NCBI GenBank assembly: GCA_003176045.1
Contig: PSRM01000010.1
Location: forward strand, 1-42,615
Length of the DNA stretch: 42,615 bases
Reading direction: 5' to 3'
Source of the DNA: Verrucomicrobiota bacterium
GTDB taxonomy: Bacteria > Verrucomicrobiota > Verrucomicrobiia > Limisphaerales > UBA8199
Shown one piece after another: positions 1 through 42,615 of the stretch (position 1 is the first letter of the stretch; each line of letters starts with the position of its first letter). The translations under genes were made by a program, and so were the position numbers. Under the pieces are notes generated by a model. It ran no database searches, was not told the DNA's origin, and saw nothing but the letters and a program-made list of their open reading frames with translations.

Positions 1-476
1 TCGAAGGCATCCTGGAATGAATTTGGAAGCTGCAGGTTGGCTGAGTTGTTGGTGAACAGCAGCTGGGCCATCTTCTGCCGGGTAACGGCATAGGCGTCAT
101 TCATGCGGACCTTGAGCAGACTGATCTCGCGATCGGTCGCCTGAATGATCGTCTCGCCGAAGGGCAGCGGGATCGGAACGACCCAATAAGCCAGATTCCA
201 CTGACCGTTTTGCACGCCGGGCGTGATCACAGGGCTGTTAAACCCGCCGGAATATCCGACAAACTGCCCCTGGACCATCGACTGGCCCTGCATCGGGATC
301 GTGATCTGGTTGAGCCCGCCCGCCGCCCTCTGAGCGTTGCCCGTCAGATAAAAAAGCGTCGGCGACGCAAAATAAATCTGGACGAACAGTTTTGGAACAA
401 ACGCGCGCCGCGTGACCGCGGTCAACTCATTGTAAAGCGAGCCCGTGGGGGCTGCGCCAAGACCGGGCAACGGCAT
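1..476 (-). CDS. Major capsid protein, N-terminal part (cut by window edge)
   Basis: Reading leftward from ATG 476 gives about 158 open codons that run off the left edge, so the C-terminus is missing. The protein would form the phage head shell. Visible family-like segments, in order, are YFASPTLFYLTGNAQ, ITIPMQGQSMVQGQF, VVPIPLPFGETIIQATD and SLLKVRMNDAY, which I recognise from phage major capsid proteins of this size class. It is the last visible gene of the leftward head operon and follows the scaffold-like gene directly, the usual scaffold-capsid order. The assignment rests on remembered family pattern plus gene order; the fold cannot be seen from this fragment. Confidence 0.75.
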   Translation of the reverse strand, partial: MPLPGLGAAPTGSLYNELTAVTRRAFVPKLFVQIYFASPTLFYLTGNAQRAAGGLNQITIPMQGQSMVQGQFVGYSGGFNSPVITPGVQNGQWNLAYWVVPIPLPFGETIIQATDREISLLKVRMNDAYAVTRQKMAQLLFTNNSANLQLPNSFQDAF

Positions 477-494
477 TTCAGGCTCCTCTGTGCT

Positions 495-1088
495 CTAACG
501 GGCGTTCGATCGAAACTCGTTGAGAGCGTCACGCGCCATCTTGGCGACAAGCTGATCGTCTTCGCCTTTAGAATCCATCAGCTTCTTGAGATCGGTCCCC
601 CCTTCCCCAATCTGCTGTGCGAAATCCCAGGAGCCAAACCCGGCCGGCGCTACTGGCGACTGCGGCGGATTCAAAGCCTCGTACAGAAGCCGGCCGTCCT
701 CATGGCTGAGGATGCCTTTGGCTTCCATCATCTCCTCGATCTTCTTGATTCCCTCCGGAGTGTAGCGGTGATTCTTCCGGAGAGTTTCGCGGCCTGCCTC
801 ATAGGTCGATTTGAGCTGGCGGCGCTGCTCCTCCGCCTTCTGCTCCGCCTTCTCAGCATCGATCTTGGCCTGCACGTCGGCGAGTGACTGTTTCAGGCCG
901 CTGATCTCGTCATGCAGGGGCTTGGCCGCGTCCAGCTCAGGAATCGGAAGGTCAGGAAACGCTTCCTTCTGCGCCTGCTGCAGCAGCTTACGCGCCCCCG
1001 GCTTCTTGAGAATGCCGGCCAGCGTCGCCAGCGCGGACTGCTGCTGTTGATAGGCGACTTCGTCGACCTCGATCTGGACCTTGGCCAT
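495..1088 (-). CDS. Scaffold-like protein
   Basis: 197 residues from ATG 1088; a TTG one codon upstream is possible, but AAGGTGAG sits better for the ATG. The protein is highly charged. A long heptad-like, Lys/Glu/Gln-rich stretch (about residues 60-105) predicts coiled coil, and a helical C-terminal tail follows. It lies immediately before the capsid gene and after the portal, where head scaffolding proteins are normally found. Scaffolds guide capsid assembly and leave the mature head. The function is inferred from position and helical character; I recognise no catalytic motif, in particular no protease. Confidence 0.6.
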   Translation of the reverse strand: MAKVQIEVDEVAYQQQQSALATLAGILKKPGARKLLQQAQKEAFPDLPIPELDAAKPLHDEISGLKQSLADVQAKIDAEKAEQKAEEQRRQLKSTYEAGRETLRKNHRYTPEGIKKIEEMMEAKGILSHEDGRLLYEALNPPQSPVAPAGFGSWDFAQQIGEGGTDLKKLMDSKGEDDQLVAKMARDALNEFRSNAR

Positions 1089-1092
1089 CAAC

Positions 1093-1338
1093 TCACCTTC
1101 TCGTGGTCGGCGACACTATTGCAGAAAAATCGTATAAAGCGCCGGCCAACTTGTTTCTCAAGTCCGTTGGAATCAGCAAGCCTAGCGTAATCGCTTTGTT
1201 TAGAAGCCTGTCACACTCTGCTTGCGCTTTTTGCACCTCATTGAGATAAATCCATCGCTGGATATCAATCTCAATATCCGTAGGTTGCCGAGCTTCACTC
1301 GCATCAGCATAAGGCGTATGAAGCTCGGCGAGAGGCAT
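1093..1338 (-). CDS. Hypothetical protein in head operon
   Basis: 81 residues from ATG 1338, preceded by a GGAAG ribosome site. The stop is 4 bases before the scaffold-like start, so the two are probably translationally coupled. Acidic N-terminal half, with a helical middle containing YLNEVQKAQAECDRLLNK. No family recognised. Tight packing with both neighbours is the main reason to believe it is a gene. Confidence 0.55.
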   Translation of the reverse strand: MPLAELHTPYADASEARQPTDIEIDIQRWIYLNEVQKAQAECDRLLNKAITLGLLIPTDLRNKLAGALYDFSAIVSPTTRR

Positions 1339-1341
1339 CAA

Positions 1342-1524
1342 TCACTTCCCCGGCATCGTGCTGGCGTTCGGCACGTGCTCGATCGTCATCGCCTCCGATC
1401 GCGACTGTGCCGGCAGATGCGACTTGCGGCCACCGATGTCGATCTGCTCCATGTTGACCCGCACGATCTGTGGATCGCTCTTGGGGATCGAGCTGGCGCC
1501 GTTCTGAAAGATGTTGGACGGCAT
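1342..1524 (-). CDS. Hypothetical protein in head operon
   Basis: 60 residues if it starts at ATG 1524, which has AAAGGA at good spacing; an in-frame ATG at 1533 would leave no room for a ribosome site. Contains several Met and Asn and a basic stretch GGRKSHLPAQSRSE. The stop lies just before the next gene's start. Not recognised; small linker-type proteins between portal and capsid are common in such operons. Confidence 0.5.
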   Translation of the reverse strand: MPSNIFQNGASSIPKSDPQIVRVNMEQIDIGGRKSHLPAQSRSEAMTIEHVPNASTMPGK

Positions 1525-1525
1525 A

Positions 1526-1708
1526 TCAGTCATCCTTTCGAATGTTGGCCACGCCCATCGGATATTTCACGTTGCCGGGCAGCGGCGCATCGGTGGGAAA
1601 ACGGTCGCGATCGTCGAGCTTCGGCCGCATGTACGGCGCATCCCAGGGACGCTGCTCGCCGATCGGGCCGCGCGGCACTTCCTTGCATTCAAACAAACGG
1701 CGGCTCAT
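1526..1708 (-). CDS. Hypothetical protein in head operon
   Basis: 60 residues; ATG 1708 overlaps the stop of the upstream gene (ATGA) and its own stop is one base before ATG 1524, so it is embedded in a coupled chain. Pro, Asp and Arg are frequent (MRPKLDDRDRFPTDAPLP), which suggests a poorly structured, exposed peptide. No family recognised. Confidence 0.5.
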   Translation of the reverse strand: MSRRLFECKEVPRGPIGEQRPWDAPYMRPKLDDRDRFPTDAPLPGNVKYPMGVANIRKDD

Positions 1709-2127
1709 GACGGCTGCGCTCCCGGTTGCGGCGGCGCTCCCCCTGCCGGCGGGGCTTGCCCGCCTTGACGCAGCTGGGCCATCTGCTGACCCTGCTGCAG
1801 GTTCTTCATCTGCAGATTCGCCAGCGCGTTGCGCTCGGCGGCCGGCGTCACGTCCCCCGGCTGCACGTGCTTGGCCAGGATATTCAGGGCCTTGAGCACG
1901 TCGGCCCCTTCCGGCGAGCCCGCGCCCATCAACGGCAACAGCTGCTCCAGCTGACGCACCGCGACCGCGAGCCGTTGCTTGCCTGCCGCCTCATAGCCGA
2001 GATTCGGCGAAGGCGTGGTGGCCGGCGTCGCGCCCATGGGCGGCGGCTTTGGCCCGCCCGGCACCGGCGAGGCCGCGCCCGGCGGGGGAGGAGATCCGCC
2101 GGGCGTTGAGGTTGGCGTTTCCGCCAC
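1705..2127 (-). CDS. Pro/Ala/Gln-rich structural-type protein
   Basis: 140 residues from GTG 2127. The N-terminal 40 residues are a Pro/Gly/Thr-rich linker, the middle (about 45-90) looks helical (LAVAVRQLEQLLPLMGAGSP), and the C-terminal tail is Gln/Pro-rich. Such bipartite low-complexity proteins occur next to portal and capsid genes, but I cannot name a family. It overlaps the following gene by 4 bases. Likely a virion-associated or assembly protein, by position only. Confidence 0.55.
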   Translation of the reverse strand: MAETPTSTPGGSPPPPGAASPVPGGPKPPPMGATPATTPSPNLGYEAAGKQRLAVAVRQLEQLLPLMGAGSPEGADVLKALNILAKHVQPGDVTPAAERNALANLQMKNLQQGQQMAQLRQGGQAPPAGGAPPQPGAQPS

Positions 2128-2133
2128 GGCAGA

Positions 2134-2178
2134 TTACCGGCGGCCCTTGCGGCCCCGACGACGGTTCTTCGAAAGCAT
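2134..2178 (-). CDS. Possible 14-residue basic peptide
   Basis: ATG 2178 has a strong CCAGGAGAG site upstream and encodes MLSKNRRRGRKGRR then TAA, ending 6 bases before GTG 2127. Nine of 14 residues are Arg or Lys. It may be a real micropeptide or a translated leader that couples to the next gene, whose own ribosome site is weak. Very short, so uncertain. Confidence 0.3.
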   Translation of the reverse strand: MLSKNRRRGRKGRR

Positions 2179-2367
2179 GTCGCTCTCCTGGGTTGCTCTG
2201 AATGCGGAATTGCACCGCGTTGGCTTGCTCCAGGGACCGGGCCGACCGGCTCGATCCTGCAAATCGGACTATCGATCACTACTATCCACGATCCCTAGTA
2301 GCTTATTGCGGCTCTCATTCGCCAACGTGACTTGTCATCACTTTTCGAATCTGCTAAACCCTTGCAC
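2179..2367. promoter_or_regulatory. Divergent promoter region between head genes and moron pair
   Basis: About 190 non-coding bases separating leftward and rightward genes. Rightward, TTGTCA (2332-2337) and TAAACC (2355-2360) are 17 bases apart and place the transcription start at or beside ATG 2368, so a leaderless message is plausible. An inverted pair CTACTA / TAGTAG lies at about 2280-2301, matching the TAGTAGT-type sequence seen at other control regions in this window. The leftward genes below 2178 would need their own promoter here or readthrough across the rightward pair. Confidence 0.4.
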
Positions 2368-2565
2368 ATGCAGGGGAACGTACGCAGCGAGCGCCGATAT
2401 CTCAGCGTCAAAGACGCCGCCCGCCGGCTCGAAGTCCATCCGAGCTTCATCTACAGGATCATCAAAAACAATCCAGATGGATCCCCCTTCCAAAGATTCG
2501 GTCGAGTCCTGCGCGTCAGGATCGACTTATTCGAAAAATGGGCTTCTCAGAAGGTGATCAAATAA
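2368..2565 (+). CDS. AlpA/excisionase-like helix-turn-helix protein
   Basis: 65 residues from ATG 2368. RYLSVKDAARRLEVHPSFIY followed by RFGRVLRVRIDLFEKW is the standard layout of MerR/AlpA-type DNA-binding domains: HTH helices, a wing containing RVLR, then a final helix ending in W. It would bind DNA as a small regulator or excisionase. No Shine-Dalgarno is visible upstream, consistent with the leaderless promoter described above. Its TAA overlaps the start of the next gene. The pair is oriented against the surrounding head operon, as expected of an inserted moron. An in-frame TTG at 2332 could extend it by 12 residues, but that extension does not look structured. Confidence 0.7.
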   Translation: MQGNVRSERRYLSVKDAARRLEVHPSFIYRIIKNNPDGSPFQRFGRVLRVRIDLFEKWASQKVIK

Positions 2566-2942
2566 TGTGGAATCTTGATGTCGTGATCGATGCAGGAATG
2601 CCTGTCGTGTGGCAATTTCTATTCAAGAATAAGAGCGCTGCAGAGGAGATGTCAGCGACGCTAGCCAGAGGACAGATAAATCAGCGCGAGTTTCCTAGAG
2701 CCGAAGCTTGGGTTACGCTCCGAGACGAATACGGATCGACAGCCGACATCCGATGCCTTACGATCAAAGGCTGGCGACTAACTGACATGGAAGCAGACCA
2801 AGGCGGGCAGGTTGAGCGTGCTATCAACCAGCAACAAGCCGTCGCTCGCGCTCAAACGCTGATCCAATCCGATCCCAAACTCAACGGTGCGAACAGGCTC
2901 GTCACCATGCCTCCCGGAATGATGCCCGGCCGCATGGCTTAG
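2565..2942 (+). CDS. Hypothetical protein, second gene of the moron pair
   Basis: 125 residues from ATG 2565, which overlaps the upstream TAA; AAGGTGA is at good spacing. The first 60 residues look like a compact alpha/beta domain (MWNLDVVIDAGMPVVWQFLF), and the C-terminus is Gln/Ala then Met/Pro-rich. Its 3' end overlaps the portal gene's 3' end by 4 bases in a tail-to-tail arrangement, so there is no room for a terminator between them. No family recognised. Confidence 0.55.
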   Translation: MWNLDVVIDAGMPVVWQFLFKNKSAAEEMSATLARGQINQREFPRAEAWVTLRDEYGSTADIRCLTIKGWRLTDMEADQGGQVERAINQQQAVARAQTLIQSDPKLNGANRLVTMPPGMMPGRMA

Positions 2943-4690
2943 CGCCGAGCCCCCTTCTTCGCCATGATCTTCTCCAGCGCCTCCGGATCGCGCTGGGCAA
3001 GCTCGCGCATGAGCTGGGCTTCTTTCTCCTCTTTCTCCCGAAGGCGCTTGTGCTTCATTTCCTTGTTGGGGAAGGGGAGATCGTCGATCGCATCGTGCTT
3101 ATCAACGATGCCAAGGCGAAGCCCGCCGACGATCAGCTGCTGGTGATCATCCATGAAGATCGGTGAGGACGAATGTGAATCGACGCTCACCCGCCGATCA
3201 TCAGGGATATCCGTCAGTAAGAACGACGTTTCTTCCATTGTTTTTACATTTTTGCCGTCCGTCCAATATTTTTTAGGATCCTTGGCTTCCATGATCGACA
3301 GGTGCTTGTCGCCAGCCGCCGCGCATTGCCGCTCAATCCGCAGTGACGTGTCTCGGAGCCGCGGCGAGCCGGTTTTCATCAAAGTGTTGGCGTGCACACC
3401 CGCCCGCACGCCAGATTCGCCCTTACCCTGCATGATCTCAGGGAAGCCCCCCAGCATGTTAATGACTTCGATCTGATTCTTGATCATTGGCAGCAGCTCA
3501 GCCGGGAAAGCCGGCGTCAAATCCTGTACGCTTGCGCCTTGATTCATATTGAAATATCCGTTCGCCTTGAATTCGCCATAGCGCTCATCTGTCAGCCCGT
3601 CAAAACCGGTGAAAGCCAACACTTTGTCAATCTGCTGCCCCATCAGATGCTCAGCGTCCGCCGTCCACATGGACAGCTGCCCTTGCGGCTTGATCAGGTC
3701 GGCCAGCTCCGAACGCCCCCAAATATAATTAGTTTCCTTATTCGCCTGAATAAGCGTATAAGGATGAAGTTTGCTCTGCGTCGCGCCGGGGATCATGAGG
3801 TTCTGCTTCTTCATAATCACATCATCGCCTTCAATGAATGCTGGGCTGATGATGATATCCGGCTCGATCATCTGAATTGTCGTGTAATCCGAATCGTCCT
3901 GAATCCACAGCTCGTGCATTTTCACGACATCAATTGCAATCTGCGGCCCGAACATGACATAATTCGGATCGTTGTTGAGCTGCACAATGCCGCCAGGGAT
4001 CGGCCGGGTGTTCTGCTGCACGCCAGTATTGAGCACCGCCGTCGATAGAACTGCATGAAAGAAGCTTGACGGCTCCTCACTCATCGCGCCTGGGCTGGCA
4101 TGCGCCTTGATTTGCTCAAAAAGCTGCTTGGCTTTCGGCAACCGGACGATACGCTGCCACACTTCCGGCAGGCTGAGCATCGAAGTCTCGCAAATCACCG
4201 CCTGCTTCGACAGGTCGGTTTCATCCTCCCGATACACGCCCATGTGCCAGGGCATGACCAGCTTGCGATGATAGACCGGCGACCGCTCCCAGCCGTCATA
4301 ATGCATCCACTGCTTAAGGAAACAGGCGCCGTATTTCAACGACTCAAAGACGCCTTGCCCAAATTCGATATCAGTGTCAGTGCGTTCGAAGCTCTTGGTC
4401 AGCAAATTGCTGACCCGGTTGGCCCGATTAAGCACTTCCATCGGATAGTCGTTCTCGAAATCAATTGAGAACTTCAAGTCAGTCGGTGAAAAAAGGTTGG
4501 ATGCCGTCCGATCGAGATGATGATACAGAAGGTTAATATTCGACCGGGTTCCGTCCTGTTGCCCCGTCTCGCAAAGCGTCGCGAACAGCCGGCAATAGCT
4601 TGCGCGGATTCCCGCTGACACCCGGCACTTCTCAATGAGATCGTTGGCAAACTTGATCAGCTCACGCCTGCGCGTCGGGACCTGCAACAT
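2939..4690 (-). CDS. Portal protein
   Basis: 583 residues, ATG 4690. Portal proteins form the dodecameric ring through which terminase packs DNA. Supporting features are the length, the position directly downstream of the terminase block and upstream of scaffold and capsid, and family-like segments such as NLLYHHLDRTASNLFSP, FGQGVFESLKYGACFLKQW, WGRSELADLIKPQGQLS and AGVHANTLMKTGSPRLRD. The C-terminus is Lys/Glu-rich (KRLREKEEKEAQ), common for portals. No nuclease or ATPase motif competes with this call. Confidence 0.8.
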   Translation of the reverse strand: MLQVPTRRRELIKFANDLIEKCRVSAGIRASYCRLFATLCETGQQDGTRSNINLLYHHLDRTASNLFSPTDLKFSIDFENDYPMEVLNRANRVSNLLTKSFERTDTDIEFGQGVFESLKYGACFLKQWMHYDGWERSPVYHRKLVMPWHMGVYREDETDLSKQAVICETSMLSLPEVWQRIVRLPKAKQLFEQIKAHASPGAMSEEPSSFFHAVLSTAVLNTGVQQNTRPIPGGIVQLNNDPNYVMFGPQIAIDVVKMHELWIQDDSDYTTIQMIEPDIIISPAFIEGDDVIMKKQNLMIPGATQSKLHPYTLIQANKETNYIWGRSELADLIKPQGQLSMWTADAEHLMGQQIDKVLAFTGFDGLTDERYGEFKANGYFNMNQGASVQDLTPAFPAELLPMIKNQIEVINMLGGFPEIMQGKGESGVRAGVHANTLMKTGSPRLRDTSLRIERQCAAAGDKHLSIMEAKDPKKYWTDGKNVKTMEETSFLLTDIPDDRRVSVDSHSSSPIFMDDHQQLIVGGLRLGIVDKHDAIDDLPFPNKEMKHKRLREKEEKEAQLMRELAQRDPEALEKIMAKKGARR

Positions 4691-4692
4691 GA

Positions 4693-5250
4693 CTACACCC
4701 TTGGCCGATAATTCGGCTGCTGCGTTTCCAAGGTCGGATTTTCATTCTGAAACGCTTTCGCGTGCGGCGCAAACCGGCCGTGTTCCCGCCGGATCGCCTG
4801 TTGCACCCGCACCCCGGCATTCGGGAATGGGCCGGACTGCACATCCGGGCTCGTCATCACCGCCTGATGGCCGAGATTGAACCCGACCTGCGGCGCAGTC
4901 GGGTTCGCCTGCATATACTGATGCACCTGATTGTTCGAATCGATCGCCGGGGCCGCGATGTCACCTTCATGCATCCCATCGCGCATGTTGGTGATACGCA
5001 GCCCAGTCTCAGCCGGCGTCACACCCATAAGCTCGGCCGCCATCTGCGCCCGCATCTCCGATCCCGCCTCCTGATCACGATAATGCTGGTCATTATTCTT
5101 GGTTTTGGCGCTGATCACGCCCGGCAACACCGGCGCCGCATCATCGTCCACCGCCGTATCGTGCCCGCACAAGGGGCAGAAACGCGGCCACTCCCGCCCT
5201 TCATGGACGAAGCGCTTGTGGCAGGCGTCACATTCCAGCTTGTAGATCAT
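4693..5250 (-). CDS. Zinc-ribbon protein between terminase and portal
   Basis: 185 residues. The N-terminus has two Cys pairs (CDACHKRFVHEGREWPRFC and CPLC), a likely zinc ribbon of about 30 residues. The remainder is charged and probably disordered, ending NPTLETQQPNYRPRV. It overlaps the terminase stop by 4 bases and ends 3 bases from the portal start, so the three are one translational unit. A packaging or connector accessory role fits the position but is inference. Confidence 0.6.
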   Translation of the reverse strand: MIYKLECDACHKRFVHEGREWPRFCPLCGHDTAVDDDAAPVLPGVISAKTKNNDQHYRDQEAGSEMRAQMAAELMGVTPAETGLRITNMRDGMHEGDIAAPAIDSNNQVHQYMQANPTAPQVGFNLGHQAVMTSPDVQSGPFPNAGVRVQQAIRREHGRFAPHAKAFQNENPTLETQQPNYRPRV

Positions 5251-7220
5251 CGCATTCCCCGTGGTGCCCGCGGCGCGCGCGGCTTACGCGGTGTTCGCAT
5301 CGCCCGCCGGCCACGTAAGAATTGCAACTGCGCATTCCTGCGATCAGCTTCCTTCTGCGAGAAAAAGGACGACATCATATTCTGATTGAACAAAGCAACA
5401 GCGTTAGAAACGCTCATTTTTTCCTTGTTTTCCTCAAATTCCCGCGTGCGACGGAGCGAGGAAAGAGTTCGACGCACGCGATCCCTCCAGCACCGAATGC
5501 CGATCGCGAGCGCAACCACCCGATCATCTTTTTTCTTGCCCTGCGCTTCGATCTTATCCTCCTCGCGGGTGACCGCCTTCATCTCTGTAATTGTGTCCAT
5601 CGATCGAATATGCAGCTGACCATTCGACACAAAGTCGCGAAGCCCTTCCATGAGCCGAACCTTGCCGGTTGGACCTGGGCCGGGCGTGGTTTTCCACTGG
5701 AACGATCCGCCTCCATGTCCGATGGCATCGGGACGCACGTAAATATAGTTCCGTACATTGTTGAAGACATTAAATAGCCCTTTCTCCATGATTTGTGTCG
5801 GTTGATAGCCCGATTGAACATGCGAGCGAAGATGAACGATCTCATCCCAAACCGAAGCCCCCGGTCCATTCAGCTCGATGATCAGATAAACATCGTTAGC
5901 GCCGTCTTGCGCGTACCACGCCGCGATCGCCATGATAACCCAGGCGAATTGCCGGGTGTTGATCAGCGGCCACGCATATTCCGCTTCCTGATCCGCACCG
6001 TCAGCAAAGCAACGCAGAACTTGGACCGACGATCGGTCATTTTTCTCACTTGACCCAAACGCCACGTCCGCCGAGACGATATAGACCGCGCCGGATTTGT
6101 GTGGCGGCTGCCACACCTTGAATTCCACCGACTTAGGTGTTGGCGCTCGCCACACCCTCATATCCGTAAATTCAAGGCCGCAGGTGAACATATACGTTTC
6201 AAATTTCTTGCTAACAAATTTATTCCATTGATTGGTAAGATCCTCCGGAGCAAAGAAGACCGATCCGGTCATTTGCCATGATTCATCCTCGACCCACGGC
6301 TGCTCCTGTATTCGTGTCGCCGAGCCCTCATACTCTGCCGGCACGTCCCCTTCCGGCTCAGCATTGGGATCCATCTTGCGCCGAATCCACGCCAGCTGCT
6401 CGGGCGTGATCTCGTGATCGTACAGCTCCTTGACCTTGCGGATCTTCTCCAGCTCGCGCCGCGTCGGAGGCTGTAGGCCATACCGCTTGAAATCCGGATC
6501 GTCCCGATCAATCGATTGGCTGGGCTTCGACCACCAGCCAAGGAAAATACAGAAGCAGTGCGCCGTGTCCTTGCGCGCTTCCTCCCACATATCCTGCCAG
6601 GAATTCGGCCCGCGCGCCGTCGATTCGTAAATATACAGTCGCTCTGGATTCACCTCCGACAGCGATTGCTCAAAAGCCTCCAAGCCCTCATCATTCTCAT
6701 ACGAGCACAGCTCGGAAAGATGGGCGAACGACAGACCGACCGATCGGCCAAGCGTCCCGCTCGACTTCGACGCCCGCACGCCCGCCGACATGAACAGCAT
6801 GCGCGCGTCATTGGACAGCGTGAGGCCATCGCGGTTGGTCGGCGGCTTGATCCGGGGAAACTGAAGATCAACGGGAAGATCCCGGATCATCGTCTCGATC
6901 TCGGACCGGCCCGCTTTCTTGTTGAAATCCGTATCCATCACCAGAGCCCCGCCAAGGCCCTTGTGCGTTCCAAGATAAAACAGGCTGAGAGCGCGGGCGA
7001 TCGTCGAGATGCCGAGCTGGCGAGACTTCAGAACATAAACCCGGTGAATCCCCCGCTCCAGCGCATCAAAGACGCCGGTGATAAAACGGATCTGGCCGTC
7101 ATACAGATTCTCGCCAAGGCAAGTGTTGGCACCGAGATCCTTGGAATTGATGAAACAATGATCGAGGAAGACGTAAAACGCCTCCTCAAACGCCTGCCGA
7201 TACTCCCGTGTCCAACCCAT
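5247..7220 (-). CDS. terL: Terminase large subunit
   Basis: 657 residues, the DNA-packaging motor. The N-terminal ATPase has a Walker A-like KSRQLGIST at about 65-73 and a Walker B segment LSFAHLSEL near 162-170. The C-terminal RNase H-fold nuclease shows YIVSADVAFG (first acidic residue), LIIELNGPG, and near residue 580 KKDDRVVALAIGI, the usual last acidic motif. Length is normal for the family. I find no small-terminase gene adjacent; it may be one of the unnamed small genes at 7262-8240 or lie elsewhere. Confidence 0.92.
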   Translation of the reverse strand: MGWTREYRQAFEEAFYVFLDHCFINSKDLGANTCLGENLYDGQIRFITGVFDALERGIHRVYVLKSRQLGISTIARALSLFYLGTHKGLGGALVMDTDFNKKAGRSEIETMIRDLPVDLQFPRIKPPTNRDGLTLSNDARMLFMSAGVRASKSSGTLGRSVGLSFAHLSELCSYENDEGLEAFEQSLSEVNPERLYIYESTARGPNSWQDMWEEARKDTAHCFCIFLGWWSKPSQSIDRDDPDFKRYGLQPPTRRELEKIRKVKELYDHEITPEQLAWIRRKMDPNAEPEGDVPAEYEGSATRIQEQPWVEDESWQMTGSVFFAPEDLTNQWNKFVSKKFETYMFTCGLEFTDMRVWRAPTPKSVEFKVWQPPHKSGAVYIVSADVAFGSSEKNDRSSVQVLRCFADGADQEAEYAWPLINTRQFAWVIMAIAAWYAQDGANDVYLIIELNGPGASVWDEIVHLRSHVQSGYQPTQIMEKGLFNVFNNVRNYIYVRPDAIGHGGGSFQWKTTPGPGPTGKVRLMEGLRDFVSNGQLHIRSMDTITEMKAVTREEDKIEAQGKKKDDRVVALAIGIRCWRDRVRRTLSSLRRTREFEENKEKMSVSNAVALFNQNMMSSFFSQKEADRRNAQLQFLRGRRAMRTPRKPRAPRAPRGMR

Positions 7221-7261
7221 GCCGCCGGCATAACACGAATTTTGCCGGCCCGGCTACAGGG

Positions 7262-7525
7262 TCATCTCCAACCCGAAGTTGGGTGTTGTCGCTCTTTCAA
7301 CTTTTGCAGCTCTATGTTAGCCCGCGTCTCGACACTTGACCAGAACAGCACGGGATCCTGCCGGGGATCGAGCACCAGGATCTCGACCATATCCCCGGCA
7401 TTGATAGGCGGCACGATCACACAGGCCCCAGCGAAATCCTGGGGTAGGTTTCGGCCAATCCGGGCGGCCATGGCGGTAAAGGCCCCAGCGTAGTCAACTG
7501 GCGCCGGCTGATTGTCTTGGGTCAT
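7262..7525 (-). CDS. Hypothetical protein upstream of terminase
   Basis: 87 residues; ATG 7525 overlaps the stop of the previous gene (TGATG) and has GAGGAG upstream. The sequence CVIVPPINAGDMVEILVLDPRQDPVLFW looks like a small beta domain. No family recognised. Confidence 0.55.
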   Translation of the reverse strand: MTQDNQPAPVDYAGAFTAMAARIGRNLPQDFAGACVIVPPINAGDMVEILVLDPRQDPVLFWSSVETRANIELQKLKERQHPTSGWR

Positions 7526-7635
7526 CAGTTTTCTCCTCGCTCACGAATCCAATACCAAAAAGCAATATCAAAAGCGCGCCATCGAGAATACCCAAGCACG
7601 CGATAAGCTCGATAATACTGTCGCAAAATTATCAC
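7525..7635 (-). CDS. 36-residue aromatic, basic small protein
   Basis: GTG 7635 overlaps the KTSC-gene stop (GTGA) and the TGA overlaps the next ATG (TGATG). The peptide is rich in Tyr, Trp and Arg (RQYYRAYRVLGYSRWR, then AFDIAFWYWIRERGEN). Perfect end-to-end coupling on both sides is the evidence that it is translated. It looks amphipathic and could associate with membrane or nucleic acid; function unknown. Confidence 0.5.
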   Translation of the reverse strand: MIILRQYYRAYRVLGYSRWRAFDIAFWYWIRERGEN

Positions 7636-7847
7636 ACCAGATACCTGTGGGTGTAGCCTCCCTGCTTGATCTCCTCGTTGACCGCGCTCCCCACGCTCCA
7701 GGCGGTCGACACACGTTCGGCCACGCTCTCAGGCACATTAGAGTAGGCCGACACCCGACCGGACTTCCAGCCGACCTGAAACTCCCCGGCATCGGTGTAA
7801 GCGACCCAATTGATATGAGACGAAAACACTTCCCGATGCCAAGCCAT
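7632..7847 (-). CDS. KTSC-domain-like protein
   Basis: 71 residues from ATG 7847. The pattern SSHINWVAYTDAGEFQVGWK, then a short strand, YSNVPESVAERVSTAWSVG and NEEIKQGGYTHRYL follows the KTSC domain. That is a small alpha/beta module (vSS-i-xvgYd, VP-x-vyxxlxxA-S-G-xfn-xIkxxyxy) found alone in phages and bacteria and fused to larger proteins. A role in nucleic-acid or protein binding has been suggested for the family; none is proven to my knowledge. Confidence 0.6.
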   Translation of the reverse strand: MAWHREVFSSHINWVAYTDAGEFQVGWKSGRVSAYSNVPESVAERVSTAWSVGSAVNEEIKQGGYTHRYLV

Positions 7848-7850
7848 CAC

Positions 7851-8240
7851 TCAGTCCTCACTCAGCCGGTGCTTGAGATCCTTCAGATGCGCCTTCTGCT
7901 CCATTTTTGCTTTCTCATTCATCATCAGTTGATGAATGATCGGAAGCAAAATGTCGTCGCGATCCTCAACCGCCTCGTCGGAGAACAGCAGGAACGGAAT
8001 TTTCAAAATCTGCGGCGCTGCCGGATTGTAAAAGGGGTTGTCCGGAGGCACGCGCCAAAGAATGATGCGCCGGCGCAAATGATTGTGTGGCCCAAGACTC
8101 CAGAATTCACCTTCACACTCAGTCTGATAGCTTACGGCACGCTGACGATCGCGCACCAGCACCCGGCCGGGCGTACGGATATGAGCCCAGCGGTCAGGAT
8201 GTTGCTGAAAAAAGGCCGCGTCTTGGTCGATCGCCCTCAT
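7851..8240 (-). CDS. Hypothetical protein
   Basis: 129 residues, overlapping the FkbM gene by 4 bases. The first half (DAAFFQQHPDRWAHIRTPGR and FWSLGPHNHLRRRIILWRV) resembles small phage proteins that begin FFxxxPxRxxRxRxP, which I have seen without a function. The C-terminal 35 residues are a charged helix (MMNEKAKMEQKAHLKDLKHR). It could be the missing small terminase by position and helical tail, but no HTH is evident. Confidence 0.5.
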   Translation of the reverse strand: MRAIDQDAAFFQQHPDRWAHIRTPGRVLVRDRQRAVSYQTECEGEFWSLGPHNHLRRRIILWRVPPDNPFYNPAAPQILKIPFLLFSDEAVEDRDDILLPIIHQLMMNEKAKMEQKAHLKDLKHRLSED

Positions 8241-9016
8241 ATGTTCACCACGCGCCAGACCTCCTGCACCGCTTCAATCGTCGAGAACATGATATTCGCC
8301 GACACGAAGCGAGGCAAGATCGCGGTTTTCGGGGGCACCAACATCGGCATGCCTTCAGCTGGAAGCAGGAAAGTCTCGTAGCCTAGATCACGCATAAAGC
8401 CACGCAGTTGCGCCTGCGACACCCCGGCGCGCTCCATAGCTTCGAGATTCAGCTCGCACACAATGAACGGACACTTGAGAGTTTCAACCGATCCGGAAAG
8501 TGTTCTGAATTCCGCCCCTTCGATATCCAATTTTATCAGCTTAGCATGTTTTGCCGAGGTGTCATCCAATCCAATAGTCAATATTGGCTCTTTCTCGTCA
8601 GATTCTTCCCACAAAGAATTTTGACCGGGATCATCCTTATGAAGGAAAATAAAACTTGAATGGCAGTCGTCTAGCAGAGCGCGCTTCAAAATATCTATGT
8701 TTTTGTTATTAAGCGCTACGTTCTTTTTCAGCTTTTCAAAAGACGAAGAACTCGGCTCGTACGCCTCAACTCGACCTGCTGGACCAACAATGAAGGATGC
8801 CAAAATCGAAAAAAATCCGATATTCGCCCCACCATCAATAAAGATATCACCAGGGCGAAGAACGTGATTCATCACGTTGATCAGCTCAGGCTCAGGCCAA
8901 ACCTGAGCCTCCAAGTATTCCATCAGCTTCCGATCACAAACGAATTCAAGGTCAAGATCCATCCGGAGCTTGCAGTTGTCCCCCCGTGGTCCGCGAAACA
9001 GATATTCCCTGATCAT
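8237..9016 (-). CDS. FkbM-family methyltransferase
   Basis: 259 residues. SAM-binding motif I is IFIDGGANIGFFSILA near residues 57-72, motif II is VEAYEPSSSSFEKLKKN, and KLIKLDIEGAEFRTLSG matches the diagnostic D-I-E-G-A-E of FkbM enzymes, which O-methylate sugars and related small molecules. It sits in the phage's sugar-modification block, so a glycan cap is the likely substrate. Its middle (8,500-8,830) is clearly more AT-rich than its neighbours, which suggests recent acquisition. The first 65 bases overlap the next upstream gene. Confidence 0.85.
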   Translation of the reverse strand: MIREYLFRGPRGDNCKLRMDLDLEFVCDRKLMEYLEAQVWPEPELINVMNHVLRPGDIFIDGGANIGFFSILASFIVGPAGRVEAYEPSSSSFEKLKKNVALNNKNIDILKRALLDDCHSSFIFLHKDDPGQNSLWEESDEKEPILTIGLDDTSAKHAKLIKLDIEGAEFRTLSGSVETLKCPFIVCELNLEAMERAGVSQAQLRGFMRDLGYETFLLPAEGMPMLVPPKTAILPRFVSANIMFSTIEAVQEVWRVVNI

Positions 9017-9422
9017 CGTCTCTCAACCTTTTCAAAGCCGCCGACTTGATCGAGCCGAGCCATCGATCAAGCGCGACCTCGTGCGAATCACCCATGACTT
9101 CCCCAGTCAATTTGGCCATCTCGACCAGCAGCTCAACAACCTTGCCGGAATTTTCAATGCACTTGCGTTGAGCCTGCTGCACCTTCCCCGCCGTCTGCAG
9201 CATCCGGCGATAAGGCTCGTCAGTTTTCTCCCGCAACGCCTTCCGGCCGGCAAGCGTGATGTAGAGATTATGCGAACCCTCCGGATCTTGCGGTGATTTC
9301 TTACCGAGCAAAAGGCCCTTCTTGACCAGGGATTCGCACACCTCTTTCCAATGACCAATCGGCATCATCGGCACATCGTTTGAAGCGATCGACAGAACAA
9401 TCATCTCATCAGTGGTTAGCAT
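8952..9422 (-). CDS. Hypothetical protein with winged-helix-like N-terminus
   Basis: 156 residues. Residues 1-60 (MLTTDEMIVLSIASND, then HWKEVCESLVKKGLLLGKK, then NLYITLAGRKALRE) read like a MarR/PadR-type winged helix: helix, recognition helix, strand-loop-strand, ending in the common ITxxGxxxL. The rest is helical. It overlaps the FkbM start by 65 bases and the TPR gene stop by 7. The unusually long overlap could mean the FkbM gene actually starts downstream or that the two are tightly coupled. Confidence 0.55.
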   Translation of the reverse strand: MLTTDEMIVLSIASNDVPMMPIGHWKEVCESLVKKGLLLGKKSPQDPEGSHNLYITLAGRKALREKTDEPYRRMLQTAGKVQQAQRKCIENSGKVVELLVEMAKLTGEVMGDSHEVALDRWLGSIKSAALKRLRDDDQGISVSRTTGGQLQAPDGS

Positions 9423-10843
9423 TTGATCTTGTCCTCCAAAGCCGCCCTGATACGATCAAACACCGGCTCCCAGCGAGCTTCACGCCCTTGCTGAAAAATC
9501 ATATGTTTCGGATACCAAAGAGAGCCGTTCATGCTCGACGGGCCAATCCGATAATCCCGGCCGCGCCAGGAATACGGCACCCACGTCTCGATCCCAGCTG
9601 CGCCGGCAATGTGCCCCATCGCCGACTCACAAGTGATGACAAGGTCGAGATCACGCAGGATCGCCAAGGTGTCGGAAATCTCCCGGATCCACGGCTTGAG
9701 ATCCCGCACGATCGGGCCGGCACCGTGCTCATAAATCTGTTGCGAAGCGTCGTCCGCCTGCAACGAGTAAAGCTGCACGCCGGGCACCTGTGCCAGCTCG
9801 ATAAAATGCGCGATCGGAATCGACCGGTGCGGATTGATGTCGTTGAACGGCGAGCCCGACCACGCGATGCCGACATGCAGCAAGCGGTCAGTCGCTTTCC
9901 AGTGGCTCGGCGCATTGAAGGGCGGGATCTTGATACCGGACTGACCGATATATTCGTTATTCGACAAGCCCATGGCCCACGGCAGACTGACGAAGGTGGT
10001 CCAATAATCAGCGTGCGGGCGCGGCGTATTGAGCGGTGCGACGCGGATATTCTTCAGATGACCGAAACAGATGCTGAAAAGCCGAAGCAGTTCAGCCTGA
10101 CAGATAATATGCACCATCGTGCATCGCTCGGCCGCGCGCTCGACGAAGCGGGCGTAGCTCAGCGTGTCCCCCAGCCCCTGATCTGCCACCAGCCACAGCA
10201 CCTTACCCGATTCTCCGCGCCATTTCGGGTAGGGCATATGCAGGAATTCAGTGAACCGATAGGGAAAACGCGCCTCAAAATGAGCGAGCCCCTTCATGAA
10301 TTGGCGGTCAAACAGCAAAGCGAAGGCGTAGGCCATCTCGTTGACTGGATTATCCTCCAGCTCATACGCCTTCTGTGCACACCAAAGTGCTTTTTTCGTA
10401 TCTTGTTCCTCGCCATGCACCTGCGACAGCGACACATAAGCCGCGGCGTGCTTGGGATCGTCGAAAACCGCGCGCTCTAAAACTTCGAGCGCCTCATCAT
10501 TCTTCCCGATACTGTGCAGTTTCTGCCCCAAGGTGACCAGAGCCTTGTCGGTAAGATCCCGCGTCCGCCCTCCCGGCTGGCGATCGAACGGCAGCTGCGG
10601 CTCCTGCCCGTCCTCCAACGGCAGCTCCAGGAACCGGCGATAGCAAGCGATGGCGCCGAACGGCAAGCCAAGATCGGAATTCATCGCCGCGAGATAGTAC
10701 CAGCCGACCGCAAAGGTCGGATCCGCCGTTACTGCTGAGACGAAGAATTGATAGGCAACTTGCGCGTTTTTGGGATCTTCCTTATTGTTGTGTGCGGCGA
10801 CTGCGTTATTGAAGAACGCCAAAGCGCCAGTACGGTCACCCAT
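9416..10843 (-). CDS. TPR-domain glycosyltransferase (GT-B type)
   Basis: 475 residues. About residues 10-190 are degenerate tetratricopeptide repeats (VGWYYLAAMNSDLGLPFGAI, DEALEVLERAVFDDPKHAAA and YVSLSQVHGEEQDTKKAL). The C-terminal 250 residues look like the glycosyltransferase-9/GT41-like fold often fused to TPRs in bacteria and phages: WLVADQGLGDTLSYARFV, VGIAWSGSPFNDINPHRS, then LRDLDLVITCESAMGHIAGA and a final helix. It would transfer a sugar, likely onto a protein or glycan. The sugar neighbours 12,795-16,265 support this. No catalytic residue can be pinned down by eye. Confidence 0.75.
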   Translation of the reverse strand: MGDRTGALAFFNNAVAAHNNKEDPKNAQVAYQFFVSAVTADPTFAVGWYYLAAMNSDLGLPFGAIACYRRFLELPLEDGQEPQLPFDRQPGGRTRDLTDKALVTLGQKLHSIGKNDEALEVLERAVFDDPKHAAAYVSLSQVHGEEQDTKKALWCAQKAYELEDNPVNEMAYAFALLFDRQFMKGLAHFEARFPYRFTEFLHMPYPKWRGESGKVLWLVADQGLGDTLSYARFVERAAERCTMVHIICQAELLRLFSICFGHLKNIRVAPLNTPRPHADYWTTFVSLPWAMGLSNNEYIGQSGIKIPPFNAPSHWKATDRLLHVGIAWSGSPFNDINPHRSIPIAHFIELAQVPGVQLYSLQADDASQQIYEHGAGPIVRDLKPWIREISDTLAILRDLDLVITCESAMGHIAGAAGIETWVPYSWRGRDYRIGPSSMNGSLWYPKHMIFQQGREARWEPVFDRIRAALEDKIKC

Positions 10844-11036
10844 TTTTCTTCATCCTGTCCGCACAAATGGTTATCGACATGCGATGACCAATCCTGCCGC
10901 CCGCACGGGCCGGCAAGATCGGCTCATTGATCTGATGGATCCACTCGCCCTGATGCAGCCGCGGCTCATTGCCCTGAGCGCACCACTTACAGCTTGACGG
11001 TAGATCCGATCTCGTCAGACTTCTTGTTGAACTCAT
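10836..11036 (-). CDS. Small Cys-containing phage protein
   Basis: 66 residues, starting inside the MazG-like gene and overlapping the TPR gene start by 8 bases. Core CKWCAQGNEPRLHQGEWIH with a later Cys resembles short phage proteins with C-x2-C-x-x-G...W-H and a final Cys, probably a zinc or structural knuckle. The start is uncertain: no good ribosome site is visible for ATG 11036, and the first 15 residues may not be translated. Confidence 0.45.
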   Translation of the reverse strand: MSSTRSLTRSDLPSSCKWCAQGNEPRLHQGEWIHQINEPILPARAGGRIGHRMSITICADRMKKNG

Positions 11037-11493
11037 CGCGCACCGCCTTGCCGAGATCGATGCCTTGGCTCGCCGCCCATAGGTCGAGATAGATCAGCGT
11101 GCCAGCGATCTCCGACGCGAGATCGGCAAGGTATTCCTCCTTGCTTTTCTTGTTCCCGGCGACACCGTCGCGGAACCGCAGAATTTTCTTGGCGATATTC
11201 TGCGCCGAGCCGAGCCCGTGCATAGCGAGGAGCGCAAGGAACGCGCCGATCGATTCGCCACCTTCGCCGCCGGCCGCATTGCCCCACTCTGCACCTGACC
11301 AGCTGTCGAGCGGATGGCCGAAACCTTCCTCGCACCGACGCACATTGGTTGTGCGCAAAGACCCAAAGGTCAGGCCGGAATCGGTTAAAATCCTGCGCGC
11401 TTGACACAAGTGCTCATAGCTCTCAGTCGAGAACCGATAATTTGGTTTGGTTGCTGCGGCCCAAAGCAGCTCAAGGGCTTCATTCGGTGTCAT
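10987..11493 (-). CDS. MazG-like NTP pyrophosphohydrolase
   Basis: 168 residues. The C-terminal 100 residues have the all-alpha MazG pattern: WGNAAGGEGGE then NIAKKILRFRDG, EEYLADLASEIAGTLIYLDL, and GIDLGKAVRDEFNKKSDEIG. In the family these helices coordinate Mg and hydrolyse nucleoside triphosphates to monophosphates. The canonical ExxE acidic pairs are partly altered here (GGEGGE and ASEIAG), so activity is not certain. In phages MazG homologues are thought to alter nucleotide or alarmone pools. Overlaps the recombinase gene by 4 bases. Confidence 0.75.
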   Translation of the reverse strand: MTPNEALELLWAAATKPNYRFSTESYEHLCQARRILTDSGLTFGSLRTTNVRRCEEGFGHPLDSWSGAEWGNAAGGEGGESIGAFLALLAMHGLGSAQNIAKKILRFRDGVAGNKKSKEEYLADLASEIAGTLIYLDLWAASQGIDLGKAVRDEFNKKSDEIGSTVKL

Positions 11494-12194
11494 GGCTTGA
11501 CATAAAACTCCGTTGTGAGCATTCGTTTGATTTGCTCCGCGCCATAGCGCGTACCGTTGCGGCTGACGAACCCCTGCCGCTCCAGCTCCTCAGCGACCGC
11601 GCGCAGCGAGCGCGTCGGCGCCAGCGAGCGCGCCAGCTCAATCCCCGACTGCTCGCTCCAGATCGGCACCAAAACGGCGTCCTTGCCCTCGCCCGCGAGC
11701 CGATGGCCGGTCGGCGTCTTGCCACCGATATAGCCCCCGCGCGCCCGCTTGCCGCGCTTCCCTTCGCGAATGCGCTCAGCGATCCGCCCGCGCTCAAACT
11801 CGGCGAGCGCCGCCAGCACGGTGAAAAACAGCTTCCCCGTCAGGCTTTCGTTCACCGGCTCAACACCGATATCGATCAGGATCACCCCGACCTGCTGGCG
11901 AGCGAACCGCTCGATCATCGCCAGAGCGTCCGACGCCGACCGGAACAGCCGGTCGAGCTTCGCCGCCACGATCACGTCGCCCGGCTCGATCTCCGCCAAG
12001 AGCTTGGCGCCCGCCGGCCGATCACGCAGCGGCACGGAGCCCGACACGCCAGGATCAGAATAGACCACGACGCCTGACGCGGGCTCGCGACGCAGGCCGG
12101 CGATGCTGCGGATCACCTCCTCCTGCCGATGCAAGGACGACTTCCCGTCCGCCGCCTGCTCGATCGTCGACACCCGGCAATAGGCCCGGATCAC
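11490..12194 (-). CDS. Serine recombinase (resolvase family)
   Basis: 234 residues. The N-terminal catalytic domain (1-150) starts RAYCRVSTIEQ, with the nucleophile Ser9 in the R-V-S-T motif. It continues with VVYSDPGVSGS, a Gly/Asp/Arg segment IVAAKLDRLFRSASDAL and LFFTVLAALAEFERGRIAER, all standard. A shorter C-terminal part (GRGYIGG-type linker, SLRAVAEELERQGFVSRNGT and a last helix) supplies DNA binding. It is too short for a large serine integrase and fits a resolvase/invertase-sized enzyme. It suggests temperate or dimer-resolving behaviour, but I see no attachment-site pair beside it. Confidence 0.85.
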   Translation of the reverse strand: MIRAYCRVSTIEQAADGKSSLHRQEEVIRSIAGLRREPASGVVVYSDPGVSGSVPLRDRPAGAKLLAEIEPGDVIVAAKLDRLFRSASDALAMIERFARQQVGVILIDIGVEPVNESLTGKLFFTVLAALAEFERGRIAERIREGKRGKRARGGYIGGKTPTGHRLAGEGKDAVLVPIWSEQSGIELARSLAPTRSLRAVAEELERQGFVSRNGTRYGAEQIKRMLTTEFYVKP

Positions 12195-12766
12195 GCCCGC
12201 CTCCCCGCATATTGGAGCACCACGTCCGGCTCCTCATCAGGATAATCGCGCAGTCGGGCAAAAAACACGGCGGAGCGATCAAGCTCCTCAAACTCAACCA
12301 AGGGCGGCGGTCGGCGCAGGATCATGCCGATCAGAAATAGTGGTAATGCAGCAAGTGCCGCCACTATCACATAAGACATTGCGCCGGCTCCCGCCTCGGG
12401 GGCGACGTGGGAGGCGGGAGCCGACGCCACCGGCACGCCGGACTGGGGATCCGACAACGCGCCGATCTCGGGATGCCACGCAGCAAAGACCGCCTCAGGA
12501 TCCTGCCGCCACAGCGGATTGATATTGTTCCACAGCACATAGGGAATCGACGGAGCGCTCGGCTCGACGGCAGGTAGCTCTGCAGTCCTCCGTCGAGCGC
12601 GATGCACCTCCTGCCAGCAATGGCTGTGGACTTTGACCTTATGACGTATCGTGTGAAACTGCCGCTCTGTCAAGCAGCGCTCGGCCGATTCCGAGCACGT
12701 CGACAAACCAAGCACCAGCACAAAAATAGCAGCCACAGCGATGATGGCATAAGCGACGCCTCGCAT
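12191..12766 (-). CDS. Membrane protein with two predicted TM segments
   Basis: 191 residues. An N-terminal hydrophobic stretch AYAIIAVAAIFVLVLGL (5-21), directly followed by Cys, could be a signal anchor or lipobox-like start. The middle is Cys/Arg-rich then Pro/Ala-rich. A second TM segment (VIVAALAALPLFLIGMIL) lies near residue 140, followed by a charged cytoplasmic tail. Overlaps the recombinase start. A small lysis accessory or envelope protein is possible, but nothing specific is recognised. Confidence 0.5.
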   Translation of the reverse strand: MRGVAYAIIAVAAIFVLVLGLSTCSESAERCLTERQFHTIRHKVKVHSHCWQEVHRARRRTAELPAVEPSAPSIPYVLWNNINPLWRQDPEAVFAAWHPEIGALSDPQSGVPVASAPASHVAPEAGAGAMSYVIVAALAALPLFLIGMILRRPPPLVEFEELDRSAVFFARLRDYPDEEPDVVLQYAGRRA

Positions 12767-12794
12767 CCCCAGTCTCCCCCAGTCAAAGCCTCGA

Positions 12795-13808
12795 TCAAGC
12801 TTGTGTAAGTGTCTTACTCCTGATCCGATCAGAAATCCAGCGAAAAGTCGGCGTCAAACCAGAAAAAAGAGATTGGCTTGGAGCCCATTTGAGCCTCGCC
12901 TGTATCAAGGTGTTGTCGGAATTGCGCTTTTCTGCTCCGGTCGGCCCCTTCATAAAGCGAAATCTCGGAGTTTTATTGGCGAGCCCGCAAATCATCGCTG
13001 CCAACTCGGCGATGCTGACTGACTCCGACGAACCGATATTAACCGGCCCGTTGAACTCCGACTGCATCAGCCGGCGAACACCCTCAATGCACTCGTCGAT
13101 ATAGAGAAACGACCGCAACTGTTTCCCATCCCCCCAAATTTCGATTTCTCCTAGATCCGCCTCCGCCTCAATCACCTTGCGGCACAACGCGGCCGGCGCC
13201 TTCTCCCGCCCACCCTCAAAGACGCTGTACGGCCCAAAGATGTTGTGGAACCGAGCGATCTTGACATCAATCCCCCAATTCCTGCGCGCCGCCAGATACG
13301 CTTGCTCCGCGAACCACTTTTCTTTGCCGTAGTCGCTGTCGCATGTCGTCGGATTGGCCAGCGATTCGCGCAGCCCGTCCTCCATGCCCGGTATCCACTC
13401 CGGATACACGCAGGCGGACGACGCATAAAACAAGCGGCCCTGGAACCGGAACGGTTTTTTGAACGGCGATGTCTGCGACAACGGCCGAAGCGCGTGAAGC
13501 ACGTTCATGTTGATCATCGTGTTTGACACGATAATATCGGCATCGTTCTTCCCAGAAAAAATGAACCCAGCCCCACCCATGTCGGCAGCCAGCTGATAAA
13601 TATCGTCAATTCCCTGATCCACGATCAGGCTGTAAGCAAGGTTCGGATCGCGGAGATCCCCCAGTTGAAACACGTCGGGCTCGGTTATCCAGCCGAACCG
13701 GGGAAACGCGATGTCGACCGCCTTGACCCAAAACCCTTCATGCACGAGCCGATTGACAAGATGCACCCCAATGAACCCGGCCCCGCCCAGCACTAGACAA
13801 CGCTTCAT
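12795..13808 (-). CDS. NAD-dependent epimerase, GDP-mannose 3,5-epimerase-like
   Basis: 337 residues. Rossmann motif LVLGGAGFIGVHL at 5-17. The segments YQLAADMGGAGFIF, YASSACVYPEW, RFHNIFGPYSVF-EGGREKAPAA, EIWGDGKQLRSFLYIDECIEG and PVNIGSSESVS follow the GDP-mannose 3,5-epimerase group closely, including the Cys in SSACVYP used as acid/base there. The short-chain dehydrogenase Tyr/Lys pair is in SDYGKEKW. Known GME enzymes turn GDP-mannose into GDP-L-galactose or GDP-L-gulose. Here it would supply an unusual nucleotide sugar to the phage glycosyltransferases next door. The substrate is inferred from the family only. Confidence 0.82.
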   Translation of the reverse strand: MKRCLVLGGAGFIGVHLVNRLVHEGFWVKAVDIAFPRFGWITEPDVFQLGDLRDPNLAYSLIVDQGIDDIYQLAADMGGAGFIFSGKNDADIIVSNTMINMNVLHALRPLSQTSPFKKPFRFQGRLFYASSACVYPEWIPGMEDGLRESLANPTTCDSDYGKEKWFAEQAYLAARRNWGIDVKIARFHNIFGPYSVFEGGREKAPAALCRKVIEAEADLGEIEIWGDGKQLRSFLYIDECIEGVRRLMQSEFNGPVNIGSSESVSIAELAAMICGLANKTPRFRFMKGPTGAEKRNSDNTLIQARLKWAPSQSLFSGLTPTFRWISDRIRSKTLTQA

Positions 13809-13818
13809 GTCCTGCCCT

Positions 13819-14004
13819 TTACGATCGCACCAGCTTCATTTCCTGCCAGCCTTCCGGCTTGCCATGCAGCGCTCGCATGTCACCGAGCATCAAATGCATC
13901 CGCGGATCAGGATGGTTGTTCGGACCATCAGACGGCTCCAGCTCCCGGCCGGAATAGAGATGAACCTCCATCGTGCCGAGCAGCCCCGCCAACACGTCAC
14001 CCAT
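13819..14004 (-). CDS. Hypothetical protein
   Basis: 61 residues, ATG 14004, between the epimerase and a glycosyltransferase. Contains MEVHLYSGRELEPSDGPNNH and PRMHLMLGDMRALHG. No family recognised; the spacing (10-13 bases each side) is typical of this operon. Confidence 0.45.
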   Translation of the reverse strand: MGDVLAGLLGTMEVHLYSGRELEPSDGPNNHPDPRMHLMLGDMRALHGKPEGWQEMKLVRS

Positions 14005-14016
14005 ATGCTTTGCTCC

Positions 14017-15267
14017 TTACGCGACCGGAGGCAGATGATAATGACGAAAGAACGCGCTTGATCGAAACCAGGGCTGAATCTGACCGCACTGCAGCCCCAG
14101 GATCACCGCGCCCTCATCGCACGACACCTGTACCTCCCGCGTCTCCATCCGGCCGGGTATCGACAACCCAACGATCTCCCCAGTATCGGGGATCTCCGGA
14201 CTGATGTCACTCGAATCAGTGAACACCCGGATATGGCACCCCTTTCGCTTGGTCATCACGACCAAGGCCGCCTGCCCGAACAGCGGGAATTTCACCTTGG
14301 CCCCGGAGCGCGCCGCCTGCCAGCCGAACGGCCCGAACCCCTGTGACCAGCGCAACCGCCAATCACTATCGGCTCCGGTCGCCTCCAGGAACGCCCCGCC
14401 CGGCTTCACCATCTGCCGCATATGGTGCGCGAAGACGATGTGCTGGCCCGCCTGCGCCCCATGCAGGCGGAGCACCGCGCCCCCGGCCGGCTCGACCAGC
14501 TCATGACGATGCCGTCGCCGGTGCGCCAGCGCCTTCTCATATGCGCGCAACCCATCGGGATCGCGGAACACGTCAAGCGGCTCGCGTACCTCACGCAGCC
14601 CAAACCCCGCATGATTAGGATCGAGCGACCGGGTCTTGGCCGGCGTGAGCGCGCGCGACTGCAGCCCGACCCGGGCAAGCTGGGCATCGAACGACCAGTC
14701 GGCGGTGAGCGTCTGGATCGCATCGCGAAAGCACCAGCGCGCCGCGATGTCCACGCCCGCCAGCGATCCAAACACGGCCCGGTTATCGATGGTGTGGCCG
14801 GTGCGATAGGTGTTGAGAATATGGTGCGCAGCCTCACGTGAGAAAATCACCATGCCGGCGCCGAGATTATGCATCACCGCATAGCCGTCGCATTGAAACA
14901 GGACACGATCCTCATAGGAGCGCGCGCTGACGGCGCCGACACGGGGCTCAAACAAGCTCATGGTCGGCTCGAACCAGTCCGGCTCAAGCAGCACGTCATT
15001 CTCCACGATGCCGATATAGTCGTAGCCGGCCTCCAGCAAAGTCGTGAGAGAATAGACGATCGCCGCATCGGCGCCGCCACGAATGTTGACGTGAACCGTC
15101 ATGGTGTGGTGCGCTTTGTACTGGACTGGAAGCTGCTCCCCAGCCAGCGTATCCGATCCGTCGATCCACCAGAGATCAAACTTGTTAGGCTGGAGCAGGG
15201 GCTCGATCGTCCGCTTCGACATCTCAACCCGGTCTTTGGTGTGAAACGCAATACCGACCTTGTTCAC
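14017..15267 (-). CDS. GT-A-type glycosyltransferase-like protein
   Basis: 416 residues. The first 220 look like a GT-A nucleotide-sugar transferase: VGIAFHTKDRVEMSKRTI at the start, YDYIGIVENDVLLEPDWF with an acidic N-D-V metal motif near residue 90, and GVDIAARWCFRDAI. The second half (about 250-416) is different. It includes AGQHIVFAHHMRQMVKPGGAFLEAT, reminiscent of a methyltransferase core, so this may be a two-domain protein. Overlaps the next upstream gene by 4 bases. The acceptor is unknown; virion or host surface glycan is inferred from context. Confidence 0.65.
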   Translation of the reverse strand: MNKVGIAFHTKDRVEMSKRTIEPLLQPNKFDLWWIDGSDTLAGEQLPVQYKAHHTMTVHVNIRGGADAAIVYSLTTLLEAGYDYIGIVENDVLLEPDWFEPTMSLFEPRVGAVSARSYEDRVLFQCDGYAVMHNLGAGMVIFSREAAHHILNTYRTGHTIDNRAVFGSLAGVDIAARWCFRDAIQTLTADWSFDAQLARVGLQSRALTPAKTRSLDPNHAGFGLREVREPLDVFRDPDGLRAYEKALAHRRRHRHELVEPAGGAVLRLHGAQAGQHIVFAHHMRQMVKPGGAFLEATGADSDWRLRWSQGFGPFGWQAARSGAKVKFPLFGQAALVVMTKRKGCHIRVFTDSSDISPEIPDTGEIVGLSIPGRMETREVQVSCDEGAVILGLQCGQIQPWFRSSAFFRHYHLPPVA

Positions 15268-16265
15268 AGTGTCTGCTCCATATCGTCACAGAAGGCCAGC
15301 GCGGTCTTCATTTGCGGGCCGATCACGTAATCAAAATCGGCCAGACTTTCGAAAGTTTTGCGCGCGAAGGTCAAAGCGGTGTCGTCTTTTTCCGGAACGT
15401 GCCTGAGCAGACAGAACGCAAGTAGCTGAAATGTCTTCATTCCGTACATTTCTTGCTCCAGATCATGCTGGAGCGTGTGCGGATTGCGCGCCTGACAAAC
15501 AACCGGCGGGCCGAAGTGCACGCACATCCCCCGCCAAGCCATGTAGCATTGGCACAGCAGGCTGGCGAAGATGTCGTCATAGCGCCCGACGCCGGTCCAC
15601 ATCATCATGAGCGGCGCCAGCTCGCGCACGAACGCGGTATTCTGAGAATTGAATACCGTCGTTGTGCTCACCGGATCTACGATCACGCCAGCTCGACCGG
15701 CCGCATTCAAATCTTTTACCAGAGGTTGACCAGCAGCACGCGACACTGCGCCGATGTCCGGATCCCCGACCCAAAGACCGGCAGCGACGCCGACCTTCTG
15801 GCCTATCGCCGGCACACCGTCGATTTCAGCGTAATCGCAATGAAACGGAAGCCCACGATGCAGGCAAGGAGGAACAGTAAGCCCGCCGGGATTGAACCAT
15901 TGCCCACCCGCCTTCAAACCAAAAAACGGCGTGGTCAGCAGGCGCTCGAAAGTGTGGAAATAGCCGGGGCTCAAGGGGGTATTGTCGTCATCGACCGACA
16001 CGATAATGTCAGCCCCCCATTTCACCGCCTCCAGCAAAGCCAAATTCCGCCGCTGAATCGTTCGCCAGCCGATCAGCTCCGAGCACGAATACTCGTAACC
16101 AAAAACAACGTGGCAACGGTCGATCGTCTGAAGAAAATCAACCAATGAAATTGGGCTGTCGCGCTCGACCGCGACAAACATCTCGACGTTCGGCCCATAC
16201 TTCCGATAAAGCTTGAGCACATGCGGAACGTTGATGGTGGTGGTGACCAGCGCGATCTTGCTCAT
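15264..16265 (-). CDS. Glycosyltransferase, STELLO/RGP-like GT-A fold
   Basis: 333 residues from ATG 16265, which overlaps the stop of the ribbon-helix-helix gene (ATGA) and has GGAG upstream; longer starts run into that gene. IALVTTTINVPHVLKLY, DIIVSVDDDNTPLSPGYF (D-D-D metal motif), FNPGGLTVPPCLHRGLPFH and VGRYDDIFASLLCQCYMAW resemble the STELLO and reversibly glycosylated polypeptide group, whose members handle UDP sugars. This is unusual for a phage. Function is inferred from those motifs plus the adjoining sugar genes. Confidence 0.65.
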   Translation of the reverse strand: MSKIALVTTTINVPHVLKLYRKYGPNVEMFVAVERDSPISLVDFLQTIDRCHVVFGYEYSCSELIGWRTIQRRNLALLEAVKWGADIIVSVDDDNTPLSPGYFHTFERLLTTPFFGLKAGGQWFNPGGLTVPPCLHRGLPFHCDYAEIDGVPAIGQKVGVAAGLWVGDPDIGAVSRAAGQPLVKDLNAAGRAGVIVDPVSTTTVFNSQNTAFVRELAPLMMMWTGVGRYDDIFASLLCQCYMAWRGMCVHFGPPVVCQARNPHTLQHDLEQEMYGMKTFQLLAFCLLRHVPEKDDTALTFARKTFESLADFDYVIGPQMKTALAFCDDMEQTL

Positions 16266-16429
16266 GACGCTCCTGTCTGCGCTTCCTTCGCCCGCACCCA
16301 CTGTGCCAGGATCGCCAGGATCAGCGCGTGCTCGGAAATCGGCGGATCATTGCTTTCCGCCGCCTGTCGGATCTTCTCTTTCAGCTCGGCCGGAATCCGG
16401 ATGCTGGTCGGCGGAAACTGCTTGGCCAT
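16262..16429 (-). CDS. Arc-like ribbon-helix-helix protein
   Basis: 55 residues: FPPTSIRIPAELKEKIRQAA then a second helix (SEHALILAILAQWVRAKEA). A beta strand with alternating polar residues (TSIRIP) followed by two helices is the Arc/MetJ DNA-binding pattern, acting as a dimer on operators. ATG 16429 has TGGAAAT upstream and the stop overlaps the glycosyltransferase start. A repressor tuned to the leftward operon is plausible, but its target is not visible. Confidence 0.65.
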   Translation of the reverse strand: MAKQFPPTSIRIPAELKEKIRQAAESNDPPISEHALILAILAQWVRAKEAQTGAS

Positions 16430-16441
16430 ATTTCCAAAAAC

Positions 16442-16540
16442 TCACTTCAAGGTGACGGGCGCCGGGGGCCGGGTGGTTGGGGGGGCTGTGGAGCCCCCGG
16501 CGCTCGATCCGGGCCTGGAGATCACGAGCCCGAATTTCAT
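16442..16540 (-). CDS. Possible 32-residue Pro/Thr-rich peptide
   Basis: ATG 16540 overlaps the methyltransferase TGA (ATGA), with CAGGAA upstream, and the frame ends at 16442, 12 bases before the next gene's start. The sequence begins MKFGLVISRPGSSAGG and then is almost only Pro, Thr, Ala. The DNA also forms a 7-bp hairpin (GGGGGCT / AGCCCCC, about 16482-16499). The stretch may therefore be an RNA element rather than a useful peptide. Confidence 0.35.
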   Translation of the reverse strand: MKFGLVISRPGSSAGGSTAPPTTRPPAPVTLK

Positions 16541-17118
16541 TTCCTGTGCAGCCATTTGATCCGTGGCGAGCCCGCATACCCCGCCTGCCACACGAACCAC
16601 GCGAAATCCTCCTCCCCGCCACCCGGCTCCACGCCAGCCACAATCACCGCGCCCGGCGGCATGGAGGGGCGCGGCGTCAGCACCCACACCGTCTCCAGCG
16701 GCGTCGTCTCAAGCCAGCGCGACCGCTTGTCTCCCGACAGCCAGTCGAGCGGCAGCAAAAGCGCGACCTTGCTCGCCTTCTGCAACGCGGCACCTGCGAA
16801 CGCCTGCGCATGCTTATAAGGCGGGTTGCTGACGATCATCGGACAGGGCTCCATTGGCCCTATCTTGAAAAAGTCAGCTGCGACAAAGGCAAAACGAGCG
16901 GCGGTGCTCCGACGATCAATGATGTCGCTGCCGATCGCAGCGCACCCCGCCTGCTGCGCCGCGAGCACGATCCGCCCGAGCCCGCACGCCGGATCCCATA
17001 TCGGGCCGGTGAACGGCTCTTGCTGAAACAGCCGCTCGCTGACCCATTCAGGCTCGACATACCAGTCATTGGGATCCCGAGCCCACAGATGACTGTCTCT
17101 TTTCCTTAATTGGTTCAT
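16537..17118 (-). CDS. DNA adenine-type methyltransferase
   Basis: 193 residues from ATG 17118. A longer in-frame start at 17229 would swallow the preceding small gene, so I prefer this one. SAM motif I is PIWDPACGLGRIVLAAQ, and the catalytic motif IV is MIVSNPPYKHAQAF, the N-P-P-Y of N6-adenine methyltransferases. The C-terminus EDFAWFVWQAGYAG is common in short phage enzymes of this kind. Likely modifies phage DNA against host restriction; specificity cannot be read. Confidence 0.78.
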   Translation of the reverse strand: MNQLRKRDSHLWARDPNDWYVEPEWVSERLFQQEPFTGPIWDPACGLGRIVLAAQQAGCAAIGSDIIDRRSTAARFAFVAADFFKIGPMEPCPMIVSNPPYKHAQAFAGAALQKASKVALLLPLDWLSGDKRSRWLETTPLETVWVLTPRPSMPPGAVIVAGVEPGGGEEDFAWFVWQAGYAGSPRIKWLHRK

Positions 17119-17122
17119 CACA

Positions 17123-17239
17123 TCACCGAGCTTGCCGAGCATCCCTCCAAGGCGCCTTGGGGATCCCCCTGCGTGCAGCCGCATTGGCATAGGGGGCGAA
17201 GAACGCACGATACTCAAACGGCTCGGCAAGCCGGGTCAT
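17123..17239 (-). CDS. 38-residue protein upstream of the methyltransferase
   Basis: MTRLAEPFEYRAFFAPYANA then ARRGIPKAPWRDARQAR, stop at 17123, four bases before ATG 17118. Codon choice and composition look coding and the coupling to the methyltransferase is tight. Ribosome site weak. Function unknown. Confidence 0.45.
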   Translation of the reverse strand: MTRLAEPFEYRAFFAPYANAAARRGIPKAPWRDARQAR

Positions 17240-17251
17240 GTGATCAATTGG

Positions 17252-17442
17252 TCATTCGCGCGGCGTGCCGTCCGGCAGCCGGGTCACCGCGACATTGACC
17301 CACATCGCATTTGACCGGTGCGCACGGATCACATAGGTCTTGTCCGGGCCGTCCGGCAGCTCACGCTCAAGCGTGTCGCCGTAAATCTTGGCGGCGAGCC
17401 GAGAAGATCCCCGACCAGGAGCCAGACGAAAAGGGTGTTCAT
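17252..17442 (-). pseudogene. Small gene whose frame appears shifted
   Basis: ATG 17442 (overlapping the previous stop) opens a frame starting MNTLFVWLLVGDLLG, a membrane-like start, but it then turns unlike protein and stops after 37 codons. The +1-related frame of the same stretch reads well: AAKIYGDTLERELPDGPDKT, YVIRAHRSNAMWVNVAVTR and LPDGTPRE, ending at 17252, but it has no start codon. Joining the two near 17,395-17,405 would give one sensible protein of about 60 residues with an N-terminal membrane segment. Either a one-base error or mutation, or two overlapping tiny genes. Confidence 0.4.
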
Positions 17443-17525
17443 CAGTGCACGATCCCTGTTTGCTGTACGAACCAAGTAAGCCAGCACAAGATCATGAATA
17501 CCGAAAGCGCTGACCAGAAATTCAT
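17442..17525 (-). CDS. 27-residue single-TM peptide
   Basis: MNFWSALSVFMILCWLTWFV then QQTGIVH. ATG 17525 overlaps the upstream stop (ATGA) and its TGA overlaps the next ATG (TGATG). Almost entirely one hydrophobic helix with three Trp. Micro-membrane peptides like this in phage operons are sometimes lysis or superinfection factors; no evidence decides. Confidence 0.45.
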   Translation of the reverse strand: MNFWSALSVFMILCWLTWFVQQTGIVH

Positions 17526-17689
17526 TTCAGGATCCCGCTTTTGATCCGGCGCTCAACCAGCTCAGCTCGACGCTGACGAACGGCGCGATATGTGGAAGCC
17601 GGTCGGCCGGTCACCGGGCCTTTCCGCTTGGCGCGTGAGGATTTTGCACGGTGAATCGCAAGCTCCGCGGTGATCATTGGCTTGCCCAT
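17522..17689 (-). CDS. 55-residue basic protein
   Basis: MGKPMITAELAIHRAKSSRA, KRKGPVTGRPASTYRAVRQR, RAELVERRIKSGILK. Strongly basic with a helical C-terminus; the segment VTGRPASTYRAVRQRRAELV could be a short DNA-binding helix-turn-helix or a ribosome-associated peptide. ATG 17689 lies 2 bases after the upstream stop, with GGAA available. No family recognised. Confidence 0.5.
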   Translation of the reverse strand: MGKPMITAELAIHRAKSSRAKRKGPVTGRPASTYRAVRQRRAELVERRIKSGILK

Positions 17690-17691
17690 GC

Positions 17692-18009
17692 TCATTCCGA
17701 TTCCTCTTTCTCTTTGGTGAGATCCTCGAAAGAGGGAATCTCGTAGCTCCAGCCTTCTGCGCGGATCGCATCGAAAGCCAGCCGCGTCATCTCGCGCGCC
17801 CGATCCACGACTTGGTCCGGCGGCAGCAACATCAGCCGCTGTCGACCAGTGCTGTCCTCGCCGTTTGAGGTGGCGGTGATCATCCCGTAGTGCTCGACGA
17901 AGCGAATAAGTACCTCGCCCTCGATCGATAGAGCTTCGCGGTGGTGGAAAACCACGCGCTTGTCCCGGTTCGAATATGCCTCGATCGAAAACACGTCGGG
18001 CTTTTTCAT
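17692..18009 (-). CDS. First gene of the leftward operon, hypothetical
   Basis: 105 residues; ATG 18009 with AAGGAG upstream. The N-terminal half is beta-rich (KRVVFHHREALSIEGEVLIR), the C-terminal half a helix ending in an acidic tail KEKEESE. No family recognised. As the first gene after the control region it would be made early in this transcript. Confidence 0.55.
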   Translation of the reverse strand: MKKPDVFSIEAYSNRDKRVVFHHREALSIEGEVLIRFVEHYGMITATSNGEDSTGRQRLMLLPPDQVVDRAREMTRLAFDAIRAEGWSYEIPSFEDLTKEKEESE

Positions 18010-18481
18010 TTTCGGGATGCTCCTTAGTAGTGAGAATTGGGAAGGGGTGCCGCAGAGTGTTGGAAGGGTTGTCCGCGGAACGTTAATAGCAATACTAACT
18101 ACTCATTTGCTGTCACTTTTCACCCCTTTTGGCGTCCACCCAGACTTGCCGCAGTTAGTAAGACATGAAGAGGTTGGGGGCGTCAAGGGGGATCAAACAA
18201 ACTTCGATTTTTCTACTGGGGGTGGGCTGGGTGGTCTCGCCTCAACTGCCAAGGGCCGCGGGCCGATAGGGGTGCGTAATTACCGCTGGCGGGCGTCCCG
18301 GCCGCTCCGAGGCGTCGCAGGCCCGCGGCACGCCGACGCAGCTGGGGAGGCGGCCCTTTGAAATCGCTGAAGAATCAGGCCCGGCTGTCGCGGTGTTACA
18401 GTGTGACGACATGCTTGACTTGAAGCGGCGCATGGTGGGTGGTGCGCAGGGGTGCGGCGCGGCGAGTGGAGGTATTACTAA
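18010..18481. promoter_or_regulatory. Divergent control region of the leftward and rightward operons
   Basis: 472 bases with no convincing gene on either strand. For the leftward operon, reading the minus strand, GTGACA near 18,113 and TATTGC near 18,091 form a plausible 16-base-spaced promoter. Copies of a TTAGTA/TACTAA-like motif lie at 18024-18032, 18092-18103, 18154-18160 and 18474-18480, suggesting operator sites. The rightward gene at 18482 has GGAGG just upstream. The right half (18,240-18,460) is very GC-rich and I see nothing else definite in it. Confidence 0.45.
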
Positions 18482-18919
18482 GTGGCTGATAATCTTAGCG
18501 AAATTGGAGAAAACGCGCGAGTTTTGGCGCAATACGCCATCGAACGCCCAGTAAATCCCCGCCCCCTTGAGCGGCTCACCCCCACCGATCGCGCCCTTGA
18601 CGCGCTTTGGCCCTGGCATGGCGAGGACTATCCGGGCAAGCGCCGCTGCGCCGAATCGTTCTTTGGCCGGCCTTGGTCGGTGATTCGCGAGTGGTGCCGA
18701 CGCAGGCCGGCCGGCCGGCAAACACACCTGCCCTCCACGGCGCGAGCGCTCCTGATCGCCGAGCTTGAGCGGCGCGCCACGGCCCTACGAGGCATCGCCC
18801 ATGCGTTGGAGGTGGAAGGCCGCACCTATGACGCCCAGCTGGCGATGCAGCCGCCCGTGGCAACCCGCCTGCGAGCGGCGCGACTGAACGCCAAAGCCCG
18901 ACGCGAGCAAGCCGGTTAG
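18482..18919 (+). CDS. Hypothetical protein, first rightward gene
   Basis: 145 residues from GTG 18482. Segments ALDALWPWHGEDYPGKRRCAE, SFFGRPWSVIREWCRRRPAG and TARALLIAELERRATALRGI suggest an all-helical protein with a possible HTH (GRPWSVIREW resembles a homeodomain-like recognition helix). No cofactor or catalytic motif. It is transcribed away from the leftward operon and could be the divergent regulator. Confidence 0.5.
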   Translation: MADNLSEIGENARVLAQYAIERPVNPRPLERLTPTDRALDALWPWHGEDYPGKRRCAESFFGRPWSVIREWCRRRPAGRQTHLPSTARALLIAELERRATALRGIAHALEVEGRTYDAQLAMQPPVATRLRAARLNAKARREQAG

Positions 18920-19618
18920 GAAGCCCGCGCCTTCCACCTGGTTTTCAGCAACAAACCGAGAACAAACGCTATAAACCATTGATATTGCTACGAAAAACAA
19001 TTGAGTTGTTTGTTCGGTAAGCCGAGATCCGAACCGGCGGTATGTCGAAGCCCGGAAAACCGGTCATGATGCGCCGCAACAAACCGCTGCGGCAGTAAGA
19101 AAACCCCTGCAATTTCGTGCGCGCCAGCTGTGCTATTGAACAACGTTCAAACGGCAGCTGGGAAAGCTATGCAAAATTGCATATCAGCTATGCGTAAAAT
19201 CAGTCTACTTTTTCAAAAATAAACTCTTTAGTCCTACTACATCGAAACGAACCGAGGAGCCCCGATCTGGTCTTACTGAGCCGCTGGCCTAACTGGCGCC
19301 AGCCCCGTGCGCGGTAGTCCTCCGCACAGCACGTCCAAGCCGGGACCATGAACCGGCAGCGCATCAGCCCTTGATTGGCGACAGGACATGCAACGGCCCA
19401 TTTGGGACGGTGGCGAGAGTAGGAGCGGCGCGCAAGCCCGCAGCAACCCGGCAAAGTCCGGTTAGCAATCCGAGGGTAACCAGCGCGGCGGCCGATCATC
19501 CTTCCGATCTTCAGGCAAGCCGCGCCGGGTGAGGCAAATGTGCGAGCGGAAACTTGCGCCTGCAAGGGTAGAGATCGGGGAGTGTGAACAAATTTCAATT
19601 TTTATTTTTTATGAGATC
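18920..19618. other. 700-base non-coding stretch with RNA-structure potential
   Basis: No convincing gene. At 18989-19015 an imperfect inverted repeat (CGAAAAACAA / TTGTTTGTTCG, one bulge) lies in AT-rich sequence. From about 19,260 to 19,580 the plus strand can form a long-range 9-bp pairing (CCCCGATCT at 19262-19270 with AGATCGGGG near 19570-19578) enclosing several hairpins: GCTGGC/GCCAGC, GTGCG/CGCAC, GCCGG/CCGGC, CCCA/TGGG and CTTGC/GCAAG. This resembles a structured RNA of about 320 nt. GC-rich DNA forms hairpins easily, so the case is only suggestive. AT-rich sequence at 19,590-19,612 could hold the promoter of the following gene set. Confidence 0.35.
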
Positions 19619-19652
19619 GCGCGGTGCAAACCGCGCATTTGGCAATTTTGCC
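19619..19652 (+). repeat. Hairpin-box element 1
   Basis: GCGCGGT-GCAA-ACCGCGC hairpin (19619-19636, GNRA loop) followed by TTTGGCAATTTTGCC (19638-19652), 16 bases before ATG 19669. First of seven such elements. Confidence 0.8.
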
Positions 19653-19668
19653 TCCAATGGAGATCAAC

Positions 19669-19851
19669 ATGGATCCGACAACTTGTCTTGAGCGCATCTT
19701 GACTGCGATTGTCGACAATGACCGCAGCGAAACGCTCGACGCACTTGCTGACCTGCACGAATGGATCCGCAAGCGAGGGTTCTTTCCTAAGGTGGAAGAT
19801 GCGTGCAAGACGTTTCTCGACAAGATGGAAAATCGAAGAATGACGGTATGA
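19669..19851 (+). CDS. Hypothetical 60-residue protein (hairpin-box gene 1)
   Basis: ATG 19669 with GGAG 7 bases upstream. Residues MDPTTCLERILTAIVDNDRS, ETLDALADLHEWIRKRGFFP, KVEDACKTFLDKMENRRMTV look like a small all-helical bundle. Gene content of this kind (DxLxxLxxWIxxGGFxP) is common in phage and integrative-element early regions but without a known role. Controlled by hairpin-box element 1. Confidence 0.65.
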   Translation: MDPTTCLERILTAIVDNDRSETLDALADLHEWIRKRGFFPKVEDACKTFLDKMENRRMTV

Positions 19852-19860
19852 TTCAATCCA

Positions 19861-19883
19861 TGCGCCGGCTCACACCCGGCGCA
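19861..19883 (+). repeat. Hairpin without the box
   Basis: TGCGCCGG-CTCACAC-CCGGCGCA, an 8-bp stem, follows the previous stop and precedes the next gene, but the TTTGGCAATTT box is missing here. The only exception in the series. Confidence 0.6.
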
Positions 19884-19908
19884 TGAGTGGAATCATCAGA
19901 GGTGACAC

Positions 19909-20115
19909 ATGAAATACGCTTCCTACTCCGATGACATGAAGCGTGGTCTTGTCCTGCCGTGCAGGACACCGCCGCAAAAGAGCGTTTGGCGCGTCGTTGA
20001 TGCTAACAGCGTGCTGGTGGATACAATCGAGGCCTTCGGCCACGGTGGCGCATGCGCCATCATGACGGAACGCCACGGCAAAAAGTGGATCTTCAAATAT
20101 CGGGTGGCCAAATGA
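19909..20115 (+). CDS. Hypothetical 68-residue protein
   Basis: ATG 19909 with GAGGTGAC upstream. MKYASYSDDMKRGLVLPCRT, then SVWRVVDANSVLVDTIEAFG and IMTERHGKKWIFKYRVAK: alternating strands ending in a basic strand, consistent with a small beta-barrel-type protein. No family recognised. It lacks the box seen before its neighbours. Confidence 0.55.
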   Translation: MKYASYSDDMKRGLVLPCRTPPQKSVWRVVDANSVLVDTIEAFGHGGACAIMTERHGKKWIFKYRVAK

Positions 20116-20162
20116 ACCGGCCGGACCCTGGCGCAAGCCAAGTGGACGGTTGTTAAGTGATC

Positions 20163-20198
20163 GGGACGGCGCGAGCCGTTCCGTTTGGCAATTTAGCC
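20163..20198 (+). repeat. Hairpin-box element 2
   Basis: GGGACGGC-GCGA-GCCGTTCC (8 bp with one G-T pair, GNRA loop, 20163-20182) then TTTGGCAATTTAGCC (20184-20198), 17 bases before ATG 20216. Confidence 0.8.
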
Positions 20199-20215
20199 GA
20201 CAACGGAGTCGACCA

Positions 20216-20584
20216 ATGACCTATCCAACGCTTACGCTGCCGCAGTTTTCCGCCGTCATGGAATATGCAGAGCAGCACGGCCGCACCTGGAAAGCCAAGC
20301 TGTCCGATGACTGGCTTTATGCCCGGACAGAAGGCGCCTTACAGGTGCTCCGCAATTCGCATGGCCCCGCATGGCTCCAATCGTTCAAGCCGCTCACATG
20401 CGCCAAGGCGATCCTGCGGCCGCTTGATATCACAATCAACAAACGAGACACCGGCGAATACCGCGTCAATCTGCTCAACGGAACCGAGGACACCGCGTCC
20501 TATTCCGAGGACATTGTTGGCTCGGTCGGAACCGGCATCGCCATGTCGTGCCATCGCGATCAGCACAAGGCATCGGGCGCTTAG
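20216..20584 (+). CDS. Hypothetical protein (hairpin-box gene 2)
   Basis: 122 residues from ATG 20216 with ACGGAG upstream. Contains LPQFSAVMEYAEQHGRTWKA, KLSDDWLYARTEGALQVLRN and a C-terminal strand region GEYRVNLLNGTED. The WKxKLxxxW...L..lRN..G..WL pattern is one I associate with small conserved phage proteins of unknown role. Its TAG stop lies in the loop of the next hairpin, so translation termination and the RNA hairpin are physically linked. Confidence 0.6.
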   Translation: MTYPTLTLPQFSAVMEYAEQHGRTWKAKLSDDWLYARTEGALQVLRNSHGPAWLQSFKPLTCAKAILRPLDITINKRDTGEYRVNLLNGTEDTASYSEDIVGSVGTGIAMSCHRDQHKASGA

Positions 20585-20606
20585 GCGCCCATTTGGCAAT
20601 TTAGCC
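20575..20606 (+). repeat. Hairpin-box element 3
   Basis: GGGCGC-TTAG-GCGCCC (20575-20590) with the upstream gene's TAG stop in its loop, then TTTGGCAATTTAGCC (20592-20606), 18 bases before ATG 20625. Confidence 0.8.
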
Positions 20607-20624
20607 TCAATGGAGAAAACGACC

Positions 20625-20942
20625 ATGCGTTATGCGGAGATCGGAACGGTCATTCATGGCACCGGCCGGACAGAAGACTTGCTTGACTCGCTCGCCAGCG
20701 AACTGGAGCACCATATTCAGCGCAATGCGGAAGAATGGTGCTCGGACGATGGCCGTAAGCGGCGCGATCGATACATGACACTTGTCGGGGATGCACGGGA
20801 AACTGACCCCGATGACCCTGACAGTATTGAAGTAGTGTTGGAGTTGATGGATACCCTGTCGAAATTCGCGCCGGATGGATGCTACTTCGGCTCACATCCG
20901 GGCGATGGGTCAGATATCGGCTTTTGGCCCAATGAAGACTGA
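20625..20942 (+). CDS. Hypothetical acidic protein (hairpin-box gene 3)
   Basis: 105 residues, ATG 20625, GGAG upstream. Strongly acidic in the second half (ARETDPDDPDSIEVVLELMD) and ends YFGSHPGDGSDIGFWPNED. The final pattern (GxYFGxHPGDGSDxGFW) recurs in phage hypothetical proteins that I recognise as conserved but unnamed. Acidic early phage proteins are often DNA mimics or inhibitors; that is speculation. Confidence 0.6.
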   Translation: MRYAEIGTVIHGTGRTEDLLDSLASELEHHIQRNAEEWCSDDGRKRRDRYMTLVGDARETDPDDPDSIEVVLELMDTLSKFAPDGCYFGSHPGDGSDIGFWPNED

Positions 20943-20944
20943 TT

Positions 20945-20976
20945 TGGGGCTACAGCCCCATTTTGGCAATTTAGCC
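20945..20976 (+). repeat. Hairpin-box element 4
   Basis: GGGGC-TACA-GCCCC, extended by an outer T-A pair (20945-20960), then TTTGGCAATTTAGCC (20962-20976), 20 bases before ATG 20997. Confidence 0.8.
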
Positions 20977-20996
20977 ACCAAACGGAGAAAACGATC

Positions 20997-21206
20997 ATGA
21001 CCCATCGTGAAACAATTGACGGCCGCTATGCATCATGGGCGCAGGTTCACTTGCACCTGCAAGACGGCAGCAAATATCGCCCAACGGACGCCGAATTGAT
21101 GGTTGCCGCATGGTACACATGCGAGCCGCACCATACTTCGAATCCACAACCACACTGGACGGTGCTTATGCTCTGGGACGTCGATTGTGGCGTTATCTGG
21201 TGCTAG
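20997..21206 (+). CDS. Hypothetical protein (hairpin-box gene 4)
   Basis: 69 residues, ATG 20997. Aromatic- and His-rich: YASWAQVHLHLQDGSKYRPT, DAELMVAAWYTCEPHHTSNP, QPHWTVLMLWDVDCGVIWC. Two Cys at the end and one in the middle could bind metal. No family recognised. Confidence 0.5.
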   Translation: MTHRETIDGRYASWAQVHLHLQDGSKYRPTDAELMVAAWYTCEPHHTSNPQPHWTVLMLWDVDCGVIWC

Positions 21207-21211
21207 CGGAT

Positions 21212-21244
21212 TCGGCGGGAAACCGCCGATTTGGCAATTTGGCC
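21212..21244 (+). repeat. Hairpin-box element 5
   Basis: TCGGCGG-GAAA-CCGCCGA (7 bp, GNRA loop, 21212-21229), then TTTGGCAATTTGGCC (21230-21244), 16 bases before ATG 21261. Confidence 0.8.
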
Positions 21245-21260
21245 TAACGGAGATCAGACA

Positions 21261-21680
21261 ATGCCCGCATTCGAAATGGACTACGGTAACGATGAAGCCC
21301 TCAAGCGGTTCCATGCGCTGGATAGCTTCACGCAAGGCTACATCATGGCCGCATTCTTTACCTGTACCGGTACCGGCGATGATGAAGACCTGGAGGATGC
21401 GACCTTCGCAGACCTGCATCCAGACAGCCTTGCCGCCGCAATTTCGGACTGCAAAGAATTCCAGGAACAGCAGGCCGAATGGTTGGAGATGGCGTGTCAC
21501 TTCGATGGGTATGATGACGAGTGTGCCGGCCGTGATTTTTGGTACACTCGCAATCATCACGGTACCGGCTTTTGGGACCGCGATATCGGAAATTACAGCC
21601 GGATCCTAACAGACGCGGCGCATTGCTGGGGCGAGCGTGGCATGTACCGCGGCGATAACGGCCTGATCCACATCAACTGA
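21261..21680 (+). CDS. Conserved phage protein of unknown function (hairpin-box gene 5)
   Basis: 139 residues, ATG 21261 with GGAGAT upstream. The segments GYIMAAFFTCTGTGDDEDLE, HPDSLAAAISDCKEFQEQQA, GRDFWYTRNHHGTGFWDRDI and a final GDNGLIHIN match a phage protein type with a GHDFWxTRNGxGxGFWD core that I recognise from many siphoviruses. Function is not known to me. The acidic DDEDLED and His-rich core suggest metal binding. Confidence 0.65.
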   Translation: MPAFEMDYGNDEALKRFHALDSFTQGYIMAAFFTCTGTGDDEDLEDATFADLHPDSLAAAISDCKEFQEQQAEWLEMACHFDGYDDECAGRDFWYTRNHHGTGFWDRDIGNYSRILTDAAHCWGERGMYRGDNGLIHIN

Positions 21681-21727
21681 ATTGGGACAAAAGCGCGGCC
21701 TTCTTTCTGCTCAAATACCAAGTGACT

Positions 21728-21759
21728 CGGCGGGAAACCGCCGGTTTGGCAATTTTGCC
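21728..21759 (+). repeat. Hairpin-box element 6
   Basis: CGGCGG-GAAA-CCGCCG (GNRA loop, 21728-21743), then TTTGGCAATTTTGCC (21745-21759), 17 bases before ATG 21777. Confidence 0.8.
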
Positions 21760-21776
21760 TTGGAGAACTGGAGAAC

Positions 21777-21884
21777 ATGATCCGAGACTTGATTAAGGAA
21801 GCGCTTACGCTCGCATGCGTCGGCGCTTTCGTTTTTACGCTGATGCAATGGTGGCTGTTGATCGACAGCCTGTTGCATCCATGA
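21777..21884 (+). CDS. 35-residue single-TM protein (hairpin-box gene 6)
   Basis: ATG 21777 with GGAGAAC upstream: MIRDLIKEALTLACVGAFVF then TLMQWWLLIDSLLHP. A charged N-terminal helix is followed by one membrane segment. Having its own hairpin-box element argues that it is a real gene despite its size. Confidence 0.6.
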   Translation: MIRDLIKEALTLACVGAFVFTLMQWWLLIDSLLHP

Positions 21885-21898
21885 GAGGAGAAAAAATC

Positions 21899-22099
21899 AT
21901 GCGAATAGGACCAAAAATGCTAGCCGCAAAAACTCTGGTAGCTCACAATCCAGGAACGGCAATTTTGCCAATTGCCCGCGCCATCGCTCCGCACGGACGC
22001 GGTATTCGATTCGGATATCGCACGGTTCACCGGGCAATCCGCGCAAAATTGATCCGTGCGGAGAAGAGCGGCAACAAATACGCACTTTACGCGAACTGA
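21899..22099 (+). CDS. Small winged-helix-like protein
   Basis: 66 residues, ATG 21899 with GAGGAG upstream, 14 bases after the previous stop and without a separate hairpin. RTVHRAIRAKLIRAEKSGNK followed by YALYAN looks like the recognition helix and wing of a small DNA-binding domain; the N-terminal half is PIARAIAPHGRG. A copy of GGCAATTTTGCC occurs inside this gene (21958-21969). Confidence 0.5.
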   Translation: MRIGPKMLAAKTLVAHNPGTAILPIARAIAPHGRGIRFGYRTVHRAIRAKLIRAEKSGNKYALYAN

Positions 22100-22102
22100 T
22101 TT

Positions 22103-22134
22103 GGGCGCATACGCGCCCTTTTGGCAATTTTGCC
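22103..22134 (+). repeat. Hairpin-box element 7
   Basis: GGGCGC-ATAC-GCGCCC (22103-22118), then TTTGGCAATTTTGCC (22120-22134), 18 bases before ATG 22153. Confidence 0.8.
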
Positions 22135-22152
22135 CTAAGAGGAGTAACTACA

Positions 22153-23247
22153 ATGGAATTGATGCAAGCCAATCGGCAGTGGGCCACCCGTCCCGATGAC
22201 GAGCGGTTCCTGTCCCTGATCGAAATGCAGGATCATTTCGCGCGCATGCGCAGCCTGTCGCGTGAAAAGGTCGTGGCCTCGCGCCAGCTGTCTGTGCAGC
22301 CCGCCGCTGATGACGAGATGCACGGCCTCGTGCTGGTCGGCCCCAATGGTGGCGCCTATGCGCCGACCAATTGGTCATTCGGGCAGCTGGCGCAGTTGGC
22401 CGACAAGGCGCCGGCAAGCTATCTGCGCCGGCTGCCCGCGCCGCTCGCGGCCGATTGCATCAACTACGGCCTGAAGGTGCTTCGGGACGTGGAAGATGTA
22501 GGCGTGCTGATTTGCAAGGACGGCGCACCGACGCTCAAGGCCGCCACCGGGCCGCGCTACGGCCGGATCTGGAATAGCGATATCGTGTCCAGTCTGGTCG
22601 ATCGTATCGGCGACGGTGTCACGGGCGACTGGCGTGTGCCCGGCGAATTCGGCAAGGCTGTCCAAGTCACGCGCGCCAACACCACGCTGTATGCGGGCGA
22701 CCGGGACATGTTCATTTTCCTGGCCGATGAGCAGAATCGAATCGAGATCCCGAACCGGCGCAACGGCCGCACCGGCTCGCTCGCCCGCGGTTTCTTCATT
22801 TGGAATTCCGAAGTGGGTTCCAAGACCTTCGGACTCGGCACGTTTCTGTTCGACTACGTTTGCTGCAACAGGATCGTGTGGGGCGCCAGCGAGTACAAAG
22901 AAATCACGATCCGACACACGCCCTCCGCCCCCGTGCGCTGGTTCGACGAGATGGCGCCGGCGATCGCTCACTACAGCAAGTCGAGCGCCATCAACGTCGT
23001 CAACGCCATCCGCGACGCGCAGGACGCACGCATTCAGTCCGATGTCGCGGAATTCATGCAGAACCGATTCGGCAAGAAGATCGGCCAAAAAATGATGGAA
23101 GTGCACATGGCCGAAGAGGGCCGCCCGGTCGAGACCCTGTGGGACGCGACCACGGCCGCCACGGCCTACGCTCGCACACTGCCCTTCCAGGACGCACGCG
23201 TGGAAATCGAGACGAAGGCCGGCGAGTTGATCGATCTCGCCGCCTGA
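22153..23247 (+). CDS. DUF932 family protein (phage/plasmid LGT-type)
   Basis: 364 residues, ATG 22153 with GAGGAG upstream. The family signature is in the middle: RGFFIWNSEVGSKTFGLGTF (about 215-234) followed by FDYVCCNRIVWG, and the C-terminal helical region ending in a Lys/Glu segment is normal. DUF932 proteins are widespread in phages and conjugative elements and are often near replication genes; their biochemical role is not settled. Last gene of the hairpin-box series and the largest. Confidence 0.85.
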   Translation: MELMQANRQWATRPDDERFLSLIEMQDHFARMRSLSREKVVASRQLSVQPAADDEMHGLVLVGPNGGAYAPTNWSFGQLAQLADKAPASYLRRLPAPLAADCINYGLKVLRDVEDVGVLICKDGAPTLKAATGPRYGRIWNSDIVSSLVDRIGDGVTGDWRVPGEFGKAVQVTRANTTLYAGDRDMFIFLADEQNRIEIPNRRNGRTGSLARGFFIWNSEVGSKTFGLGTFLFDYVCCNRIVWGASEYKEITIRHTPSAPVRWFDEMAPAIAHYSKSSAINVVNAIRDAQDARIQSDVAEFMQNRFGKKIGQKMMEVHMAEEGRPVETLWDATTAATAYARTLPFQDARVEIETKAGELIDLAA

Positions 23248-23267
23248 TCCTATTCGGCACCCTCGCC

Positions 23268-23291
23268 GGTGGCGTCATTCATGACGCCACC
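23268..23291. terminator. Strong hairpin after the DUF932 gene
   Basis: GGTGGCGTCAT-TC-ATGACGCCACC, a perfect 11-bp stem 20 bases downstream of the stop. No T-run follows, so it may act as an RNA-stabilising or Rho-assisted end rather than a classic intrinsic terminator. Confidence 0.5.
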
Positions 23292-23830
23292 TATGTTTGG
23301 GTGTTCGTGCCGCAACCGAAAAATTCGCTACGGCGGCATCAACGCAAACATTCTGTGCTGCGGTCAGCACGTACTTTCCTGCCGCGATGATGCAAAAGAC
23401 CGTCGTCAACAAACTTATCCCGTCGCGACAAATGACTAACGAAGATTTGTCGCGATGAATCACCACCAAAAAATAAAACCCCGGCAGGCACTGACTGCAC
23501 ACGCCTCGCTTGCGCACGATTGCCAGCGCAAGCGGGGATCTTTCCGCTATCGACCGCTATAGAAATTCTTGTGTGTTTATATGTACTTAGTATATATAGC
23601 AGTTTAGCATTAAATTTAATATATATTAATAAATACATATATACCCGTATAGGCCACACGTAACAGCCGGGCTGACGCCGCCGCCAGCCCGCCAGACGCC
23701 AACCCACTAAACGGGGTGCTGCCCGCTAACGATTATTCCGCTATGTCATTGATTTCGTTATCTTTTTAAGCGCTTAGTACTACTAAGGTCCGCTAGGAAA
23801 TAGTAGTACTAAGGTATTGTAGTAGGTTAT
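23292..23830. other. Candidate replication origin / control region
   Basis: 539 bases without a gene, between the convergent 3' ends of the DUF932 and PrimPol genes. It contains a perfect 11-bp inverted repeat TCGCGACAAAT/ATTTGTCGCGA (23423-23455) and a 9-bp one CGCTTGCGC/GCGCAAGCG (23507-23534). A markedly AT-rich core follows (about 23,560-23,650, in a GC-rich genome), then the palindrome CTTAGTACTACTAAG (23773-23787) with a half-site-rich copy at 23801-23814. Repeats beside an AT-rich unwinding-type segment next to the primase gene are what a phage origin looks like. Origin function is inference. Confidence 0.5.
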
Positions 23831-26128
23831 TTATGAATTACTAATTCGCCGATATCCTCGATAATTGTGCCCGTCAATGAAGATTTGTATTGCTATCCAG
23901 CCCAATTTATTCATGATCGAGGCGATTCTACGCGTTTCAGTAATACTAACTTTCTCAACTTCAAGCCTCAAAATCGCCGACCAAATGAATTTTGTGGTAA
24001 CCCGATGTTCATTTCCAATTTGAAAATTCTCATTTCCGGTTGGCCACCGTCGCCAGTTTTCTAAAATTTCTTCCCAAGGATCATTAACTGTGCGCGTCAA
24101 TTGCGATTTCGCAGCTTCTTCATACAATTCTGATGGTAGGACTAAAGGCAACCCTGCCGTGTCGAGCGCCATCGCTTCAGCCCACAGCTGATCTCGATCC
24201 CGCCGCAAGGCCGCGAGATCGATAAGCCCGGTTTCGATTGGCCAGAACCTGCTGTTGCCTGTTTGGTCCGCAAGATAGTTTCGGTCGTTGGTCGTGCCGA
24301 TGAACACGCACCGTCGCGGCGTATCTGTTCGGAAACGATCGTAGGCCATGCGCGTGGTGTCGGCGTTCCGCGACAAGAAAGCTTTGAGCGCTTCCACCTC
24401 CGCCCGCCTGATCCCCGTCAACTCCGCAAGCTCATAGAGCCATACGCCTTCGATCGCCTCTTGCTGTTCTTTGGCGCTCGCGTGCAAGATAGGGGCATCG
24501 GACACAAAGGCTTCCGGCCGGTCGCTGGTCGGGCCGCTGGCCAGGATCTTCACCACGCTCGACTTGCCGGCGCGCTGCGCCCCTTCCAGCACCAGCACGT
24601 GATCGAATTTCGTTCCTGGCAGTCGAGCCCGCCGCACCGCCGCGACCATCCACAGCGTCCCGAACGCCCCGTGCAGGATCGAGCGCTCAGCACCGCAGTA
24701 GGTCGCGAGCCATGTGCCCAGTCGTGCCGCGCCGTCCCATCGCAGGCTCGTGAGATAGTCGAGCACGGGATCATATCGGCTGTCCTCGCAAGCTCGGCTC
24801 GCGGCTTCTTTGCTGTTGTCGATGCCAGGATCGAAACCGAAGCTGTCGATGATCCGGTCGCGCAGGGCCCGACACAGAGGATCCGACAGCTCGCGCGCCG
24901 TCGACAGGTCGCCGGATTCGAGCACCATGCGCCGATTGCGGAAAATGTCATGCCGGAATTGCAGCCCCATAATTCGAAATGCAATTCGCGTGTTCACGTA
25001 GGATTTTGATTTAATCGCACCCCCTTGCGTCCTTTCCCAATTAGGCTGCACCCCGCTCCCGCCATCGGGGGGCAGTGTAGTAGTTGTCTGCGTGCCAAAA
25101 CCACTAGGCGCGGCGCCGGCCGCCTGTCCTGCGTGTGGGGCTCGGTCTTGCCAGCCCCGTTCCTTGGCGCGGGCGAAGATCGTGCCGATTGTCCGCCCGC
25201 CTGTCGGCTTGAATGTGATCCATTGTCGTCTTAGGTCATCTATGCCGAGATAGCCCCGGCCGGGGCCTTTGTCCGGGCACCTGAGCCTTGACCAGACATC
25301 CCATATGGCGAGCGCCCGATCGCCCCAGCCCGTCGCGTGCAAGGCCATGCCGGCGTCGAGCCATTCGTCGCGCGTCACCGCGGGCAGGTGGGCCAGCGCC
25401 GTTATTATTCTACCTTCCAGCTCGAGCGACCACGGCTCGGCAACGCGCGCTGGCGTCGGCCGATCGAGGTACGCCAGCCCTGCGACGCCAGCCGTCCCGA
25501 TCGCGCTGCCGCCCGCCACCGCCCCAGTTGCGAAGCTGTGCAGAGGTACGACATTTGTCGTGGCCGGTTGTGCCAGGGACTTGCCGCGCACCCACACGCC
25601 GCCTTGCTCGTGCCAAGGCTCATTGGCCCAGTCGATCACCCATTGTGGGCAGGGCGCGAGCGACCGTTGGCCATCGAAGTAATACACATGGCCGCTGGCA
25701 TGCCGGGACGGGGGCGCGATCACATATCCGCCGTTTCCCCGCACGTCGAGCCCGCCGCGTCCCTTCACATTCTTGATTCGCGCCAGCTGCGCCGGCCATG
25801 CAAACCAAAGGTGCGGGCCGCGGGCAGTGCGCACCGTCACCGTGTCGATCGCTGTCGAGCCGGCCAGCTGGGCGCGGGTGTAAGCGCCTTGCGGGCCATC
25901 TTCATCAACCACCACCAGACGCGATTCTGGCCCGGTGGCGATGCCGATCGAGGCCCATGGCCAGCGCGACCACCACGCCCGTATCCGGGCGGGGTCAGTC
26001 GTGGCGTCGTGGCAGCCGTTGCCGCCTTCTGATTTGGGGATCAGGGGGCGCTTGGCCGGCGAGCAGGGGAACACGCGATAACCGAGGCGCGCGTAAGCGA
26101 GCGCAGCGTCGAGCAATGCGGTCGGCAT
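23831..26128 (-). CDS. PrimPol-VapE replicative primase-helicase
   Basis: 765 residues. The N-terminal archaeo-eukaryotic primase-polymerase domain (about 1-190) carries LGYRVFPCSPAKRPLI, the acidic pair in LVVVDEDGP and the His strand TARGPHLWFAWP. A middle PriCT-like helical segment is IITALAHLPAVTRDEWLDAG, MALHATGWGDRALAIWDVWS. The C-terminal VapE/SF3-like ATPase has Walker A EGAQRAGKSS near 510, LYELAELTGIRRAEVEALKA, then CVFIGTTNDRNYLADQTGNS and RFWPIE. It would prime and unwind phage DNA. It reads away from the rightward operon, with its promoter in the shared region 26,129-26,200. Confidence 0.88.
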   Translation of the reverse strand: MPTALLDAALAYARLGYRVFPCSPAKRPLIPKSEGGNGCHDATTDPARIRAWWSRWPWASIGIATGPESRLVVVDEDGPQGAYTRAQLAGSTAIDTVTVRTARGPHLWFAWPAQLARIKNVKGRGGLDVRGNGGYVIAPPSRHASGHVYYFDGQRSLAPCPQWVIDWANEPWHEQGGVWVRGKSLAQPATTNVVPLHSFATGAVAGGSAIGTAGVAGLAYLDRPTPARVAEPWSLELEGRIITALAHLPAVTRDEWLDAGMALHATGWGDRALAIWDVWSRLRCPDKGPGRGYLGIDDLRRQWITFKPTGGRTIGTIFARAKERGWQDRAPHAGQAAGAAPSGFGTQTTTTLPPDGGSGVQPNWERTQGGAIKSKSYVNTRIAFRIMGLQFRHDIFRNRRMVLESGDLSTARELSDPLCRALRDRIIDSFGFDPGIDNSKEAASRACEDSRYDPVLDYLTSLRWDGAARLGTWLATYCGAERSILHGAFGTLWMVAAVRRARLPGTKFDHVLVLEGAQRAGKSSVVKILASGPTSDRPEAFVSDAPILHASAKEQQEAIEGVWLYELAELTGIRRAEVEALKAFLSRNADTTRMAYDRFRTDTPRRCVFIGTTNDRNYLADQTGNSRFWPIETGLIDLAALRRDRDQLWAEAMALDTAGLPLVLPSELYEEAAKSQLTRTVNDPWEEILENWRRWPTGNENFQIGNEHRVTTKFIWSAILRLEVEKVSITETRRIASIMNKLGWIAIQIFIDGHNYRGYRRISNS

Positions 26129-26142
26129 TTTCTGTCCTACTT

Positions 26143-26198
26143 GCTACAGGGTCTTTGACTTATTCGTTTTTGTCCTGTAGCGTTCGGCCGGCTACAGG
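26143..26198. promoter_or_regulatory. Operator-like repeats over a rightward promoter candidate
   Basis: GCTACAGG occurs at 26143-26150 and 26191-26198, and inverted (CCTGTAGC) at 26174-26181. Between them lie TTGACT (26155-26160) and TAGCGT (26178-26183), 17 bases apart, a plausible rightward promoter. The same repeats also flank the leftward start region of the PrimPol gene (ATG 26128). One regulator could therefore control both directions. Confidence 0.45.
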
Positions 26199-26271
26199 CG
26201 CGGGCTTCTTCCAGGGGCTCGGTAGTGCGGTAAGTCGTGGGCTTTCCGTGGTTTTCTCGGATTTGAGACTT

Positions 26272-26301
26272 GGGCCGGGTGCCGAACGCCCGGCCCTTTT
26301 T
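26272..26301 (+). terminator. Intrinsic terminator 1 in the rightward leader
   Basis: GGGCCGGG - 9-base loop - CCCGGCCC followed by TTTTT. Textbook shape on the plus strand, with no rightward gene upstream of it, so it must end a short leader or small RNA. Confidence 0.8.
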
Positions 26302-26460
26302 CTTGTATCGAGGTATGTTCGTTGCCCGACATAGGGCTTGTCAAGGCCGCGGATCCCTGTAATTCTATCGGGGTTGACGGACACCGCCCCGTCACCTGTC
26401 GTGAGGGCAGATTGACCTGACGGCTTCCGCTCAGCGTTCTCCGCGTCTGCATGACTTTTC

Positions 26461-26487
26461 GAGCCGGCCGGTCGCCGGCTCTTTTTT
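26461..26487 (+). terminator. Intrinsic terminator 2 in the rightward leader
   Basis: GAGCCGGC-CGGTC-GCCGGCTC followed by TTTTTT, 160 bases after terminator 1 and 82 bases before the first rightward gene. A perfect TTGACA follows at about 26503-26508 and may be the -35 of a promoter beyond the terminator. Confidence 0.85.
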
Positions 26488-26568
26488 CCTGTCGCGTGTC
26501 CTCTTGACAGGACAGTATGACATGTGAGACAGTGGCAACCTGGAGGAAAAGGAAAGGACTGGGGGAAA

Positions 26569-26754
26569 ATGGTGCATGGACAATCTGGCCTGCCTGCCGC
26601 CGTCACTCGCGATTTCTCGCGCGCGTGGCGTTGGCGCTGCAAGACCAAGGGCGCGGCAATCGAGCGCCGCTGGCGCAAGCGTAAGGCCAATCGTGCCGCT
26701 CGGCGCAGCCACAACGGGGATTTCGCGCGATCGACCGGCTGGGAAGTTTCATGA
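26569..26754 (+). CDS. Basic small protein, first gene of the replication operon
   Basis: 61 residues from ATG 26569. Very Arg/Trp-rich (FSRAWRWRCKTKGAAIERRW, RKRKANRAARRSHNGDFARS), so probably nucleic-acid binding. Start context AAGGACTGGGGGAAAATG is nearly the same as two further gene starts downstream. The stop overlaps the next ATG. Confidence 0.5.
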   Translation: MVHGQSGLPAAVTRDFSRAWRWRCKTKGAAIERRWRKRKANRAARRSHNGDFARSTGWEVS

Positions 26755-26978
26755 ATCACCGAAAATTCGCCCGAGACCTGCGCGCCGTCGCTGATTATCA
26801 CAAGCTCAGTGTGCGGGCGGCTGCGGAGCGTTCGGGCGTGGACAAGGGCGCGATGCACCGTGCCATGTCGGGCAAGCCGGTGACGGCCGGCACGCTGCTG
26901 GCAATCTGCGCTGCGTTTCAACTCGATCCCATGCAGTATGCTGCTGGGACGGCAACTGCGAAAGGACTGGGGAAATGA
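26751..26978 (+). CDS. XRE-type helix-turn-helix regulator
   Basis: 75 residues. FARDLRAVADYHKLSVRAAA, ERSGVDKGAMHRAMSGKPVT, AGTLLAICAAFQLDPMQYA is a compact lambda-repressor-like domain: helix 2-turn-helix 3 is SVRAAAERSGVDKGAMHRAM. It overlaps both neighbours by 4 bases. As a small HTH near the operon start it may bind the GCTACAGG repeats or the terminator-containing leader; that pairing is a guess. Confidence 0.75.
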   Translation: MNHRKFARDLRAVADYHKLSVRAAAERSGVDKGAMHRAMSGKPVTAGTLLAICAAFQLDPMQYAAGTATAKGLGK

Positions 26979-27088
26979 CAAGCATTCGAGATCACTATGC
27001 TGCAGGAGAACGTAATTTTTGTGGCGCCGATCTCCACGGCGCTGATCTCAGCTACGTCACGGAAGAAGCGGAAGGACTGGAGAAATGA
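26975..27088 (+). CDS. 37-residue peptide with a pentapeptide-repeat fragment
   Basis: ATG 26975 overlaps the HTH stop and its TGA overlaps the next ATG. MTSIRDHYAAGERNFCGADL, HGADLSYVTEEAEGLEK: the centre NFCGADLHGADLS is two to three units of the A(D/N)LxX pentapeptide repeat. Too short for a full right-handed beta-helix, so either a relic or a capping peptide. End-to-end coupling supports translation. Confidence 0.55.
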   Translation: MTSIRDHYAAGERNFCGADLHGADLSYVTEEAEGLEK

Positions 27089-27387
27089 CAGCAGCAACCT
27101 ATAAGATGCTTGATACCGGCGTATGGGGCATCTTTGTGCCGGGCACCCGGCCGGCGATCGGCTCGACTATCACCGTGGTGAAGAAAAGCGGCGAGAGGAA
27201 AACCGAGCGCGTTACCGGCTACTACGATGAGAATGCACGCGGTGGGACGCTCTGCACGATCGAGCCGCGGGCGAGCAAGATGGGATCGAGCAAGCCCCAG
27301 CGGCGGTACGGCTCAATGTCAGGGCAGTGCAATTGCCGGGAGTGCCGTCGCGGCAGCGAATCGACTTGCCTCCGGGATTGGGGGTGA
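27085..27387 (+). CDS. Hypothetical protein with C-terminal Cys cluster
   Basis: 100 residues. The first 60 resemble a small beta-barrel (GVWGIFVPGTRPAIGSTITV, VKKSGERKTERVTGYYDEN). The end CNCRECRRGSESTCLRDWG has four Cys and probably binds zinc. I recognise the combination from phage early regions but know no function. Starts with the repeated AAGGACTGGAGAAATG context. Confidence 0.6.
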   Translation: MTAATYKMLDTGVWGIFVPGTRPAIGSTITVVKKSGERKTERVTGYYDENARGGTLCTIEPRASKMGSSKPQRRYGSMSGQCNCRECRRGSESTCLRDWG

Positions 27388-27393
27388 GTCTCA

Positions 27394-27684
27394 ATGAGGG
27401 CGAATTGCCATCAATGGCGCTGGGTCTGGTCGACGGGGGAAATCCCCGCCGGCCAAGCCAAGCCCCTGCGCTGCCGGCCGGATGGCTCGTATCAGGTCGA
27501 GTGGTGCGAGCGATGCGGGGCTGAGACCGACACCACGAATGTGCCGGCGAAGCAAGAGGGGCGAATCAGCAAACGAATGGTGTTCTGGCGCCTGCCGGGG
27601 GGCGAGCGCAAGCCGATCGGGCCGGCAGGCAAGATACTTTTGCCGAAGTGCCAGCCTGCAGGAAAGGAGGTGGGCACGTGTTGA
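27394..27684 (+). CDS. Hypothetical Cys-containing protein before the polymerase
   Basis: 96 residues, ATG 27394 with GGGGGTGAG upstream. MRANCHQWRWVWSTGEIPAG then YQVEWCERCGAETDTTNV and KLLPKCQPAGKEV-type end give a zinc-ribbon-like C-x2-C plus flanking Cys. It overlaps the polymerase start (GTG 27678) by 7 bases and carries that gene's AAAGGAGG ribosome site inside its coding sequence. Confidence 0.6.
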   Translation: MRANCHQWRWVWSTGEIPAGQAKPLRCRPDGSYQVEWCERCGAETDTTNVPAKQEGRISKRMVFWRLPGGERKPIGPAGKILLPKCQPAGKEVGTC

Positions 27685-30468
27685 TCGTGACCCTGGACTT
27701 TTGAGTCTTATTTCACTGACGAATACAGCTTGAAAAAGAGCCGGTTCTTTGATTTGCAGGGGACCGAGCAGCCGATGTCGACCGAAGCCTATTTGCGTGA
27801 TGAGCGTTTCGAGATTCATGGCTGCGCGGTGAAGATCAACCGCGGTGAAACGCTTTGGTATGACAAGATCCAATTCGAGAAATTGACCAAGCAGATTGAT
27901 TGGTCGGACACTTGCGTGGTGTGTCATCACGCGCAATTCGACTGCGGAATTTTAGCTTTCCACTATGACGTGCGGCCGAAGCTCATTTGCTGCACTTTGG
28001 CCATGGCTCGACTGCTGATCGGGAACCACGTCAGCGTCAGCCTGGAAAGCGTGCGCGGGTTCTTCGGCTTGCCGAGTAAGACCACGCCTTATAACATTTT
28101 CAAAAACAAGCGATGGTTCCAGCTGACACCCTGGGAACAGCGGAAGGTCGCTGAGGGCGCAATCGACGAAGTCAATTCCGTCGATTTGATTTTCCAAAAA
28201 CTTGTTTTTGGGGATGATACGCGAAAAATTTCGCCGTTCCCGCAAGAAGAATACGCGCTCGTCGACATGACCATCCGGCATTTTACCCAGCCAGTCATCG
28301 TCGGCGACACCGCGCTCTATGCCGACATCTGGCGTGAAGAGGAAGCGAAGAAAGGCGAGCGGCGGCGGGCGCTGGTTGAGCAAGGGTTTTCTGAGCTGGC
28401 GGACAGTGAGCACCTGCAAAGCAATGAGAAATTCGCCGAGCTGCTTCGCCGTGCCGGGGTTGAGCCGGAATACAAGACGTCTCCGACCGATCCGGAGAAG
28501 GAAATCTATGCCTTCGCCAAGACCGATGAGTTCATGGAAAGCTTGTTGGCTGGCGAGCAGGGCGAGCTGGCGCAGGAGCTGGTCGCGGCGCGGCTGGGCG
28601 AGAAGTCGACTTTGTTGCAGACGCGGTCGGAGATCATGGGCTGGTCGTCTGCGCGGGGGCCGATGCCGATTTATCTGCGCTATGCCGGCACGCATGTGTT
28701 GCGCTGGTCAGGTGGCGATCGGGCCAACTGGCAAAACATGCCGCGTGGGCATCGGATCAGGCAGGGGATGCGCGCGCCGCCGGGATTCCTGTTTGGATCG
28801 GTTGACGGCTCGCAAATGCATCCTCGGATCGCTTGCACGATCAGCGGGCAATGGGACAAGGTCGAGACGTTCCGGCGAAACGAAAGTCCGTATCTTGAAA
28901 CTGGGGAGAGCTGGTACGGCTACAAAGTGACCAAAAAGCATACGCCGCTGGAATATTCCGCCAGCAAAATCGTGTATCTGTCGGCGCAATTCGGTGCGGG
29001 CGCGGTGACGCTGCAGTCGCGTCTGCGCACGTCAGACCCGCCGGTGCTGGTGAGCCTGGAGCGCGCCGACGAAGGCAAGATGGCGTACCGGCGGACCCAT
29101 CCGAGGGTCGAAGACGCCTGGACATATTGCCAGAAAGTTATTTTGCCGGCGCTGGCGAACGGCACTGAGATGGACTGGGGGCCGATCCACGTTGCTGATC
29201 ATCGTATTTGGTTGCCGAATGGGTGCCCAATCCTGTATGACAGCCTGGAGTGGTGCCCCGGCACACAGGAGGATGAGGAGCGCGGGTGGCGTATGCGCAC
29301 CAGGAAAGGGTGGACGCGCTACTGGGGTTCGAAATTGTTTCAGAACTGCTTGGAAGGCCAGACATTAGTATTGACACCAGATGGCTGGGTGCCTATCGTC
29401 GATGTTGGATCTCGTCAAGTATGGGATGGCGAAGAATGGGTTTCGCATCTCGGCCTTGTTGAGCAAGGCGTTCGGGAAACGATTGATTTTGAAGGCGTAT
29501 TCATGACGCCTGATCATAAGGTGATGACGCTTCATGGCTGGGTACGGGCAGCATTCGCGAAAGGACTATACCGGCTTCCGGTCAGGTTACCTGACGGCGT
29601 TACGGGATGTTGGTTCCGATGGCAAGCATCGGCTTTGGGCTGTGCACTGCGCCGGCTGCGGCAAAGAATTAATACTTCGTGGAAAACAAATATCTTATTA
29701 TCAATCTTGTGGGTGCAAGAAAAACGAATTGATTGGAAAAAAACGTTTTCGGCACGGAATGTCGCATCATCCCGCGTATGCTGTATGGGATTCTATGCTT
29801 GCTCGATGCTTGACCAAGACACACAAGGCTTGGAAAAATTACGGTGGTCGCGGAATAACGGTTTGCGACCGATGGCTAGATTTTCAAAAATTTTGGGACG
29901 ATATGGGCGAATCTTATCAAACTGGATTGACTATAGATCGCCGGAACAACGATCAAGGGTATTTCAAACAAAATTGCTATTGGGCTTCTCGCAGAGTGCA
30001 GGCCAACAACAAGAGAAATACCATTTTTATCGAGACTCCTTGGGGGCGGTTGCCTTTAGCTCAAGCAGCGCGCAAAGCCGGATTGACTGTATCGAAAGTG
30101 CGCCAGCGCGTGAGCAAGGGATGGCCTCCCGAAAGATGGTTCGAAGGAAGCCCGTTTACGATCTCGCTAACTGTGGCCCCCGTCGACGATTCGTCGTCTT
30201 AGGAAACCGCGGGCCGATCATAGTGCATAACTGCGTCATAGCTTTGGAGCGGGTGCTGATGGGGCAGGCGATGCTTCGGATCCGCGAGGCCGGCGTGTGG
30301 ATCATGGGGAATGCGCACGATGAGATTTGGGTCTTGATCCCCAAGGGGAACGACCAGGAGAAGATCCTGCAATTCTGCATTGATGAAGTGCGGAGGGTGC
30401 CTAGCTGGCTTCCTCAGATTCCCCTGAATGCCGAGGGTGAGATGGGAGAGATTTATGAGAAAAAGTGA
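27678..30468 (+). CDS. polA: Family A DNA polymerase with intein; N-terminus needs a +1 shift
   Basis: GTG 27678 has AAAGGAGG at ideal spacing and starts MLIVTLDF, but a TGA follows at 27702-27704. Skipping one T in the TTTT run at 27699-27702 continues ESYFTDEYSLKKS and then the long frame (27730 onward). The joined N-terminus LIVTLDFESYFTDEYSLKK is the standard start of phage PolA and contains exonuclease motif I (D-x-E). Further motifs are Exo II HHAQFD, Exo III YALVDMTIRHF, Pol A VDGSQMHPRIA, Pol B-like SASKIVYLSAQFGAGA and Pol C GNAHDEIW. The host protein is interrupted by an intein after KLFQN (29347-30231), between motifs B and C. Without the shift, translation from TTG 27730 would lack motif I. 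Confidence 0.85.
29347..30231 (+). mobile_element. Intein in the DNA polymerase
   Basis: 295 residues. Cys1 starts block A (CLEGQTLVLTPDGWV), block B holds T-P-D-H in VFMTPDHKVMTLHGW, block F is VYDLANCGPRRRFVV, and block G ends IIVHN before Cys+1 of the extein. All splicing residues of a class 1 intein are present. Exteins rejoin as SKLFQN-CVIALERV, a well-conserved polymerase helix. The roughly 190 residues between the Hint halves do not look like protein in this frame, because the DNA there encodes an endonuclease in the +1 frame. Confidence 0.9.
29534..30202 (+). CDS. HNH-type homing endonuclease nested out of frame in the intein
   Basis: 222 residues in the frame +1 to the polymerase. 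An N-terminal zinc element is YTGFRSGYLTALRDVGSDGK, AVHCAGCGKELI and QSCGC. The core is HPAYAVWDSMLARC, YGGRGITVCDRWLDFQKFW, LTIDRRNNDQGYFKQNCYWA, RRVQANNKRNT. A C-terminal DNA-binding helix follows (LAQAARKAGLTVSKVRQRVS, GWPPERW). This matches the H-x3-Y-x-W...YGGRGI...ID...N-C-x-W endonuclease family common in phages. Internal ATG 29534 has only a weak AAGG 15 bases upstream. The region is more AT-rich than the polymerase, which suggests transfer. Both frames are open over the full length. Confidence 0.85.
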   Translation: MAGYGQHSRKDYTGFRSGYLTALRDVGSDGKHRLWAVHCAGCGKELILRGKQISYYQSCGCKKNELIGKKRFRHGMSHHPAYAVWDSMLARCLTKTHKAWKNYGGRGITVCDRWLDFQKFWDDMGESYQTGLTIDRRNNDQGYFKQNCYWASRRVQANNKRNTIFIETPWGRLPLAQAARKAGLTVSKVRQRVSKGWPPERWFEGSPFTISLTVAPVDDSSS

Positions 30469-30706
30469 AGTGATCGGCTACGCTGCGGCGATCGGCGAAA
30501 AAATCGAGGTTAAAACGGTGAGCGACACTGAGCGCGCCGCCATGGTCAATTGGCTCGTGATTAGTGGCACGCCGGTTTTTTCCACTACTACCGACGAGAT
30601 GATTGTCGAGATGTTCGCGGAGGAATGCCTTCGTTCCGCTGCGGTAGTACGCCGCCCCGGCCAACAGCCGTTGAGAATCATCAAAGTTAGGATCGTGTCG
30701 ATATGA
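30455..30706 (+). CDS. Hypothetical protein overlapping the polymerase end
   Basis: 83 residues; ATG 30455 lies 14 bases inside the polymerase end with GGGAGAG upstream. MRKSEVIGYAAAIGEKIEVK, MVNWLVISGTPVFSTTTDEM, IVEMFAEECLRSAAVVRRPG suggest a small alpha/beta fold. No family recognised. Coupled to the next gene by ATGA. Confidence 0.55.
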   Translation: MRKSEVIGYAAAIGEKIEVKTVSDTERAAMVNWLVISGTPVFSTTTDEMIVEMFAEECLRSAAVVRRPGQQPLRIIKVRIVSI

Positions 30707-30831
30707 GCCTATTTCCAGAGCGAAATTGCATCAGCTGCGATAAGCCGATGGACTGCACATCTCGGCTGCTCACGTACGATTTGCGCGTACGAATAAAATC
30801 CGCCGGGTTCTGGAGCTTAAGAAAAGGATAG
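30703..30831 (+). CDS. 42-residue Cys-containing protein
   Basis: MSLFPERNCISCDKPMDCTS then RLLTYDLRVRIKSAGFWSLR KG. Three Cys (C-x2-C-x5-C) could hold zinc. ATG 30703 overlaps the upstream stop; the stop lies 6 bases before GTG 30838. Function unknown. Confidence 0.5.
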   Translation: MSLFPERNCISCDKPMDCTSRLLTYDLRVRIKSAGFWSLRKG

Positions 30832-30837
30832 AAAACT

Positions 30838-31512
30838 GTGGCTGAAAAAAACCTTCCCCCTTGGTCGCACACCTTCTTTTCTGACTACGGCACCTGCCCC
30901 AGCCGGGCATATCACAAATACGTAGCGAAGGACGTGCCGAAAGAGGAGACTGATGCGCTGAAGGAAGGCCGGCGGGTGCATGACGCGCTTGACGCGCGAG
31001 TGACTAACGGTGTGCAGCTGCCCGACATTTATCAGAAATACGAGTTTCTGGCTGCGCCGCTCGCCGCTTACCGCCCGATTGGGGAGCTGAAGCTGGGGAT
31101 ACTCTGGTCGGGGAAGCCTTGCGGGTTTTTTGACAAAGAGGTGTGGGGCCGGGGTGTGATCGACGTGCCGATCATCAATGCTGCACGCACGTCGGCTATA
31201 CTGTTCGATTGGAAGACGGGGAAGCGTAAGGAGGATCCGACCGAGCTGCGACTGCAGGCGCTCCTGTTGCATGCCCAGCATCCGACTTTGCAGCACATCA
31301 CCGGGCACTATATCTGGCTGCGCGATCTCGCGATTGGGGAGTCTCACAATCTCAGTGATGTTGATGCCACTTGGGAAGAGGTTCGATATCAGTGGAACGT
31401 GATTTTCAACCACGCCAAGGCTGGACACTGGCCGGAACGGGAGGGGCCGTTGTGCTCCTACTGCCCGGTGAAGAAATGCCGGTTCTGGCGTCCGTCACCG
31501 GAGGGCAAGTGA
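30838..31512 (+). CDS. PD-(D/E)XK nuclease, Cas4/AddB-like with Fe-S Cys set
   Basis: 224 residues, GTG 30838 with AAAGGAT upstream. YGTCPSRAYHKY gives the first Cys, EGRRVHDALD the helical G-x2-x-H motif, GRGVIDVP and ILFDWKTGK the catalytic D and D-x-K, RLQALLLHA the Q-x3 helix. LCSYCPVKKCRF then supplies three more Cys. One N-terminal plus three C-terminal Cys is the 4Fe-4S arrangement of Cas4, AddB and Exo5-type nucleases. It would process DNA ends during replication or recombination. No CRISPR genes are nearby, so a Cas4 role is not implied. Confidence 0.82.
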   Translation: MAEKNLPPWSHTFFSDYGTCPSRAYHKYVAKDVPKEETDALKEGRRVHDALDARVTNGVQLPDIYQKYEFLAAPLAAYRPIGELKLGILWSGKPCGFFDKEVWGRGVIDVPIINAARTSAILFDWKTGKRKEDPTELRLQALLLHAQHPTLQHITGHYIWLRDLAIGESHNLSDVDATWEEVRYQWNVIFNHAKAGHWPEREGPLCSYCPVKKCRFWRPSPEGK

Positions 31513-31682
31513 TGAAGATTTGGGAATATAAAATCGAAGACTTCAACGTGCGGGATTATGATCACAAGCGGGAGGCGATCGAAGAGGCGATGAACAAGCT
31601 GGGGAACCAAAGTTGGGAAGCTGTGGGGATCGCCCATCTTCCCAGCGGATGGATCCGTGTTCTATTCAAGCGGAGCGGCTGA
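31512..31682 (+). CDS. DUF4177-like small protein
   Basis: 56 residues; ATG 31512 overlaps the nuclease stop (TGATG). WEYKIEDFNVRDYDHKREAI, EEAMNKLGNQSWEAVGIAHL then WIRVLFKRSG follows the DUF4177 layout (WEYKxv...LNxLGxxGWElV...LKR), a small domain of unknown role. Confidence 0.65.
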   Translation: MKIWEYKIEDFNVRDYDHKREAIEEAMNKLGNQSWEAVGIAHLPSGWIRVLFKRSG

Positions 31683-31683
31683 G

Positions 31684-31797
31684 ATGCGCACGCCGAAAAC
31701 TGAAATTCCCTGGGGCTATGTCGTGGTGATCGGCGTCGTGCTGTGGCTCGGCGCTTGGCTGTGGGTCGTGGCGCACTTCGCCGTGAAATATTGGTGA
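31684..31797 (+). CDS. 37-residue single-TM protein
   Basis: MRTPKTEIPWGYVVVIGVVL WLGAWLWVVAHFAVKYW: one long hydrophobic helix with five Trp. Two bases after the previous stop. Probably an inner-membrane micropeptide; role unknown. Confidence 0.5.
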   Translation: MRTPKTEIPWGYVVVIGVVLWLGAWLWVVAHFAVKYW

Positions 31798-31804
31798 GGA
31801 TTCC

Positions 31805-32113
31805 ATGGCTGAGAGGCACCGATGGGCAAAACCACGTTTTAGACGTAGCCGGGCTCGACATCTCGCGGAGGAAAATTCTGGCCAATGGCGATTTCTAAAA
31901 GAAATGCTTCATGATTGGAGGCTTCCACCGCCTAACGCTTTTCGTTGGTATTGCGTCAAATGTGGCGCAGTGAGTTGCCGCGCGAGAGGGCCGCGTTGGG
32001 GAATGTTCTTTCTTTATTTCCGGCCGTGGGGCGGGCTTGATTTGCGAGTGACGAACATGCCTCCTTGCGAAGGTCGCCCACCGCCGCAATATGAGATTCC
32101 GATCGGGGCATGA
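31805..32113 (+). CDS. Hypothetical protein with Cys knuckle
   Basis: 102 residues, ATG 31805. Basic N-terminus (RHRWAKPRFRRSRARHLAEE), then WYCVKCGAVSCRARGPRWG with C-x2-C and a further Cys, then FFLYFRPWGGLDLRVTN. Looks like a small zinc-binding domain. Overlap with the next gene is nil (1 base gap). Confidence 0.5.
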   Translation: MAERHRWAKPRFRRSRARHLAEENSGQWRFLKEMLHDWRLPPPNAFRWYCVKCGAVSCRARGPRWGMFFLYFRPWGGLDLRVTNMPPCEGRPPPQYEIPIGA

Positions 32114-32114
32114 A

Positions 32115-32447
32115 ATGAAAGGTTCGGAGCACTACGTCAAAAAAGACATCAAGCTCCTCCTGCAGAGGTATGGAGCCTACTTCCATATGCCGGTCAAAAA
32201 GGCGATCGGCACGGCCACGGTCGATTTTCTGTGCTGCGTGCGCGGCCGGTTCGTGGCGATTGAGACCAAGGCGCCGGGCGGGCGGCTGACAGGCCGTCAG
32301 AAGGCGATTCTGCATACTGTGCGGGGCGCAGGCGGCATCGCGTTTTTCTGCTCTAGCGCAGCTGAAGCTGAGAAAATCCTGGAGGCTGAGATCGGCCCGG
32401 TGGGCGATCTGGTCGATGAGATTAAAAGACGAAGGGTCGGCGAGTGA
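32115..32447 (+). CDS. VRR-NUC nuclease
   Basis: 110 residues, ATG 32115. EHYVKKDIKLLLQRYGAYFH then TATVDFLCCVRGRFVAIETK and GRLTGRQKAILHTVRGAGGI. Catalytic E (near the start), D in VDFL, and E-x-K in IETK form the PD-(D/E)XK core of VRR-NUC stand-alone proteins, which cut branched or structured DNA. Stand-alone VRR-NUC genes are common in phage replication operons. The stop codon lies in the loop of the following hairpin. Confidence 0.85.
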   Translation: MKGSEHYVKKDIKLLLQRYGAYFHMPVKKAIGTATVDFLCCVRGRFVAIETKAPGGRLTGRQKAILHTVRGAGGIAFFCSSAAEAEKILEAEIGPVGDLVDEIKRRRVGE

Positions 32448-32460
32448 CGCGCCGACCCTT
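32432..32460 (+). terminator. Hairpin over the VRR-NUC stop codon
   Basis: AAGGGTCGGCG - AGTGACG loop - CGCCGACCCTT, 11 bp with the TGA stop in the loop. Only two Ts follow, so weak termination or translation-linked regulation rather than a full stop. Confidence 0.5.
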
Positions 32461-32514
32461 CACCATGACGACTCCCGAGGCATGAAGGGCAACACAAGAG
32501 GCTGGTGAAATCTC

Positions 32515-33612
32515 ATGCTACCCACTGTGAAGACTACACCCGAACCGCTCGACGATGCAAGCGCGCTCGCTGAGCTGAGTGAACGCGGCATGATCGAGAC
32601 TTCGCATTCCGAGCTGGCGCGGCGCTGGGGCTGGTCCCGGTTCCGCGTCGCGCGCAAGCTCAAGGACTGGGCTGCGGCCGGGCTCATCACCCGGTCGAGT
32701 ACCCGCGGCGGGCAGCGCACCGTGATCAATGTTTTAGTATTACAAAATGCCCCTGCTCAACCCCGCTCAGGTGGCGCTCAGGTGGCGCTCAGGTGGTGCT
32801 CACCCCTGCGCCTGGGCGCCGCGCTGATGGCGGCGATCGGGCTTGCCGTGGCGTATTACGGGGTGCGCATAAACGCTTGGTACGGCAGCAGTCTTGGCCG
32901 CACCAGCGAGGCTGCCGCGCTGCTCGCCGGGCTCAGTGCAGTGGGTGATCTGGTTGCGCTCACCTCCCCGACAGTGGCGCAGGTGCTGTGGCGGCACCGG
33001 CGGCGATTCGAGGCGGCGATCGGCGGGCTCCTGTGGGTGGTGACGAGCGGGGTGGCGGTGCTCGCCGCGGTCGGCTTCGCTGCCGTCAATATCGCCGACT
33101 CGACGGCCGGGCGTGATCAGGCGGCGTCGGCACGGGGCGTGCTGGTCGACCGGCTGGCCGGGCTGCAGGCGCAGCGGCGGGCGATCGGCGAGCTGCGGCC
33201 GGTGCGTGTCCTGGAAGCCGAGCTGCAGGCGGCGCAGGCGACCGCGGCGGCAGTCTGGCGGGTGACGGCGGGGTGCCTGGACATCACCCGGGCGCACTCG
33301 GCCGAGGCGTGCTCGCCGGTAATCAGGGCGCGCGAGCTGGTGGCGACGGCGCAGACGCGCGACCGGATCGACGCTGAGATGGACGAGCTGGCGGCGCGGC
33401 TCGCGGCGAGCCCGGCCGTCACCGTCGCCGATCCGCAGGCCCAGACCGCGGCTGAGATGCTGAGCTGGCTGACCGGCCGTCCGGTGCTCGCGCACGATAT
33501 CGGACTGACCCGGCTGCTCGGGATGACCTTGCTTCCTCAGATGGCTGGGCTAGTATTACTGATGGCTTCGGCGCTTTGGCAAATTGGGAGGATGGAATGT
33601 CAAGCAAGCTGA
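32515..33612 (+). CDS. Membrane protein with cytoplasmic winged-helix domain
   Basis: 365 residues. Residues 18-75 form a winged helix (TSHSELARRWGWSRFRVARK, LKDWAAAGLITRSSTRGGQR). A Pro/Gln linker follows, then TM segments near 95-115 (ALMAAIGLAVAYYGVRIN), 128-150 and 168-190 (LLWVVTSGVAVLAAVGFAAV). A long Ala/Arg-rich coiled coil (205-310) and a last TM segment near 345 (LPQMAGLVLLMASALW) complete it. DNA binding plus membrane anchoring suggests tethering of phage DNA or a sensor. I do not know a characterised homologue. The start could be a little further downstream. Confidence 0.65.
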   Translation: MLPTVKTTPEPLDDASALAELSERGMIETSHSELARRWGWSRFRVARKLKDWAAAGLITRSSTRGGQRTVINVLVLQNAPAQPRSGGAQVALRWCSPLRLGAALMAAIGLAVAYYGVRINAWYGSSLGRTSEAAALLAGLSAVGDLVALTSPTVAQVLWRHRRRFEAAIGGLLWVVTSGVAVLAAVGFAAVNIADSTAGRDQAASARGVLVDRLAGLQAQRRAIGELRPVRVLEAELQAAQATAAAVWRVTAGCLDITRAHSAEACSPVIRARELVATAQTRDRIDAEMDELAARLAASPAVTVADPQAQTAAEMLSWLTGRPVLAHDIGLTRLLGMTLLPQMAGLVLLMASALWQIGRMECQAS

Positions 33613-33863
33613 CACATATTGCTTATTTTGGCGCGGGGAACAGCGAGATCAGAATCAATGTGCACACATGCACAATAACGATCGTGGATAAAACGACCGG
33701 GGTGAAAAATCGAACGGCATCTATCATTCTCGATCAGCGATGCGGCTTGGAATTTGGGAAACTGCTTGCAATTATCTATGAAGGGGCTTCTCAAGAAGTT
33801 TTGGAGCAGATGTCGTCGCTTTCGTCGAGTCGGTACTATTCTTCACTAAAGAACGAAGAATGA
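33597..33863 (+). CDS. Hypothetical protein
   Basis: 88 residues, ATG 33597 with GGGAGG at ideal spacing, overlapping the previous gene by 16 bases. MSSKLTHIAYFGAGNSEIRI, NVHTCTITIVDKTTGVKNRT: beta-rich first half, Ser-rich helical end. No family recognised. AT-richer than the gene before it. Confidence 0.55.
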   Translation: MSSKLTHIAYFGAGNSEIRINVHTCTITIVDKTTGVKNRTASIILDQRCGLEFGKLLAIIYEGASQEVLEQMSSLSSSRYYSSLKNEE

Positions 33864-33970
33864 GCTATCGCGATCAGCCTGATTTGCGCGTTCCTCCCGA
33901 CGATCAGCGGTGCGAGGCGTGGTGCGCACCGCTGAAGGGCGCGTGGAACGAGAGGATTATATCCTATTGA
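33860..33970 (+). CDS. 36-residue protein before the helicase
   Basis: ATG 33860 overlaps the previous stop (ATGA) and TGA 33968 overlaps TTG 33967. MSYRDQPDLRVPPDDQRCEA WCAPLKGAWNERIISY. Two Cys close together and two Trp. Coupling supports it; function unknown. Confidence 0.45.
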   Translation: MSYRDQPDLRVPPDDQRCEAWCAPLKGAWNERIISY

Positions 33971-35586
33971 CCGAATTTTTCCACGATCCCGCAACGAATT
34001 ATCTGATCTATCAGGGGCCGGGTGTCGACCGCATCCTTGCGGCCGTGCCCGGCTCGATCGCGCTCGGCTATCAGCTGGTCGCTGCCAAGCGCACCCTGTT
34101 CAACTGCCAAATGCTGCGCTGGCTGGATTACCCGGTGCCGCCGGTGATGCAGCATTATGATTGGCCGCACGGCTCGCACATCGAAAAGCCACTCGCCCAC
34201 CAGATGGTGATGGCTAATTTCATGGTGCTGCACCCGCGATCATTCAATTTTACTGACATGGGCGGGATGAAGACGCTTTCAGCTTGCTGGGCTGCCGAGT
34301 GGCTGATGAAGCAGTATCCGGCCGGCGAGTGCAAAGCTTTAATTGTGGCGCCGCTGTCCGCTTTGCAGGCGACCTGGGGCGATACGATCTTTGCCAATTT
34401 CGCCGGCCGACGTACATTTGAGATCCTGCACGGCAAGGCCGACAAGCGGCTCAAGCTCCTGGAGAAATATGCCGATTTTTACGTGATCAATCCCAAGGGC
34501 CTGATCACGGATGTGCAGGTGCTGCGCGGCAAAACCAAGCACAAAAATCGGATTGTGATCGACGGGTTCGCCGCGGCGCTGCGCGATCGGAAAGACATCA
34601 AGATCGTGATTTGCGACGAAGCGACTTATCTTAAGGATTACAGCACGTTGCAGTCAAAAGTGTTTGAGCAAATTCTGAATGATCGGCCCTATGTGTGCCT
34701 GATGACCGGCACGCCGATCGCCGGAGGGCCGAAGGACGCCTACGGGCTCGCCAAGGTGATCAACAACGCGGGCGGGGAGTCGTTTCGCTCCTTTTTTGCC
34801 CGAACCTATATCGAGGTGTCGGAGCGCAAATTCAAGCCGCGCAAGGGCGCGATCGAGGAAGCCAAGCGTCTGCTCACACCATCGATCGCGTTCCCGATCG
34901 AGAAGATTTGGGACGGCCCGCCGTTGACCGTGCAGCGGCGCGAGGTGGCGCTGTCCGCCGAGCAGACACAGTTGCTGCGCGATCTCAAGCGTGATCTGCA
35001 GGTGACGGTCAAGGGGGGATCCGTAATAACCCCTATGAACGCTGCGGCGGTGCGCGCCAAGGCCATCCAAATTTCATTAGGTGCAATTTATGACGCTGAC
35101 CATATTGCGCATGAGGTGGATGTGGGTCCGCGGCTGAAGGTGGTCGAGGAGCTGATCGAGGAAACGAACCGGAAAATTTTGATTTTTGCTCCCTTGACGT
35201 GTGTCGTGAACCTGTTGTATGACAGGCTCAATAAACACTGGCGGTTCGCAAAGGTGATCGGCGCAACGCCTAAAAAGGCGCGTGAGGAAGCTTTTCGGAA
35301 ATTCCAGAATACGGATGATCTCGACGGCATCATTGCCGATCCCGGCACCATGGCGCACTCGATCAATCTCTATGCCGGCGACATGGTGATCTGGTACGGC
35401 CCGACTGAGAAACCGGAGCTGTATCTGCAAGGGAATAAGCGGGTGCATCGACCGGGCCAGAAATTCCCGGTGACGGTAGTGCAGATGGTGGCGACGGCGA
35501 TCGAGCGCGGGATCTACAAGACCCTTGAGGGCAACGTGTCGATGCAGGACGTGCTCTTGGATTGGATCAGGAGGGATGTGCTGTGA
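33967..35586 (+). CDS. SNF2-type SF2 DNA helicase
   Basis: 539 residues from TTG 33967, which overlaps the upstream stop and has AGAGGA before it; a GTG at 33910 is possible but would sit inside the small gene. Motif I is DMGGMKTLSA, II VICDEATYL, III LMTGTPIAGG. Domain 2 has IVAPLSALQATW (Ia, domain 1) and ILIFAPLTCVVN, and motif VI is LQGNKRVHRPGQ, the Arg-finger motif typical of phage SNF2-like helicases. Motif I lacks the usual G-K-T (it reads G-M-K-T), which may weaken ATP binding. Likely helps replication or recombination. Confidence 0.85.
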   Translation: MTEFFHDPATNYLIYQGPGVDRILAAVPGSIALGYQLVAAKRTLFNCQMLRWLDYPVPPVMQHYDWPHGSHIEKPLAHQMVMANFMVLHPRSFNFTDMGGMKTLSACWAAEWLMKQYPAGECKALIVAPLSALQATWGDTIFANFAGRRTFEILHGKADKRLKLLEKYADFYVINPKGLITDVQVLRGKTKHKNRIVIDGFAAALRDRKDIKIVICDEATYLKDYSTLQSKVFEQILNDRPYVCLMTGTPIAGGPKDAYGLAKVINNAGGESFRSFFARTYIEVSERKFKPRKGAIEEAKRLLTPSIAFPIEKIWDGPPLTVQRREVALSAEQTQLLRDLKRDLQVTVKGGSVITPMNAAAVRAKAIQISLGAIYDADHIAHEVDVGPRLKVVEELIEETNRKILIFAPLTCVVNLLYDRLNKHWRFAKVIGATPKKAREEAFRKFQNTDDLDGIIADPGTMAHSINLYAGDMVIWYGPTEKPELYLQGNKRVHRPGQKFPVTVVQMVATAIERGIYKTLEGNVSMQDVLLDWIRRDVL

Positions 35587-35783
35587 ATATTTTCTCTTGC
35601 CCATTTTGCGGCTCATCTGCGAGCATTGAAGAAATAACATATGGGGGAATTCCTTTTTTCTCTGTTGGCTGCGATTCAAAAAGCGAAGATTCGTGTATGG
35701 GATATCAATCGCTCACGGTATTCAACACGCGAGCAGACGCCGTTAAAGCTTGGAACAAGCGCGCTCCTGTTTCGGATAAATGA
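35583..35783 (+). CDS. Lar-like restriction-alleviation family protein
   Basis: 66 residues, GTG 35583 with AGGAGGG at good spacing. FSCPFCGSSASIEEI, FSVGCDSKSEDSCMG, then TRADAVKAWNKRA. The C-P-F-C-G...V-x-C...A-x-x-A-W-N-x-R pattern defines the Lar/zinc-ribbon group; the Rac-prophage Lar protein relieves type I restriction. Many phage members have no tested function, so antirestriction is an inference. Confidence 0.75.
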   Translation: MNIFSCPFCGSSASIEEITYGGIPFFSVGCDSKSEDSCMGYQSLTVFNTRADAVKAWNKRAPVSDK

Positions 35784-36268
35784 CCATGGATCTTAAAGAG
35801 CTTGAAATCAAAGCCTTGTTCGTTCTCGGCGAGGACATCAGCAATGCGACGGATGAGGATCTGATCGCCATTTACCGGTTGGTTGACAAGGAAACCAAGG
35901 CCGCATCGGAAGCCTTTGGGCAGACACTCATGCCGTTCGTCAAACTGATGGCTTTCGTGCAGTCGGAGCTGCACAAGCGCCTGAATGAGCGCAAGGCTAC
36001 GAACACGCGCACCGACGCCGGCTTGGCTTACCTGCATCATGCCGAGTCGATCACTGTCGTTGATCGAGCGGCGTGGTTCAAGTTTGTACACGACAACTGG
36101 GAAAAGGCGCAGGCGTATCTGACGGCAGCGATCAGCAAGGACGCTGTCCTCGCTGACCTGCGCGCGCAGAAAAAGCCGGATAATGTGCCGGATGATCAGT
36201 GGGCTCCGACGCTCCCGCCGGGGCTGAAATCTGAGGTGTTCGAAAGCGTGCGTATCAGGAAATCCTAA
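35780..36268 (+). CDS. Conserved phage protein (Gp157/host-interaction type, uncertain)
   Basis: 162 residues. Helical N-terminal half, then TRTDAGLAYLHHAESITVVD, RAAWFKFVHDNWEKAQAYL, AISKDAVLADLRAQKKPDNV, and the ending TLPPGLKSEVFESVRIRKS. The pattern T-x-G-x-x-x-x-x-x-x-x-x-x-D-W-x-F-x-x-F-V...PPG(L/V)-x-x-x-x-x-x-x-x-(V/I)-R-(K/R)-S is very common in phage early regions. I know it as conserved and of unsettled function. Confidence 0.65.
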   Translation: MTMDLKELEIKALFVLGEDISNATDEDLIAIYRLVDKETKAASEAFGQTLMPFVKLMAFVQSELHKRLNERKATNTRTDAGLAYLHHAESITVVDRAAWFKFVHDNWEKAQAYLTAAISKDAVLADLRAQKKPDNVPDDQWAPTLPPGLKSEVFESVRIRKS

Positions 36269-36288
36269 CGCTCGAAAGGGGCAAGATC

Positions 36289-36684
36289 ATGGAAACCGCG
36301 AATCAGGTGATTTCAAATCGCGCTGTGACCAAGAGCGACAAGGCGATCGGCGCAGTCGTGCGCACAATCCGGCTATCCAGGGAGATGAGCCAGACGGAGC
36401 TGGGCGAGAAGATCGGTGTGTCGTTCCAGCAGATTCAGAAATACGAGAAGGGGACCAATCGGCTGACGATCACGCGGGCGAATCAGATTGCCATCGCGCT
36501 TGACGTGCCGCTTGGCGACATTATCGCTGACAGCTTGAAGGTGTCAGGGGCTGATCTGGTCGTGTCCAACTTCCTCACTGACGCCAAAAACGCCGGGTTG
36601 ATCGAGGCGTGGTACAAGATCGATCCCGACATCCGGGCCGAGCTTCGGGCTCTGATTTTCGCTTGCGCGGGATCGAAGTCATGA
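36289..36684 (+). CDS. XRE-family transcriptional regulator
   Basis: 131 residues, ATG 36289 with GAAAGGGG upstream. IGAVVRTIRLSREMSQTELG, EKIGVSFQQIQKYEKGTNRL, TITRANQIAIALDVPLGDII is a clean HTH_3 domain of the type frequent in alphaproteobacteria. The tail (90-131) is helical and ends in RAELRALIFACAG. May be the phage repressor or a mid-operon switch; no operator is identified. Confidence 0.8.
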   Translation: METANQVISNRAVTKSDKAIGAVVRTIRLSREMSQTELGEKIGVSFQQIQKYEKGTNRLTITRANQIAIALDVPLGDIIADSLKVSGADLVVSNFLTDAKNAGLIEAWYKIDPDIRAELRALIFACAGSKS

Positions 36685-37019
36685 GCCCCTCCGATGCCGA
36701 CGATCCTACGGCCCCTCTCCCCGATGCGGAGAGGGAGGGGCTGATCAACCGATTGTCGTTTGCGGCGAAGTGCCTTGAGGGCGAGCAGCGGCCTGGAACT
36801 GCGTCACTTCTTCGTGCCGCCGCCGACGCCCTCGCCCGCCCCGCGTCGGGATGGGATGACTTGATCACCGGTGCGATGATCGATGCGGCTGAGAAAGCTA
36901 TCCGTCGCGTACTCAACGAAGGCACGCCGGGGCGTGATCCTGACAGAATGCATAACGCTGCCTATGCGGCACTGGAAGCCGCCGCCATCGCCCGCGGCAT
37001 GCGGAAGGAGCAGCCATGA
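36681..37019 (+). CDS. Hypothetical protein
   Basis: 112 residues, ATG 36681 overlapping the regulator stop. Acidic start MSPSDADDPTAPLPDAEREG, then helices LINRLSFAAKCLEGEQRPGT, ASLLRAAADALARPASGWDD and MIDAAEKAIRRVLNEG. Such Ala-rich helical proteins are common in phage early genes; no function known to me. Confidence 0.55.
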   Translation: MSPSDADDPTAPLPDAEREGLINRLSFAAKCLEGEQRPGTASLLRAAADALARPASGWDDLITGAMIDAAEKAIRRVLNEGTPGRDPDRMHNAAYAALEAAAIARGMRKEQP

Positions 37020-37192
37020 CCGACTGGAAGCGCCTCCGATGCGAGGCATGCGATGGTCGCGGCCGGTTTTCCGGAACGCGAGAGGTCGCCGGCAAATGCG
37101 GCACCCGGCGCGGCACGACTGAAAGATTGTGCCAGGAGTGTTGGGGTAACGGGTACATCGAGATCAGGAGCACCCAATCAAATAAAACCTAG
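37016..37192 (+). CDS. DnaJ-type zinc-finger small protein
   Basis: 58 residues, ATG 37016 overlapping the upstream stop. LRCEACDGRGRFSGTREVAG, KCGTRRGTTERLCQECWGNG, YIEIRSTQSNKT. Paired C-x2-C-x-G-x-G motifs (CEACDGRG and CQECWGNG) resemble half of the DnaJ central zinc domain, a module many phages carry as a separate short protein. Confidence 0.6.
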   Translation: MTDWKRLRCEACDGRGRFSGTREVAGKCGTRRGTTERLCQECWGNGYIEIRSTQSNKT

Positions 37193-37233
37193 CTAAAATC
37201 ACTTTTTGTTACAGCGTTTCCCTAAGAAAACGA

Positions 37234-37305
37234 GCGGTCGACCGCCGCTAAGTCGTTGATTTTCTCGGATGATCAAATAAACGCAAAAAAGCGATGTGCT
37301 ATAAT
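37234..37305 (+). promoter_or_regulatory. Extended -10 promoter with upstream palindrome
   Basis: TGCTATAAT (37297-37305) has the TG extension and a perfect TATAAT -10; no good -35 is visible, normal for extended -10 promoters. The start site would be near 37,312, 27 bases before ATG 37339. A 12-bp palindrome GCGGTCGACCGC lies at 37234-37245 and could be an operator or the end of the previous transcript. Confidence 0.6.
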
Positions 37306-37338
37306 GCGTGCGTCGTTGAAAATCCGAGGAGATCAAAA

Positions 37339-37566
37339 ATGACTATCACGCTCTATGTCAGTCGCCATGAAGGAAAGCCAGTACTCGCAACTGAGCTGGT
37401 TGAATCGCCAGATGACGGCGGCTGGTACTTGTCGCAGACGGATTTTGTTCGCGGGAAAAACCGCACCAGCGTCAAAGTGTGGCCCAGTACGACTTCAGCG
37501 CGCGCGGCTTGGCACGTCAAAGCCGGATGCCCGGGCGCGGTCGAATGGGAACCTTGGTATCCCTGA
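37339..37566 (+). CDS. Hypothetical protein with its own promoter
   Basis: 75 residues, ATG 37339, GAGGAG upstream. MTITLYVSRHEGKPVLATEL, VESPDDGGWYLSQTDFVRGK, NRTSVKVWPSTTSARAAWHV: a small beta-rich protein ending with aromatic residues. No family recognised. Its separate promoter suggests independent timing. Confidence 0.55.
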   Translation: MTITLYVSRHEGKPVLATELVESPDDGGWYLSQTDFVRGKNRTSVKVWPSTTSARAAWHVKAGCPGAVEWEPWYP

Positions 37567-37665
37567 CAAAAAAGGTTAGTAGTACATCGGGAATTGTCGT
37601 TGACAGCAAAAATGAGAGCGCGCAAATTGGCGCGCTCTCGATCTTCGCAAAAAGGACTACTGAGA
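37567..37665 (+). promoter_or_regulatory. Leader with strong hairpin before the SSB-like gene
   Basis: TTAGTAGTACATC (37576-37588) repeats the control-region motif. GAGAGCGCGC-AAATTG-GCGCGCTCTC (37614-37639) is a perfect 10-bp hairpin, 26 bases before ATG 37666, with no T-run after it. It may end the previous transcript weakly, protect the message, or regulate translation of the next gene. Confidence 0.5.
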
Positions 37666-39168
37666 ATGAATGACCCAAACGCATATGGCCATCTCATAGG
37701 TGGCGAGCGCCGGCAGCTCGGCGCAAAGGCGACGGAGAAGCTCGGCGCCCCGCCGGTCGCCTATATCTCGATCCGCGGGCCGGCTGGAGTAGGACAATTC
37801 ACGCTGTTCGACACCGCCGGCCAGTCCAAAGCCGTCACCACTTTCGGCCAGATCCGGCCGAATGATCCCCAGTCGCCAGTTGGCAATTACCTCGATGCCG
37901 TACTGGTCGACGCGGGCGACAATGTCTCGCGCGCCTACTATCCGGAGGAATTCGACAACAACCCGGCGGAATGGCTGCCCCCCGCGTGCTGGTCCGACAA
38001 CGGCGTTGGCCCCAGCGTCAATTGCAGTGAGCCGCAGGCGGCGACGTGCCGGCCGGGCCAGGGGCCGGGCGAATGCCGGTGGGCGGTGTGGGGCTCGCGG
38101 ATCTCGAATATGGGCAGCGAGGTGCCGGCGTGCAGCCAGCTCCTCAAGCTGGCCTGGGTCGTGCCTGGGCTCGGCTTCCCGATGCCGTTTCTGCTGCGCA
38201 TGAAGGGATCGAGCTGGAAGAACTGGAAGGCGTATGTGACGCGGGTTCAGGGCCAGCAAATCGGCGGGCGCAAGCTCGATCCGACCGACGTGATCACCCG
38301 GATGTTTTTCGTCGGCACCGGGATTCTCGATTTCGTGTGGGCCGGCATCGTCGATCCGCAGACGGCCGAGTGGCAACGGCAGCTCTGGTCGACCAACGCC
38401 ACCGATTCCATGGTTGGCCGGCTCGATCAGCCGCGGCAGGTGGCTCTGCCGGCGCCCATGACTACGGCGCAGGGCTATGAGCAACTGATGCACAATCCCG
38501 CTCCGCCCGCCGCCGTGACTTACCACCCGCCTGCGCCAGGGCCGCAGAGTTTTGGCGCAGCGCCGACCAGCCACCATGCCGGCCATGTGCCATCGCTGCA
38601 GGGTCAGGCGGGTTTTGGTGGGGTGCCGCAGGGTCAGGCGGGTTTTGGTGGGGTGCCGCAGGGCCAGCAGAGCTTCGGTGCGCCGCCAACGCCCCAGCCG
38701 CCCCCGCCGCAGAATCCGGGTTTCGGTCAGCAAGGCGCCGCCCCGCAGCCGGCTCAGCAGCAGCTGGGCTTTGGTCAAGGACAAGCGCCGCAACCACAAC
38801 AGCCGGCTCAGCAGCAGGCCCGGAAGCGCCGCGGCCGACGCTCCAATGCCGATATCGCTGCTGCGGCAGCAGCGCAGGGAGCGCCTGCACCGGCCGCGCA
38901 GCAGCAAGCGCCGAACCCGCCTCCGCCGAATCAGCCGGCCTTCAACCCCAACCCGCCGCCCGCAACGGGGGCACCAGCTGGGCAGGGGTTCGGCGGCATG
39001 CCGGACATGCCCGCCACGTTGATTCGCCCCGAAGCCGCGGGCGCGGTGGCCGCGAGTCAACAGCCTGGGGGCGGCACTCAGCCGGCCTTCGGCATGGCGG
39101 CAGGTCAGCAACCCGGTGCTGATTTGATGCGTGCGCTGCAGGCCCAAATGGGCAATCCGCCGGGCTGA
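37666..39168 (+). CDS. SSB-like phage protein with long low-complexity tail
   Basis: 500 residues from ATG 37666. The N-terminal 280 residues look like the zinc-containing single-strand-binding-type proteins of phage replication operons: CSEPQAATCRPGQGPGECRW Cys cluster, SQLLKLAWVVPGLGFPMPFL, RMKGSSWKNWKAYVTRVQGQ. The C-terminal 210 residues are Pro/Gln/Ala/Gly-rich with FG/FGQ units and a basic KRRGRRSNADIAAAAAA island, so disordered and possibly phase-separating or protein-binding. SSBs often carry such tails. The SSB identity is inferred from Cys pattern, position and tail. Confidence 0.6.
   Translation: MNDPNAYGHLIGGERRQLGAKATEKLGAPPVAYISIRGPAGVGQFTLFDTAGQSKAVTTFGQIRPNDPQSPVGNYLDAVLVDAGDNVSRAYYPEEFDNNPAEWLPPACWSDNGVGPSVNCSEPQAATCRPGQGPGECRWAVWGSRISNMGSEVPACSQLLKLAWVVPGLGFPMPFLLRMKGSSWKNWKAYVTRVQGQQIGGRKLDPTDVITRMFFVGTGILDFVWAGIVDPQTAEWQRQLWSTNATDSMVGRLDQPRQVALPAPMTTAQGYEQLMHNPAPPAAVTYHPPAPGPQSFGAAPTSHHAGHVPSLQGQAGFGGVPQGQAGFGGVPQGQQSFGAPPTPQPPPPQNPGFGQQGAAPQPAQQQLGFGQGQAPQPQQPAQQQARKRRGRRSNADIAAAAAAQGAPAPAAQQQAPNPPPPNQPAFNPNPPPATGAPAGQGFGGMPDMPATLIRPEAAGAVAASQQPGGGTQPAFGMAAGQQPGADLMRALQAQMGNPPG
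38599..38658 (+). repeat. Two perfect 30-base tandem repeats in the SSB-like tail
   Basis: CAGGGTCAGGCGGGTTTTGG plus 10 bases occurs twice in direct succession (38599-38628, 38629-38658), encoding QGQAGFGGVP each time, then a diverged third start. Exact identity implies recent duplication by slippage. Confidence 0.85.
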
Positions 39169-39179
39169 GAAAAGAGGTG

Positions 39180-39256
39180 TTGACAAAGGCATCAAATCAG
39201 TAGTACAGATGCCCTTGTGGACTGCAGGAGATGCGATGAAATTTACCGGTGGTGTT
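39180..39256 (+). promoter_or_regulatory. Promoter candidate for the Y-RNA-like array
   Basis: Perfect TTGACA at 39180-39185 with GTACAG/TACAGA 17-18 bases downstream, the latter part of TAGTAGTACAG (39201-39208), the recurring control motif. Transcription would start near 39,215. A 16-codon frame with AGGAG at 39226 (ATG 39236) runs into the first RNA module; it may be fortuitous. Confidence 0.5.
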
Positions 39257-39372
39257 GGTCGCGGTTACTTCGTAGCTCATTGGTAGAGCATCAGAACAGC
39301 AATCTGAGGGTAGCCGGCTTCGAAACCGGCCGAACCCCCGAAAGGGGGATAACCCGTGACCAGATGTTCCCC
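39257..39372 (+). ncRNA. Y-RNA-like module 1 with normal-order tRNA-like fold
   Basis: Basal stem GGTCGCGGTT (39257-39266) pairs with AACCCGTGACC (39351-39361), one bulged C and one G-U. Then TACTTCG overlaps a short TTCG/CGAA stem. Inside are a D arm GCTC-ATTGGTA-GAGC (39275-39289), an anticodon-like arm TCAGA-ACAGCAA-TCTGA (39291-39307) and a T-like arm GCCGG-CTTCGAAA-CCGGC (39313-39330). A hairpin CCCCC-GAAA-GGGGG (39335-39348) and trailing GTTCCCC (39366-39372) complete it. C replaces U33 and the acceptor is only 4 bp, so it is a tRNA mimic, not a tRNA. Position before a Ro60 gene indicates a Y RNA. Confidence 0.75.
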
Positions 39373-39397
39373 GGTTCGAGTTTTGGTGGGTGGTGTA

Positions 39398-39517
39398 GAG
39401 CGAGCTTACTTCGCATGGAGCGAGGAGGAAGCTAGGTTCGAATCCTAGCCAGCCCGGCAATCGGGCTGTAGCTCAATGGTAGAGCGCCTAACGGACAGCC
39501 TGCTCGAATGTTCCCCC
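39398..39517 (+). ncRNA. YrlA-like Y RNA with circularly permuted tRNA module
   Basis: Basal stem GAGCGAGCT (39398-39406) pairs with AGCCTGCTC (39497-39505), with one A-C mismatch and the same G-U. Then TACTTCG. The head is a permuted tRNA: T arm GCTAGG-TTCGAAT-CCTAGC (39431-39449), acceptor 3' strand CAGCCCG (39450-39456), loop GCAAT, acceptor 5' strand CGGGCTG (39462-39468), U8-A9, then D arm GCTC-AATGGTA-GAGC (39471-39485). The perfect 7-bp closed acceptor stem and canonical T loop show strong selection. Where a tRNA would have its anticodon arm, the basal Ro60-binding stem emerges, the architecture of bacterial YrlA RNAs. Ends with GTTCCCCC (39510-39517). Confidence 0.82.
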
Positions 39518-39544
39518 ATCGAGATGAAATATGCAGGTGATGAA

Positions 39545-39604
39545 GATCGGAGATACTTCGCCTGTCATGTAGGTGTACTAAGCCTCTCTGATCGAGCGTT
39601 CCCC
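39545..39604 (+). ncRNA. Y-RNA-like module 3, minimal
   Basis: Basal stem GATCGGAGA (39545-39553) pairs with TCTCTGATC (39585-39593), 9 bp including the G-U at the same position. TACTTCG follows the first strand and GTTCCCC (39598-39604) follows the second, exactly as in modules 1 and 2. The head is only a small hairpin (GCCT / AGGT type), with no tRNA-like arms. It lies 38 bases before ATG 39642 and could serve as a Ro60 decoy or an autoregulatory site in the leader. Confidence 0.65.
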
Positions 39605-39641
39605 TGTGTATTCGACGTGGTTTTTCCCGGAGGATACTGAA

Positions 39642-41045
39642 ATGGCTCGTCTCAACACGCGTTCATCTAAGCCGAAGATTTTCACCCACGAAGGGGCGCC
39701 GGCCAAGCGCATCACTCCGGTGCAGCAGCTGCGCCGGCTCGTGCTGCCGTGCCTCCTGTGGGAGAACAATTTCTATGTCGACGGCAAGACGATTGCCGAG
39801 CAGATTGCCGATGCCGTTCGCGCGACCGATGCCGCCATCGCGGCTGATGTCGCGATCGAGGCGCGCAAGCAATTCCATTTGCGCCATGTGCCGCTGAGGA
39901 TCGTGCGTGAGATGACGCGGCTGCATGCCGGCACCTCGATTGTCAGCGACACGCTCGCCAAGGTGATTCAACGCCCGGATGAGATCAGTGAATTTGTGGC
40001 GATGTACTGGCAGAAGCCGGTTCCAGCTGCTCCGCTGAAAAAGGGCGAGAAGCCGCCGGTGCTCGCGCAAGCGAAGCGCCAGCCGCTGTCGGCGCAGGTC
40101 AAGAAGGGGCTCGCGCGCGCCTTCGCCAGCTTCGATGCTTATCAGCTCGCCAAATACTCCAAAGGCAGCGGCGACGTGCGCCTGCGCGACGTGATGTTCC
40201 TCACGCACCCGAAGCCGAGTGAGCAGAACATGCTGCTGTGGAAGCAGCTCGCCGATGACAAGCTCAACACCACGCACGCCAGTGAGGAAGGCGGCACCTG
40301 GGAAGCCCGGCTGATGACCGGCCAGGACAAGAAGACCGCGTTTACCGACATGTTGACGAAGGAAACGCTTGGTTATATGGCATTGCTGCGCAATCTTCGC
40401 GGTATGCTGGAAGCCGGCGTGAACCGTCAGCTGATTCAGCACGCGATCGTCCGCCGCAAAGGCGCCGGCAAGGTGCTTCCGTTCCGCTATGTTGCAGCGG
40501 CGCGCGCTTGCAAGGAGCTGGAGCCGGCGATCGACAAGGCTCTTGTCGCGATGATTGGCGAGATGGCCCCGCTGCCGGGCACGACCTTTGTGCTGGTCGA
40601 CGTGTCGGGATCGATGGAGGCGAAGCTGTCGGCCAAGTCGGATCTCACCCGGCTCGACGCCGGTGCTGCGCTCGCGGCGATCATTCCGGGCGATGTCCGG
40701 ATGTTTTCGTTCTCCAACAGTCTCATGGAAGTGCCGGCGCGGCGCGGCATGGCCGGGATCGAGGCCATCGTCCGATCGCAGTATCACGGCGGCACGCTGC
40801 TTGGTGCCGCGGTCAGCGCGCTCAACGGGCTCATGCACAACAACGGGCTCGGTAAGCTCGATCGGGATCGGCTGATCGTGATCACCGATGAGCAGTCGCA
40901 CGATTTCGTGCCGGACCCGGTCGCGCGCAATGCTTATATGATCAACGTCGCTTCGCACCAGAACGGCGTGGGTTATGGAAAATGGACCCATATCGACGGG
41001 TTCTCGGAAAGTGTCCTGCGGTTCATCCGCGAATTGGAGAAGTGA
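39642..41045 (+). CDS. rsr: Ro60-family RNA-binding protein (TROVE + vWA)
   Basis: 467 residues from ATG 39642, which has CCCGGAGG at ideal spacing; an in-frame GTG at 39606 lies in the third RNA module and is less likely. The HEAT-repeat-like TROVE ring occupies about 10-310 (QLRRLVLPCLLWENNFYVDG, FHLRHVPLRIVREMTRLHAG, RYVAAARACKELEPAIDKAL). The vWA domain follows, with MIDAS residues D-x-S-x-S in VLVDVSGSMEAK (near 320), T in GGTLLGAAVS (near 382) and D in VITDEQSHD (near 413). Ro60 binds Y RNAs on its outer ring and ends of misfolded RNAs in its hole; bacterial Rsr works with PNPase or RNases. The Y-RNA-like array just upstream fits perfectly. Confidence 0.93.
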   Translation: MARLNTRSSKPKIFTHEGAPAKRITPVQQLRRLVLPCLLWENNFYVDGKTIAEQIADAVRATDAAIAADVAIEARKQFHLRHVPLRIVREMTRLHAGTSIVSDTLAKVIQRPDEISEFVAMYWQKPVPAAPLKKGEKPPVLAQAKRQPLSAQVKKGLARAFASFDAYQLAKYSKGSGDVRLRDVMFLTHPKPSEQNMLLWKQLADDKLNTTHASEEGGTWEARLMTGQDKKTAFTDMLTKETLGYMALLRNLRGMLEAGVNRQLIQHAIVRRKGAGKVLPFRYVAAARACKELEPAIDKALVAMIGEMAPLPGTTFVLVDVSGSMEAKLSAKSDLTRLDAGAALAAIIPGDVRMFSFSNSLMEVPARRGMAGIEAIVRSQYHGGTLLGAAVSALNGLMHNNGLGKLDRDRLIVITDEQSHDFVPDPVARNAYMINVASHQNGVGYGKWTHIDGFSESVLRFIRELEK

Positions 41046-41049
41046 GAAG

Positions 41050-41439
41050 ATGAACGACGAAACACCGATGCTCGCCGCGCCGCCAGCCGCCGAAGTTTCC
41101 AGCCCCAGTCCGGCCGCGCCCAAGAAGGCGCGCAAGAAGCCGGCGAAGGCCAAGGCTATGCCCAAGAAGGCGGCGCGGTCGAGCGCTCGCAAGCCGGTGA
41201 AGGCCAAGGCGACCAGCCGGCCGAAGAAAGCCGTCAAGGCCAAAGGTCCGGCACGGGTCGAGTGGTCGAAGGAAGATGTGCGGCGAATGAAGACCGAATT
41301 CCCGACCACGCCTGACGTGGCGCGATTCGCCCGCTCGCTCAAGCGGTCGCCGGGCTCGGTCTATCAGAAGGCGTATGCGCTTGGCGTTCGCCGGAAGAAC
41401 AACAATCGCGGCGGCCCGCGCAAACGGCGCCGCGCCTGA
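41050..41439 (+). CDS. Histone-H1-like protein with Myb/homeodomain-like C-terminus
   Basis: 129 residues, ATG 41050, 4 bases after the Ro60 stop. Residues 10-75 are Lys/Ala/Pro-rich in KKAxKK style (AAPKKARKKPAKAKAMPKKA), typical of H1/HctB-like DNA-condensing tails. Residues 78-120 (VEWSKEDVRRMKTEFPTTPD, VARFARSLKRSPGSVYQKAY ALGV) look like a SANT/Myb helix set: W, then three helices ending in K-A-x-x-L-G. It ends in a basic RGGPRKRRRA. Probably binds DNA or RNA; co-transcription with Ro60 may be meaningful. Confidence 0.7.
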   Translation: MNDETPMLAAPPAAEVSSPSPAAPKKARKKPAKAKAMPKKAARSSARKPVKAKATSRPKKAVKAKGPARVEWSKEDVRRMKTEFPTTPDVARFARSLKRSPGSVYQKAYALGVRRKNNNRGGPRKRRRA

Positions 41440-41444
41440 ATTTC

Positions 41445-41918
41445 TCAGGGTGGCAACGGTGGCGCTATCACGGTGAATTTCACTGCTGGCGCCACCGCCT
41501 CGATCGGTCGAATCAGATCAAATAGGCTGCATTCGGATTTGGCGACCGGTGCTAGGATCGCCGGACCTGGAGCCATTCCTTTTGGGATCATGTAGTCCCG
41601 GCTTTTTGGCGGCAACGTGATCGGTTTGTCTGGCGGCGTGCTGATCTCGTGCCGCGAATCGAATCGTCGACCTAGTGAATCGAAAGCGACTTCTTCCAAC
41701 CACGACCGGCAATCAACTCTGATCCATTTGACTTGCGCGAACCATAGTTGAACTATTTGCCCCGGATACACTTCGCCGGGCTCGATCCGATTACGTGGAT
41801 CCGGAGGCCCGTAATCAATCACCGGTTCACGCCCCCAAAGTTGATAACCTGATGAGATCGCAAGCGTCGCGACCGAAGACGCCGCGATCACATGCCAAAT
41901 GAACGTAACGATTTTCAC
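41445..41918 (-). CDS. Hypothetical membrane-anchored protein
   Basis: 157 residues from GTG 41918, which overlaps the preceding stop (GTGA) with GGAAGGGG upstream. One N-terminal TM segment (IVTFIWHVIAASSVATLAIS) is followed by a periplasmic-type domain with Pro-rich beta strands (GEVYPGQIVQLWFAQVKWIR, two Cys). Its 3' end abuts the histone-like gene tail-to-tail with 5 bases between. A phage lysis-cassette accessory (spanin-like) is possible; no lipobox seen. The region is AT-richer than average. Confidence 0.55.
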   Translation of the reverse strand: MKIVTFIWHVIAASSVATLAISSGYQLWGREPVIDYGPPDPRNRIEPGEVYPGQIVQLWFAQVKWIRVDCRSWLEEVAFDSLGRRFDSRHEISTPPDKPITLPPKSRDYMIPKGMAPGPAILAPVAKSECSLFDLIRPIEAVAPAVKFTVIAPPLPP

Positions 41919-42259
41919 GGGTGCCCCTTCCAGCTTGGGAGCAGCGAGATCACCCATCCTATGATCGCCGCAGAGAAGGCGATGACAGCGCGAATAAGAT
42001 TATTGATTACCCTCGCGGTTTTGATCGCGCCGGCAGCTTCATATCGTGTCTGGCGAAAAATGTCTACCTCAGGCTTCATTTCAGCGATATCGCGAGCGAT
42101 AGCATCAAGCTTAAAATTGACGGATTTTACGTCGTCTTCCGTTTTGTCAGTAACACGCTCGATATGCTCAATTTTGTCCCGCATATCAGAAACTTGCGCC
42201 TGAAGCGCGCCGATTTCTTGAGCAAATGGCTTTTCGGCCATAGTAGGACGACGTGCCAT
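41915..42259 (-). CDS. XhlA/holin-like coiled-coil membrane protein
   Basis: 114 residues if ATG 42259 is used (starts at 42292 or 42241 are alternatives; ribosome sites are weak). A coiled coil from about residue 10 to 75 (ALQAQVSDMRDKIEHIERVT, VKSVNFKLDAIARDIAEMK) and one C-terminal TM helix (LIRAVIAFSAAIIGWVISLL) followed by a short charged tail match the hemolysin XhlA type, usually paired with holin in phage lysis. Function by similarity of layout. Confidence 0.6.
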   Translation of the reverse strand: MARRPTMAEKPFAQEIGALQAQVSDMRDKIEHIERVTDKTEDDVKSVNFKLDAIARDIAEMKPEVDIFRQTRYEAAGAIKTARVINNLIRAVIAFSAAIIGWVISLLPSWKGHP

Positions 42260-42315
42260 TGGGGGCCAAAGCTCCAATCGAGGAATTCCCATTCGATCAG
42301 AGCCACTTAACGGAA

Positions 42316-42351
42316 ATCCTGTCCACCGGAGGATTTGCCAGTGGACAGGAT
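42316..42351. repeat. Perfect 11-bp inverted repeat upstream of the XhlA-like gene
   Basis: ATCCTGTCCAC (42316-42326), 14-base loop, GTGGACAGGAT (42341-42351). No T-run on either strand. Lies between two leftward genes, so it may be an operator, an RNA hairpin controlling the downstream pair, or a weak terminator. Confidence 0.55.
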
Positions 42352-42384
42352 CCAAGGTATTACAGTCAGTACCGGCCTGCCGCT

Positions 42385-42588
42385 TTACGCGGCGGCGAGT
42401 GGCGTCGAGCTGAGCGCTTCCACGACCTTCGGATCGGTCGGCTTGGTCGGATCGATATGGTCGGCGAGCAGCTGCATGGCCTGCGGCTTGCTGACGCCGA
42501 GCTTGCCCTGGAGCGCCTGAATGGCCTGGAGGAACAGAGGGCCGAGCAGATTCACGAAGAACTCGATCTCACCGAGAGTGTCACCCAT
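42385..42588 (-). CDS. Hypothetical 67-residue protein
   Basis: ATG 42588 with AAAGGGAA upstream. MGDTLGEIEFFVNLLGPLFL then QAIQALQGKLGVSKPQAMQL and a polar tail. The first helix is hydrophobic enough to touch membrane. Position beside the XhlA-like gene suggests a late structural or lysis accessory; no family recognised. Confidence 0.55.
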   Translation of the reverse strand: MGDTLGEIEFFVNLLGPLFLQAIQALQGKLGVSKPQAMQLLADHIDPTKPTDPKVVEALSSTPLAAA

Positions 42589-42615
42589 AGGGGTTCCCTT
42601 TCTGTAGAAATGCGG

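Follow-up and report, generated by a model that had tools for sequence, protein, structure and literature searches.

A survey attributed to Chen in 2014 reportedly placed likely Y RNAs close to Ro60 in over 250 species of bacteria and phages, at least one of them tRNA-like in each species. In YrlA (Rfam RF02553), the two ends of the RNA form a stem; UAC lies past its 5' strand and its 3' strand contains CUUGU, both of which recur in the consensus of the phage modules described below. This stem carries a permuted tRNA-like head in the order T arm, acceptor, D arm, in which the acceptor is closed. The stem tethers Rsr and the tRNA-like domain, for which D, T and acceptor arms are named, binds PNPase, as described in PMC8394870. 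Permuted tRNA-like Y RNAs next to Ro60 are known, phages included (PMC7765460 and PMC12282133). In Listeria phage CKA15, three highly transcribed RNAs, located no more than 2 kb from an Rsr-like gene, were proposed to be Y RNAs (PMC12282133); they resemble the locus studied here by their description, and the TROVE gene of crAss001 is described as early (PMC10136315). The Ro60 of Thermus phage phiLo is also phage encoded, but it is represented by a protein structure only (PDB: 9l5y), and an open-access literature search by those names returned nothing on this protein or its RNAs. YrlA also occurs in tandem in bacteria: the model finds five copies in one bacterial array (G251/L059) and three in another (L053), in which a fourth was seen by eye. 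The heads of these two arrays resemble different tRNAs, and one L059 copy has a short CTGTTAA-loop hairpin at the place of the anticodon arm.

The window, by which we mean the whole stretch of 42,615 nucleotides analyzed, is contig 3 of a 7.7 Mb Verrucomicrobiota assembly of 372 contigs. Judged by its predicted proteins, the element is a phage or prophage, as the first-pass annotation had it: it encodes portal-like (27.9% identity) and terminase-like (36% identity) proteins, it has an integrase family match, and Pfam and PHROG searches gave phage replication proteins. The phage Ro60 gene that had been noted downstream of the array was also upheld. Its product matches the Pfam TROVE domain (E 9.8e-12, 45.2 bits against a cut-off of 23), PHROG_850 (E 1.1e-47) and, by profile, the Ro60 chains 9l5y, 1yvp and 2nvo. 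An AlphaFold model (pLDDT 82, pTM 0.77) has the Ro60 fold, with TM-scores of about 0.6–0.7 to 9kop, 9l5y, 1yvp and 2nvo; the top Foldseek matches were 9kop (TROVE domain, E 1.8e-18) and the phiLo protein 9l5y (E 9.0e-17), followed by animal Ro60 and Deinococcus Rsr. Residues D320, S322 and S324 of the DxSxS motif are invariant across 28 sequences. No relative of this Ro60 was found in the 12 other genomes of the same family that were searched. The protein immediately 5' of the array has a Pro/Gln-rich tail, short internal repeats and one weak PHROG match, and the one straight after Ro60 has no match in Pfam or PHROG searches; a scan of viral contigs gave no relatives for the protein at 32515-33612.

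Table 1. Coordinates of features in the window and in comparison loci. E-values of the home-made RNA models R2 and R3 are rough by the tool's own statement.
Feature	Position	Strand	Basis
Module 1, Y-RNA-like, normal-order tRNA head	39246-39373	+	R2 69.8 bits, E 2.4e-12, full length
Module 1 Y stem 5' strand GGTCGCGG	39257-39264	+	sequence; covariation in alignments A3, A4
Module 1 acceptor stub 5' strand TTCG (likely)	39269-39272	+	pairs with CGAA; TTCT/AGAA counterpart in L164, L167 second copies
Module 1 D arm	39275-39289	+	sequence; RF00005 alignment
Module 1 anticodon arm, loop ACAGCAA	39291-39307	+	stem 5/5 pairs changed on both sides in A4
Module 1 T arm	39313-39330	+	stem 4/5 pairs changed on both sides in A4
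Module 1 acceptor stub 3' strand CGAA (likely)	39331-39334	+	pairs with TTCG 39269-39272
Module 1 extra hairpin CCCCC-GAAA-GGGGG	39335-39348	+	fold; alignment A4
Module 1 Y stem 3' strand CCGTGACC	39354-39361	+	sequence; 8/8 pairs with GGTCGCGG
Module 2, Y-RNA-like, permuted tRNA head	39387-39517	+	R3 77.5 bits, E 1.2e-18
Module 2 Y stem 5' strand GAGCGAGC	39398-39405	+	sequence; R3 alignment
Module 2 anticodon-like hairpin TTCGC-ATGGA-GCGAG (degenerate, 5-nt loop)	39410-39424	+	sequence
Module 2 T arm	39431-39449	+	YrlA alignment
Module 2 acceptor stem, closed by GCAAT loop	39450-39468	+	YrlA alignment
Module 2 D arm	39471-39485	+	YrlA alignment
Module 2 Y stem 3' strand GCCTGCTC	39498-39505	+	7/8 pairs with GAGCGAGC; pair 6 A-C
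Module 3, Y-RNA-like, minimal hairpin head	39534-39605	+	R3 28.4 bits, E 7.8e-6; fold z -3.0
Module 3 Y stem 5' strand GATCGGAG	39545-39552	+	sequence
Module 3 Y stem 3' strand CTCTGATC	39586-39593	+	8/8 pairs with GATCGGAG
Ro60 gene (TROVE + von Willebrand A), 467 aa	39642-41045	+	Pfam, PHROG, Foldseek
500-aa protein 5' of array	37666-39168		
129-aa protein after Ro60	41050-41439		
Open-acceptor site, L007	about 3700-3880		
Open-acceptor site, L013	about 1480-1670		
Open-acceptor site, L209	about 5130-5330		
Open-acceptor sites, L212	about 3910-4240		
Open-acceptor site, L236	about 1020-1220		
Open-acceptor site, L255	about 6290-6490		
Bacterial YrlA array, L059	about 1200-2000		five copies by model
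Bacterial YrlA array, L053	950-1620		three copies by model, fourth by eye
Annotated tRNA-Thr, L047 (10KY502B)	3792-3859		overlaps Y-RNA model match
Annotated tRNA-Ser, L045 (Gurke)	3766-3840		overlaps Y-RNA model match
Annotated tRNA-Tyr and tRNA-Lys, L252 (csAssE-Sib)	4666-4738 and 4811-4884		overlap Y-RNA model matches

Sequence analysis confirmed that 39246-39605 is predicted to hold three tandem Y-RNA-like modules before the phage Ro60 gene, and their anatomy, as laid out in Table 1, is almost certainly right. The first-pass annotation had confined them to 39257..39604, which is too short because the flanks conserved in the consensus belong to the modules. Gaps of 13 and 16 bases separate modules 1 and 2 and modules 2 and 3, and 36 bases lie between module 3 and the Ro60 start codon. 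The common plan held in most details. Eight-pair strands account for the stem in modules 1 and 3, but the ninth pair claimed for all three is absent in module 1, and module 2 has A-C at pair 6. As had been described, the first four pairs differ between modules (GGTC/GACC, GAGC/GCTC, GATC/GATC), pair 5 is G-U in every copy, TACTTCG starts one base past the 8-nt 5' strand and GTTCCCC begins 4 bases past the 3' strand, all of which can be read from the sequence; the three kinds of head, normal-order, permuted and minimal, are likewise supported. The modules thus have a conserved stem made of the 5' and 3' ends and lie near Ro60, as Y RNAs in the broad sense do. Covariation among three copies had been called strong evidence for RNA function; three copies alone are thin, and the case rests instead on the comparison of 240 modules given below.

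Two models built from other contigs only, without the window, were searched against it. The normal-order model, R2, from which near relatives of the window had also been left out, matched module 1 and nothing else, at 69.8 bits, and the permuted model, R3, matched modules 2, 1 and 3 at 77.5, 34.1 and 28.4 bits and had no other match. The scores of modules 1 and 3 with R3 are not diagnostic alone because R3 gives 32–39 bits at four other places in the assembly (G000 contigs C244, C292, C331 and C294; L246-L248), possibly neighboring tRNAs. The checks suggested by the first-pass annotation gave mixed results: minimum-energy folds suit modules 1 and 3 but not module 2, and with the Rfam models, module 2 fell below the YrlA gathering score and module 1 matched tRNA only. 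A promoter and terminator scan of the window found no consensus promoter or terminator for the array. Module-like matches at window positions 30250 (31.3) and 37132 (18.9), from a pairing-assisted scan, were taken as chance.

The head of module 2 runs anticodon-like hairpin, T arm, closed acceptor, D arm, so that the YrlA order of T arm, closed acceptor and D arm is recovered, as supported by the RF02553 alignment, R3 and rotation. The stem sequence differs from that of YrlA, and the module scores 30.2 bits against RF02553, below the gathering score of 69. When 288 genomes were scanned with RF02553, 72 had a match and 4 were above the cut-off; many of the low-scoring matches may be tandem ordinary tRNAs. 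Single-sequence folding does not set module 2 apart from its shuffles, of which 25 in 200 did as well (z -1.2), and the Y stem is absent from its minimum-energy fold.

ARAGORN calls the module 2 head a tRNA only once it has been rotated, and the same rotation, which opens the closed acceptor, made 42 of 56 heads (68–130 nt) recognizable as tRNAs, against none of the 56 unrotated, none in each of five shuffles and none reversed. A wider rotation turned 82 of 116 heads of 60–150 nt into tRNAs and none of the 116 in each of three shuffles; these heads comprised 114 from the scan (113 distinct) and two added by hand, the last module of L022 (positive) and a repeat head of L024 (negative). Among 81 rotation-positive heads, the T-loop TTCRA is kept in 79 and a D arm with GG in 72, the acceptor strands pair at -11.2 kcal/mol compared with -5.5 when shuffled, and the acceptor closing loop is GCAA, GAAA, TTCG or GTAA in 36. 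In an alignment of 16 permuted modules made without the window, 93.7% of cells are paired and the covariation score is 0.494, compared with 0.056–0.174 when slid; the weakest helix is the anticodon-like stem (77% of cells paired).

Module 1 differs from YrlA in that its arms follow the normal order of D, anticodon and T, an order foreign to the YrlA family and not included in the Rfam model. In this it resembles tRNA, and over 39269-39334 it scores 30.5 bits against RF00005, reaching the Rfam tRNA gathering score of 29. In place of a seven-pair acceptor and a free CCA end, it has a 3–4 bp stub that runs into the Y stem; the anticodon loop has C at position 33 where U is usual, and ARAGORN called no tRNA in the window. 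An exact pattern for the normal-order join matched 14 viral contigs. Three are the contigs of L115, L118 and L121; nine of the other 11 encode a Ro60 relative (23–28% identity) in the stretch fetched, and in two (L163 and L168) the fetched stretch has none. Thirteen normal-order modules from 13 contigs were aligned (A4); 95.9% of cells are paired, 13 of 19 pairs have both sides changed, and the covariation score reaches 0.621, compared with 0.038–0.148 when slid. Compensatory changes fall in the Y, anticodon and T stems. The stub is paired in 89.6% of cells, and because its compensatory change (TTCT/AGAA) was found in two related sequences only, we consider this predicted helix likely and not certain. 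The extra GNRA hairpin of module 1 is missing in some relatives and is optional.

Some caution applies to the scores of this form. Ordinary tRNAs match normal-order models, R1 and its like match many of them, and with R2 they reach 65 bits as partial matches in other loci; part of the 69.8 bits of module 1 is therefore plain tRNA likeness, and the R2 score by itself is no proof of the Y part. A graft test, in which the head is placed on an artificial acceptor, was positive for 11 of 127 heads, some of them not normal-order, compared with 0–2 in ten shuffles, and is less specific than rotation. The rotation test had also pointed to a second circular permutation in module 1 (D, anticodon, T, then an acceptor hairpin); this was withdrawn as not established because the TTCG/CGAA stub has its compensatory TTCT/AGAA and the extra hairpin is optional. 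In the last module of L022, the order is ambiguous in the same way.

The gathering score reached by module 1, together with the ARAGORN tRNA calls on normal-order modules of other phages, raises the question of whether such modules are remnants of ordinary tRNA genes with no function of their own. We give this explanation, already disfavored, almost no weight: ARAGORN made no call in the window, the Y, anticodon and T stems carry compensatory changes, and the modules recur next to Ro60 in distant phages.

The head of module 3 is a plain hairpin, and heads of less than 50 nt are frequent (113 of 240). Of the heads, 133 fall short of 68 nt, and 40 of these begin with a clean hairpin whose loop has 7 nt. 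Some minimal heads appear to resemble anticodon arms alone, because 34 of these 40 have T33 and 35 have a purine at 37. An anticodon-like arm also stands at the start of 42 of 79 rotation-positive heads, whereas the Rfam YrlA consensus has none. In a separate count, a 5-pair hairpin with a 7-nt loop was present at the anticodon-like place in 39 of 109 modules, compared with 10–21 when the 3' strand was slid. Among heads of 68 nt or more, 37 of 107 open with a clean 7-nt-loop hairpin, with T33 in 29, a purine at 37 in 33 and T36 in 19. The anticodon-like loops of permuted heads often end in U36-A37-A38, with positions 34 and 35 varying, and these endings could reflect t6A-type recognition. The normal-order heads in A4 carry the anticodons GTT, GAT, GCA, TTT, TGA, TGT, GAA and others.

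Ro60 loci for the survey were taken from viral contigs (relatives being the best 80 of 464), genomes and named phages; named duplicates and then six near-duplicates were dropped (119 to 113 loci). The scan used a two-strand weight matrix with no pairing term; the matrix had been trained on the window, L001-L047 and similar loci, and pairing energy entered at that stage. The pairing-assisted training scan gave nine reverse-strand matches when its threshold was lowest, and one of these exceeded 24. In a first pairing-free scan, 35 of 50 loci had modules, 109 in total, without a reverse-strand match, and own stems paired better than shuffled ones (z -29). Over 113 distinct loci (938 kb), the wider pairing-free scan found 240 modules, 238 upstream of Ro60, two downstream and none on the reverse strand. 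Stem pairing in these averaged -12.1 kcal/mol compared with -5.5 for shuffled partners (z -42), and the own partner beat the average within-locus swap in 96% of 226 modules. The circularity of training with pairing energy is answered by 64 loci outside training, in whose 133 modules the result stands (-11.9 compared with -5.5, z -31, none of 500 shuffles as low); the stems, whose absence from related phages was to have counted against an RNA, are thus conserved.

In 104 distinct loci, 900 nt or more of upstream sequence was available; 90 of them have at least one module, 76 at least two, and one has eight. Outside training, a module was present in 55 of the 58 loci with enough upstream sequence. 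With these matrices, no upstream module was found in 14 of the 104 (L002, L031, L039-L042, L044, L049-L052, L096, L116 and L150). At least two of these, L002 and L050, are misses, as modules appear by other scans, the modules of L049 lie downstream, and L039-L042 and L044 belong to the shorter or partial genome matches; others may truly lack modules. Upstream position is not universal, since L164, L167 and L171 have some modules downstream of Ro60. In 15 of 91 loci, the 130 nt preceding the first module contain a promoter-like TTGAC/TAnnnT, compared with a shuffled mean of 0.7, one of 90 further upstream and none of 92 within Ro60.

The last module ends a median of 61 nt before the start of the Ro60 match and the reverse strand is empty, an arrangement that would suit a cis-acting leader in the Ro60 mRNA through which Ro60 binding regulates its own expression. 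We consider this improbable, because a locus may hold as many as eight modules with heads that vary inside an array, and because the modules of L049, and part of those of L164, L167 and L171, lie downstream of the gene.

In 54 of 93 loci with modules, short and tRNA-like heads coexist, in 29 no head was classed as tRNA-like, and the window alone has both a normal-order and a permuted module. Outside this set, the two forms occur together in L164, L167 and L171, which are related to one another, in L175 and in csAssE-Sib. In the first four, a normal-order module is followed about 13–16 bases on by a permuted one, as in the window; csAssE-Sib has one permuted and two normal-order modules directly before Ro60. 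The permuted members of all five became tRNAs when rotated and never did in ten shuffles each. By these sequence comparisons, the mixed layout is common to distant phages. The mixed array had been thought undescribed: the mixture is not unique, as it recurs in these five other phages, but our searches of an open-access library did not turn up the normal-order head on a Ro60 stem, its co-occurrence with the permuted head in diverged phages, permuted heads that bear anticodon arms or the open-acceptor form described next.

This last form was found in L007, L013, L209, L212 (two), L236 and crAss001 (also L052), with the order acceptor, D arm, Y 3' strand, short loop, Y 5' strand, anticodon side, T arm, acceptor. 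The Ro60 stem thus sits as a closed hairpin inside a tRNA, inserted where the D arm would be followed by the anticodon arm. The two matrix blocks are 1–6 nt apart, the modules are ARAGORN positive once the insert is removed (a result without shuffle control), and CCA is encoded in L007 and L013; scan rows with 13–23 nt between the blocks were set aside as tandem neighbors. In our reading, the open-acceptor form is the same RNA whose ends have shifted position. Taken further, phage Y RNAs might be five-arm RNAs, made of a tRNA body with a Ro60-binding stem as extra arm grafted into the central junction, on the D/anticodon or the acceptor side, whose ends moved in evolution: the ends would lie at the Ro60 stem in window module 2 and YrlA, and at the acceptor, with the Ro60 stem closed, in L007, L013, L209, L212, L236 and crAss001. 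Panels with different anticodon arms held on Ro60 could then be bait for host tRNA-acting enzymes. We offer this extended reading tentatively, as a possibility that we would not yet back.

Sequence comparison establishes the predicted anatomy of the modules, their head architectures, the covariation and the linkage to Ro60. What they do is best explained, with somewhat better than even confidence, by predicted Y RNAs that dock on Ro60 by their stem and bring host tRNA-binding proteins to it through interchangeable heads. The array would be transcribed into three such RNAs, and their common stem very probably binds Ro60, docking on the ring encoded next to it as YrlA is described to do on Rsr (PMC8394870). 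The heads (normal-order tRNA, permuted tRNA or bare hairpin) would be the handles, an adaptor role that, argued by analogy, we hold to be evenly balanced. PNPase is the leading candidate partner, by analogy with Deinococcus and YrlA, and tRNA-modifying enzymes or tRNA-cleaving defense enzymes are the alternatives; the phage might in this way build a RYPER-like particle in which variation of the head gives variation of the partner. An adaptor for PNPase alone leaves the kept anticodon arms unexplained because the known PNPase tether, as PMC8394870 names its parts, has D, T and acceptor arms only. The retained and varied arms suggest a partner that reads them, which would make modification enzymes or tRNA nucleases the better candidates in part of the family.

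The same arms could instead make the modules tRNA decoys, with Ro60 carrying a set of mimics, each with its own anticodon arm, on which anticodon nucleases and further enzymes that attack tRNA would be spent while the phage infects; Hughes 2020 (PMC7790460) names competitive inhibition of the anticodon nuclease as a possibility for YrlA. The arm is kept and varied (in 42 of 79 rotation-positive heads, and among 37 long heads with clean hairpins, 29 have T33 and 33 a purine at 37) and normal-order heads carry varied anticodons, but the loops of this phage itself are degenerate, with C33 in module 1 and a 5-nt loop in module 2, and in 29 of 93 loci no head was classed as tRNA-like. We regard decoys as unlikely, though worth keeping in view. 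With several kinds of head on one Ro60 stem, and anticodon-like arms often retained, the purpose of phage Ro60 can be put to the test in cultured phages, among them Caulobacter phage CcrPW with its eight modules (L048).

In bacterial Y RNAs, tRNA mimicry goes beyond the one permuted form that Rfam models, with normal, permuted and minimal heads on one stem, and tRNA annotation misreads some phage Y-RNA-like modules as tRNA genes. Annotated tRNAs of phages 10KY502B, Gurke and csAssE-Sib overlap Y-RNA model matches (Table 1), the 10KY502B module having been part of the R3 training set. In L169, ARAGORN makes 38 tRNA calls in 13.5 kb, and at least one of them (1002-1075) is a normal-order Y-RNA module.
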